DNA of 32,062 bases. Origin: a virus. This document shows positions 1 through 32,062 of this stretch, piece by piece. Made by a program: the position numbers and the translations under genes. The notes beneath the pieces are model-generated. The model did not search any database, was not told where the DNA came from, and saw only the letters and a program-made list of their open reading frames with translations. Numbering within the stretch: the stretch's first letter is position 1; each line of letters opens with the position of its first letter. Where the stretch lies: positions 1 through 32,062 of the IMG/VR virus record IMGVR_UViG_3300038714_000176; one strand, written 5' to 3'.

Positions 1-129
1 CGATTGAATAGTACGCATTCCCCATAAAATAAATAAAAACAAAGTCCTACAGTCCGTTCCGTAAAAAAGTTCAAAAGAAAGTCCATAAAGCCTTGTATAA
101 AAGTCCAAAGTTCCGTATAATATACCATA
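1..129. promoter_or_regulatory. Repeat-rich non-coding region upstream of the small terminase gene
   Basis: No convincing gene lies here apart from a possible start codon (reverse-strand ATG, 18-16) for the coiled-coil gene cut at the right edge. The motif AAAGTCC occurs at 41, 78 and 100, with variants AAAGTTC at 66 and AAAGTTCC at 107; TTCCGTA occurs at 57 and 112. A -35/-10-like pair, TTGTAT (93-98) and TATAAT (116-121), is separated by 17 bases and lies only 8 bases before the ATG at 130. Inference: a promoter region and perhaps the terminase recognition site (cos or pac), because small terminases often bind repeats near their own gene. No packaging site is proven by the sequence. Confidence 0.4.
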
Positions 130-768
130 ATGAGTGTTAATATACCATCAAAGATCAAGCCAGCTATGGTTATTGCCATAGACCTTCTTGTTAATGACCC
201 AGAGGCTAAAATAACAGATGTTGCAGAGAAAGCAGGGGTTACAAGAGCTACTGTGCATAATTGGTTAAAAGACCCTGAGTTTGTAGAGGTGTTCTATCAG
301 AAGTATATGGTTGTATTTGGTTCTAGGTTGCCAACTGTGCTTAATAGTATGGTTCGTGAGGCTGAGGCTGGGAATGTGCAGGCTGGTAGGTTAGTTTTAG
401 AACACTCAGGTAAACTTATTAAACGAGTTGAGGTAAACAACCATCAGAGTCCTTTTGAAAAGTTCCTTAGCTCCCAAGCATCAGATATGGAAGAGGTTGA
501 GGTTTTAGAGGCTGACTATGAAGATGTAGAGGCTTTACCTCAGCGACCTGTGGTTCCAGAGAAACCACCCACCAAGAAAGAGCTATCTACTCAACAAAAG
601 AAAGCAGATAAGAAGAATGAAAAACGTAGAGAGGCTAGACGTTGGAGGAAGAGAGCGAAAGCCGTAGGTATTGGTAAGCCAAAAATGGGTAGACAAACCC
701 CAGCACAAAGAAAGGCTTGGCAGGAACAAATAATAAAAAGAGAAAAAGCACTCAATATTGCTTCTTAA
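130..768 (+). CDS. Probable terminase small subunit (HTH DNA-binding)
   Basis: The 212-residue protein has an N-terminal helix-turn-helix at about residues 27-48 (KITDVAEKAGVTRATVHNWL), of the kind found in phBC6A51-type small terminases and resolvase-like HTHs. A helical segment follows (60-100), then a charged, lysine/arginine-rich tail (about 145-190). Small terminases recognise packaging sites on concatemeric DNA and pass them to the large subunit, which is encoded here on the opposite strand (2858-4171). No Shine-Dalgarno is visible before the ATG, and a TATAAT ends 8 bases upstream, so the message could be leaderless; the next in-frame ATG is at 166. The 3' end overlaps a convergent small gene by 17 bases. 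It could instead be a generic HTH regulator, but position and architecture favour terminase. Confidence 0.6.
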   Translation: MSVNIPSKIKPAMVIAIDLLVNDPEAKITDVAEKAGVTRATVHNWLKDPEFVEVFYQKYMVVFGSRLPTVLNSMVREAEAGNVQAGRLVLEHSGKLIKRVEVNNHQSPFEKFLSSQASDMEEVEVLEADYEDVEALPQRPVVPEKPPTKKELSTQQKKADKKNEKRREARRWRKRAKAVGIGKPKMGRQTPAQRKAWQEQIIKREKALNIAS

Positions 769-892
769 AGGTCTTAACGTCATAAGACTTACATTCAGGA
801 CATTCCTGATCCTTATCAACTTCAACAGCTAATACTTCCCATATCCATTGACAGGTCATACATATACAGTTTATGAGCTTAAACTTCTTCAA
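752..892 (-). CDS. 46-aa zinc-ribbon protein, TTG start
   Basis: This frame was found by reading the gap between the flanking genes. It encodes 46 residues with cysteines at 9, 11, 14, 31 and 34 (CICMTC near the start, CPEC near the end), a compact zinc-ribbon pattern. No ATG is available upstream of the first cysteines. The TTG at 892-890 has GGGGA about 9 bases upstream and overlaps the stop of the 84-residue gene by 3 bases or less. Its 3' end overlaps the convergent small terminase gene by 17 bases. Function is unknown; small Cys-rich proteins are frequent in this phage. Confidence 0.5.
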   Translation of the reverse strand: MKKFKLINCICMTCQWIWEVLAVEVDKDQECPECKSYDVKTFKKQY

Positions 893-893
893 T

Positions 894-1148
894 TTATGCT
901 TTTCCCCATTGTTCTAGCTCTGCTGAATATTTTACCAACTCTTCCCATAGTTCTTGATTAAAAGGCATATCAAAGTTTAACATTGAAGTATCCATGGAGT
1001 TTTTAGCTAAAAAACCCAACAAATCATTGTTCATTAGGGATAGCTCCTGCAATCTTTCTAGTTTTTTGTTTAATGCCTCTATTGAGGACTCCTGAGCAGA
1101 TAAACATTCAAGCAATAAGCGTAATAAATGATCTTCTATTCTATTCAT
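894..1148 (-). CDS. Hypothetical protein, 84 aa, leucine-rich helical
   Basis: Not recognised. The protein is acidic and predicted mostly helical, with a heptad-like leucine pattern at residues 8-45 (LLRLLLECLSAQ onward) compatible with a short coiled coil. It is the second-last gene of the leftward portal/terminase unit. A promoter-like arrangement lies just upstream on the same strand: TTGTAT (1183-1178) and TATATT, spaced 18 bases, with the -10 ending a few bases before the ATG. It may therefore be transcribed separately. Its place beside the morphogenesis genes allows a virion-assembly role, but nothing in the sequence proves one. Confidence 0.6.
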   Translation of the reverse strand: MNRIEDHLLRLLLECLSAQESSIEALNKKLERLQELSLMNNDLLGFLAKNSMDTSMLNFDMPFNQELWEELVKYSAELEQWGKA

Positions 1149-1189
1149 GCCCTAATATAGCTTGGGTATGCTCTTTAATACAATGTTTA

Positions 1190-1591
1190 TTATTTTTTTA
1201 AAGCTTTATTTACGTCTTGAATAAACTTTTTATCTATTTTTTTCTTGTTTTCTTCAGTAGTGCCTATAAAGTTTCTTACATTAGTTCCTGAAACTGTTGG
1301 AAAGTCACCCTGATTGTGACCATAGCCGTACTTCTTTATAGTAAGAGTGCCTTTGCCACTTTTTAAGCTATTGTACATTTCTCCAGTATTAAAAAGAGCT
1401 TGCTCACCTGCACGATAAGAGGTTTTACCTAGCTTTAACCTTTTCCCATCCGTTCCAACACCTTTATCTATATTGTTTCGTGTACCTTTTACTGTATCTT
1501 TTGCATATCCACTTAGATAGTCATCAATTAGTTTAGGCATCTGTTTTGCAAGTTTATTAAAACTAAAAGTAGTTAATACCTTAATTTTCAT
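1190..1591 (-). CDS. Phage virion morphogenesis / tail completion protein (Mu gpG- or HK97 gp10-like)
   Basis: The 133-residue basic protein has the pattern of virion-morphogenesis and head-tail joining proteins: an N-terminal helical part, then LFNTGEMYNSL (66-76), a beta segment, and YGHNQGDFP (90-98) matching the usual hydrophobic-TG-L-S and aromatic-HxxG signature. Proteins of this type join or stabilise the head-tail interface. The gene follows the portal gene with an 11-base overlap on the - strand, so the two are co-translated. The assignment rests on recalled family pattern, not on a search; gp10-type and gpG-type families cannot be separated by eye. Confidence 0.6.
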   Translation of the reverse strand: MKIKVLTTFSFNKLAKQMPKLIDDYLSGYAKDTVKGTRNNIDKGVGTDGKRLKLGKTSYRAGEQALFNTGEMYNSLKSGKGTLTIKKYGYGHNQGDFPTVSGTNVRNFIGTTEENKKKIDKKFIQDVNKALKK

Positions 1592-2861
1592 TCGCTTGCT
1601 TTGGATTTTCTATATCATTTACAGATTTGTTTTCATCAATAATAACTTGTGCTTGGTCAACTGTGAGGTCTTTATTATCACGAACCATTATTTTTGCCCT
1701 AGTAGTTAGGTTGTTTTGAATATCAAACTGATCTTTTAATATCTGATCCTGTACTGTTTTAGGATAATCAATTTCTTCAAAGTCCACTCCAAACTGTTCT
1801 GGAAGTTCAATACCATTGTATCCTGCTATCACACGCTCAACATTGTAAAAATCCTGTTCATACATTCTCCAAAGAGCAATATCATCGTAGTAATCTTCTT
1901 TTCTCTCCATATCCTTAATCATTAGTGATATTCCACTAGGAACTTCACCACCAGACTCAGCAAACTGTATCCACAAGTGATTATTAATAGCTACAAGCTC
2001 CATTTGAAACTTTATATTCTCTATGGCTTCCATAATATTGCCTGATGGACTTGTTATATTGTAAGCACCATCTTCACCCATGTCTAAGATTGTATTGGAG
2101 CCTGCTCTTAGCATACTTTGGTCTGCTCTGAGTCCTGTAACCCACGGCTGACCAAACATATTAAACCTCATACCTAAGTTCATTTCAGTAAGAGCTATAT
2201 TTACCTGCTCATTGCAGTTTACAATATCAGAGGCACCTTCAACAAAAAAAGAGTCTATCTGATCTTCCCTGTGGGTAAAGACAAAAGGAATAATGCCGTA
2301 AGGGTTAGGTATTTCACTTAACATCTTACCTTCTTCATCCATTAGTCCATATTTTTCATTATCCCAGTACTCCCATTGCATATTATCTGTGTTGGATAGG
2401 TCTGCTGTGTTATTTAGCAATGGGTATACTATAGAACTAGGCACAAATGGGTCATCATCAAAGTAAACCTCAAAATAATAGATAGGTCTATAGTCAAAGT
2501 AGCCATCTTTCCAATGAACTCTGTTAGCAACAGTACCTAAGAGTCTAGTCATTCTTTCTGAGTGCTTCATACGAACATTTTTAGTTGGTATCAACTGCTC
2601 ATAGCGTTCTGTAGCATCACCTACGTTTCTTTTTGCTCCTAAACTATAGATACGGCTTATCTTGTTGATAAATTTTCTTGTAAAGTTGGTTACACTTGGT
2701 GGTATCTCCCTAAAAGCATCTCCATTAAAGTAGTTGGTTATATATTGCTCTACTGAAACTCCAGAATAGTAGTCTAAATGTTTTCTTATCTCATTTCTCC
2801 TAGCATGGGAAATCATTAGCTTTGTTTCTAGTAACTTATCTTTTAATACTCTTTGAATCAT
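1581..2861 (-). CDS. Portal protein
   Basis: The 426-residue protein lies directly downstream of large terminase, with an ATGA overlap (2858-2861), the classical terminase-portal order. It fits siphophage portals: an N-terminal segment with HLDYYSG (28-34) and YFNGDAF, a central beta-rich wing, the turn IPNPYGIIPFVFTHRE typical of portal wings, then a helical stem/crown region (IVNCNEQVNIALTEMNLGMR onward) and an acidic C-terminus. It would form the dodecameric ring at one capsid vertex through which DNA is packaged and ejected and on which connector proteins dock. It is somewhat short compared with many portals. It is encoded opposite to the capsid gene, which is unusual. Confidence 0.85.
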   Translation of the reverse strand: MIQRVLKDKLLETKLMISHARRNEIRKHLDYYSGVSVEQYITNYFNGDAFREIPPSVTNFTRKFINKISRIYSLGAKRNVGDATERYEQLIPTKNVRMKHSERMTRLLGTVANRVHWKDGYFDYRPIYYFEVYFDDDPFVPSSIVYPLLNNTADLSNTDNMQWEYWDNEKYGLMDEEGKMLSEIPNPYGIIPFVFTHREDQIDSFFVEGASDIVNCNEQVNIALTEMNLGMRFNMFGQPWVTGLRADQSMLRAGSNTILDMGEDGAYNITSPSGNIMEAIENIKFQMELVAINNHLWIQFAESGGEVPSGISLMIKDMERKEDYYDDIALWRMYEQDFYNVERVIAGYNGIELPEQFGVDFEEIDYPKTVQDQILKDQFDIQNNLTTRAKIMVRDNKDLTVDQAQVIIDENKSVNDIENPKQANEN

Positions 2862-4171
2862 CTTTGAATCCTCTTCATTTCGTTATTCCTCATAGGAAAC
2901 CTATTAGTTATAAAATACCTAAAAGCATCATTTCCGTGGTCATGGGTACCATCTTTTAATGGCTCTTCTTTTATTGGCTTCCCATCTTCACTTTCAGGGT
3001 ATCTGTATTCCTCAAAATCTTCTATTAATTCTGTACATTTTGTGTCTACATGAACTCTCCTTATTCCATCTGCACTTTCAAAAAAACCTCTTGCGTATGC
3101 TATACTAGCAACAAGATTTCTACTCATCCTATCTCTTGCTGATATAATTCTTATTCCACTACGTCTAAATATCTCCATATCTCCAGCACCACTCTGACCT
3201 TGAACATTACTACCAGCAGGGTCACCATAAAAAGACATGACAGGATAACCTTTGGTTTTAATCATCTTTATTAAATCTTCTGTTTTTATATTTTGTTTAT
3301 GCAGTATGGAGTCAAATACACGAATATGCTCTAGTTCTCCATCCCAATATGTTTGTAAAAACAAAACTGCTGGCATACGATAGCCAAAATCAATAGAGCA
3401 GTATGTAGGCAAGTTAGGATCGTATGGAAAGTCTCCAGTATCTAAGTCTCTGTTAAAATCCCAAACCTTACCCTCAAACACAGAAAATTCTGCTCCGAAC
3501 TCTTGTCCAAAAAGTTCTTTAGACATATTTCTTTTTCTTTCTATAATAGCAGGGTCATTTAATCCTAATGGAAACTCGTGTTCATTTACCCATGATGGAG
3601 ATGTATGACTTTCCCACATTGGATCATCTGCTCCTAGTTTAAACAAATCATATATCCAGTTTCTACCCTCTGGTGTTGTTATGAATATAACTTTACCTTT
3701 CCTACCTGCAACTGTTGGAGATAAATACATATCCCAAATTTTCTTATTCATCTTGGCAACCTCATCAATTACCAAGAGGTCTAAACCTTCACCAACAAGA
3801 CTTGATGGGTTATCTGCTGACATTCCTTCTACGATTGTACCCCATTTAAAACGAATGTACATATCTTTTTCTGATGCCTTGTCTACATCATCTGCATGAC
3901 CAACAACCATACGTTGCCAAATTTCACGAAATATCAACCTAGCTTTTTTGTATGACATCCCTACCACCCAAATTCTTTTGTTTGGCTGAGATGCTACATA
4001 AGTAGCTTCCATTGCACTTGCCCAAGTCTTACCAAATCTCCTACCACATACCACCACTTGAAATCTAGCATCTTGTTTTTTAGGGTAATGCAAAGGCATT
4101 TGACCACTATGAGGTTTATATCCTAAGTAGTCAAACCATTTTTTCTTAAATTCGTAATTTTTTTCTTGCAT
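2858..4171 (-). CDS. terL: Terminase large subunit
   Basis: The 437-residue packaging motor has both expected domains. ATPase: Walker A-like GRRFGKT (43-49), Walker B LLVIDE (132-137) with catalytic Glu137, and the coupling motif FITTPEGR (163-170). RNase H-like nuclease: acidic residues Asp261 (SIDFGYR), Asp317 (FYGDPAG) and Asp415 (HDHGNDAFRY). It translocates DNA into the prohead through the portal and cuts the concatemer. It is the first gene of the leftward unit; its promoter is likely the TGCTATAAT at about 4198-4190. All key residues appear present. The small subunit is encoded 2 kb away on the other strand. Confidence 0.95.
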   Translation of the reverse strand: MQEKNYEFKKKWFDYLGYKPHSGQMPLHYPKKQDARFQVVVCGRRFGKTWASAMEATYVASQPNKRIWVVGMSYKKARLIFREIWQRMVVGHADDVDKASEKDMYIRFKWGTIVEGMSADNPSSLVGEGLDLLVIDEVAKMNKKIWDMYLSPTVAGRKGKVIFITTPEGRNWIYDLFKLGADDPMWESHTSPSWVNEHEFPLGLNDPAIIERKRNMSKELFGQEFGAEFSVFEGKVWDFNRDLDTGDFPYDPNLPTYCSIDFGYRMPAVLFLQTYWDGELEHIRVFDSILHKQNIKTEDLIKMIKTKGYPVMSFYGDPAGSNVQGQSGAGDMEIFRRSGIRIISARDRMSRNLVASIAYARGFFESADGIRRVHVDTKCTELIEDFEEYRYPESEDGKPIKEEPLKDGTHDHGNDAFRYFITNRFPMRNNEMKRIQR

Positions 4172-4257
4172 TAGAATACTTAACTAACTTACATTATAGC
4201 ATATCTTTAATGCAAGGATAATTCTTGCATAATTCATAACTCACTAAAGAGGTAAAA
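4172..4257. promoter_or_regulatory. Divergent promoter/operator region between terL and scaffold genes
   Basis: This 86-bp region separates leftward terL from the rightward capsid unit. On the - strand an extended -10, TGCTATAAT, lies near 4198-4190 upstream of terL. The perfect inverted repeat ATGCAAG (4210-4216) / CTTGCAT (4224-4230), with a 7-base spacer, sits between the two starts and overlaps the - strand motif TTGCATTAAAGA (4215-4204). I see no clear -10 for the rightward genes. AGAGGT before 4258 is the ribosome binding site of the scaffold gene. The inverted repeat is a plausible operator coordinating both late units. Confidence 0.5.
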
Positions 4258-4761
4258 ATGTCTGAAGAAAAGACCATCGAGCCAGATGTAAAACAGGAAA
4301 ACGTCACACAAGGCGAAAACAATGTACCAATTTCAAGATTAAATGAAGTTATTTCAGAAAGAAATGAACTCCGTGAGATGCTTGAATCATTTAAAAGTAA
4401 AGAGGAAGAGGGTAAAAGAGCAAAACTTCAAGAAGAAGAAAAGTGGCAAGAACTAAATGCAGAGCTTGTTAAGCAACTTGAATCTTATAAACCCTATAAG
4501 GATAGATGGGATTCAATGGATAAAAAACTTCGTGAAGGTGCTTTAGCTCAACTTCCTGAATCAAAACGAGAAAAATTTTCTAATGTTGATACTGAAGTTC
4601 TTTTAAATATCGTTGAAGAGTTTACAGAAGCAGAAAAAGTAAACCCACCTGACACTAAAGGCACAATTCCTACCGATAGAATAGGAGATTGGACTGATAT
4701 GTCAAATGAAGAAAGAAGAAGAAACTGGGGTACAATATTAGAGTCATACATGAAAAGGTAA
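4258..4761 (+). CDS. Capsid scaffolding protein
   Basis: The 167-residue, strongly charged protein lies immediately upstream of the major capsid gene. It has a disordered acidic N-terminus, a long helical/coiled-coil stretch at about residues 28-95 (ISRLNEVISERNELREMLES and following), and a C-terminal part ending in a basic YMKR. This is the usual build and place of small scaffolds that direct assembly of HK97-fold proheads and are removed before DNA packaging. No protease gene is found nearby, so removal by exit rather than cleavage is an inference. The ribosome site AGAGGT precedes the ATG. Five bases separate it from the capsid gene. Confidence 0.75.
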   Translation: MSEEKTIEPDVKQENVTQGENNVPISRLNEVISERNELREMLESFKSKEEEGKRAKLQEEEKWQELNAELVKQLESYKPYKDRWDSMDKKLREGALAQLPESKREKFSNVDTEVLLNIVEEFTEAEKVNPPDTKGTIPTDRIGDWTDMSNEERRRNWGTILESYMKR

Positions 4762-4766
4762 TATAA

Positions 4767-5681
4767 ATGTCTAAACATTATCAAGGTTCAGCTAGTACAG
4801 TAGATGTAACAGATAGTACTGGAAGTGAACAATATTTTATTCCTCAGATTTGGTCTGATGGAATATATAAGTTTTTTGAACGTAAAACAGTATTCAGAGG
4901 ATTAGTTGATGACTACTCAGCATTAGTGCAGGGTAAAGGCTATGGTGATATAGTTCATATTCCAGAAATGGCTCTTATTTCAGCTAGTGCAAAAGGTGCA
5001 GGTGCTGATGTAAGTTATGATGCTACTGCAACAACTGAAACTCAGCTAGCTCTTAATAAACATAAATATGTCGCTAAACTTTTTGAAGATGTGGCTTTAA
5101 TTCAATCAGAAGCTGATTTAGTAGAAAAGTACGCTAGAATGATGGGTGAGGCTCTTGCTCGTCAGGTAGATGCTGATATATGGGCAGAGTTAGATGGTCT
5201 TAATCAGTCTCAAGCTTTATCTGCTGATGATACTTTAACAGCAGGTGTATTTGAATCTGCTCTAGCAACATTAGGTGAAAATGATGTACCTTACATGGAT
5301 GGAGAGTGTGCAATGGTTGTTAATCCAACTTTATTTGCAGACATTCTCAATCCTTCTGCTGGTATTGCTCAGTATTTCATCAGAAATGATGCTGTTGGAG
5401 AAGGAAATCGTGGTTTAAGGTCTGGAATGGTTGGCTCACTTTATGGAATTGATGTTTATATGTCAAACACAGTTTCTACAGGTGGTACAGCTAGTACAAT
5501 TCCGGGTGCTATATTCCATAAGTCAGCGTGTGCTTTTGCATCACAGCAGGAAGTTAGAGTTCAATCAGAGTATTCGATTGATGCTTTAGGAACTAAAGTA
5601 GTTTCTGACTTGCTTTATGGAGCAAAGTTGATTGATGATTCTGATAACATCAAAGGTGTAAAGTTTACTAACGTAAGCTAA
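4767..5681 (+). CDS. Major capsid protein (HK97 fold)
   Basis: The 304-residue protein follows the scaffold gene. It has the order expected of an HK97-fold coat of the P22/N4-like branch: an N-terminal arm (IPQIWSDGIYKFFERKTVFR), an E-loop region (KGYGDIVHIPEM, then repeated TTETQLALNKH), a spine helix containing SEADLVEKYARMMGEALARQ (about 118-140), and an A-domain-like C-terminus with MVVNPTLFADIL and GIDVYMSNTV. It forms the icosahedral shell. A strong hairpin directly follows the stop codon, probably to tune transcript level or stability relative to the next genes. Confidence 0.9.
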   Translation: MSKHYQGSASTVDVTDSTGSEQYFIPQIWSDGIYKFFERKTVFRGLVDDYSALVQGKGYGDIVHIPEMALISASAKGAGADVSYDATATTETQLALNKHKYVAKLFEDVALIQSEADLVEKYARMMGEALARQVDADIWAELDGLNQSQALSADDTLTAGVFESALATLGENDVPYMDGECAMVVNPTLFADILNPSAGIAQYFIRNDAVGEGNRGLRSGMVGSLYGIDVYMSNTVSTGGTASTIPGAIFHKSACAFASQQEVRVQSEYSIDALGTKVVSDLLYGAKLIDDSDNIKGVKFTNVS

Positions 5682-5687
5682 TCATAG

Positions 5688-5714
5688 TTGGGGGTGGGTT
5701 TATCCTGCCCCCAA
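5688..5714 (+). terminator. Stable hairpin after the capsid gene (attenuator or mRNA stabiliser)
   Basis: TTGGGGGTGGG (5688-5698) can pair with CCTGCCCCCAA (5704-5714), giving an 11-pair stem including two G-T pairs around a TTTAT loop. It lies 7 bases after the capsid stop codon. No run of T follows, so it is not a textbook Rho-independent terminator. Partial attenuation or 3'-end protection of the abundant capsid message is more likely. Confidence 0.55.
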
Positions 5715-5729
5715 TCACTTGGAGATATT

Positions 5730-5903
5730 ATGCAATATTGGAAAGAAAAAAAATCAGGTAAAGTAGAAAGAATTGAAGATACTGTTATCTTTGAGCATCC
5801 TGAAAAATTAGAAGAACTCAAAAAAGATTATGAGCGAATTAATGGAGAAGATGATCTTACTCCATACAAAGAATCAGTTGAGGAATCTTCAGAAGAAGAA
5901 TAA
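5730..5903 (+). CDS. Hypothetical protein, 57 aa, acidic C-terminus
   Basis: The ATG at 5730 is chosen because GGAG (5721-5724) precedes it at a good distance. The longer in-frame start at 5688 would lie within the hairpin and give an unnatural N-terminus. The product begins MQYWKEKKSGKVERIED, contains EHPEKLEELKKDYERI, and ends in a run of Glu and Ser. It is small, charged and probably helical. Position between capsid and decoration-like gene suggests a virion or head-related role, but I do not recognise a family. Confidence 0.65.
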   Translation: MQYWKEKKSGKVERIEDTVIFEHPEKLEELKKDYERINGEDDLTPYKESVEESSEEE

Positions 5904-5912
5904 ATAAATAAT

Positions 5913-5935
5913 CACAAGTCTCGTTCACGCTTGTG
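5913..5935 (+). other. Short inverted repeat before the 114-aa gene
   Basis: CACAAG (5913-5918) and CTTGTG (5930-5935) form a 6-bp inverted repeat with an 11-base spacer in the 55-base gap. It could be a small RNA hairpin in the leader of the following gene. It is short and could be chance. Confidence 0.25.
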
Positions 5936-5958
5936 TCATAGCTTAGAGAGGGAGAAAA

Positions 5959-6303
5959 ATGGCAGACCTACATAGACATTCAGTACAAGAAGCAGTAAAC
6001 GCTACAGTTGGTGGTTCATGGACAGTATCCACAGCAGGAACAGCAGGAAGCTCAGCAGACGTAGCAAACACATCACACAAATTATTATCAAGTAATACAT
6101 CAACGTTAGGTGTATATTCAGCAGTAGAGATATATTACAACTTTACTACATCTGAAACAAATGTAAATGCTAGTAACGATTTACTAATACCAGCTAATAC
6201 ACAATTTTTTATTACAATACCTAGAGGGTTAGGTAATACTGTATATTTCAACTTTAACTCTACTAGCACTAATACAGGTGCAGTAAGAATGGTGGAGATT
6301 TAA
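5959..6303 (+). CDS. Probable capsid decoration or fibre-associated structural protein
   Basis: The 114-residue protein is rich in Ser, Thr, Asn and Val and looks all-beta (AVEIYYNFTTSETNVN, FFITIPRGLGNTVYFNFNST). It has a clear ribosome site, GAGAGGGAG, and stops one base before the fibre gene. Small beta-rich proteins placed just after the capsid gene are often head decoration proteins. Alternatively it forms the base of the adjoining fibre. No specific family is recognised. No cysteines or signal peptide are present. Confidence 0.55.
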   Translation: MADLHRHSVQEAVNATVGGSWTVSTAGTAGSSADVANTSHKLLSSNTSTLGVYSAVEIYYNFTTSETNVNASNDLLIPANTQFFITIPRGLGNTVYFNFNSTSTNTGAVRMVEI

Positions 6304-6304
6304 T

Positions 6305-9300
6305 ATGTTTGGAACTATGGGGCAAACCAATGTCAAAAATCTTGGCAATGGTGGAACAATGGATGGAGATGTCACTATCACAGGTGACTTAACTGTTTCA
6401 GGTGGCATATCATTAAGTTTAAATGAGGTACTGCAAGGTACTTCTACAATAGATATAACCGATACAGAAGCATTATTAGTTAGAAAAGATGGCGATGGTG
6501 GTGATGTATTTGTAGTAGATACAACAAATTCTAGGGTGGGTATTGGCGAAAGCTCTCCAGATCAATTATTGCATTTAAAAGCAACAAGTGGTTCACAAGT
6601 ATTACTTCAGAGAACTTCTGCTGATACAAGTAGTATTTTAGGAGCAATAAATTTTGGAGCATCAGATGGAGACGAATATTTAGCTACAATTATTTCTCAA
6701 CATGATGGAGCAACAGATTCAGCGTATTTAGCATTTCAAACAGAAGCAACTGGTGGTGCTAAAACTGAACGCATGAGAATCACTTCTGCTGGTAAGGTTG
6801 GCATTGGAACTAACTCTCCCTCAAAAGGTCTATCAATCGAAAGTGCAAATAGTGGTGAAGGCATTACAATGAAATCAACAGCTACTGAAGGTGATGTCCA
6901 AATGAACTTTTTTGCTGATAATGGGGATCATTTTTGGACAATGGGCGTAGATGGAACTGTAGATAAATTTGTAATAGACAATAGCTCTTTAAATGGAACT
7001 CATTTTGTAATATTAGATTCTGGAAACACAGGTATTGGACATTCTGCTCCAGCAACTACTATGCACGTTGTTACTACAGATGGAATAACAGTTAGTGATA
7101 CTGCAACAGATAATACAAATCCAACTACAGCAGATGGAACAACAGATAAGCATTTAACAATACAGCGTTCTGCTATTCGCTCTCATGCACCTACTAATGC
7201 TAATTCTAATTTAAATATTGGAATGAAAGGTGGTAACGATATTGGTGCTGGTGCGATAATATTTCAAACAGGCAATACTGAAGATGAAAGGATGCGTATT
7301 GAAAAATCTGGAACAATAGAGCATATTGGTGCATTAACTCAACGTTTATATGTTAAACATATGCACTCAGATGGTACAACTTTATCAGGTTGGGTAGGAA
7401 CTGGAAGTGCTTTGGGAAGTGCTGGAAATACTGATTTGATGTTAAGAGCTAATAACTCTATTTATTTTACTGTAAATAATAGTGGTACTTCTGCCAATAC
7501 TCGATTAATTCTCGATGACAACTCCAGAATTTCACTAAGTAATAATGATGGTGGTTCAGACAATACTGTTTTTGGAGGGTTAGCTGGTAATGCACTTACT
7601 ACAAATGGTGATGAAAATGTTTTGATCGGGCATGAAGCTGGTAATGATATGACTACAGGAGAAAGAAATGTGGTTATTGGCTATCAAGCTGGTGATAGAA
7701 TGACAATATCCACAAGAAGTGTAGCCATTGGATATGGAGCATTAGGAACAGAAGATGTTGGAGATAGGTCGATTGCTATAGGTTTTAATGCTTTACATTC
7801 TCAAAATTCTGATTCAAACAACGAAACAACAGGTAATGTAGGAATTGGAGTAGAGGCTGGATTCTACAACCAAACAGGACAGTATAACACTCTTATTGGA
7901 ACTGGTGCTGGTTTAGGAGCAAGTGGGCAAAGTAATAACAATAATACAGCAGTTGGATATTCTGCATTAAACGTTGTTACTACAGGAAGCCATAATGTTG
8001 TTATAGGGAAAAATAGTGGAGATGCTGTTACAGATGGCTCATATAATGTTTTTATGGGTTACTTTGCAGGTTCAACTACAACTTCGGCTGAAAGAACAAT
8101 CGCTATCGGATCAGAAGCCTTAGAAACAGGAAATCATACTCATACAGGAACTATTGCTATTGGAAGTAAATCTTTGCAAAGATTAGTTTCGGGAAGTGGT
8201 AATACATCAGTTGGCTACTTATCATCAACAAATTTAGTAGAAGGAAACTACAATACAGTATTGGGAGAAAAGGCTTTTGATGCTGGTCAAGAAGATTCTC
8301 AATGTGTAGCTATTGGATATGAAGCCTTAACAAATGCTGATGTAAGTGATACAGGAAGTGCAGTATCTACTCATAATACAGCAGTTGGATATGCTTCGGG
8401 CGACGTAGTAACTACAGGAACAAAAAATACTTTAATTGGAAGTGCAACCGATCCATCATCAAATGCTGGTACTAATCAAACAGTAATTGGATTTAGTGCA
8501 ACAGGAGTAGCAGATAATTCAGTAACTCTTGGTGATGCAGATGTAACTGCTGTTTATATGGCAGAAGATAGTGGTGCTACAATTTACGCTAGTAATGGAG
8601 TTTTTATTGATGATACACCTTTTATTACAGTAAGAGATTCAAGTTCTTATTCTGCTGGTACAGGTGGCGGGATAGCCCTTCAAGGATTAGATAGTGATGA
8701 AAATCTTAAACAATTTAGTTCAATTCAAGGATATTCAATAGGTAGTAATAATGGTGGTCTTGCAATTTATACTCGTGATGCTGGTTCAAATAATTTAGCT
8801 GTTATAGTTGATAATAATAGAGCAGTAAAACCTGGAGCAGATAGTGCTTATGACTTAGGCACAAGTTCTTTGACTTGGAGAAACATTTTTGTTGAAAATA
8901 TAAAATTCCCAGGTACACAAGTTGCAAGTGCAGATGCAAATACTCTGGATGACTACGAAGAAGGTACATGGACACCAGCTTTTCCAGCAAACACATTAAC
9001 AGGAACTCTACAAGGCACTTATACAAAAGTAGGTGATTTGGTAACAGTATTTTTTAATGGTCAATCTTTGGATTATGATGGCTCTGGAAATTCAAACATA
9101 ATAATTACAGGCTTACCATTCACAACTGCTAGTTCTGATATGGGTGTTGTATTTACAAGTAGTGTAGCATATTGGGCAGTAAATATTACAGGAACAGGAG
9201 TTATACAAGGATATGTAGCATCAAATACTTCACAAATTGAGTTATTTGAGGCTGTGGATAATGGAGCAATGACATCGGTAAAAGAAGATCAATTTAGCAC

Positions 9301-9346
9301 AAGTTCTGGAAGTGCTTTAAGATTCACACTTCAATATAAAGTTTAA
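6305..9346 (+). CDS. Repeat-rich trimeric fibre protein (tail or head fibre)
   Basis: The 1013-residue protein starts with a beta-helix-like leader (TMDGDVTITGDLTVSGGI). It then has GIGxxSPxxxLH-type modules near residues 78, 168 and 240, and about 19 degenerate repeats of the form N-[TV]-[VAL]-[IVFM]-G-x-x-[AS] at about 419-746, like the head repeats of trimeric YadA-type adhesins. Further on are YDLGTSSLTWRNIF (about 848-861) and LDDYEEGTWTP (about 880-890), the latter a motif I recall from the ends of marine phage fibres. The C-terminal 120 residues form a beta domain, the probable receptor-binding tip. No S74 self-cleaving chaperone is seen. Lying between capsid and lysis genes, it could be a head fibre rather than a tail fibre. 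Confidence 0.8.
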   Translation: MFGTMGQTNVKNLGNGGTMDGDVTITGDLTVSGGISLSLNEVLQGTSTIDITDTEALLVRKDGDGGDVFVVDTTNSRVGIGESSPDQLLHLKATSGSQVLLQRTSADTSSILGAINFGASDGDEYLATIISQHDGATDSAYLAFQTEATGGAKTERMRITSAGKVGIGTNSPSKGLSIESANSGEGITMKSTATEGDVQMNFFADNGDHFWTMGVDGTVDKFVIDNSSLNGTHFVILDSGNTGIGHSAPATTMHVVTTDGITVSDTATDNTNPTTADGTTDKHLTIQRSAIRSHAPTNANSNLNIGMKGGNDIGAGAIIFQTGNTEDERMRIEKSGTIEHIGALTQRLYVKHMHSDGTTLSGWVGTGSALGSAGNTDLMLRANNSIYFTVNNSGTSANTRLILDDNSRISLSNNDGGSDNTVFGGLAGNALTTNGDENVLIGHEAGNDMTTGERNVVIGYQAGDRMTISTRSVAIGYGALGTEDVGDRSIAIGFNALHSQNSDSNNETTGNVGIGVEAGFYNQTGQYNTLIGTGAGLGASGQSNNNNTAVGYSALNVVTTGSHNVVIGKNSGDAVTDGSYNVFMGYFAGSTTTSAERTIAIGSEALETGNHTHTGTIAIGSKSLQRLVSGSGNTSVGYLSSTNLVEGNYNTVLGEKAFDAGQEDSQCVAIGYEALTNADVSDTGSAVSTHNTAVGYASGDVVTTGTKNTLIGSATDPSSNAGTNQTVIGFSATGVADNSVTLGDADVTAVYMAEDSGATIYASNGVFIDDTPFITVRDSSSYSAGTGGGIALQGLDSDENLKQFSSIQGYSIGSNNGGLAIYTRDAGSNNLAVIVDNNRAVKPGADSAYDLGTSSLTWRNIFVENIKFPGTQVASADANTLDDYEEGTWTPAFPANTLTGTLQGTYTKVGDLVTVFFNGQSLDYDGSGNSNIIITGLPFTTASSDMGVVFTSSVAYWAVNITGTGVIQGYVASNTSQIELFEAVDNGAMTSVKEDQFSTSSGSALRFTLQYKV

Positions 9347-9372
9347 TTGGATAATTAAAAAGGAAAAATAAT

Positions 9373-9615
9373 ATGGCTTTATCAAAAGTAGAAAAAGATG
9401 ATTATGAAGTAAGAGGTGAGTGGAAACATATTCAGATTCGTACTAAAACATCAATAATGGAAGATGGAAAACAAATTTCATATAAATATAGTAGAAGAGT
9501 ATTAAATCCAGACATGGATGTATCTGGAGAGTCAGCGGAAATACAGGCTTTAGCTAATGCTTTGTGGACAGATGAAGTGAAGAAAGCTTATGAAGATAGT
9601 AAGAAAGAAGATTAA
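9373..9615 (+). CDS. Hypothetical protein, 80 aa
   Basis: A small charged protein of mixed alpha/beta character; the segment YEVRGEWKHIQIRTKTSI looks like paired strands, followed by ISYKYSRRVLNPD and an acidic helix to the end. AAAAAGGA precedes the ATG. Located right after the fibre gene, it may be a fibre chaperone or accessory protein, but no family is recognised. Confidence 0.65.
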   Translation: MALSKVEKDDYEVRGEWKHIQIRTKTSIMEDGKQISYKYSRRVLNPDMDVSGESAEIQALANALWTDEVKKAYEDSKKED

Positions 9616-9636
9616 TTAACAAACAAGGAGTCAATA

Positions 9637-9861
9637 ATGGCTAAAAAAGAAAAAGAAAAAAAGCCAGTTCTTAACTTCGATGACAAAGAATATGTTATTG
9701 AGGATATGACTGATGAACAAAAATCAATGCTTAACCACATAAACGATCTACAAAATAAGATGAATACCAATCAGTTTATGGCAGATCAATTAGCTGTAGG
9801 TAAAGAAGCGTTTATTGGAATGTTAAGAGAATCATTAAACAAGGAAGAAGAAGCCGAGTAA
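9637..9861 (+). CDS. Hypothetical protein, 74 aa, DUF6447-like
   Basis: A basic lysine-rich start (KKEKEKKPVLNF) is followed by DDKEYVIEDMTDEQKSMLNH and a helix with NDLQNKM, ending KEAFIGMLRESLNKEEE. The order (a beta hairpin around GxxY, then two helices) resembles small phage proteins I recall as DUF6447; this link is from memory. AAGGAG precedes the ATG. The stop overlaps the next start as TAATG at 9859-9863. Confidence 0.6.
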   Translation: MAKKEKEKKPVLNFDDKEYVIEDMTDEQKSMLNHINDLQNKMNTNQFMADQLAVGKEAFIGMLRESLNKEEEAE

Positions 9862-10151
9862 TGATTGTAAGACGATGTGCCTATGACCACGATATAGTCA
9901 TACATAAAAATAATAAACCAAACATGGTAAAGACTATTGAGCTAAGTGATGGTACTCTAACCACTATTACTTACCCCAATGCTTACAATTATTTTTTAGT
10001 GGTTGATGGTGAAATTGTTAAAAAGTCAAATTCCTTTTCAACAATAGAAAACGCTTATGTGGCTAAGTGTGCAGAAGTGCATGACGATGGTCATGGGTGC
10101 ATTGATATAATTAGACATAAACTAGTAAACAATAAGGTAGTGGATAGATGA
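9861..10151 (+). CDS. Hypothetical protein, 96 aa
   Basis: Mixed alpha/beta protein with MIVRRCAYDHDIVIHKNN at the start and a His-rich segment (EVHDDGHGCIDIIRHKL) near the end that could bind a metal. No family is recognised. It overlaps both neighbours (TAATG at its start, ATGA at its end), so its translation is tied to the lysis-region genes downstream. Confidence 0.6.
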   Translation: MIVRRCAYDHDIVIHKNNKPNMVKTIELSDGTLTTITYPNAYNYFLVVDGEIVKKSNSFSTIENAYVAKCAEVHDDGHGCIDIIRHKLVNNKVVDR

Positions 10152-10438
10152 GATCACCAATATCTAAATTAGTAGAGTGGCAAATAAAAACAGGACAACT
10201 TGATGGTTGGACTGCTTATCATTTAGGAGCAGGAGCTTTTTTCTGCAAAATATTCCAATGGCTAAATTGGAGTGATTTATGGTGTGTTTTAGGTGTTTTG
10301 ATACTTGGTATAGCTTGGGAGATTTTCGAGTGGATAGTAGAGGATTATAAGCCTTATGGCACTAAAAAAATATGGGCATACAATACAATGGCTGATATAG
10401 TTGTAGAAACTGGTATAGCTTGGTGGATGGTGCTATGA
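10148..10438 (+). CDS. Small membrane protein, candidate holin-region component
   Basis: The 96-residue protein has hydrophobic segments at about 27-42 (YHLGAGAFFCKIFQWL), 45-63 (LWCVLGVLILGIAWEIFEW) and at the C-terminus (IVVETGIAWWMVL), with the acidic pair WEIFEWIVED and a downstream Asp (MADIV). This build recalls small VanZ-like or DUF2238-like membrane proteins. Position at the start of a block ending in the endolysin suggests a role in membrane permeabilisation, by inference only. ATGA overlaps link it to genes on both sides. Confidence 0.55.
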   Translation: MRSPISKLVEWQIKTGQLDGWTAYHLGAGAFFCKIFQWLNWSDLWCVLGVLILGIAWEIFEWIVEDYKPYGTKKIWAYNTMADIVVETGIAWWMVL

Positions 10439-10620
10439 ACAAAGTAATTAAAACATTGAAGAACGGAGATTTTGAAGTTGTTAGTACGAGTTATGATATT
10501 CCTGTTAAGTATATTGACAGTACAAAGTTGTGGAAGTCAAGGTTGGATAGTCGCAAATATACCTCTCACACCACAGGATACAGTTATAAATACAGTTTTT
10601 ATCGAGATAGTGGATGCTGA
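10435..10620 (+). CDS. Hypothetical 61-aa protein overlapping a lipoprotein frame
   Basis: The frame starts at an ATG overlapping the previous stop (ATGA, 10435-10438). It encodes a basic, Ser/Tyr-rich protein (NGDFEVVSTSYDIPVKYIDS, then a C-terminal YSYKYSFYRDSGC). No signal peptide or membrane segment is seen. A second frame, 10472-10711, runs through most of it. The coupling overlap favours expression, but the protein itself is unremarkable, and it could be a non-functional open frame. Confidence 0.4.
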   Translation: MNKVIKTLKNGDFEVVSTSYDIPVKYIDSTKLWKSRLDSRKYTSHTTGYSYKYSFYRDSGC

Positions 10621-10711
10621 TTCTGTGGTTCATTGGTTTCATGGCAATATCAGCGATTATAGTAATTGGTGTTATAGGCATGAGCAACTGGAAGAAGTAA
10701 GGATTAAATGA
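10472..10711 (+). CDS. Putative lipoprotein, candidate outer-membrane spanin (TTG start)
   Basis: Read from TTG at 10472 (GGAG at 10465-10468), the 79-residue product starts MKLLVRVMIFLLSILTVQSC: positive charge, hydrophobic core and a lipobox-like VQS-C, so a lipidated cysteine at residue 20 is predicted. The mature part is about 60 residues and ends with a charged tail. The stop (10709-10711) overlaps the next ATG as ATGA. The next gene has one N-terminal membrane helix plus a coiled coil, so the two could be an o-spanin/i-spanin pair that fuses inner and outer membranes during lysis. The Gln at -2 of the lipobox is unusual, and the frame competes with 10435-10620 and 10614-10700. Confidence 0.5.
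   Translation: MKLLVRVMIFLLSILTVQSCGSQGWIVANIPLTPQDTVINTVFIEIVDADSVVHWFHGNISDYSNWCYRHEQLEEVRIK
10614..10700 (+). CDS. 28-aa single-helix membrane microprotein (overlapping frame)
   Basis: A third-frame ORF too short for routine calling. It encodes MLILWFIGFMAISAIIVIGV followed by IGMSNWKK: one continuous membrane helix with a positive end. Its ATG overlaps the stop region of the 61-residue frame (ATGCTGA), and it ends 7 bases before the next start. It is fully contained in the lipoprotein frame. A hydrophobic open frame this clean in a lysis block is suggestive, but it may be a by-product of the overlapping lipoprotein sequence. Confidence 0.35.
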   Translation: MLILWFIGFMAISAIIVIGVIGMSNWKK

Positions 10712-11046
10712 TGGGTGTGGCAGAAATAATTGAATTATATGGACAGCTAGGAGCAATGGGAATAATGACCATTGGGTTTTTATTCCTGCTTAACAATTTA
10801 GTCAGATCGCAGAAAGATCAATCAGAAGATTTAGATGTAATTAAACAAGATATATCAAAAATGCAAACAGAGATAAATTCCGTTTATTCAATATGTGTAA
10901 AATTAATTGACTCTATTAATGGTTTTAAAGGAAGTATTAATGATAAAATGGATCGTAGACATGAAGCTATGATGAAAGAATTAGATGATTTAAGTGATAA
11001 AATTAGTTATATGTCTGGAAGAATAAATGGTGGGGGTAAACATTAA
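10708..11046 (+). CDS. Membrane-anchored coiled-coil protein, candidate inner-membrane spanin or holin-associated protein
   Basis: The 112-residue protein has one hydrophobic segment near the N-terminus (residues 14-31, QLGAMGIMTIGFLFLLNN) and then a long charged helical region with heptads to about residue 105 (DVIKQDISKMQTEINSV and LDDLSDKISYMSGRI). A single N-terminal anchor plus coiled coil is the build of i-spanins and of XhlA-like proteins. It directly follows a putative lipoprotein gene and precedes a possible holin. The start is a double ATG; AAGGA lies 6-7 bases upstream. Confidence 0.6.
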   Translation: MMGVAEIIELYGQLGAMGIMTIGFLFLLNNLVRSQKDQSEDLDVIKQDISKMQTEINSVYSICVKLIDSINGFKGSINDKMDRRHEAMMKELDDLSDKISYMSGRINGGGKH

Positions 11047-11183
11047 TGGATAGTTTAAAAGTTGCTTCAATAAGCTTTGCAAATTATGGAGCTTATTTAG
11101 CTGAAATTAACTTACTATTACAATGTATCGTAGCAATAATGAGTATAATATACTTAGGAATAAAAATAAAAGGAAAAAAGTAA
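11046..11183 (+). CDS. 45-aa single-TM protein, possible holin
   Basis: The frame opens at an ATG overlapping the previous stop (TAATG, 11044-11048) and encodes 45 residues: a polar N-terminus (MDSLKVASISFANYGAYLAE), then a hydrophobic helix (INLLLQCIVAIMSIIYLGI) and a lysine-rich tail (KIKGKK). It was not called in the usual ORF length range. Tiny one-helix proteins with basic tails in lysis blocks can act as holins; I recall similar proteins in marine phages. Its stop overlaps the next start in the same TAATG manner. Confidence 0.6.
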   Translation: MDSLKVASISFANYGAYLAEINLLLQCIVAIMSIIYLGIKIKGKK

Positions 11184-11407
11184 TGGACATTAAATCAATG
11201 TTAGTAAAGGTTGCTGAAGAGCAAGCAGATAAAATGAAAGAACAAGCTGTAGGCTACACCCAATCAGAAGAGTTTGCAGGTAAAATGGCTCAGTTAATGA
11301 ATGATAAAATAAACATTCCATTTGTAAAAGAAGAGAAAGAAGGCGAACTATTTAAAGAGTTTGCTGAAGTAGTACAAGATTTAATTGCAGGTATATTTAA
11401 AAAGTAA
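11183..11407 (+). CDS. Hypothetical protein, 74 aa, amphipathic helical
   Basis: The ATG at 11183 overlaps the preceding stop (TAATG), and the product starts MDIKSMLVKVAEEQADKM; the longer frame from 11123 lies inside the upstream gene. The protein is helical and charged, with NDKINIPFVKEEKEGELF in the middle and a hydrophobic end (VVQDLIAGIFKK). A similar small protein is, from memory, common beside lysis genes of marine phages. Function unknown. Confidence 0.65.
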   Translation: MDIKSMLVKVAEEQADKMKEQAVGYTQSEEFAGKMAQLMNDKINIPFVKEEKEGELFKEFAEVVQDLIAGIFKK

Positions 11408-11697
11408 TGCCTAAGAAACGTGATCCAAGATTAGCTAGGTATGGACTAAAAGGGTACAATAAGCCGAAGCGTACTCCTAATCATCCTAAGAAATCTCATG
11501 TAGTTCTTGCAAAGGTTGGCAGTAAAGTCAAACTTATTAGGTTTGGTCAGCAAGGTGCTAAAACAGCAGGTAAACCTAAAAAAGGTGAATCTGCTAGAAT
11601 GAAAGCAAAACGTAGATCATTTAAAGCTAGGCATCGTAAGAACATAGCAAGAGGTAAAATGTCAGGCAGTTACTGGGCAAATAAGGTGAAGTGGTAA
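11407..11697 (+). CDS. Highly basic protein, 96 aa
   Basis: About a third of the residues are Lys or Arg, with almost no acidic residues. The conserved-looking core KVKLIRFGQQGAKTAGKPKK is followed by SFKARHRKNIARGKMSGSYW and ends WANKVKW. I recall this core from many uncultured marine phage and bacterial proteins of unknown function. It is the first of four consecutive basic proteins. A role in nucleic acid binding or condensation is suggested only by charge. It is joined to both neighbours by TAATG. Confidence 0.65.
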   Translation: MPKKRDPRLARYGLKGYNKPKRTPNHPKKSHVVLAKVGSKVKLIRFGQQGAKTAGKPKKGESARMKAKRRSFKARHRKNIARGKMSGSYWANKVKW

Positions 11698-11885
11698 TGC
11701 CTAGAAAAAAGAGACGAAAATCAACAGTAAATAAAGCAGGTAACTATACAAAACCTGCTATGAGAAAAAGACTTTTTTATAGAATTAAAGCAGGTAGCAA
11801 GGGCGGAAGAGCAGGGCAATGGTCTGCCAGAAAAGCTCAAATGCTTGCTAGGGCATATAAAAAAGCTGGAGGAGGTTATAGATAA
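11697..11885 (+). CDS. Highly basic protein, 62 aa
   Basis: The ATG at 11697 (TAATG overlap) is preferred to the in-frame ATG at 11691, which lies inside the previous gene. The product is very basic, beginning MPRKKRRKSTVNKAGNYTKP, and carries GGRAGQWSARKAQMLARAYK near the end, finishing AGGGYR. The QWSARKAQ...YKxxGGGY motif is recurrent in phage proteins of unknown function as far as I recall. Nucleic acid binding is an inference from composition. Confidence 0.65.
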   Translation: MPRKKRRKSTVNKAGNYTKPAMRKRLFYRIKAGSKGGRAGQWSARKAQMLARAYKKAGGGYR

Positions 11886-12130
11886 TGCCATTAAAGTCAC
11901 CTCAAAAGAGTTTAAAGAAATGGACAAAGCAAAAATGGGGATATGTAACTAAGAGTGATGCAAAAAAACCAAGAAGAAAAAGGGGGCGTTACCTACCTGA
12001 ATCAGTTAGGAAAAGTCTCAGTCCAAGCGAAAAGGCTTATACAAACAGGCAAAAGAGAAAAGCTTCTGCCAAAGGTAAGCAACGAGCAAAGTACAGTAAA
12101 AAAGTAGCAAAACGAGTAAGGAGATCATAA
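11885..12130 (+). CDS. Highly basic protein, 81 aa
   Basis: Counting residues gives 20 Lys and 11 Arg against 3 acidic residues. Motifs: SLKKWTKQKWGYVTKSD (9-25), GRYLPESVRKSLSPSEKAY (34-52), then an almost continuous basic tail. The middle motif recurs in small phage proteins, from memory. TAATG overlaps connect it to both neighbours. It could bind DNA or RNA, or act on membranes; nothing in the sequence decides. Confidence 0.6.
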   Translation: MPLKSPQKSLKKWTKQKWGYVTKSDAKKPRRKRGRYLPESVRKSLSPSEKAYTNRQKRKASAKGKQRAKYSKKVAKRVRRS

Positions 12131-12213
12131 TGCCAAAGGGAAAAGGATATGGCTTCGGAAAAGCAAAGCCAAAGAAAAAACGTAAGATGATAAAGAAGGG
12201 AAAGAAGAAGTAA
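12130..12213 (+). CDS. 27-aa lysine-rich microprotein
   Basis: The frame is exactly bounded by TAATG overlaps at both ends (12128-12132 and 12211-12215), the best evidence that it is translated. The product is MPKGKGYGFGKAKPKKKRKM plus IKKGKKK: 13 Lys and 1 Arg of 27 residues, a Gly/Lys N-terminus, and no acidic residue. It resembles a protamine-like or antimicrobial-like peptide in composition only. It immediately precedes the endolysin. Confidence 0.6.
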   Translation: MPKGKGYGFGKAKPKKKRKMIKKGKKK

Positions 12214-12593
12214 TGTATAAGTTCGGTAGACGGAGTCGAGAAAGACTCAAAGGGGTGGATGCTAGACTGGTAAATGTGTTAAATGAATTAATTAAAATGA
12301 TGGATGTTACTATTATTGAAGGACTCCGTTCTGCTGAACGTCAAGAAGAACTTTTAGCAAAGGGAGCTACTAAAGTAAAGTACTCTAAGCATATGGAAGG
12401 TAAGGCAGTTGATTTAGCACCATACCCAATAGACTGGGAAGATAGAGATGGCTTTTACTATATGGGTGGAATGATTCGTGGTATAGCTAAACAAATGGGA
12501 GTGGACATAAGATTTGGTGGAGACTGGGATAGCGATGGAAACACTAGAGATAATAATTTTGATGATTTAGTTCATATAGAGATAAAAAGTTAA
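12213..12593 (+). CDS. Endolysin, M15-family D-Ala-D-Ala / L-Ala-D-Glu peptidase
   Basis: The 126-residue enzyme cuts peptide cross-links of the host wall at lysis. The zinc ligands of the M15 (VanY-like) fold are visible: SKHMEGKAVDL supplies His60 and Asp67, and DLVHIEI supplies His121; EGLRSAERQEELLAKG (36-51) is the usual segment before them with Arg39 near the active site. No signal peptide is present, so export needs a holin. The length suits a single catalytic domain without a wall-binding domain. The start overlaps the previous stop as TAATG, at the end of the coupled lysis block. Confidence 0.85.
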   Translation: MYKFGRRSRERLKGVDARLVNVLNELIKMMDVTIIEGLRSAERQEELLAKGATKVKYSKHMEGKAVDLAPYPIDWEDRDGFYYMGGMIRGIAKQMGVDIRFGGDWDSDGNTRDNNFDDLVHIEIKS

Positions 12594-12640
12594 ACATTAC
12601 CCTTGTATTAAAAAGATTTATAACATAAGTTAGGAACAAT
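12594..12640 (+). promoter_or_regulatory. Possible promoter before the connector gene
   Basis: This gap is the first clear break after the coupled block. It holds TTGTATTAAAAAGA (12603-12616), resembling motifs before other transcription units, but no good -10 at the right distance. AGGAACAAT is the ribosome site of the next gene. Confidence 0.3.
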
Positions 12641-13828
12641 ATGGCATACTGTACTAATAGAGATTTAAAAGATGTATTTCCATCAATAGATGAATTTGAC
12701 ACTAAAACCCCTCTGTATGGATGGGTTGAGCTTTTTTCACATGGTGGATATAAATTATATGAAACCTTCAATGCTGGTTTAGTTACTAACTTATATCAAG
12801 ATGGTGAAGATCTAACTCCATATAATAAAGTAGAAAGCTACTCAGATTCTACTGCAAATACTGATGAAGCTGTTGATATTATAGAAACAGCAATAGATGT
12901 AACTGATAGTAGTGTATTTGGATATGGAGATATTATAAAGGTAGATGATGAAAAAATGTTAGTTACGAACATATCTTCAAATACCTTAACAGTAAAAAGA
13001 GGTTTCTTAGGCACAACTACAGCTACTCATAATACTGGAGTTGATGTTTATATTGGGGTAGAGTGGTCAGAGCCAAAGCAATGGCTGTATAGTGGAGGTA
13101 ATGATTCTGTATTGCTTTATGAAGCTAATGCAGTAAACCCAAATGATCACTTATTGGAGTCTGGTGAAGATTGGGAAACGTTAAGGACACGATATATATC
13201 CAATGCCGAAAAGTACCTTGATTCTAGGTTAGATGGTAGGCTACCCCGAAAACAGTTCAAAGACAAAGATGGTAACTATGATTACTCTATAGTAAGAACA
13301 ACTGCATTAATTGCTTGTTATTTTCTTATTAGAGCAAGTGATCCTACATCTGAAGTAGGTAATGCTTTATTTGAAGAAGCAGAAAGAAACATACTATCGT
13401 TAAATGATGGTAGTACTAAGTTGTCTTGGCAAGTTTCAGGTGACGCTAGTAAAGGAGTAATTAGACAAGTATCCGTAAGTGGTGCTATTAACATAGTAGA
13501 CACAAGAGGTCACTACTATGATGTGTATGATAAAGTTGGTGTAAAGATTACCACAGGTGGTGCAATAGGAACTGCTGTATACTCTGTTTGGCACAAAGAT
13601 GCTGATAAACTAGGTTCTGAAAGAATGAACAATAGTGAAGTAGCAGACTATACAGAAACCATCAATGGTCAGTATCAACCACTAGCTAATGATGTTTACA
13701 TTAGGTTTGCAGGTGATACAGCAGATACAGCTACACTAAATGACAAATGGGAAATAGAGTTTTTTGGTAAGAATGAATCAGTAGATGATACAGGTATGCC
13801 ATACTCAATTAGGATGACTAGAACCTAA
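12641..13828 (+). CDS. Head-tail connector (gp6-like adaptor) with an inserted beta domain
   Basis: The 395-residue protein starts like a connector (MAYCTNRDLKDVFPSIDEFD) and contains a helical adaptor core: YISNAEKYLDSRLDGRL (about 180-196), then YSIVRTTALIACYFLIRAS and NALFEEAERNILSLNDG, as in HK97 gp6/SPP1 gp15-type adaptors that dock under the portal. Residues about 86-139 form an extra beta module (GYGDIIKVDDEKMLVTNISS, NTLTVKRGF), also found in the 754-residue tail-tip protein. A beta-rich C-terminal part (285-395) follows. It is much longer than a plain adaptor, so insertions or fusion are likely. Its stop overlaps the next start (TAATG). Confidence 0.7.
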   Translation: MAYCTNRDLKDVFPSIDEFDTKTPLYGWVELFSHGGYKLYETFNAGLVTNLYQDGEDLTPYNKVESYSDSTANTDEAVDIIETAIDVTDSSVFGYGDIIKVDDEKMLVTNISSNTLTVKRGFLGTTTATHNTGVDVYIGVEWSEPKQWLYSGGNDSVLLYEANAVNPNDHLLESGEDWETLRTRYISNAEKYLDSRLDGRLPRKQFKDKDGNYDYSIVRTTALIACYFLIRASDPTSEVGNALFEEAERNILSLNDGSTKLSWQVSGDASKGVIRQVSVSGAINIVDTRGHYYDVYDKVGVKITTGGAIGTAVYSVWHKDADKLGSERMNNSEVADYTETINGQYQPLANDVYIRFAGDTADTATLNDKWEIEFFGKNESVDDTGMPYSIRMTRT

Positions 13829-14274
13829 TGGCAATTACGTTTGTTAACATTTGGGAAACAAAGATTTTGGATACTATTAGAACTTTTTTAAATAATGAGT
13901 TTGCAGGTAGTATCCCAGTATATACAGGAAATTTTAAGGATATGGGTAATCAGTCCATACGTCTTAATCCAATAGGAAGTGACTTACTTCGTATTGATGC
14001 TACTAGAGCAGAAACTAGAGAATACATTGTGGATGTGTCTTATACATTTAAAGAAAAAGTATTAAAGAAAGATACTTGGGAACATATTTTAAGACAGGTT
14101 TCACATATAGAGGCTTTATTTCACGATAATTACAAGGGTTCAGGTAATACATTTTACGATGGAAGATTTGAAACAACTCGAATAAATGAAAAGACAGAAG
14201 AAGAAGAAGCGATTGAAGGGTTGAATGTAATTAGATGGGAATGGAGGGGAACTTACACAGGGAATACAACATAG
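13828..14274 (+). CDS. Tail terminator / head-tail joining protein
   Basis: The 148-residue protein has the alpha/beta arrangement of tail terminators (lambda gpU-like): ITFVNIWETKILDTIRTFLN at the start, a strand region (YIVDVSYTFKEK) and a helix (DTWEHILRQVSHIEALFHDN), then strands (GLNVIRWEWRGTY). Such proteins cap the growing tail tube and join it to the head. The position between connector and major tail protein fits. Assignment is by position and outline, since sequence identity in this family is low. Confidence 0.6.
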   Translation: MAITFVNIWETKILDTIRTFLNNEFAGSIPVYTGNFKDMGNQSIRLNPIGSDLLRIDATRAETREYIVDVSYTFKEKVLKKDTWEHILRQVSHIEALFHDNYKGSGNTFYDGRFETTRINEKTEEEEAIEGLNVIRWEWRGTYTGNTT

Positions 14275-14293
14275 GAAAGTAATAAGGATTACT

Positions 14294-14473
14294 ATGAAAG
14301 TAAAATTAAAAAAAGATGTAAAGGTATCAGACATACCTAGAGTTAGTGGAGAGCATAAAAGATTGATCAATGCTTTATCCAAAAATAAAGAAGCAGAGCT
14401 TGAAGTTATGTTAAAAGGTATGGATGCCTTTGTTGAAGAATCTTCAGCTAAGTTAAAGAAAGGAGATAAGTAA
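14294..14473 (+). CDS. Hypothetical protein, 59 aa, charged helical
   Basis: A short frame with AAGGATT before the ATG at 14294 and a TAATG overlap with the major tail protein gene. The product is lysine-rich: MKVKLKKDVKVSDIPRVSGE, then a helix (HKRLINALSKNKEAELEVML) and EESSAKLKKGDK. Tight placement suggests a tail-assembly accessory protein; no family is recognised. Confidence 0.65.
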   Translation: MKVKLKKDVKVSDIPRVSGEHKRLINALSKNKEAELEVMLKGMDAFVEESSAKLKKGDK

Positions 14474-15498
14474 TGTCAAATTTTTATAGTTCAAAAGAAT
14501 TAACAGTTGGAGTTGGTTTAGATGCTAGTACAGTAGGATCACCTTTTGCTGGTTCATTTACTCAAATAGAAGCAGATAGTGTAGCATTTCCTACATTTAA
14601 CGATCTACTTGTGGAAAGAAGAGGTGGCTCAGGGTCAGGAACTCTTATAGCAAGTTCAGATGTATTTCATTATACACCCGGAGCAACAATAGAAGTTTCT
14701 ATTAGTGGATATATGACAGATGAATTGTTTCCTATTTTAACAGCAAATGCTTTTGGAAAAGCATACAGTAGCAATGTATTGTCAATAGCAAATGCAGATG
14801 TAGCAAATACAACATTTGAGCATGGAGCAACTTCTGCTAATGAAAAAACATTATCATTTGCTTTTAATGGAATTGGTGGAACTGGATTTGATGATTGTGT
14901 TGTAGTCCCCGGATGTGTAATAACAAGCCTTGAACTAACTGCTGATCCTAATGAGGATGGTGGTAGAATGAAATTTAGCTTAACTGCTACATCTAGAACT
15001 CCATTAACTCAAGGTAGTACATTTACTACAAGTGCTAGCAGTATGAGTGCTTATAGCACAGCCTATACATTTTTAGGTGATTTTTCAGATCATACTAAAG
15101 TAAATAATCAAACTGCAATTTTAAAAAGCTTTGCAATGACTATTGAAAATCCAGTTGTATTTTCTGGTAATGGTGGCTCAGGAGGAACAGGGGCACCACA
15201 AACATATATAAGGTCTATTCCTGAATTAAATGTAACATTAAATCCTATAGTTAAGTATGATGCAAATTTTGATGATTTATGGGAATTAAGCAGGAATCAA
15301 GGAACTTCAATAGCAACTCCAGCATTTGAAATGTCTGACAACGGAACTTATAATCATGCTGATGCTACTAGAAGTATTTACATTGCAGATGCAAGTGTTC
15401 AAGAGTTATCTTGGGATGAAGGAGATTTTTTAGGACTTAATGTTAATATGAAAGTAAGAGGAGATGCTGATCCATCAATTTACTTTAAATACGCATAA
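14473..15498 (+). CDS. Major tail (tube) protein
   Basis: The 341-residue, mostly beta protein is placed between tail terminator and tail chaperones, the standard site of the siphophage tube protein. Features include a start with FYSSKELTVGVGLDAS, a segment GATIEVSISGYMTDELFPIL typical of tube proteins, a Gly/Ser-rich loop (VFSGNGGSGGTGAPQTY), and a C-terminal strand pair (FLGLNVNMKVRGDADPSIY). It would polymerise into hexameric rings forming the hollow tail tube. AAGGAGATAAG precedes the ATG. Confidence 0.8.
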   Translation: MSNFYSSKELTVGVGLDASTVGSPFAGSFTQIEADSVAFPTFNDLLVERRGGSGSGTLIASSDVFHYTPGATIEVSISGYMTDELFPILTANAFGKAYSSNVLSIANADVANTTFEHGATSANEKTLSFAFNGIGGTGFDDCVVVPGCVITSLELTADPNEDGGRMKFSLTATSRTPLTQGSTFTTSASSMSAYSTAYTFLGDFSDHTKVNNQTAILKSFAMTIENPVVFSGNGGSGGTGAPQTYIRSIPELNVTLNPIVKYDANFDDLWELSRNQGTSIATPAFEMSDNGTYNHADATRSIYIADASVQELSWDEGDFLGLNVNMKVRGDADPSIYFKYA

Positions 15499-15508
15499 GG
15501 AATAAACA

Positions 15509-15772
15509 ATGAGTAAGCATAAACTATCTACTGGAAAAGAAATAAAACTAAAAGAAATGTCTGTAGATGATATGGATTACTGCAATGATCTACCTCAAAT
15601 GAGATATGAAGGTAATGAGATTGTAGCTATAACCAATCTAGCAAAAGCAAGAACTGCTTGGATTAGAAAAGGTGTAGAAGGAGCAGATGACTCTTTCATT
15701 AAAGCATTGACAGAAGAAGAAAAAAACGAACTGTCTTTAGCTGTACAAGAGCATCAACGCTTGGGGGAATAG
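15509..15772 (+). CDS. Tail assembly chaperone (gpG-like)
   Basis: The 87-residue protein starts with a beta hairpin (HKLSTGKEIKLKEMSVDDM) and continues helical, as tail chaperones between the tube and tape-measure genes do. It ends ...EHQRLGE with TAG directly after a G-run. The -1 frame stays open beyond the stop to 16206, indicating a programmed frameshift giving a longer GT-like form. It would bind the tape measure and recruit tube subunits. Confidence 0.75.
   Translation: MSKHKLSTGKEIKLKEMSVDDMDYCNDLPQMRYEGNEIVAITNLAKARTAWIRKGVEGADDSFIKALTEEEKNELSLAVQEHQRLGE
15761..15772 (+). other. Probable -1 programmed frameshift site
   Basis: The last zero-frame codons are TTG GGG GAA TAG. The slippery run GGGGGAA (15763-15769) touches the stop codon. 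Slipping back by one reads CTT GGG GGA ATA GAA and continues ...GIESLTLETNFLLDKRC in the -1 frame to 16206. A second heptamer, AAAAAAC (15721-15727), is in the correct phase but would create an unnatural protein segment, so the G-run is preferred. Confidence 0.65.
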
Positions 15773-16206
15773 AATCCCTCACTCTTGAAACAAACTTCTT
15801 ACTAGATAAAAGATGTGAGGGGTGTAGGTATCACCAATACCCCTACAAGGCTCAAATTCCTATCTTAATCGAGGGAAAATATAAAACTCGTATGTTTACA
15901 TCGGATGAGGATGTTTGGACTGTGATAGAGCTAATTAAGAAGGAAACAAAAGAACATAATAAAGAGGGCAGGAATTTTAACATTGCTGAATCAGTAATGG
16001 CACAACTGCCCTTTTTTGCTTGTACCAATATGATGCTAGATTCAACCTCACAAAAAGACATAGCAAGATTTATGTATGCAAGACAATTTAAAATATCTCC
16101 ATATAAAGGGAGTTATGGAGATCAACCTAAAAAATGGGTTGAAAAAAGTTTTCTATTAACAAATTTAATAGAAAGACAAAAAGCAAAGGCAATGAAAAAT
16201 GGCTGA
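15764..16206 (+). CDS. Tail assembly chaperone T-part (made as GT fusion by frameshift)
   Basis: This is the -1 frame extension of the 15509 gene. It has no good start in its first 120 bases, although an ATG occurs at 15892. Joined by frameshifting, the fusion would have about 232 residues. The T part contains KRCEGCRYHQYPYK (a CxxCxxH cluster), then EDVWTVIELIKKETKEHNKE and SYGDQPKKWVEKSFLLT. Its end overlaps the tape-measure gene by 8 bases. As in lambda G/GT, the fusion would coat the tape measure and be lost from the mature tail. The coordinate start is approximate, at the slip site. Confidence 0.65.
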
Positions 16207-18280
16207 ACAAAATACAATAACTATACGGTTTGGTGCTAGAGGAGATAAGGATGTTATTGATGCTATTAATAACTTAGATAAATCAACAAAAAAACTTATA
16301 GACACTCAAGCTAAACTAACAAATACAGGTAAGTCTAGAATTAAACAAATGACTTCATCTCAAAAAGCTATGACTGTTTTAAATACAAAGTTAAAAGCTT
16401 TAGATTTAAGTTTTAAAAAAGTTGGAGTTTCAAATAATTTACTAACAAAAGCATACCAAGGTCATAGAGTATCTATTGAAAAAGTAAGGCAATCTACTAG
16501 TAAATTTATATCTGAAGAAGGAAAAGCTGATATATCTACAAGAATACTTGGTGGATCATTCGCTGTTTTAAGATCAAAAATGCTTTTATTTAATTTTGCT
16601 ATGGGGTTAGGTATTAGGCAAATAGGTAGATTAGTTGGTGAAGCCTCTAGAGTTCAGGCAATGGAAACAGCATTTAATACTTTATCTGGGGCAACTGAAA
16701 ATTCATCTATTGCATTAAGTAAATTAACAGATGCAACAGATGGAACAATGGCATCTTTTGATTTATTTCAGCAAGCTAATAATGCAATGATTTTAGGTGT
16801 AACTAAAAATTCAGATGAAATGGCTGAAATGTTTGACATTGCTCAAAGGCTTGGTAGAGCGTTAGGTAGAGATACTGCAAGTTCTGTTGAATCTTTAGTT
16901 ACTGGTATTGGTAGGCAATCAAGACTTATGCTTGATAATATTGGTATTATTGTAAAATCAGAAGAAGCTTATGAAAGATTTGCTCAAGCTAACAATACAA
17001 CAGTAGATGCTTTAACAGATGCTCAGAAAAAACAAGCTTTTCTTGAAGCTACTATGGAATCTGCTAGGGCAAAAGTAAAAACTTTAGGAAAAGAAACTCT
17101 TACTACTAAAGACAGATTTGATCAATTATCTGCTTCATCTGCTGATTTATCTACTGAAATTGGAAAAACACTAGCTCCTTTATTTGGCAGTTTGGCAAAA
17201 AATACAACTAATGTTTTTAGTAATATGACTGAGTTATTAAAAATATTTAATCATACAAAAGGAACAGCATTAGAGTTTGCTTTGGCTACAGAAGAAGCCG
17301 AGCAAATGATAGAAAAATTAACAAAAAATACAAATATAAATATAGATTCCAATAAATCTTTAAGAGATCAATTAGTAGACGTTGGATTACACTACAGTTT
17401 AAATTTAGGCACTACTAGAAAATTATCTAATATGATGCATAAATTAAAAGAAACTGAAAAAGCATACAAAGAAGAAGTAGCCAAACAAAAAGAACTAGAA
17501 GAAGTTAGAAATAAACAAATTGAACAATCTAACAAACTTAAAGAAGCAGAAGAGCAAAAAGCAGAGCAAGAAAAAAAGAGTGCAGAGCAAGCAAAGTTTA
17601 TTTCTGAGCAAAGAAATATTCAACAACAACAAGCATTAGAGCAAATGGAAGCTTTAATACAAGCAACTAAAGACTTGCATACTCAAGAATTACTAGCAAC
17701 TCAAGCAGTAGAAGCAAACATATCAAATACTAATTTACAAGTAGATGTAATGAAAGTATTAGATACTCAACAAAAATTTGCTGTATCTAATATGATGAAT
17801 CTTAGTAATGCTATGGCTGATGCAATGATTAATGGTCAAAATATGGGAGATGCAGTTGTAAGTAGTTTAAAGGCTATAGCAACTCAGTTAATTGCAAAAG
17901 CTGGAGTATATGCTTTATTAAGTACGTTTTTTGCACCAGCACAATTAGCTGGAGCTACAGGAGGATTTTTAAACTTTCTTATTGCTCATACAGGTGGGTT
18001 AGTAAAAGATAATAAAATTCAAAAGTTTGCAACAGGTGGTCAAGTTCAAGGAAGAGATAATGTTCCTATAATGGCTCAAGCAGGTGAATTTATAATTAGA
18101 AAAGAAATTGTAGATAGAGTAGGTGTTGATAATTTAGCTAAATTAAATAATGGAGAAACATCAACAAATAATAGCACAGTAAATGTAAACATAAATGGCA
18201 ATGTAATAGGTAATGAATCATTTGTAAGAGATACTTTGATTCCTGAAATTAATAAAACTCTAAGACAAGGATTAGCATAG
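16199..18280 (+). CDS. Tape measure protein
   Basis: The 693-residue protein has an N-terminal helical region (DVIDAINNLDKSTKKLIDTQ), a hydrophobic segment near 118-150 (MLLFNFAMGLGIRQIGRLVG), a tape-measure domain (EASRVQAMETAFNTLSGATE; LGRALGRDTASSVESLVTGI), a Glu/Lys/Gln-rich coiled coil (about 415-490), a second hydrophobic stretch (AKAGVYALLSTFFAPAQLAG) and the common C-terminal motif DNVPIMAQAGEFIIRKEIVD. It sets tail length and leaves ahead of DNA, where hydrophobic parts may enter the membrane. Its modest length implies a fairly short siphovirus tail. Confidence 0.88.
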   Translation: MAEQNTITIRFGARGDKDVIDAINNLDKSTKKLIDTQAKLTNTGKSRIKQMTSSQKAMTVLNTKLKALDLSFKKVGVSNNLLTKAYQGHRVSIEKVRQSTSKFISEEGKADISTRILGGSFAVLRSKMLLFNFAMGLGIRQIGRLVGEASRVQAMETAFNTLSGATENSSIALSKLTDATDGTMASFDLFQQANNAMILGVTKNSDEMAEMFDIAQRLGRALGRDTASSVESLVTGIGRQSRLMLDNIGIIVKSEEAYERFAQANNTTVDALTDAQKKQAFLEATMESARAKVKTLGKETLTTKDRFDQLSASSADLSTEIGKTLAPLFGSLAKNTTNVFSNMTELLKIFNHTKGTALEFALATEEAEQMIEKLTKNTNINIDSNKSLRDQLVDVGLHYSLNLGTTRKLSNMMHKLKETEKAYKEEVAKQKELEEVRNKQIEQSNKLKEAEEQKAEQEKKSAEQAKFISEQRNIQQQQALEQMEALIQATKDLHTQELLATQAVEANISNTNLQVDVMKVLDTQQKFAVSNMMNLSNAMADAMINGQNMGDAVVSSLKAIATQLIAKAGVYALLSTFFAPAQLAGATGGFLNFLIAHTGGLVKDNKIQKFATGGQVQGRDNVPIMAQAGEFIIRKEIVDRVGVDNLAKLNNGETSTNNSTVNVNINGNVIGNESFVRDTLIPEINKTLRQGLA

Positions 18281-18282
18281 AT

Positions 18283-20547
18283 ATGCCATTTGGGAATGAA
18301 ATAAAAACTACAAACATAACAGAAAACTGGTTATTTGATATTACCCACAATAATGGAACGCTAAGACTGTCTTTTCAGGATTATGTAGATCGTGGTAATT
18401 TTTATCATGGGGTCGTGCTTAATAGACCATCTATAAGAGAATCTATTGATTTAAAAACTGCTGTATCTAAAACTTCTAATATAAGCATTGATATTGCTGA
18501 TTTTAACTATGAAGGAAATCCAATTAGTGAATTTATATATGGTGGTTCAAATTATTTTATTAATAAAGATGTAGATGTAAAAATAATTATTAATCAGGGT
18601 ACTGGTGTAAATATTGCAAGCTTTAAAATTAATTCAATATCGTATAGCAATGGAGTTGTTTCTATACAAATGAATCATCATATTCCGTGGGCAGATGTAA
18701 CATTTCCCCAAACAAAAACAACAAGTAATAATTTATATATTCCTGTAAGTTATGGTAACTATACAAAAAATTCTGCTACAACCTACGCATCTCCACTATT
18801 TGAAAGTGAATTAACGAGTGAAGCTTATAGACCAGTTCCATATAATAAAGATACCTTACATAGATCAATCTATGTTGATGGTGTAGATACATCTTCAGAT
18901 GCAGAGTTGGCAGTTTATGAAAAAAACTTTAATGTCTTTGTTCCATTAGAAAATGCTGAATCTGATACATCAAATACAGATGGAGCAGAGCATGATAAAT
19001 CAGACTTTTTGCAAATAAGATCATTTCAACAAAGAGCTACTGATGCTACAGAAGTAAACACTCCATCAGGAGTTACAGTTTCTAATTTATCAAATGCTAT
19101 AGATAGCAATAATTCTACTTATGCTTCTGCAAGTGTTAATTTAATTCAAACAGATACAGTGAAAGTCGCTACTCAAGATTTTAGTTTTTCTACAGTTAGT
19201 GGAAAGTCATCAAGTCATATAACTTCATTAAAGCAAAGTACTGGAAATGTTTGTTTGATAGCAGAAGATTTAAATACTTCAGAAACTGGAGTAAATGTTG
19301 ATAACGATGACAATGTAAGTAATTATGACATTATTAAAGTTGGTAGTGAAAAAATGTTAGTTACTAGCTCATCCAGTAATACATTAACTGTTGTAAGAGG
19401 CTTTGATAGCAATGCTCAGACACATGATAATGATGATATTGTAGGTATAGAAAATACTATTAATGTTTTATATGTAAAATATCAAGTTATTTTTACAACA
19501 GATGTAGGAAACAATAGCATTAGACTTCAATTTCAAACCGATGGAAATGCTGATGCTATAACTCATTTTAGCAACTTTGGAGCAGGAAATAGAATAAATG
19601 CACTAAGCTCTCACCCTGAAAAACTAAGAATAAGAATAACATTTACGTGTCAAGAAGCAGGTGGGCAATTACCATCTTTAAATGCTGAAGTTAGGATATA
19701 TGATGTTTATTTAGTTACTCAAAGAGTTTCTAATGAACCACAAGATAAACTATTTGTTGCAAATGATGGATTTTTAGATAATGGTTGGATCAATGGAAGT
19801 ACATTAGTTACAGGAGTGCATCAAGTACATAGAGATTTATTAAGTAGATTTGCTAATCTCGCTAACTCTGATCCAACTGGATGGTCTGATTTAAATACAG
19901 CTAGAACACAAAGTGGTAAAGAATGGCTTGCTAGATACTGGGCATTAGAGCCACAGTCACTACAAAAAACATTAGAGATGCTACAGTATGAAGGTGGATT
20001 TATATATCACAATGGAAAATATAAATTTGTAAAAGACTCCTATTCTGCTAGTGATAGCGAAACTTTAACTAAAAGTGATGTAAGTGATATAAATATTGGA
20101 ATCACATCGTACTCAGATATACTTTCAAAAATGATAGTAAACTTTAAAAAAAATGCAGGTAATGATAAATATTTTACATCTACAACGGCAACAAATGCAA
20201 CAACAAGAACTAATTATAGTATAGATGATGGAGAAAATCAGGTAGAGGTTAATTTAGATGCCTATGTAGCTCCTGCTATTCCTACTACACCTGCATCTAA
20301 TCCAAATGATGATTTTTATACTTATTATGATAATATATTTGGAGAGCCTAAATTAACTATAAAGGGTAGAATTGTTAATCCTGCTTATTATAATCTTGAA
20401 GCTGGAGATATAATAGACTTTTCAAATATGCAACCTGCAAAAGCTTTTGGTAAATCTTTTGCAAATGTTGCATTTATGATTATATCCTTACGAAGAACAT
20501 CTGGAATTTTAAATTTTGAAGCAAGAGAAATTGGAGTAATAACATGA
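18283..20547 (+). CDS. Tail-tip / baseplate hub-like structural protein
   Basis: The 754-residue beta-rich protein follows the tape measure, where distal tail and hub proteins sit. The start (ENWLFDITHNNGTLRLSFQD) and beta barrel-like first 200 residues suggest a Dit/hub domain. Residues about 340-390 carry the module DIIKVGSEKMLVTSSSSNTL, TVVRGF, shared with the connector. The C-terminal 250 residues (LEMLQYEGGFIYHNGKYKFV; PKLTIKGRIVNPAYYNLEAG DII) resemble gp27/gp44-like hub proteins. It probably closes the tail tube and contacts the fibres. Exact family is uncertain. Confidence 0.65.
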   Translation: MPFGNEIKTTNITENWLFDITHNNGTLRLSFQDYVDRGNFYHGVVLNRPSIRESIDLKTAVSKTSNISIDIADFNYEGNPISEFIYGGSNYFINKDVDVKIIINQGTGVNIASFKINSISYSNGVVSIQMNHHIPWADVTFPQTKTTSNNLYIPVSYGNYTKNSATTYASPLFESELTSEAYRPVPYNKDTLHRSIYVDGVDTSSDAELAVYEKNFNVFVPLENAESDTSNTDGAEHDKSDFLQIRSFQQRATDATEVNTPSGVTVSNLSNAIDSNNSTYASASVNLIQTDTVKVATQDFSFSTVSGKSSSHITSLKQSTGNVCLIAEDLNTSETGVNVDNDDNVSNYDIIKVGSEKMLVTSSSSNTLTVVRGFDSNAQTHDNDDIVGIENTINVLYVKYQVIFTTDVGNNSIRLQFQTDGNADAITHFSNFGAGNRINALSSHPEKLRIRITFTCQEAGGQLPSLNAEVRIYDVYLVTQRVSNEPQDKLFVANDGFLDNGWINGSTLVTGVHQVHRDLLSRFANLANSDPTGWSDLNTARTQSGKEWLARYWALEPQSLQKTLEMLQYEGGFIYHNGKYKFVKDSYSASDSETLTKSDVSDINIGITSYSDILSKMIVNFKKNAGNDKYFTSTTATNATTRTNYSIDDGENQVEVNLDAYVAPAIPTTPASNPNDDFYTYYDNIFGEPKLTIKGRIVNPAYYNLEAGDIIDFSNMQPAKAFGKSFANVAFMIISLRRTSGILNFEAREIGVIT

Positions 20548-21596
20548 GTTATAATAGATTTGCTGTACCTAGAGCTTATATTGATTTAATATCTTACAAT
20601 ATTTCAAATGGATGGAGAGACTTAGATGATATAACTACTATACAAGATGATGGAAGTACAGCAGTAACATTTGATGCAGGAAGCGAAGCTAGTATGTTTG
20701 ATATGAAGCCATCTAATTTTGCTCAAATAGCACATAGCAATAGGTCTTTTTATATTCAATTTGATTTTGCAGTAGCTAGTGATAATTTATCAGAATCTAA
20801 TTTTTTAGCAATTTTAAATCATAATTTAAATGATGCTGAATGTATGTTTAAAGTAGAGTTAGATGACGATGTTAATATGTCATCACCGACAATAATTACA
20901 ACGTATCCTTTGCATACAAAAAAAATTAATGCAGACCAATCATCAGTTGATACTAACTATTTAGAGCCAGCTAAAAATGGATGGAGCTTATTAACTTGGA
21001 CACAATCAACAGATAACAGATATATGAGAATTACTTTTCAGGATACAGGTGGAGCTAGTCATGTTTTCAATGAAGATGTTATAATGGGATCAATTATGTT
21101 TGGTAAATATATTGACTTTAGATCACCTAATATAGATATTAATACTAGCATAGTATATGATGGCACTACGATAAATAATTCTGTAGGTGGAAATAGTTAC
21201 GCTAATACAAATTATACTGGAGAAGCAAACTGGAATCATACATTGCCATGGAATCTTACGACATCTTCTAATCAGCAAACTTATGGATTTAATAAAATGA
21301 ATGGCAGGATTCAGCACTCATTAAAATTTGATTATCTTGCAGATACGGAAGTATTTTCACCTAACTGGTTTGCAGATCAAGATAGCCATGCTGATTGGTA
21401 TGACTCTGATAGTATGCACTCATCTTTTTTTAATAGAACATTTGGACAACATTTGCCATTTTTATTTTCTATTGACTCTACTAGTACAACAACAGGCGAT
21501 TATGGTATGTTTAGGCTTGCTAATAATAGCTTTTCAGCTAATCAAGTAGCTAGTCAAATATGGAATGTAAATATGGATTTAATACAAACTTGGTAA
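20544..21596 (+). CDS. Tail structural protein, 350 aa
   Basis: An ATGA overlap with the hub gene makes it the last gene of the late unit. The protein is beta-rich with aromatic and Asn/Asp-rich loops (NRYMRITFQDTGGASHVF; GEANWNHTLPWNLTTSS) and ends NVNMDLIQTW. Similar proteins close tail modules of uncultured marine siphophages, as I recall. It may be a tail-tip or receptor-contact protein. No enzymatic motif is visible. Its stop codon touches the stop codon of the convergent early gene. Confidence 0.6.
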   Translation: MSYNRFAVPRAYIDLISYNISNGWRDLDDITTIQDDGSTAVTFDAGSEASMFDMKPSNFAQIAHSNRSFYIQFDFAVASDNLSESNFLAILNHNLNDAECMFKVELDDDVNMSSPTIITTYPLHTKKINADQSSVDTNYLEPAKNGWSLLTWTQSTDNRYMRITFQDTGGASHVFNEDVIMGSIMFGKYIDFRSPNIDINTSIVYDGTTINNSVGGNSYANTNYTGEANWNHTLPWNLTTSSNQQTYGFNKMNGRIQHSLKFDYLADTEVFSPNWFADQDSHADWYDSDSMHSSFFNRTFGQHLPFLFSIDSTSTTTGDYGMFRLANNSFSANQVASQIWNVNMDLIQTW

Positions 21597-21953
21597 TTAA
21601 GATAATAAAGTTTTGGGATCAGGAATAACTATGTTTAAATCAACAGCAGACCATCTGATTAATCTCTCTATAAATACTGAAAACTCTTTTGTTGATAATG
21701 TTTTAGTGCTATCTACATTGAAATGATTTTTTATAGTAGCGTGCATTTCTTGTTCAGTATATCCCAGTTCCTCACCCAATATACCTACAATCTTCCAGTA
21801 ATAGTTATTTTGCTGAGCAGAGCGTACGCCAGTTTCTTTTAGTTCAATATAATATTCACCTTGTAACTTAGATATAGCGTTATCAAACTCTGCTCTATTT
21901 AGCAAAGACATCTTTCCATTTTTTATTGTACAAGCAAATCGCAGTCTGGACAT
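21597..21953 (-). CDS. NinB-like recombination protein
   Basis: The 118-residue protein shows the NinB/Orf family outline: N-terminal strands around FACTIKNGKMSLLNRAEF, then LQGEYYIELKETGVRSAQQN followed by NYYW (RSxxQNxYYW, 44-53), a helix (GILGEELGYTEQEMHATIKN) and STKEFSVFIERLIRWSA, with IPDP near the end. Lambda NinB binds single-stranded DNA and can replace RecFOR in recombination. It is the last gene of the leftward early unit and overlaps the zinc-ribbon gene by 31 bases. The internal Met15 is a less likely start because it would cut the first strand. Confidence 0.7.
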   Translation of the reverse strand: MSRLRFACTIKNGKMSLLNRAEFDNAISKLQGEYYIELKETGVRSAQQNNYYWKIVGILGEELGYTEQEMHATIKNHFNVDSTKTLSTKEFSVFIERLIRWSAVDLNIVIPDPKTLLS

Positions 21954-22192
21954 ATCTTAGCTTCCCATAGTTTCATATCAGATGACTTCCAGAGTTCACC
22001 CTCAAATATATTCCATTTCTTACGGCACTCTGGACACCACCACAAATCTTCATCTGCTCTGATCTCATCTGTTTTGTGATTTTCTCTAAACCTAGTTTCG
22101 GTAACTTCACTACCTAAAGCATCAATTACCCATTGTATAGAGCCAAACTTATGCTTTCTTTCCTTTGCTTTTGCTTTCTTCAATAATCCCAC
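21923..22192 (-). CDS. Zinc-ribbon protein, about 89 aa
   Basis: Four cysteines at 53, 56, 81 and 84 (WWCPECRKKW and ICPDCD) give a zinc ribbon. The N-terminus is basic (KKAKAKERKHKFG). The GTG at 22192 is one start; a TTG at 22183 has GGTGGGA upstream and is a fair alternative, removing three residues. The gene overlaps both neighbours. Function unknown; possibly nucleic acid binding, given the recombination genes around it. Confidence 0.6.
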   Translation of the reverse strand: MGLLKKAKAKERKHKFGSIQWVIDALGSEVTETRFRENHKTDEIRADEDLWWCPECRKKWNIFEGELWKSSDMKLWEAKICPDCDLLVQ

Positions 22193-22475
22193 CTAATAAT
22201 AATAAATAATTCCGTGCATCCTGTATTCTGCTTACTATAGGCTCCTCTGATACTTCCTTACCATTTAACACATAGTTCCTGATAGAATCCATGTGTTTTA
22301 ATAAATAAATAAGAGCAACTTGTTCTGCCCTTAAATTCATTCTATCCCCAATACTTTTAAAGTTTTTAAATTTATCCTCATCTGATACTGTATATTCTTC
22401 ACCCTTAACTAGCATAAGTCTATTTTCTTCATCCTGCATAGACTTTGCCCATTTCATAAAGTCATTAACCTTCAT
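22149..22475 (-). CDS. Nmad1/DUF1599-like nucleotide-associated protein
   Basis: The 108-residue helical protein matches the pattern I recall for DUF1599 (nucleotide modification associated domain 1): KGEEYTVSDEDKFKNFKSIG (24-43), LRAEQVALIYLLKHMDSI (48-65) and EEPIVSRIQDARNYLLLLG (77-95). This is an all-alpha, MazG-like arrangement in which acidic residues may bind metal and nucleotide. In other phages such genes sit near base-modification systems, but no modification enzyme is recognisable here. The role in this phage is therefore open. Confidence 0.6.
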   Translation of the reverse strand: MKVNDFMKWAKSMQDEENRLMLVKGEEYTVSDEDKFKNFKSIGDRMNLRAEQVALIYLLKHMDSIRNYVLNGKEVSEEPIVSRIQDARNYLLLLGGIIEESKSKGKKA

Positions 22476-22602
22476 ACTGGAACCTTTCTATAATCTGTAA
22501 AAAAACATGAAAACCAATCAATAAAGCTATTGAAAATAAAAGAGTACTTAGACTGAAGAAAAAAAATGTTACTACCCATTCTGCAATATCAAACATTATC
22601 AT
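22465..22602 (-). CDS. 45-aa single-TM microprotein
   Basis: A short frame between two called genes. It encodes MIMFDIAEWVVTFFFFSLST then LLFSIALLIGFHVFLQIIER: almost the whole molecule is one long hydrophobic stretch with a polar end. ATG at 22602 has GGAG 7 bases upstream (inside the previous gene); a second ATG at 22596 is possible. It overlaps the start of the Nmad1-like gene by 11 bases, typical of the coupling in this unit. Probably an inner-membrane protein of unknown role. Confidence 0.55.
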   Translation of the reverse strand: MIMFDIAEWVVTFFFFSLSTLLFSIALLIGFHVFLQIIERFQYEG

Positions 22603-22762
22603 TATCAGACTCCATTGCACAATTTAAATATTCTCTGATTCTTTTTTCTAATGTATGCAATCTCCATGTCATCAATCCCCATAAGCATACCCAAAAAAAA
22701 TTAGACAACAAGACATCAAATGCTTGTGTTTGTAATATCTCTGTAAAGTAATGTAGTATCAT
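22589..22762 (-). CDS. Small membrane protein, 57 aa
   Basis: The start at 22762 is chosen for its very good ribosome site, AAAAGGAGAT, a few bases upstream; a longer frame to 22801 lies inside the preceding gene. The product has a hydrophobic segment (FDVLLSNFFWVCLWGLMTW) and a charged tail (RLHTLEKRIREYLNCAMESD). Single-pass topology is predicted. It precedes another tiny membrane protein, and the two could act together, but nothing identifies the function. Confidence 0.6.
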   Translation of the reverse strand: MILHYFTEILQTQAFDVLLSNFFWVCLWGLMTWRLHTLEKRIREYLNCAMESDNDNV

Positions 22763-22763
22763 C

Positions 22764-22976
22764 TTATCTCCTTTTGTTATAGCATAGATAGGGAAGGTCA
22801 AAGTCCGGCAAGAGCCTTTTACTGTTCCCTATCGCCACTAATATTTTGCCCCAGTTTTCTTTTAGTGCCAACCAACAGAAAACATTACATTTGTCATCTG
22901 ACCACCAATATACCATGTCCTGATCGCTTATTGTTTTACTCACAGGTTTAGTTATTGATTTGTTGGGGCAATTCAT
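22764..22976 (-). CDS. Hypothetical protein, 70 aa
   Basis: Contains YWWSDDKCNVFCWLALKENW in the middle and a basic end (LPYLCYNKRR). The aromatic- and Cys-containing core is compact, but no family is recognised. The ATG overlaps the stop of the gene upstream in TAATG fashion, supporting translation. The stop lies at the ribosome site of the next gene. Confidence 0.5.
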   Translation of the reverse strand: MNCPNKSITKPVSKTISDQDMVYWWSDDKCNVFCWLALKENWGKILVAIGNSKRLLPDFDLPYLCYNKRR

Positions 22977-23197
22977 TAAATTGATTTTGCCATATCATCT
23001 AAGCAACTTACACATACATCCTTACTGCAAATATTGCAAGTAGATATTTTATCTAAGTCATCCATAAGATCATTAACTATGTTGCTAATAGCTGATAATT
23101 CTTTCTTTAATCCAATTCTTGATAGATCATCCATTTCTAACTCTGTATGATTCCATATGTTACTAATTTTATTTCTTAATTTCTCTAAGTCTTTCAT
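22976..23197 (-). CDS. Hypothetical zinc-binding-like protein, 73 aa
   Basis: The first 50 residues are helical (MKDLEKLRNKISNIWNHTEL) and the end carries cysteines 54, 57, 62 and 65 (STCNICSKDVCVSC), a tight cluster likely to bind one zinc. AAGGAGAACAAAT precedes the ATG. Family not recognised. Confidence 0.6.
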   Translation of the reverse strand: MKDLEKLRNKISNIWNHTELEMDDLSRIGLKKELSAISNIVNDLMDDLDKISTCNICSKDVCVSCLDDMAKSI

Positions 23198-23236
23198 ATT
23201 TGTTCTCCTTGTTATATGAAATTACTAAATACTTCT

Positions 23237-23599
23237 TTAAAAGTCAAATGTTTTTTGTTTAAGTTCCAAAGCTATCTCCTCATAGTCATCATCTGTAAAC
23301 TTAATCACAGTATTCTTTCTTTCTTTAACAGTCTCGTACCATTGGGTGCCACGCTTTTCAACTGCCCACTCCACAAACTCTGCAGGAGTTTTGTGAGCAG
23401 AGAAACTTGAGGAGAACACATGACACCCAACGCAGAGACAAAAACCATTATCAATATCCCAACGAACAGAACGTATGGATCGTGAGTAGAAATGATGTGC
23501 ATTTAGGGGTTTTGTCTTGTGACAATTTTCGCACATCCCATATTCTTTTATTTTGTCTGCCCATAACTTATCTAGTTTCTTTGATAATGATTTCTTCAC
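23237..23599 (-). CDS. HNH/NinG-like endonuclease
   Basis: The 120-residue protein has a treble-clef HNH layout: CENC (23-26), AHHFYSRS (34-41) with the catalytic-type His pair, DIDNGFCLCVGCH (48-60) with Asn51 and the second Cys pair, then SAHKTPAEFVEWAV (67-80). The C-terminal extension resembles lambda NinG (Rap), a structure-specific nuclease acting on recombination intermediates. It lies near the NinB-like and SSB-like genes. The start is a GTG with no visible Shine-Dalgarno, 7 bases after the previous stop, so efficiency may depend on coupling. Confidence 0.7.
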   Translation of the reverse strand: MKKSLSKKLDKLWADKIKEYGMCENCHKTKPLNAHHFYSRSIRSVRWDIDNGFCLCVGCHVFSSSFSAHKTPAEFVEWAVEKRGTQWYETVKERKNTVIKFTDDDYEEIALELKQKTFDF

Positions 23600-23605
23600 A
23601 GGGGG

Positions 23606-24097
23606 TTAAAATGGAGGTTGATCCTCTGTGATTTCGGATGCTGACTTACCTTCCAATATATTAAGCAAATTCATCATATTTGCCTCTATGATAACTAAAT
23701 CTCCAGTGGTTAATGTCTCGTTCTTCTTTTCAACTAGACTAAAAGCTAACTTCAGACAAACCTGCTTGTGTATGTCGTGAGTCCTATTATCTATTGTATT
23801 GTTTGAAGAAGATACCATAGGTTTAGGTTGAGTGCTACCCTGAGGAATTACATTCCATGCAAATTTTCCGGGAGCATATTCATCCTTCCTGATGTTAACT
23901 GTAGCACCTTTACCAAATGTACTAAGTTTTTTATGCAAGTTTTCTGTTGCAAAAAAGCTAGTTTCCTGACCTTCTTTGTTTACTCCATACAGATACCAAG
24001 CACCATAAGCATTTTGACCTTGCTTTGGCTGATCGTATAATAATTCTACGATATTATCTGCATCCTTTGATAACTTAAATGAATCTTTATTTTCCAT
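23606..24097 (-). CDS. Putative single-stranded DNA-binding protein
   Basis: The 163-residue protein has a beta-rich N-terminal half with OB-fold-like alternation (AYGAWYLYGVNKEGQETSFF; LSTFGKGATVNIRKDEYAPG) and a helical second half. It finishes TEDQPPF, close to the acidic, Phe-terminated tip (DDIPF type) by which SSBs contact replication proteins. It is encoded in the replication/recombination unit. The tip is the main evidence; the rest does not match a family I can name. Confidence 0.5.
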   Translation of the reverse strand: MENKDSFKLSKDADNIVELLYDQPKQGQNAYGAWYLYGVNKEGQETSFFATENLHKKLSTFGKGATVNIRKDEYAPGKFAWNVIPQGSTQPKPMVSSSNNTIDNRTHDIHKQVCLKLAFSLVEKKNETLTTGDLVIIEANMMNLLNILEGKSASEITEDQPPF

Positions 24098-24371
24098 TAT
24101 TTTCCTTTGCTTTTAATATGGTTTTTACTGATTCTGTAATATCTTTCCACTTTTCCACATCGTGTTCTTCATATGTCTCCATAGAGGCACATTCCAAATA
24201 AGCATCACGCCCTTTAAAAAGTTCAAGATATTCCTCTACTCCTTCAAGAAGGTCATCAATACTATGTCTAATTATCATCTGCTCACCTGCTGTATTTTCG
24301 TGACAGACTCCTTTATCATTTACATAGTCATCCCAACAAACTGTAGCCATGTACACATCACTCTGATTCAA
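24087..24371 (-). CDS. Hypothetical acidic protein, 94 aa
   Basis: An acidic protein with VYMATVCWDDYVNDKGVCHE near the start and helical regions (HSIDDLLEGVEEYLELFKGR; DITESVKTILKAKENNGK). It overlaps the 46-residue gene upstream by 14 bases and the SSB-like gene downstream by 11. No family is recognised; its place suggests a role with DNA metabolism, or host takeover. Confidence 0.55.
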   Translation of the reverse strand: MNQSDVYMATVCWDDYVNDKGVCHENTAGEQMIIRHSIDDLLEGVEEYLELFKGRDAYLECASMETYEEHDVEKWKDITESVKTILKAKENNGK

Positions 24372-24498
24372 CTGGCACCACCTTACAGTTATTACGTTCC
24401 AACAGCTTTACTACCATCATTCTGATAGCATCAATCTCTTCTTGAGTTAGTTCTTCTGGAAACTCTACTCTGAATTTCCCTTGTGTTATTTCTTTCAT
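24358..24498 (-). CDS. 46-aa hypothetical protein
   Basis: A short frame opening with ATG at 24498 after a strong AGGAGAACGT. It encodes MKEITQGKFRVEFPEELTQE, then EIDAIRMMVVKLLERNNCKV and an acidic end: one strand pair and one helix. It overlaps the 94-residue gene by 14 bases. It heads this sub-block, and a weak promoter (TTGATT ... TATTAA) may lie in the 50 bases upstream. Function unknown. Confidence 0.6.
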   Translation of the reverse strand: MKEITQGKFRVEFPEELTQEEIDAIRMMVVKLLERNNCKVVPVESE

Positions 24499-24548
24499 AC
24501 GTTCTCCTTATGTCTGAAGTTAATACAGCTTAATAATATAAATCAAGT

Positions 24549-25313
24549 CTAACCTTTAATTAATTCACCCCAAAGAGATGTCTTACCATTGACTATCTGC
24601 ACTAGGTGAACTGTAAAGAATCCTGAGTGATAAAAATCAACAATAGCAAAAGCGTGTTGCCAGTTATGTTGCCTATTGCCTAACCATTCATTGGACTCTG
24701 CACTCATATCTTTTAGGCACCCTATTGACCAAGCTGACTTGACCCCATCAATATGGGTAACGGAAGATTGTTGTATGTCGTGATGATGTCCATACATAAC
24801 ATTACCACCAAGACGAAGGAGGTGGTTACGAGTATGATTAATACCAGCGAAATGATGTCCATGATAAAAGTTGAGTTTACCAATTTTAAGCATCTTACCC
24901 AATGGGTGGTATTTATAACCACGCAATCCCAATTTAATAGCATTTTTAACCAAAAAATCCTTAGCAAGGTAGGGATTTTCTTCAACAAATCTATTAAGCC
25001 AATCTTCATGGTTACCTTCAACAAAATGCCTCTCTTTTACGTTTGCTTTATCAAGTGACTCATCAATTATATCCATTCCTTTATTTACTTCTTCTATCTC
25101 TTTTGTAACAAATGGTAATTGATATTCTAGTGGTGGTCTTTTCTTTTTCTTCCATTGCCAATGTGATACTGACTCCCATTCTCCAGTATCTCCAAGATCA
25201 ATATAACCATCAGGCTGTATGATCTCAATAGCCTGACAAACAACGCTTATAGCTTTCATATCAGCCATAGGAAAATGTTTATCAGGAGTTACAATATATC
25301 TTTTAACTTTCAT
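24549..25313 (-). CDS. Calcineurin-like metallophosphoesterase
   Basis: The 254-residue enzyme shows the di-metal phosphoesterase motifs in order: DKH (11-13, DxH), GDTGEW (41-46, GDxxE), GNHED (100-104), HGHH (151-154) and GHHHD (175-179). All ligands expected for the two metals are there. Family members hydrolyse phosphomono- or diesters, from nucleotides and nucleic acids to proteins; the substrate here is unknown. In phage replication units such enzymes are thought to trim DNA ends or nucleotides. The ATG overlaps the previous stop (ATGA) after GGAGGAATT. Confidence 0.8.
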   Translation of the reverse strand: MKVKRYIVTPDKHFPMADMKAISVVCQAIEIIQPDGYIDLGDTGEWESVSHWQWKKKKRPPLEYQLPFVTKEIEEVNKGMDIIDESLDKANVKERHFVEGNHEDWLNRFVEENPYLAKDFLVKNAIKLGLRGYKYHPLGKMLKIGKLNFYHGHHFAGINHTRNHLLRLGGNVMYGHHHDIQQSSVTHIDGVKSAWSIGCLKDMSAESNEWLGNRQHNWQHAFAIVDFYHSGFFTVHLVQIVNGKTSLWGELIKG

Positions 25314-25534
25314 AATTCCTCCGATCTAAGCCACTTGTCTAATGCTTTATCCCATTGTTGATAGTTAGCTTGATTATTATTATATTTAACCCATATTCGG
25401 TCAAATTCTTCCCAATTTCTTTTTCTTAGGTGTCTCAATCCACGATCCATACTTTGATTATTAACTCGATCATCATCAATCTCTTGCAACCTATTTAAAA
25501 AGATCTTCTTTAAATTCTTCGATGTATTCCTCAT
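25310..25534 (-). CDS. Hypothetical protein, 74 aa, basic helical
   Basis: Arg/Trp-rich small protein: MDRGLRHLRKRNWEEFDRIW in the middle, then YQQWDKALDKWLRSEEL. From the ATG at 25534 it overlaps the primase-helicase gene by 44 bases; a start at the internal Met28 would avoid this but has no clear ribosome site. The C-terminal overlap with the phosphoesterase (ATGA) supports it as real. Function unknown. Confidence 0.5.
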   Translation of the reverse strand: MRNTSKNLKKIFLNRLQEIDDDRVNNQSMDRGLRHLRKRNWEEFDRIWVKYNNNQANYQQWDKALDKWLRSEEL

Positions 25535-27167
25535 ATATTCCCCTTCTTACGTCATATTTTAATTTAGCAGGTTCATTGTTTGTAGGTTTACCATTTTTAT
25601 ACTGAAACCTAATTTTCTGAACATGGATACCTGCATAATCCTCGCTCTCACTTCTATGCCGATGTACAGTTATTGCATTATCTGCTTTATTATACCAGTT
25701 AGCTGATCCTGCAATATCGTATGGTGTTGGTACTACTGGTTTACGATCAAGTCCATTTTCCATTTTTCTTGGATGTGCTACAACCCAAATATGCATCTCA
25801 TTCATCTTTGCAAATGCACTTAATTGGGCAAGTACTCTTGATACATATAAAGTCTCATTCTCACCATCATTAAACTTATGCTCCAATGTATTCCACGGAT
25901 CAATTACTAATCCCTGCAATCCATATCTGTAGTTTAATACCTTAGCCTGATCCATAATATCTTCTATTGTTACAGAATCTTCCTGAGTTCCTATAAATTT
26001 AATATGATCATTTAATAAACCCATAGTATTCCTAGCTGTTTTTTCATCCATCCTATCATCACCCCAAAAAGGTTGGGCAACAAACTTACCAACTAATTTA
26101 AGCAAGTGGTGTTTAACTGGAAAATTCTCTGCTGAAAATATACCAAAGTTCCATCCATGTAATTTAATCATATTAATCATTACTGCATCCATCCATTCAG
26201 ACTTCCCCATATTTGGAACACCAGTCACAACTGTCAGTTCACTAGGACTAACCAAGTAATGCTGATCTACTGCTGACCAACCAGTAGATAAACCTTTAGC
26301 ATCAGGAGTCAATAATAAATCAATAGCATCATCCTCAACATCCTGAACCATAACAACCCCATCAATGGGATAAGGATGGGCATTGCTTACAATTTCTTCA
26401 ACCTTTTCTTTGCCGTAATTCATAAGGACATCATTCATATCCTTACATCCTTCAGGATATGCCACTCTAAAGCATTTTTCCCTACCTATACGCCTAGATA
26501 ATTCATCTCTTAGGTGTTTACCTGCTCCATCAGAATCAGTACATAATATGACAGTTTCAGCGTTCATCAAATGTTCTTCTGCTGATAATAAATAACTAAA
26601 CTTTCTGTCACTTGGTTTTGTACCCTGAGCAGGTGCCCCATCAGGAACAGATACTGCATTTATAAATCCACATTCCACAAGAGATAAGGCATCCATCTCA
26701 CCTTCAGTTATAATAATGGTTTCCATCCCTTTCATGTTATCAAATCTATAAAAACATTTCTCAGCATTTTTAGATTGCCTAAATCTTTTATCTCCAGTCC
26801 TTGACTTGATATTGACCACTTCCCCATCTTTATAAAATGGAAAGTGTATCCATCTGTTATCGTATCCTATTTTCTCTCTATCAATAGTTTCTTGTGATAT
26901 ACCTCGATCCTCAAACCATTGATATACATTATCAGGAATACTTGTTTTAGGTGGCTTTGGTTTTTCTATTACCTGCTCAATCATTTGTTTATTCTTTTTC
27001 AATGTGCCTTTCCATCCACAATGGTGACAATTCCAAACACCATCATCAATATTAACTGATAGGCAAGTATCAAATGATTTCTTTCTTGTTGGTGAACATT
27101 TTGGGCATTTTGTTTTTTCTTGTCCATGTGATCCTTTTATGTAAATGCCATTCTCCTCAAATGTCAT
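25491..27167 (-). CDS. Primase-helicase (T7 gp4-like)
   Basis: The 558-residue replicative protein begins with a Cys4 zinc domain (CPKC at 21-24; CHHCGW near 48-53). A TOPRIM primase core follows, with ITEGEMDAL (about 152-160) and CTDSDGAGKHL (about 210-220). The C-terminal half is a RecA-like helicase: Walker A GVPNMGKS (about 316-323), Walker B LVIDPWNTLEH, the sensor-like WVVAHPRKMEN, and the final AGSANWYNKADNAITVHRHR. It unwinds DNA and makes primers at the fork. All core motifs are intact. AAGAGGAGAT precedes the ATG. It is the central enzyme of the early unit and acts with the initiator encoded just upstream. Confidence 0.92.
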   Translation of the reverse strand: MTFEENGIYIKGSHGQEKTKCPKCSPTRKKSFDTCLSVNIDDGVWNCHHCGWKGTLKKNKQMIEQVIEKPKPPKTSIPDNVYQWFEDRGISQETIDREKIGYDNRWIHFPFYKDGEVVNIKSRTGDKRFRQSKNAEKCFYRFDNMKGMETIIITEGEMDALSLVECGFINAVSVPDGAPAQGTKPSDRKFSYLLSAEEHLMNAETVILCTDSDGAGKHLRDELSRRIGREKCFRVAYPEGCKDMNDVLMNYGKEKVEEIVSNAHPYPIDGVVMVQDVEDDAIDLLLTPDAKGLSTGWSAVDQHYLVSPSELTVVTGVPNMGKSEWMDAVMINMIKLHGWNFGIFSAENFPVKHHLLKLVGKFVAQPFWGDDRMDEKTARNTMGLLNDHIKFIGTQEDSVTIEDIMDQAKVLNYRYGLQGLVIDPWNTLEHKFNDGENETLYVSRVLAQLSAFAKMNEMHIWVVAHPRKMENGLDRKPVVPTPYDIAGSANWYNKADNAITVHRHRSESEDYAGIHVQKIRFQYKNGKPTNNEPAKLKYDVRRGIYEEYIEEFKEDLFK

Positions 27168-27178
27168 TTTATCTCCTC

Positions 27179-27970
27179 TTATTGATTAAATTTATGATAT
27201 ATGTTTTGAAATTTAGTAAATCCATTTTCAGATTGAGTTCTTAACGTAGCTAGTGTAAGTAGATTCTTTCCCCAAAATTCATCATCTATTGCATAGTTAA
27301 GAGTATTCTTTATATCTTCAAAATCATATTTGTCTTCAGTTATAAGATTGTAAATACAATTAATACTTTCATTTATAAAACTCATGTCTTGCTCCCAAGC
27401 TTTACGAAACATCTTTGGGTATCGTAAACTCTGTTTATTGTAAATAGTATAGACCAACTTTCTAAGAACATTTAATTGTTTATCATTGATTTCTTTTTTT
27501 AGTGGTATATGGGGTTTATTGCCATCACTATATATAGTATTAGTAGTATTATTATGTAATAATAATGATCGGCTCTTATCAGTATAGGTAGGCATCCCTA
27601 ACCCCTCTAAAACATCATCTTTTACACCTTCCCCTAGTGATTTTCCCCTATAGGGGTTACTAATCATTGTTCCTACCCCTAGTAAATTTTGACTAGGGGT
27701 AATGTATCTCTTGAGAAACTTTTTTGTTTTTTCATCATGCTCAATTACCACTTTTATAAAGCCAAATTTCTTTAAATCATTTATACTTTTTGATGCTGTA
27801 TCTTTACTTATACTTAAAACTTTGCTAAAATAAATATTTCTTTTTGTGCATATACCATTATCATCTAAACAAGCCATAATCTCTGAATAAATAATTTTAG
27901 TATTGGGTTTTAATTCTTTGTGATGCCTTATATATTTAGGCAATACCCCATAAAAACTTCCAGTATCCAT
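27179..27970 (-). CDS. Replication initiator (O-like, HTH) containing the probable origin
   Basis: The 263-residue protein has an N-terminal winged HTH (about 20-75: LKPNTKIIYSEIMACLDDNG, then ISKDTASKSINDLKKFGFIK), as in lambda O and phage HTH_36-type initiators. A low-complexity linker (about 90-150) follows, then a C-terminal helical domain (KNTLNYAIDDEFWGKNLLTL) resembling the part that recruits helicase. The DNA encoding the linker contains palindromic CCCCTA repeats and an AT-rich run, so the gene probably carries its own origin, as in lambda. AAAAGGAGATC precedes the ATG; a GC-rich hairpin lies in its leader. Confidence 0.75.
   Translation of the reverse strand: MDTGSFYGVLPKYIRHHKELKPNTKIIYSEIMACLDDNGICTKRNIYFSKVLSISKDTASKSINDLKKFGFIKVVIEHDEKTKKFLKRYITPSQNLLGVGTMISNPYRGKSLGEGVKDDVLEGLGMPTYTDKSRSLLLHNNTTNTIYSDGNKPHIPLKKEINDKQLNVLRKLVYTIYNKQSLRYPKMFRKAWEQDMSFINESINCIYNLITEDKYDFEDIKNTLNYAIDDEFWGKNLLTLATLRTQSENGFTKFQNIYHKFNQ
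27527..27701. other. Probable replication origin inside the initiator gene
   Basis: Repeats built on CCCCTA: a perfect 10-bp inverted repeat TACCCCTAGT (27674-27683) / ACTAGGGGTA (27692-27701) around AAATTTTG, the perfect palindrome CCCCTATAGGGG (27645-27656), a half site CCCCTAGTGA (27631-27640), and weaker CCCTA/CCCCT at 27596-27606. Next to them on the downstream side of the gene is a nearly pure A/T stretch (27527-27569). Palindromic iterons followed by an AT-rich unwinding zone, within an initiator gene and over the linker codons, is the lambda ori layout. Confidence 0.65.
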
Positions 27971-27991
27971 TTGATCTCCTTTTATAAAGAC

Positions 27992-28020
27992 CGAGCAGGG
28001 GAAACATGAAAACCTGCTCG
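27992..28020 (-). terminator. GC-rich hairpin in the leader of the initiator gene
   Basis: CGAGCAGG (27992-27999) pairs with CCTGCTCG (28013-28020), 13-base loop. On the - strand it is followed by GTCTTTATAAAA, a weak T-tract. It may be a leaky terminator after the Cys-rich gene or a regulatory 5' structure; the neighbouring CTCGG (28023-28027) allows an alternative pairing with CCGAG (27991-27995). Confidence 0.45.
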
Positions 28021-28054
28021 ATCTCGGACTATAACACCCCTTTAACTTAACTAA

Positions 28055-28273
28055 TTAATATGATCCCTGCAAGGGTTTTAAACAAAGATCGTAGTATGTG
28101 CATTTTTTTCCATTAACAACCTGACATTTTTTATTAGCGTAATCTGTATCTATCCATTGGTGTAATTTCCTATCCATCATAATACCATCACATTTATAAC
28201 CAGTATTATAATTAGCACATTCATTTTTTATAAACGTCTTAATGTTGTTCTTTTCTCGGTTCATTCGTAGCAT
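28055..28273 (-). CDS. Cysteine-rich protein, 72 aa
   Basis: Cysteines at 19, 28, 50, 58 and 64 in NECANYNTGYKCDG, KKCQVVNGKKCTYYDLC and a final KPLQGSY. The spacing (CxNY...GxxCxG...C.V..G..CxY...C) recalls a Cys-rich family often encoded beside phage replication proteins, probably zinc-stabilised. Start at 28273 is uncertain because the ribosome site is weak; Met4 at 28264 is possible. It is separated from the initiator gene by a hairpin. Confidence 0.55.
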   Translation of the reverse strand: MLRMNREKNNIKTFIKNECANYNTGYKCDGIMMDRKLHQWIDTDYANKKCQVVNGKKCTYYDLCLKPLQGSY

Positions 28274-28274
28274 T

Positions 28275-28547
28275 TTATTTCAACTTCCAACAATGCTCAA
28301 GTTTACCATAGCTACCTATTTTCTTTTTGCTTATTTTTTCAAGCTTACCATTTCTTGTTAAATTAGATAATGCTCTTCTAATTGATGTCAATGGTGTTTT
28401 TTTAAAAAAGTTGCTAAAAATATCAGTAGGACTTAAAGGTATTTGGTGATTCTTAAATATCTCTAATATCTTTTGTTCTTGACTTATTGTTTTCTTCTGA
28501 GATGTTTTTAATTCATCTCCTTTTAGATTGGTTGTATTATAATACAC
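28275..28547 (-). CDS. Winged-helix DNA-binding protein, 90 aa
   Basis: The helical pattern EQKILEIFKNHQIPLSPTDI, then TPLTSIRRALSNLTRNGKLE and a wing (KISKKKIGSYGKLEHCWKL) describes a small winged HTH. It probably binds DNA and regulates phage or host genes, or helps origin function. The start is GTG at 28547, 9 bases after AGGAG; no better ATG exists upstream. Confidence 0.65.
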   Translation of the reverse strand: MYYNTTNLKGDELKTSQKKTISQEQKILEIFKNHQIPLSPTDIFSNFFKKTPLTSIRRALSNLTRNGKLEKISKKKIGSYGKLEHCWKLK

Positions 28548-28560
28548 TATTCTTCTCCTT

Positions 28561-28881
28561 TTAGGCTATTCCTTGTTGTGTTAGTGACATAGTATTTTTT
28601 TCTTCTTGAATACGATGAAAGTCTTTTTCAACGTGACTATAAATCATATCTTTTAATATTTGTAGATAGTTATTTATAGATTCCTCTCCTACTTTAAAAT
28701 GAAACACAAAATGGCTTACGAGAAATCTCTTTAATACCATAGGCACAATCATTTCTGTAGATTCAATTTTATCATCATTATTAACATCATACCACTTATT
28801 CAGAGCATCTTCAATTAAATCATGTAATTTATCTGCATCTTGATTAAATAACTTTTCTTCTTTTTTATGTTCTTCATTCAT
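28561..28881 (-). CDS. Hypothetical helical protein, 106 aa
   Basis: Acidic, mostly helical: HDLIEDALNKWYDVNNDDKI at 20-39, then VLKRFLVSHFVFHFKVGEES and KDMIYSHVEKDFHRIQEEKN. Asp/Asn-rich NNDDKIES hints at a loop but is not a full EF hand. AAAGGAGAACAAAAC precedes the ATG. Family not recognised. Confidence 0.6.
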   Translation of the reverse strand: MNEEHKKEEKLFNQDADKLHDLIEDALNKWYDVNNDDKIESTEMIVPMVLKRFLVSHFVFHFKVGEESINNYLQILKDMIYSHVEKDFHRIQEEKNTMSLTQQGIA

Positions 28882-28895
28882 TGTTTTGTTCTCCT

Positions 28896-29156
28896 TTATT
28901 TATATAGTTTTCTTGTGTAATACTTCTTTACAAACTCATTCTGAGATAGGTTAGAGCAATGTAAACAAGTCTTTTTTTCTTTTCCATAGCTAGGAAAATT
29001 ACTATAATAATGTACATTTTTCAATGATACCTTTTTATAATCAATTTGTGCTGTTCTCAATATAATCTCCCAACATTTTTTACATTGAGTGCAATATCGA
29101 ATAGTCTGATCAGCCAATTTTGCCTCAAATTCATAATCAACTAATTTTTGTCTCAT
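28896..29156 (-). CDS. Zinc-binding protein, 86 aa
   Basis: The ATG at 29156 follows AAAAGGAGAAACT and is preferred over the long frame to 29237, which runs inside the peptidase gene. Cysteines 22, 25, 28 (YCTQCKKC), 64 and 67 (CLHC) suggest a zinc site. The C-terminus is basic and Tyr-rich (FVKKYYTRKLYK). It overlaps the metallopeptidase by 20 bases. Function unknown. Confidence 0.6.
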   Translation of the reverse strand: MRQKLVDYEFEAKLADQTIRYCTQCKKCWEIILRTAQIDYKKVSLKNVHYYSNFPSYGKEKKTCLHCSNLSQNEFVKKYYTRKLYK

Positions 29157-29511
29157 AGTTTCTCCTTTTGTATTCGTTGTGAGCAAACTTCTCTGCTCGT
29201 TGTTCCCATTTATTATTATTGTGAAAATCCAATCCATTATGCACAGCCATTTGACCTGCTTGGTTGTATTTCTTGAGATACTTCTTTAGTCCTAGTCTTT
29301 TACAATCTAGGGCATGGCATATCTCATGCAACAATGTTATAATAAATTCTTTTTTAGTAAATTGTGGATTCAATATAATAACATCATCCTCTGGTATATA
29401 CTGACCTTTAACTTGGAAAGCATAAGTTATAAAAAACATTGTGTCTAAATTATAACTCTTTATTATATTGGTTATTTCATCTAACTTTAATTGCATTATT
29501 CTTCCGTGCAT
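29137..29511 (-). CDS. HExxH zinc metallopeptidase (ImmA/IrrE- or SprT-like)
   Basis: The 124-residue protein has LLHEICHALDCKR: His62, Glu63 and His66 form the HExxH zinc site. KWEQRAEKFAHNEYKR supplies Glu103 or Glu107 as a likely third ligand, as in M78 ImmA/IrrE peptidases. ImmA-type enzymes cleave repressors, but no HTH domain or repressor gene is fused or adjacent, so the target may be a host protein. Start at 29511 has an excellent AGGAGGAG upstream. Confidence 0.7.
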   Translation of the reverse strand: MHGRIMQLKLDEITNIIKSYNLDTMFFITYAFQVKGQYIPEDDVIILNPQFTKKEFIITLLHEICHALDCKRLGLKKYLKKYNQAGQMAVHNGLDFHNNNKWEQRAEKFAHNEYKRRNYETKIS

Positions 29512-29621
29512 GAAAACTCCTCCTCTTCTTCTTCATTCCAAAAATCGGAATGCTCCCCACATTCTGTACAAATATCATAGTCTCCATATTTTTCTGCCCC
29601 ACAGCATTCTGATCTATCCAT
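29496..29621 (-). CDS. 41-aa zinc-ribbon microprotein
   Basis: A short frame with AGGAGCAG before ATG 29621. It encodes ECCGAEKYGDYDICTECGEH (two Cys pairs: CC at 6-7 and CxxC at 18-21) and a Glu-rich tail. CCGA...CxxCGE is a pattern I recall in tiny phage zinc proteins. It overlaps the metallopeptidase gene by 16 bases. Confidence 0.6.
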   Translation of the reverse strand: MDRSECCGAEKYGDYDICTECGEHSDFWNEEEEEEFSCTEE

Positions 29622-29745
29622 TTTTCTGCTCCTCTTTTAGTTTTTTTACTTCTTTTGTTACATAATTAATCCGATTTATAAGCCTTGTCAAAGTATCAAG
29701 TACATCATACTCTAAATCTACAAGTTCTTCAATTATGTGCTTCAT
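29614..29745 (-). CDS. 43-aa coiled-coil-like protein
   Basis: Encodes MKHIIEELVDLEYDVLDTLT followed by RLINRINYVTKEVKKLKEEQ, a single amphipathic helix with heptad leucines and isoleucines. Its ATG directly follows the stop of the gene upstream (TAAATG) and its end overlaps the zinc-ribbon microprotein by 8 bases. Function unknown. Confidence 0.55.
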   Translation of the reverse strand: MKHIIEELVDLEYDVLDTLTRLINRINYVTKEVKKLKEEQKNG

Positions 29746-29913
29746 TTATCTACCTCTGTTTTTAAAAGCATAAAGTTTATTGAGACTTACTGCTTTATCT
29801 CTATAAAAATCTAGCTTATAGTTAGTGATGTTTAGTTCTGTTTTAAGTTTTGCTACCCATAACATAGGTAGGCAAAATATAAGACCTAATATAATTGAAA
29901 GTATAAAAGTCAT
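29746..29913 (-). CDS. 55-aa membrane-anchored protein
   Basis: The first 20 residues (MTFILSIILGLIFCLPMLWV) form a membrane segment or uncleaved signal; the rest is charged and helical (ELNITNYKLDFYRDKAVSLN). The ATG overlaps the stop of the upstream gene (ATGA, 29910-29913) with GAGGAGAATAA just before. An inner-membrane protein with a cytoplasmic or periplasmic helix is predicted. Confidence 0.6.
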   Translation of the reverse strand: MTFILSIILGLIFCLPMLWVAKLKTELNITNYKLDFYRDKAVSLNKLYAFKNRGR

Positions 29914-30275
29914 TTATTCTCCTCTTCCAAACTATCTATATATATTTCATATTGTTTTTCGATGTGCTTTATAGATTCATCCTCGCCATTGTTAATTAAC
30001 TCTGCTCTAAGATCAGCATAGCAAAATTCTTCTTTACTCATAAGCTGAGAGTCTTCATTGTTAGAATGGGTTTTGGTATCATCTGCACATTCCATTAATA
30101 CAATATCTGTTAATGTGTTATTGGTTATTTCGTCATATAAATCCTCACATACTTCATTTATATCACAAACTTCTGTATCGTAGTTTTCTCGTAAATTCAC
30201 ATTAACATCATCTAAATCAACACCATGATGTTCGCATAAGTCTACGATCTTTTTTATTAGTTTACTTGCTTTCAT
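29910..30275 (-). CDS. Hypothetical acidic protein, 121 aa
   Basis: Strongly acidic protein starting MKASKLIKKIVDLCEHHGVD and including REELCD-like acidic helices (DINEVCEDLYDEITNNTLTD; HIEKQYEIYIDSLEEENK). High negative charge invites comparison with DNA-mimic inhibitors, but this is speculation. It overlaps the upstream 60-residue gene by 14 bases. Confidence 0.6.
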   Translation of the reverse strand: MKASKLIKKIVDLCEHHGVDLDDVNVNLRENYDTEVCDINEVCEDLYDEITNNTLTDIVLMECADDTKTHSNNEDSQLMSKEEFCYADLRAELINNGEDESIKHIEKQYEIYIDSLEEENK

Positions 30276-30444
30276 TATTTTCTCCTCTAGTTAATTTAAG
30301 TTGTAAATAGTACCACGCTCTTTTTAATTGATAACCTAAGTAGGTTTCTTCATCTCTTAATAAGTGATATGTGTCTGTAGCAATAAACCATTCTAATGAT
30401 TTATCTTTTAATTGATAATGTATTTCTTTTTTATCTTGATTCAT
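30262..30444 (-). CDS. Hypothetical protein, 60 aa
   Basis: The ATG at 30444 is chosen for AAAGGAGAACAA upstream; the longer frame to 30495 would cover the promoter. Product: MNQDKKEIHYQLKDKSLEWF, then a helix (ETYLGYQLKRAWYYLQLKLT) and charged tail. It is the first gene after the strong early promoter, so probably among the most expressed. Function unknown. Confidence 0.6.
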   Translation of the reverse strand: MNQDKKEIHYQLKDKSLEWFIATDTYHLLRDEETYLGYQLKRAWYYLQLKLTRGENNESK

Positions 30445-30724
30445 TTGTTCTCCTTTAGTTAATTTGAAATTATATAGACTAAATATAAAAGTCAATATTT
30501 TTTTTTATTATAAAAATTATGTTCAAAAATATAAACCAAAAATATAAAAACCAATTTCTATAACGTTAGAGTTTTCAAATCTCTAATCTCTAATTGAGAA
30601 TCAGTCTCAATAAGGAATATCATTGAAATTATCTGCTTTATTTTTTAGCCTTAGTAAGTATTGCCTAAACTAAAAAAATCTCCATATTCGTTAAATTTGA
30701 GCCTTGTTTTTTCATTTTAGATAA
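30445..30724 (-). promoter_or_regulatory. Early promoter and operator-like repeats
   Basis: No gene is seen here. On the - strand TTGACT (30495-30490) and TATAAT (30474-30469), spaced 15 bases, form a near-consensus promoter for the gene at 30444. Upstream is very AT-rich with a 13-bp tandem repeat (CAAAAATATAAA[C/A], 30524-30549), possibly an UP element. Further on are two tandem CTCTAAT (30581-30594) running into the perfect inverted repeat ATTGAGA (30593-30599) / TCTCAAT (30605-30611), a candidate operator. The stretch 30612-30724 shows nothing more. Confidence 0.55.
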
Positions 30725-30749
30725 CAAAAAACCCCCTAAAAAGGGGGTT
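30725..30749 (-). terminator. Rho-independent terminator
   Basis: AACCCCCT (30730-30737) and AGGGGGTT (30742-30749) form an 8-bp stem with AAAA loop. On the - strand the stem is followed by a run of six T (from 30731 down). It ends the leftward transcript from the right-hand genes, just after a 27-residue membrane ORF and before the next promoter. Confidence 0.85.
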
Positions 30750-30754
30750 AATGT

Positions 30755-30838
30755 TTATTTGAATATTTTTAAACCTATATATCTAAAAAGTAAAAATCCT
30801 AATATCATAAAGGTTAATTCTATTAATGTTATTATCAT
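30755..30838 (-). CDS. 27-aa single-TM microprotein
   Basis: The frame starts in an ATGA overlap with the previous gene's stop (30838-30835) and ends 6 bases before the terminator hairpin. It encodes MIITLIELTFMILGFLLFRY then IGLKIFK: a membrane helix with a basic end. The precise fit between coupled start and terminator supports a real gene. Function unknown. Confidence 0.5.
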   Translation of the reverse strand: MIITLIELTFMILGFLLFRYIGLKIFK

Positions 30839-31020
30839 TTACACGCCTCCAAAAATCTTTTTTCGTTAAATCTTGGATTTTCTTCTTTTAAATATTTCAC
30901 CAAATCATTAATAAAATTTTCTTTATTAATTAAGTCAACTTTTAAATAAGAAGTATCTATTTTCATTTTTGTAGCTTTGCTGATAATTTTAGCAAGTTTT
31001 ATATAATGTTTTTTACTCAT
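30835..31020 (-). CDS. Small conserved-looking protein, 61 aa
   Basis: The ATG at 31020 follows AAAAGGAAATAAA; the longer frame to 31047 runs into the terminator-like hairpin. Product: MSKKHYIKLAKIISKATKMK, then NKENFINDLVKYLKEENPRF and NEKRFLEACK. The end, ENPxFNxxRFxEAC, is a motif I recall from many small proteins of marine phages, function unknown. Preceded by a hairpin that may attenuate its transcription. Confidence 0.65.
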   Translation of the reverse strand: MSKKHYIKLAKIISKATKMKIDTSYLKVDLINKENFINDLVKYLKEENPRFNEKRFLEACK

Positions 31021-31042
31021 TTTATTTCCTTTTGTTTTTGTA

Positions 31043-31080
31043 CCCAAAAAACCCCTTAAATGAAGGGGTTTGTTTTTGGG
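31043..31080 (-). terminator. Terminator-like hairpin between early genes
   Basis: AACCCCTT (31050-31057) and AAGGGGTT (31063-31070), loop AAATG, followed on the - strand by six T. Flanking CCCAAAAA (31043-31050) and TTTTTGGG (31073-31080) can extend the stem with a small bulge. It lies 30 bases before the next start with no room for a promoter, so it must be leaky or overcome. Confidence 0.75.
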
Positions 31081-31094
31081 TTATGTTTGTTATT

Positions 31095-31448
31095 TTATCC
31101 GATGAATTGAGTATTTCCTGAAGTTAATGCAATTGCATCTTGCCGAAATAATTTCGCTAACCTTTTAAGATCTTTAAGATCTAGAAATTCTTTTGAAGAA
31201 AAAACAAAAGTACAATTTTGTTCCTCTATTCCTTCCCAAATTCCAACCCCTAAAGAATTGACATATATTATAGAGTTATGTCTTTCAATAAAAGAAAGCA
31301 TGGCAGATTGAAATCCTTGCCATTTATGATTCGGTAAAGGTTTGTTTCCTACGTTCCTTCCTATTGTAATAGTATGAGTTGTAGGGTTTACCAATTTAGG
31401 TTTAAACCCTTTTTTATTTACTTGTTTGATTGTGTTTAGATCTAACAT
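31095..31448 (-). CDS. Hypothetical protein, 117 aa
   Basis: Alpha/beta protein: TTHTITIGRNVGNKPLPNHK near 23-42, GFQSAMLSFIERHNSIIYVN, GVGIWEGIEEQNCTFVFSS, and a helix with LKRLAKLFRQDAIALTSGNT near the end. The closing RQDAIALTxGxTxFI resembles small conserved phage proteins from memory. AAAAGGGAATAAA precedes the ATG. Its transcript is bounded by terminator-like hairpins on both sides. Confidence 0.6.
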   Translation of the reverse strand: MLDLNTIKQVNKKGFKPKLVNPTTHTITIGRNVGNKPLPNHKWQGFQSAMLSFIERHNSIIYVNSLGVGIWEGIEEQNCTFVFSSKEFLDLKDLKRLAKLFRQDAIALTSGNTQFIG

Positions 31449-31481
31449 TTTATTCCCTTTTAATTAGTTTTTTCACCTAAA

Positions 31482-31504
31482 AAAGCCGTTATATGAACGG
31501 CTTT
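31482..31504 (-). terminator. Terminator-like hairpin between early genes
   Basis: AAAGCCGTT (31482-31490) and AACGGCTTT (31496-31504) form a 9-bp stem with ATATG loop; on the - strand six T follow the GGC. It lies 22 bases after one gene and 33 bases before the next start, again without room for a new promoter. Confidence 0.8.
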
Positions 31505-31525
31505 AATAGACTTTTGTTTTATTGT

Positions 31526-31813
31526 TTATCTATGAGCATTGACATAATTATTCTTAATCAACCATTGACCAAAACATAAATCCAAATCATAGTCTTTTCT
31601 TTCTAAATACTTATCTTCAATCTTTATATATTCATCCCATTTTCTATACTGCTTATCTAAAATATTTTTAGTCATGTTATCAAGAGTACTTTTCAATTTT
31701 GATTCAATGGAAACTAAATGAGCCCAGCTAGTGTCTTTTCTTTCCAATAGATTAATTTGAGCTTTTAAAATGTTTATAGCTTCATTTATTCTTATGATGT
31801 TTAATTCGTTCAT
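31526..31813 (-). CDS. Hypothetical helical protein, 95 aa
   Basis: Mostly helical and charged: INEAINILKAQINLLERKDT, SWAHLVSIESKLKSTLDNMT and YRKWDEYIKIEDKYLERKDY, ending GQWLIKNNYVNAHR. The first 30 residues have a coiled-coil heptad pattern. AAAAGGAAACATT precedes the ATG. No family is recognised. Confidence 0.6.
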   Translation of the reverse strand: MNELNIIRINEAINILKAQINLLERKDTSWAHLVSIESKLKSTLDNMTKNILDKQYRKWDEYIKIEDKYLERKDYDLDLCFGQWLIKNNYVNAHR

Positions 31814-31828
31814 AATGTTTCCTTTTGT

Positions 31829-32062
31829 TTAGTAGCTAATACCTAGCTTATTATGTATGTTATCAATTTTATCTTGAACTTTACCTTGTTTAATCTCAAG
31901 TTTATATATTTTATTCTCTAGCTTAAAATATTGGTTTTCAGCTTTAATAGTCCAATAATCATTTTTCTTTTGTTCATCCTCAATTTCCCACATTAAACCT
32001 TCTAATCTTTCAATTTCATCTTGATATGTTTGGAATCTTAATTCTAAGATATTTAGTAAATC
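31829..32062 (-). CDS. Coiled-coil protein, 5' end cut by the window edge
   Basis: An open frame of 77 codons runs from the right edge to a TAA at 31831-31829. It is strongly coiled-coil: LRFQTYQDEIERLEGLMWEI, EDEQKKNDYWTIKAENQYFK, LENKIYKLEIKQGKVQDKID. If the window closes as a circle the frame continues from position 1 and begins at ATG 18-16 (MRTIQS...), giving 83 residues. That ATG has GGGGA directly against it and no well-spaced ribosome site. It would be the first gene of the early unit. Confidence 0.55.
   Translation of the reverse strand, partial: DLLNILELRFQTYQDEIERLEGLMWEIEDEQKKNDYWTIKAENQYFKLENKIYKLEIKQGKVQDKIDNIHNKLGISY

Follow-up and report, generated by a model that had tools for sequence, protein, structure and literature searches.

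A small phage lipoprotein and an overlapping 61-residue protein in a viral lysis region: two probable genes sharing one stretch of DNA

The closest described counterparts of the locus presented here are the Rz/Rz1 pair and the overlapped spanins, for example P2 LysB/LysC. According to the excerpted text of a spanin survey (PMC6139136), spanin genes form embedded, overlapped and separated pairs with the o-spanin in the +1 or -1 frame, and a periplasmic cysteine is present in at least one subunit in 507 of 528 two-component spanins. Other counterparts are the small lipoproteins of the T5 Llp/Cor type; the T5 Llp gene adjoins the gene of its receptor-binding protein, as given in the extract of PMC9586334. 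Overlapping genes on the same strand can be recognized by tests such as OLGenie (in the extract of PMC7531306) and the Wei-Zhang test, which detect double purifying selection through suppressed synonymous change. The same signal is used here. Unlike in those tests, the natural dissociation of the two genes provides a second, independent proof.

The window is the whole stretch of DNA analysed, 32,062 bases of an IMG/VR virus record. Its lysis region is marked by an endolysin, an M15-like peptidase (12213-12593, plus strand; PHROG 465 endolysin, E 1e-38). The lipoprotein region is located between this endolysin and a large gene of 1013 residues (6305-9346), called fibre-like from a reading of its sequence. 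The features of this region are all on the plus strand. A 96-residue membrane-type protein (10148-10438), for which no Pfam or PHROG family was found at E≤1, shares ATGA at 10435-10438 between its stop and the start of a 61-residue small protein, f61 (10435-10620). The lipoprotein frame of 79 residues (10472-10711) is +1 relative to f61. It starts with TTG at 10472, or at 10478 with better spacing from GGAG at 10465-10468, a possible Shine-Dalgarno element read from the sequence and lying in the Asn-Gly-Asp codons of f61. A 28-residue frame (10614-10700), +1 relative to the lipoprotein, overlaps the f61 stop with its start in ATGCTGA at 10614-10620, and the lipoprotein stop overlaps, as TGA/ATG at 10708-10711, the start of a 112-residue single-TM coiled-coil protein (10708-11046). 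A preliminary description of this DNA had proposed coding in two and three frames, each tied to its neighbours by start/stop overlaps; all three frames and all three overlaps are present in the sequence. It had also placed both other frames completely within the lipoprotein. This is correct for the 28-residue frame but not for f61, of which the first 37 nt lie ahead of the lipoprotein start.

The preliminary description drew a parallel with nested Rz/Rz1 genes. As in the Rz/Rz1 and overlapped spanins, a small gene for a lipoprotein overlaps, in another frame, a second small gene of the lysis region, the mature lipoprotein contains Cys and a coiled-coil membrane protein is encoded nearby. However, f61 as the overlapping partner lacks a membrane segment, the gene for the coiled-coil protein is located behind that of the lipoprotein, and the f61 overlap is independent of this gene. 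Since f61 has no such segment, the two proteins do not constitute an Rz/Rz1 pair, and the parallel is only partial. The mature part of the lipoprotein also differs from the Pro-rich tail of Rz1-type o-spanins: W, H, C and E are conserved in it, and its predicted beta fold consists of two hairpins.

Relatives were collected by IMG/VR searches with the upstream gene (245 relatives, best 80 of 245 used), two more variants of it (199 and 196 relatives, best 80 of each used), the downstream gene (71 relatives) and the lipoprotein alignment (293 relatives, best 80 of 293 used). The lipoprotein is found in 205 of 223 sequences, and 132 of these are distinct. Nothing similar was found among the INPHARED phages, where f61 gave just two chance-level matches (E 0.3), and one scan of GTDB genomes gave 48 pattern matches and no relatives. 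Sequence searches of both proteins against Pfam, PHROG and PDB gave no convincing match. No published description of the pair was found in the literature searched at the level of titles and abstract openings.

The lipoprotein-type frame is almost certainly genuine. It is intact in 132 distinct relatives, in 131 of which the Cys is followed by GW. Stop codons in this frame, named in the preliminary description as what would speak against it, were found inside the matched stretch in 0 of 74 distinct ORFs. The lipidation Cys of the VQS-C sequence (10529-10531) is present in 129 of 129 aligned lipoproteins, and in alignment A1 (54 sequences) residues C20, G24, W25, H54, C67 and E74 are invariant. 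A strict lipobox pattern is found in 13 of these 54 sequences, the window VQSC not being among its matches, and a loose pattern in 51; all 54 have the Cys together with a hydrophobic h-region, with a minimum 12-residue hydropathy of 1.72. The protein is very probably exported and lipidated. The mature part has 58-61 residues in 107 of 131 relatives and a second Cys in 127 of 131, in agreement with the periplasmic cysteine of two-component spanins. In 18 distinct relatives a minimal lipoprotein is found with a mature part of 13 residues, type CDSGWSVCGWEVK (for example, 907-1014 of locus L020, and similar loci). The structure model (pLDDT 74) contains two beta hairpins besides a signal helix. 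One fold search with the lipoprotein gave a single match, the 52-residue viral BFVD entry A0A516M3N6 (E 1.2e-3, 32% identity), and another gave no match. In 62 of 129 aligned relatives the lipoprotein starts with ATG where the window reads ACG, and the others begin elsewhere. Because many relatives use this ATG, the TTG start of the window (10472 or 10478) is, as judged from the alignment, a local peculiarity common to a minority of relatives.

The conserved section of f61 is its N-terminal half. Of 130 distinct relatives, 125 carry the motif STSY(D/N)IPVxY, read in the -1 frame where the lipoprotein signal peptide is encoded; L097 was left out of these counts because its locus starts inside the signal peptide. 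In the window the motif reads TSYDIPVKY, residues 18-26 (10486-10512), and the same bases encode the h-region of the lipoprotein signal peptide in the +1 frame. Among 114 distinct f61 sequences, residue 20 is Tyr in 114, residue 26 is Tyr in 112 and residue 19 is Ser in 107. The codons of Ser19 are AGY in 68 and TCN in 39 sequences, where the lipoprotein frame has V or L; therefore more than one base change was needed while the serine was kept. Over the motif bases the lipoprotein frame is less conserved than the f61 frame. A tree simulation of motif entropy was dependent on its settings: the observed value was matched or undercut in 0, 38 or 160 of 200 runs. The structure model of f61, of low confidence (pLDDT 60), has an N-terminal beta hairpin.

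The synonymous change in the lipoprotein was compared by segment in 49 independent pairs, using a simple re-implementation of a test of the OLGenie kind with in-sequence control frames. In the signal-peptide overlap dS is 0.110 (0.076-0.143). It is 0.299 (0.236-0.370) where the C-terminal half of f61 is encoded and 0.362 (0.293-0.427) where the DNA encodes the lipoprotein only; 42 of 48 untied pairs show a lower dS in the overlap than in this lipoprotein-only DNA (p=1e-7). Purifying selection in both frames over the shared bases was found for the N-terminal half of f61 and the lipoprotein. From the pattern by segment it follows that f61 detectably constrains just the overlap with its N-terminal half. 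The frame closes early in many relatives, at about 25-40 or 46-59 residues. In synonymous recodings of the lipoprotein the f61 frame is open in 2.8%. Its C-terminal half is open in 73 of 103 relatives, a number reached by 1 of 100 and 0 of 100 lipoprotein simulations at two rate settings and by 4 of 100 in a further run, which weakly supports the C-terminal half being kept open somewhat more than by chance. The evolution of the sequences shows this half to be under little or no constraint and largely passive. Of the synonymous-site constraint that the preliminary description proposed to look for in all three frames, a clear signal is therefore found for the N-terminal half of f61 over the signal peptide, little or none for its C-terminal half and none for the 28-residue frame. 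Early stops in f61, which it had also named as adverse, do occur in many relatives, but the N-terminal motif is kept in 125 of 130.

The 28-residue membrane frame does not appear to be a gene. It is open in 14.7% of synonymous recodings of the lipoprotein (12.5% together with its ATG) and thus is unremarkable. Among relatives it is open in 97 of 103, while lipoprotein-only simulations have a mean of 82 and reach at least 97 in 41 of 100 runs; its ATG is kept in just 67 of 103. The dN/dS-like ratio of 0.54 equals that of the control frame (0.54), and the dS of the lipoprotein is highest over this frame. Neither the simulation, nor the ratio, nor the relatives indicate constraint beyond that of the lipoprotein, and coding in a third frame was rejected. 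Most likely the lipoprotein code gives rise to this frame as a by-product.

The dissociation of the two genes was followed in 131 distinct loci that contain the upstream gene followed by 300 nt or more. Both genes are present in 115 loci, f61 only in 3 (L011, L336 and L086), and neither in 10, five of which have a 43-residue peptide and five nothing. Three loci were scored as lipoprotein-only; two of these, L268 and L319, are lipoproteins without f61, as are L139 and L140 outside this set, while L333 is uninformative due to an inserted gene. In L087, L090 and L125, also outside this set, the motif forms an in-frame fusion with the N-terminus of the lipoprotein. Each gene is thus shown, in the sequences of these loci, to exist without the other. 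In 12 loci that lack this lipoprotein, a scan for others gave two doubtful ORFs (L013 and L015), at a sensitivity of just 30 of 60 known positives. Taken with the motif in 125 of 130 relatives and the drop of dS in the overlap, the dissociation upholds double coding in the two larger frames; f61 and the lipoprotein are almost certainly two real genes.

The way in which one stretch carries two messages can be seen from the geometry of the overlap. The third base of an f61 codon is the second base of a lipoprotein codon, and a T at the second codon position yields hydrophobic residues and with them an export signal. In 114 distinct sequences a mean of 6.7 of the 9 motif codons end in T, versus 4.6 expected from the codon usage of the window. 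Without the overlap, such codons number 4 in L011, 3 in L336, 5 in L087, 4 in L090 and 1 in L125, of 9 each. L086, which has lost the Cys and still reads hydrophobic, keeps 6 of 9. With the loss of the overlap the habit of ending in T mostly disappears. In lipoproteins that lack an f61 partner the h-regions of the signal peptides are unrelated, and for this reason the best explanation for the constant h-region of the other loci is that f61 imposes it.

A motif-based classification places a membrane/coiled-coil protein directly after the lipoprotein in at least 125 of 127 readable loci. Of the 131 loci, 72 have the SEKP type, 37 the type of the window protein at 10708 (with three more among the loci classed as other) and 13 the MSKPLND type; 4 end with the contig. 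The two remaining other loci have a different coiled-coil-like protein after the lipoprotein. Some loci with these downstream proteins are without the lipoprotein. The nearly constant presence of such a gene after the lipoprotein makes a spanin-like role possible. The 10708 protein matches PHROG 739 'Rz-like spanin' weakly (E 8.4e-4; 3.6e-6 for an ortholog), and its flanking charges favour an N-out/C-in orientation with a cytoplasmic coiled coil, which argues against an i-spanin; the charges of the other partner types are neutral. In view of the weak match and of these charges, a spanin-like role of the lipoprotein is plausible yet unproven, and we give it somewhat less than an even chance.

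The main rival to a spanin-like role is superinfection exclusion. The lipoprotein would then block the phage's own receptor in the manner of T5 Llp/Cor instead of acting in lysis, and f61 would be an unrelated small gene. Llp and Cor are likewise small phage lipoproteins with cysteines encoded near an adhesin gene. The size is similar, the second mature Cys is found in 127 of 131 relatives, and the lipoprotein lies about 1.1 kb downstream of the fibre-like gene in the window and within two genes of one in L134, L139 and L141. However, no Cor/Llp family appears among the matches of the family-level searches. The lipoprotein here overlaps another gene, a membrane/coiled-coil gene is next in nearly all loci, and 18 relatives keep just a 13-residue mature peptide. 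Exclusion is for these reasons rather unlikely, judging from the gene order and the protein families.

Three other explanations concern f61 itself. The lipoprotein frame is +1 to f61, starts within it and extends beyond it, an arrangement which the excerpted survey (PMC6139136) describes for overlapped spanins; f61 would then be the i-spanin and the lipoprotein the o-spanin. This pairing is extremely improbable: the best 18-residue hydropathy of f61 over 55 relatives is 0.88, no membrane segment being found, and many f61 proteins have just 25-35 residues. The missing membrane segment largely refutes f61 as an i-spanin. The ATGA coupling to the upstream gene and the GGAG within f61 could also mean that f61 is a mere translational-coupling leader to the lipoprotein start, with a product without function. 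But the amino acid motif is kept through Ser codon switches and different upstream spacing, and it persists in loci without the lipoprotein and in the fused form, so that a pure leader was rejected as very unlikely. Equally unlikely is a +1 frameshift joining f61 to the lipoprotein, with the fusion as the product and the in-frame fusions of L087, L090 and L125 as the ancestral form. A shift after the motif in the window would leave about six residues ahead of the Cys, not enough for an h-region, and f61 also occurs without the lipoprotein; the frameshift fusion was rejected as the main product.

The explanation we consider best, and somewhat probable, is that f61 and the lipoprotein are overlapping genes and that the lipoprotein acts at the envelope with the protein encoded next. 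Ribosomes would reach f61 from the upstream gene through the ATGA coupling, and translation of the lipoprotein would begin inside f61. In this explanation f61 would be a small protein that lacks a membrane segment and works through its first ~26 residues. The lipoprotein, whose signal peptide is encoded by the bases of the f61 motif and whose mature part has ~60 residues, would be exported and lipidated and then act at the envelope late in infection. Its partner is most likely the next-encoded membrane/coiled-coil protein, and their joint action might be spanin-like. From the cytoplasm, f61 might serve the same envelope module as a helper or a regulator. More speculatively, f61 might represent an unnamed small phage protein family around STSY(D/N)IPVxY that works with an envelope/lysis module, in which T-ending codons carried the export signal of the lipoprotein. 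The overlap would then have arisen or disappeared repeatedly, in some loci with the motif becoming fused to the precursor of the lipoprotein, and the fused forms would suggest that the motif acts at or near the inner membrane, in the same process as the lipoprotein.

Since this pair of small genes occurs in overlap, separately and as a fusion, it represents a clean natural experiment on gene overlap. The cost of the overlap to each gene can be read directly, as synonymous change lower by about threefold and an h-region sequence frozen by the partner frame. The locus also shows how easily gene callers will overlook one of two such genes in uncultured phages. Among the envelope genes of these viruses, of which little is known, the pair adds one lipoprotein and one peptide family.

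Several other features were observed around these loci. The 43-residue peptide gene (MKKKKKITDPVIVIDYLPLKY...) replaces f61, without the lipoprotein, in L008 (2927-3055), L009, L013, L045 and L225; its stretch Y-x-P-L-K-Y-x-F is f61-like by eye, and the f61 profile gave no detection. A gene of ~104 residues is inserted between the upstream gene and f61 in L163 (4537-4851) and in L333. In the window at 11407-12213, between the membrane genes and the endolysin, small and very basic ORFs follow each other with start/stop overlaps, and similar runs are found in relatives. A 254-residue protein encoded at 24549-25313 on the minus strand of the window resembles, by eye, the protein right after the endolysin-like gene in L139.

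Follow-up and report, generated by a model that had tools for sequence, protein, structure and literature searches.

Tlr6F (DUF5754) has been reported from Polinton-like viruses, virophages, giant viruses (Nucleocytoviricota) and some phages, and its function is not known (PMC4642659, PMC12220804). The phages have been referred to as 'some poorly characterized phages' (PMC4642659), and Tlr6F has been equated with the Pfam family PF19058 (PMC12220804). DUF5872 (PF19197) is listed for an algal virus (PMC12085832), and the PLV gene 'G', which is common to phycodnaviruses and bacteria (Yutin 2015), might be DUF5872. The component families discussed here are already recorded as uncharacterised. Here, we describe a marine phage locus in which a probable relative of Tlr6F/DUF5754 stands next to the two halves of a DUF5872-type protein, and which we read, tentatively and at a little under an even chance, as a late module of capsid- and DNA-associated proteins for particle building rather than cell lysis.

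The window, that is, the whole stretch of viral DNA analysed, comprises 32,062 bases (positions 1-32,062 of IMG/VR record IMGVR_UViG_3300038714_000176) and also codes for TerS, TerL, a major capsid protein, a tape measure protein and a primase-helicase. TerL and its neighbour in the portal position lie on the minus strand (1581-4171) and TerS (130-768) and the major capsid gene (4767-5681) on the plus strand, an arrangement that is unusual for packaging and head genes. The four basic genes and their context are as follows:

10708..11046, + strand: possible inner-membrane spanin of 112 aa (context), with one hydrophobic segment and a coiled-coil-like tail; phrog_739, Rz-like spanin, E 8e-4 among several weak matches
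11183..11407, + strand: acidic ORF of 74 aa, pI 4.8 (context), TAATG-coupled to ORF1
11407..11697, + strand: ORF1 (P0001), 96 aa, 32 K+R, 2 D+E, pI 12.0; phrog_7595
11697..11885, + strand: ORF2 (P0002), 62 aa, 21 K+R, 0 D+E; phrog_17747; N-terminal domain of a DUF5872-type protein as a separate gene
11885..12130, + strand: ORF3 (P0003), 81 aa, 31 K+R, 3 D+E; phrog_14910; C-terminal domain of a DUF5872-type protein as a separate gene
12130..12213, + strand: ORF4 (P0004), lineage-specific Lys-rich peptide of 27 aa, 14 K+R, 0 D+E
12213..12593, + strand: endolysin, M15-type peptidase (context); phrog_465 E 1e-38, Peptidase_M15 matches sub-threshold

An initial annotation had described four small ORFs of 96, 62, 81 and 27 aa with many basic and few acidic residues, joined by TAATG overlaps and leading into the endolysin, and all of this is present, including the 14 basic residues of the smallest protein. 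The K+R fractions of ORF1-4 (0.33, 0.34, 0.38 and 0.52) are the top four among the 42 tabulated window ORFs, with 0.25 as the next, and a TAATG start/stop overlap is found at each junction from 11183 through 12213. Compared with the relative L105 (approximately 0.5-1.7 synonymous changes per site), dN/dS is 0.04-0.15 for ORF1-4, so these are real genes. The same range covers both syntenic relatives, L105 and L106, for ORF1 (0.04-0.08), ORF2 (L105 only), ORF3 and ORF4 (0.09-0.14, few sites), and a comparison of ORF2 with the N-terminal half of the fused protein in L106 yields approximately 0.23. Purifying selection acts on all four ORFs. That the Lys-rich ORFs are a non-coding by-product of A-rich sequence is therefore hardly credible: ORF4 is short and of low complexity, as such an origin would predict, but the low dN/dS, the 14 residues that are invariant in ORF1 over 34 diverse relatives and the existence of hundreds of relatives speak against it, and for ORF1-3 it is already contradicted.

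Several further observations concern this stretch. Synonymous divergence between L105 and the window amounts to 33.5 of 49.5 sites in ORF3 (L105 1567-1815 versus window 11885-12130), 18 of 75.8 in the endolysin and 21.5 of 62.3 in ORF1, and the excess in ORF3 over the other two suggests that the cassette slot has been exchanged by recombination. The acidic 74-aa ORF is coupled directly ahead of the basic set, and a role as charge partner or chaperone is conceivable. A small ORF at 10472-10711 with the lipobox-like motif LTVQSCG lies just 5' of the spanin-like ORF, and the two are a possible o-spanin/i-spanin pair; a family search with the 10472-10711 ORF gave no match.

A DUF5872 profile built from 30 sequences of bacterial contigs only, searched against 812 ORFs of the window, matched ORF2 (profile positions 5-52, E 4.6e-15) and ORF3 (55-126, E 3.9e-12) and nothing else at a significant E value. 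Because 2000 shuffles each of ORF1-3 never exceeded 12.6 bits, against 51.8 for ORF2 and 42.4 for ORF3, an effect of composition is excluded for both matches. By homology, a single bacterial chromosomal protein, DUF5872, is here divided between ORF2 and ORF3. Both halves are held by a single ORF of 132 aa in Synechococcus phage S-CRES1 (gp97) and Pelagibacter phage Hodr (gp015), and an alignment made on the prediction of a fused protein retrieved 425 relatives in bacterial genome contigs, the best 80 of which match nearly end to end and are fused in every case. One contig of the bacterial set, L024, evidently comes from a phage that ended up in a bin; a terminase adjoins. At the Pfam cut-off for DUF5872 (27.5 bits) the window has no match and two fused phage forms reach 21.8-23.9 bits; one bacterial relative (L086) clears it at 28.1 and others fall just below. 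RefSeq names for the relatives are 'DUF5872 domain-containing' and 'Rho termination factor N-terminal domain-containing'.

Several full-length bacterial relatives carry a C-terminal Rho_N-like segment, just under the Pfam cut-off, and one a segment resembling a SAP domain; the phage forms are without the C-terminal Rho_N-like segment. Rho_N and SAP are nucleic-acid-binding modules. The distribution of DUF5872 in bacteria is sporadic, with 7 positive genomes among 398 sampled in the phylum to which L086 belongs, and it behaves as a stand-alone host gene, with no consistent conserved neighbours. Three contigs assigned to Pelagibacteraceae/MarineAlpha (L025-L027) have a fused DUF5872 protein of 131 aa, without the Rho_N-like segment, amid ordinary chromosomal genes, and one of them (L025) groups with phage forms in the second-domain tree.

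Among viruses, both the split and the fused state occur. DUF5872 is split in the window, in L104, in L105 and in most isolates, and fused in L106, S-CRES1 and Hodr. The order in L106 (ORF1, fused ORF2/3, ORF4, endolysin, a 395-aa protein) is that of the window with the halves joined. Fused ORF2-ORF3 proteins occur in 54 of the best-scoring 80 (of more) viral contigs with DUF5872. In a tree of the second domain, window ORF3 sits among fused relatives and the split label needs approximately 10 changes, at least 8 of them on well-supported branches, in an alignment that is short (82 columns) and has some long branches. The predicted model of the fused form places the split point between two helical parts. 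A programmed frameshift joining ORF2 to ORF3 was rejected as an explanation, because the halves are separated by other genes in HMO-2011, HTVC033P, HTVC103P and CRP-1. In HMO-2011 (L021 1465-2547) the intervening genes include one for methanesulfonate monooxygenase, so there the halves are separate proteins; the gap is an insertion site for metabolic genes.

The three families also travel together. ORF2 and ORF3 are both present in all 20 phage records with either one (HMO-2011 via separate matches), and ORF1, found in 48 annotated phage records, shares 10 of these 20, against approximately 0.02 expected by chance if relatedness is ignored. Among the best-scoring 80 environmental contigs with ORF1, 22 carry ORF2 and ORF3 as split genes, 11 carry them fused and 2 (L136 and L143) have an ORF3-ORF1 fusion with ORF2 adjacent, and among the best-scoring 80 with DUF5872, ORF1 lies within the flank in 37; both sets are the best of more, partly share contigs and are not independent samples. 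Dozens of contigs have ORF1, ORF2 and ORF3 close together on one strand. The idea that the families never co-occur in other phages is thus not borne out, with ORF1 accompanying the pair in 10 of 20 phage records and approximately half of the environmental contigs. The count of four families needs revision: ORF2 and ORF3 are halves of one, and ORF4 is lineage-specific, found only in three close relatives (L104-L106). Nor is this an anonymous set of polycations; many other phages encode members of the ORF1, ORF2 and ORF3 families.

ORF1 matches the profile of phrog_7595 over its full length (positions 2-96 of 96, E 6.2e-41), and divergent relatives used as queries located the same domain within larger proteins. 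In ICP1, gp125 (annotated as a capsid protease, phrog_9979, an annotation that is already known) combines Peptidase_S78_2 (PF14550) at 37-160 with phrog_7595 at 184-261 (E 6.5e-11), in the gene order portal-gp126-protease-scaffold-decoration-coat. In gene 100 of Aeromonas phage 2L372X (2L372X_100) the phrog_7595 domain (75-150, E 8.6e-11) precedes PF14550 (176-287), and the genes 3' of it lead to the major capsid protein. Hence, the domain stands on opposite sides of the S78_2 protease in the two phages and within a capsid gene cluster in both. The family also includes free-standing and cysteine-bearing variants, and ORF1 weakly matches part of phrog_220, 'minor head protein and DNA pilot'. 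Window ORF1 is itself free-standing and not fused to Peptidase_S78_2, and the gene that precedes the major capsid gene in the window was not recognised as a protease. Two annotation matters arose alongside: the ORF1 homologue of roseophage SIO1 (L006 4001-4213) lacks annotation in its record, and phrog_1530, labelled 'DNA methyltransferase', matches capsid-maturation proteases (L264 1943-2779, E 7e-60; L265 2258-3181, E 2e-68), so that this label looks misleading.

ORF1 is also probably related to DUF5754/Tlr6F of eukaryotic DNA viruses. PF19058 is matched by 17 of 34 ORF1 relatives, all sub-threshold, with a best E value of 0.0015; window ORF1 scores 9.8-11.2 bits and relatives scanned singly no more than approximately 16, short of the Pfam cut-off of 27.4. 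The matches are colinear but partial (model positions 5-32, 10-49 and 20-49). A six-frame search gave PF19058 matches in 9 records; in 8 of them ORF1 or its homologue was the sole match, and the ninth is without ORF1. ORF1 may be a distant relative of DUF5754/Tlr6F rather than a member.

Solved-structure searches by sequence and by fold gave nothing usable, with neither predicted model matched, and a search of NCBIfam found no relevant family. The models are moderate (ORF1 pLDDT 75.8, pTM 0.57; fused DUF5872 pLDDT 85.5, pTM 0.53) and the second fold search of fused DUF5872 covered 5 chains; hence, we make no claim of a new fold.

The extreme positive charge is best read as a trait added by the marine phage versions to conserved domains, since acidic residues in the first and second DUF5872 domains fall from 12.5% and 17.0% in bacteria to 4.2% and 6.8% in fused and 1.9% and 4.5% in split phage forms, and the ORF1 domain as found in ICP1 is near neutral (counted by eye).

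The initial annotation had offered three roles for the basic proteins, of which nucleic-acid binding is the best supported and damage to membranes or outer-membrane LPS at lysis is disfavoured. As lysis helpers, the polycations would act alongside the endolysin, and the window genes do lie between spanin/holin-like genes and the endolysin, outside the head cluster. Endolysins, where detected, are close: 17 of 18 lie within 1 kb of the basic-protein genes, and HTVC106P gp30 lies directly 3' of a peptidase M15A gene. However, an endolysin, for which detection was poor, was found in only 18 of the 160 related loci, against 31 with TerL. The sequences of ORF1-4, read by eye, have no visible transmembrane segment, signal peptide or lipobox, and the ICP1 and Aeromonas phage copies of the ORF1 domain lie within capsid operons. 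The relatives are a bacterial chromosomal protein, capsid proteases and probably Tlr6F from viruses of eukaryotes, for which there is neither peptidoglycan nor LPS to break. Given these relatives and endolysin adjacency in a subset of loci only, we consider a lysis function very unlikely.

Two further explanations share much of the evidence for a particle-building module. The proteins could be host-takeover factors that, late in infection, bind the nucleoid, ribosome or mRNA of the host and do not become part of the virion, a minority possibility: they are basic, soluble-looking and akin to a bacterial chromosomal protein, often with a Rho_N-like segment, that is a stand-alone host gene. Against this, the loci are consistently found in late modules, next to genes for packaging, head or lysis functions, and the ORF1 domain is fused to capsid-maturation proteases. 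Alternatively, and in our judgement improbably, they are protein-protein assembly factors, with ORF1 recruiting protease or scaffold in the prohead and charge being secondary. The invariant ORF1 residues, the protease fusions on either side and the roughly neutral ICP1 domain (eye count) would all fit, but neither the strong acid depletion of ORF2/3 nor the Rho_N-like segment in their bacterial relatives would be explained. Since the ICP1 domain appears neutral, the ancestral partner of the ORF1 domain may have been a scaffold or capsid protein and not DNA.

In the particle-building reading that we prefer, ORF1 is a small folded domain, protease-fused in some phages and free here, that most likely enters the prohead or docks onto it; its link to the capsid comes from the presence of the domain in the capsid proteases of ICP1 and an Aeromonas phage, both encoded in capsid gene clusters. 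The related loci also lie near major capsid, TerL, portal or endolysin genes, all on the same strand. ORF2 and ORF3 would be made as two polypeptides via translational coupling and, stripped of acidic residues, would most likely bind packaged or to-be-packaged DNA; nucleic-acid binding is suggested by this loss and by the bacterial relatives with Rho_N-like or SAP segments. ORF4 would be a lineage-specific charge-neutralising peptide that adds positive charge. The ORF3-ORF1 fusions suggest that the DUF5872 part is carried along with ORF1; no fusion of DUF5872 to a capsid protein was found in the phage collection. We infer the DNA binding, the prohead or virion location and this division of labour; expression would be late, judging from gene position only. 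The literature searched yielded no virion proteomics, mass spectrometry or binding data for these proteins. Several observations weigh against this reading: the window genes lie outside the head cluster, the ICP1 domain is approximately neutral (eye count), the Rho_N matches of the bacterial relatives fall just short of the Pfam cut-off in a segment that the phage proteins do not have, and neither predicted model resembled a solved fold. A wider version, which we put forward as doubtful speculation, is that Tlr6F has its phage form in the ORF1 domain, which acts in capsid assembly or maturation of both tailed phages and eukaryotic DNA viruses, that DUF5872 is its DNA-binding partner, present also in bacterial chromosomes and subject to repeated splitting and re-fusion, and that together they form a capsid-delivered DNA-organising module across two viral realms.

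In the part of the literature that was searched we found no description of the DUF5872 split, of the association of DUF5872 with ORF1 or of the ORF1 domain in capsid proteases, and within that scope neither the split nor the fusions nor the protease link seem to have been reported before. Tlr6F/DUF5754 and DUF5872 are conserved and uncharacterised in very different viruses; the capsid-protease link offers a first definite starting point, and which proteins to test together can be read from the split, fused and ORF3-ORF1 forms. Compared with known systems, ORF2 and ORF3 together align end to end with bacterial DUF5872 members, although the window version is split in two genes, depleted of acidic residues and without the Rho_N-like C-terminal segment. 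ORF1 is free and strongly basic, whereas its counterpart in ICP1 gp125 is fused to S78_2 and approximately charge-neutral (eye count). Small basic DNA-condensing virion proteins such as baculovirus P6.9 (PMC6163548) are likewise small, Arg/Lys-rich and viral; no sequence relation to them is known, and ORF1-3 are conserved folded domains rather than simple polycations.

Follow-up and report, generated by a model that had tools for sequence, protein, structure and literature searches.

The stretch of viral DNA analysed here (IMG/VR record IMGVR_UViG_3300038714_000176, positions 1 to 32,062; hereafter the window) carries genes for a terminase and a major head protein, and it is therefore a phage record rather than a plasmid replicon. 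Its minus strand encodes a replication initiator, and a gene for a T7-type primase-helicase begins 11 nt downstream. The codons for the linker of the initiator contain a pair of long inverted repeats, with an AT-rich tract beside them. The features of the locus, in the order in which the initiator gene is read, are as follows.

27179-27970, minus strand: replication initiator gene, 263 aa, with an HTH_36 N-domain, a disordered linker and an O/DnaD-like helical C-domain
27695-27937, minus strand: codons for the winged-helix DNA-binding domain (residues 12-92), from the AlphaFold2 model
27673-27702, no strand assigned: iteron unit 1, a 30-bp inverted repeat (TTACCCCTAGTCAAAATTTACTAGGGGTAG on the minus strand), from the paired-repeat score and concerted change with unit 2
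27628-27659, no strand assigned: iteron unit 2, a 32-bp inverted repeat (TAACCCCTATAGGGGAAAATCACTAGGGGAAG on the minus strand) that holds a 12-bp palindrome, from the paired-repeat analysis
27600-27617, no strand assigned: possible third half-site, degenerate and weak (AACCCCTCTAAAACATCA), from the listing of sites
27527-27569, no strand assigned: AT-rich tract, still coding, proposed as a DNA-unwinding element, from its melting rank and depressed GC3
27182-27493, minus strand: codons for the C-terminal helical domain (about residues 160-263), from PHROG_391, PHROG_2357 (relative L060) and BLASTP to lambda O
25491-27167, minus strand: T7-type primase-helicase gene, 558 aa, from Pfam Toprim and DnaB_C and from PHROG_239

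The domain architecture of the initiator was established from profile matches and from an AlphaFold2 model built from 23 sequences. Residues 19-72 match HTH_36 (PF13730; E=5e-9, 36.3 bits against a cut-off of 25), and the N-terminal part also matches "replication initiation protein" families in PHROGs. HTH_36 is the sole Pfam match, so that neither Phage_rep_O (PF04492, which the lambda O control hits at E=6e-36) nor RepA_N (PF06970) was found; NCBIfam gave nothing above cut-off, and a sequence search of the PDB returned no useful relative. In the model residues 12-92 form a winged helix, residues 96-141 are of low confidence, and residues 163-262 make up a helical C-domain. Among initiators, the top fold matches of the modelled N-domain are the RepA_N N-domains 4pql and 4pt7 (Z about 9 over 84-91 residues), but general winged-helix proteins score equally well, so the match shows the fold only. 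Residues 210-248 match PHROG_391, "replication initiation O-like" (E=6.5e-7), which lambda O itself matches at 2.7e-39; PHROG_2357, the family of the lambda O C-terminus, is matched by the initiator of L060 as well as by lambda O, and BLASTP of the window initiator against lambda O gives E=7e-4, a value valid for a single comparison. On these matches the C-domain is taken to be related to the C-terminus of lambda O. The original prediction, that iterons and an AT-rich tract lie in the linker codons of an O-like initiator, is thus borne out by the gene at 27970-27179, the structural model and the PHROG_391 match.

In the 5' leader of the initiator gene, a strong hairpin (27988-28024; minus strand GAGATCGAGCAGG...CCTGCTCGGTCTTT) immediately precedes the Shine-Dalgarno site. 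Several relatives (L005, L010, L012, L013, L030 and L044) have a stable hairpin at the matching leader position, with a different sequence in most of them, which suggests a conserved element of translation control or RNA processing. A scan for promoters and terminators gave nothing above shuffled sequences.

The repeats were originally described as short CCCCTA-based iterons at 27631-27701. The word CCCCTA/TAGGGG occurs nine times in the 32 kb, near the expected number, and five of the nine occurrences do cluster there, whereas no 71-bp stretch in any of 200 Markov-simulated genomes holds more than two. The true units, however, are not the short words but the two inverted repeats of 30-32 bp, of which the words are fragments and which stand about 44 bp apart from start to start (43 bp on the coding strand). 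The long perfect inverted repeat TACCCCTAGT/ACTAGGGGTA was found as predicted, at 27674-27701; the window has three perfect inverted repeats with arms of at least 10 and a spacer of at most 20, and this one alone is G+C-rich. The predicted 12-bp palindrome CCCCTATAGGGG is likewise present, but as part of unit 2, and it was rejected as an iteron of its own. The paired-repeat score of the window linker is 50, against 36.9 +/- 2.0 (maximum 44) for 1000 codon-resampled versions that encode an unchanged protein and pass through the same optimisation, none of which scored as high, in a test that was devised after the relatives had been seen. The same score is the highest among 1329 stretches of the window (mean 37.8). 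A cruder count of 12-mer word pairs over the whole gene was not significant (13 of 100 codon shuffles scored as high), and it was dropped in favour of the structured test. A search for a further cluster of such repeats elsewhere in the window gave none.

Relatives were gathered through the primase-helicase, which yielded 80 IMG/VR loci. A gene of about 260 codons stands in the place of the initiator at 69 of these, the window included; 60 of the genes are distinct, and three of these have an unrelated N-domain. The lambda-like plan that had been proposed for the window is borne out by it and by some 60 distinct relatives, with a winged-helix N-domain, iterons in the linker codons, an AT-rich tract on their 3' side and a C-terminal interaction domain, but the N-domain is HTH_36 instead of Phage_rep_O. 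The relatives recovered by a scan of bacterial genomes were all distant.

Statistics on the repeats were based on 38 dereplicated genes, and they argue for constraint on the DNA itself. With the protein fixed, the linkers contain ACCCC/GGGGT 107 times against 18.8 +/- 3.9 expected, and TACCCCTA/TAGGGGTA 35 times against 1.1 +/- 1.0; the words lie on both strands and in more than one reading frame. The units of the relatives are again paired inverted repeats, of 24-32 bp. Such pairs are matched by at most 5 of 100 resamplings in 24 of the 38 genes, with a pitch of 42-46 bp in all 24, while in the other 14 the paired-repeat statistic alone is not significant. When a 36-nt block is compared with the block 45 nt further on, without any selection of sites, the identity is 20.7 of 36; resampling of the codons lowers it to 17.5, blocks from different genes share 14.4, and other shifts give about 8-12. 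The excess over both the resampled and the between-gene values indicates that, within a genome, the DNA of the two units undergoes concerted evolution. The original prediction had named loss of the iterons from close relatives as a finding that would count against it; in fact they persist, change together and exceed what the protein requires.

The tract at 27527-27569 had been described as consisting of A and T only. This is incorrect, since 37 of its 43 bases are A or T (86% A+T), yet no other 40-bp stretch of the window melts as easily as the one that begins at 27529 within it (rank 1 of 32,022 by nearest-neighbour energy). At longer spans the tract falls within the top 0.56% (60 bp) and 8.5% (100 bp). 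Judged by composition and stability, it corresponds to the unwinding tract that the lambda plan places on the 3' side of the iterons. The corresponding tracts of the 38 relatives contain 43 codons that end in G or C, compared with 119 +/- 9 expected from the codon usage of the same genes, and many of them contain ACATTATTATATAATAATAATAT..TATATA.

Comparisons between relatives point to exchange of the N-domain and the repeats as a unit. The C-domains of L075 and L047 (initiator gene at L047 1302-2099) are 77% identical, while their N-domains are unrelated and so are their linker repeats (TTTGTCAAA..GACAAA in L075 and GGTTATCAAAATGATAA in L047). In L055 the units read CCACT...AGTGG and are still 45 bp apart. 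In L122 a block-by-block comparison of the DNA gives 73-92% identity to L050/L080 over the N-domain, repeats and AT-rich tract, and 97-100% identity to L119 over the C-domain region, from just past the tract. Judged by these identities L122 is a natural hybrid of two lineages, and its comparison with L119/L045 on the one side and L050/L080 on the other reveals the exchange of an N-domain plus putative origin on a conserved C-domain. Across the relatives, the similarity of iterons between units follows N-domain identity when the C-domain is controlled for (partial r=0.53, reached in none of 2000 permutations), but the N-domain and the repeats are physically linked, and common ancestry therefore accounts for part of this correlation. 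The stronger argument comes from the way in which both units change together. The relatives appear to exchange the predicted binding domain jointly with the predicted start site, as a single cassette.

The predicted identity of the neighbour as a T7-type primase-helicase was upheld. The downstream protein belongs to PHROG_239 (E=4e-92), the same family as T7 gp4, and joins a Toprim primase to a RecA-type helicase domain (DnaB_C) within one chain; in most relatives its gene closely follows that of the initiator. Helicase identity correlates with both the N-domain and the C-domain in Mantel tests, and so gives no evidence for a specific contact between C-domain and helicase. The window record and 11 relatives of 34-38 kb, any of which may be incomplete, contain no match to a lambda-P (PF06992) or DnaC/IstB loader (the E. 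coli positive control for PF06992 was detected) and no family A or B polymerase. Further downstream lies a metallo-phosphoesterase gene (PHROG_221, 24549-25313), in an order shared with the relative L002. The strand block of replication genes also includes genes for a NinB/Orf-like recombination mediator and a NinG/Rap-like HNH endonuclease (21597-21953 and 23237-23599), as in lambdoid nin regions.

Based on these data, the region 27527-27702 is very probably a theta-type origin situated within its own initiator gene, used through binding, opening and recruitment of the primase-helicase in turn. The winged-helix N-domain would bind the two long inverted repeats, and the resulting nucleoprotein complex would then open the adjoining AT-rich tract. 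The O/DnaD-like C-domain could place the T7-type primase-helicase of the adjacent gene on the opened strand with no loader, after which a polymerase, probably that of the host, would continue. GC skew, among the checks originally suggested, shows no switch at the site; its sign changes near 4.2 kb and near 21.5 kb, in step with reversals of gene direction. The skew therefore reflects transcription, not replication, and is uninformative on the origin. A bolder and more general form of the model sees a loader-free mode of initiation, in which winged helix, repeats and unwinding tract form an exchangeable cassette, joined in frame with an O/DnaD-like C-domain. This C-domain would recruit a T7-type primase-helicase directly to a defined origin of double-stranded DNA, and natural recombination would transfer origin specificity from one phage to another. 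This form is tentative, and we rate its chances at somewhat below even.

The recruitment step is where the main competing interpretation lies. The origin may be correctly placed while loading relies on the DnaB/DnaC of the host or on a phage loader that escaped recognition, and the T7-type protein acts only later, as the primase-helicase of the fork; this is a variant of the preferred explanation, not exclusive of it, and we consider it unlikely, if still deserving serious weight. A loader is required in lambda and SPP1 (PMC8965321), the module is flanked by small uncharacterised genes in a record that is possibly incomplete, and profiles can miss divergent loaders (the search for the SPP1 gp39 family, run without a positive control, is uninformative). 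Against these points, the primase-helicase stands closely behind the initiator in most relatives, and the 12 records searched gave no DnaC/IstB or lambda P match. T7 gp4 is not known to need a dedicated loader.

A different function for the repeats is considerably less probable. They might be operators through which the initiator autoregulates the replication operon, with replication starting elsewhere or by transcription or recombination, and the same site anatomy would indeed give initiator-binding sites under either function. The sites, however, lie away from the promoter, about 270-340 nt into the gene, and they adjoin the most meltable tract of the window, which is under a synonymous constraint of its own that an operator would not need. 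The layout also equals that of the proven origins of lambda and SPP1 (PMC7466680, PMC6316719). Finally, the idea that the repeats merely mirror a repetitive linker peptide and AT-rich codon bias, as protein-level repeats or by chance, draws on the obvious peptide repeats of some relatives (QGGGN..QGGV), the equivalence of a 45-nt pitch to 15 codons and the part of the similarity that codon-resampled genes retain (17.5 of 36), but it can be dismissed almost entirely, because resampling keeps the peptide and yet falls far short of the real values, the words occur on both strands and in more than one frame, and the linker peptide of the window is not itself repetitive.

The best reading of the region is thus an origin that would work in the manner known from lambda, SPP1 and the pSK41/pPR9 plasmids and that has a T7-type primase-helicase as its partner, with no recognised loader. 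It would supply a sharply testable pair of origin and initiator for a large group of uncultivated phages, and the natural hybrids indicate that origin specificity may move as one in-frame cassette. It also raises the question of how a T7-type primase-helicase reaches a defined origin without a recognised lambda-P or DnaC-type loader. The roughly 60 distinct pairs of initiator and iteron could reveal how a winged helix reads its repeat.

Origins inside the initiator gene are established for lambda and Stx phages (PMC7466680), for SPP1 gp38/oriL (PMC6316719), for TP901-1 and Tuc2009 (PMC8965321) and for pSK41 (PMC5703833). The window resembles lambda O and ori-lambda in having the putative origin in the initiator gene, iterons in the linker codons with an AT-rich tract beside them, an HTH-type N-domain and a related C-domain (PHROG_391/2357). 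The lambda N-domain is Phage_rep_O, however, and that of the window phage HTH_36; lambda has four ATCCC..GGGAT iterons of 18-20 bp at 20-24 bp, compared with units of 30-32 bp with ACCCC...GGGGT arms at a pitch of about 44 bp in the window; and a T7-type primase-helicase is found where lambda has the P loader. In SPP1, too, the initiator gp38 binds repeats in its own gene beside an AT-rich unwinding element, with the helicase gene downstream (PMC6316719), but the repeats are direct, the loader gp39 is separate and the helicase gp40 is a DnaB-type enzyme that uses host primase, whereas the window combines inverted repeats with a T7-type enzyme. SPP1 also has a second origin, oriR, while the window yielded no second repeat cluster.

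The plasmids pSK41 and pPR9 share with the window an HTH N-domain, an origin (putative in the window) in the central linker of rep and a DnaD-like C-domain, although they depend on host DnaG and helicase while the window phage has its own T7-type primase-helicase (PMC5703833). The N-domain of pPR9 is of the same PF13730 family as that of the window initiator; the likeness of the modelled N-domain to RepA_N structures is suggestive only, given the lack of a RepA_N Pfam match. In pPR9 a PF13730 N-domain and its origin have replaced the RepA_N ones on a conserved C-domain, which makes it the closest published parallel to the cassette exchange seen in L122 (PMC5703833).

The likeness to T7 is confined to gp4, with its PHROG_239 assignment and its Toprim and DnaB_C/RecA-type helicase domains; in the window this enzyme stands behind an initiator predicted to bind the origin. 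T7 is not known to have an initiator of this type. No paper describing the pairing of such an initiator with a T7-type primase-helicase as an origin system was found in the part of the literature covered. Two Achromobacter genomes carry a relative of the window primase-helicase, and in the one examined (L157, an apparent prophage) a Phage_rep_O gene (3895-4998) with 45-nt internal repeats at a 48-49-nt spacing lies directly upstream, apparently the same plan with a true lambda-O N-domain. In phage PJN03 and an Alloprevotella MAG, the gene upstream of the primase-helicase belongs to a family with a DUF6291 N-terminus and also contains internal repeats; the DUF6291-type genes L165 1755-2426 and L163 4086-4931 have in-frame tandem repeats of 39 nt and 21 nt, respectively. 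The repeats of these genes and their position immediately before the primase-helicase gene raise the possibility that DUF6291 serves as the N-domain of an initiator whose gene contains the origin. The pairing of an initiator-like gene with a relative of the window primase-helicase is not confined to the group of the window phage.
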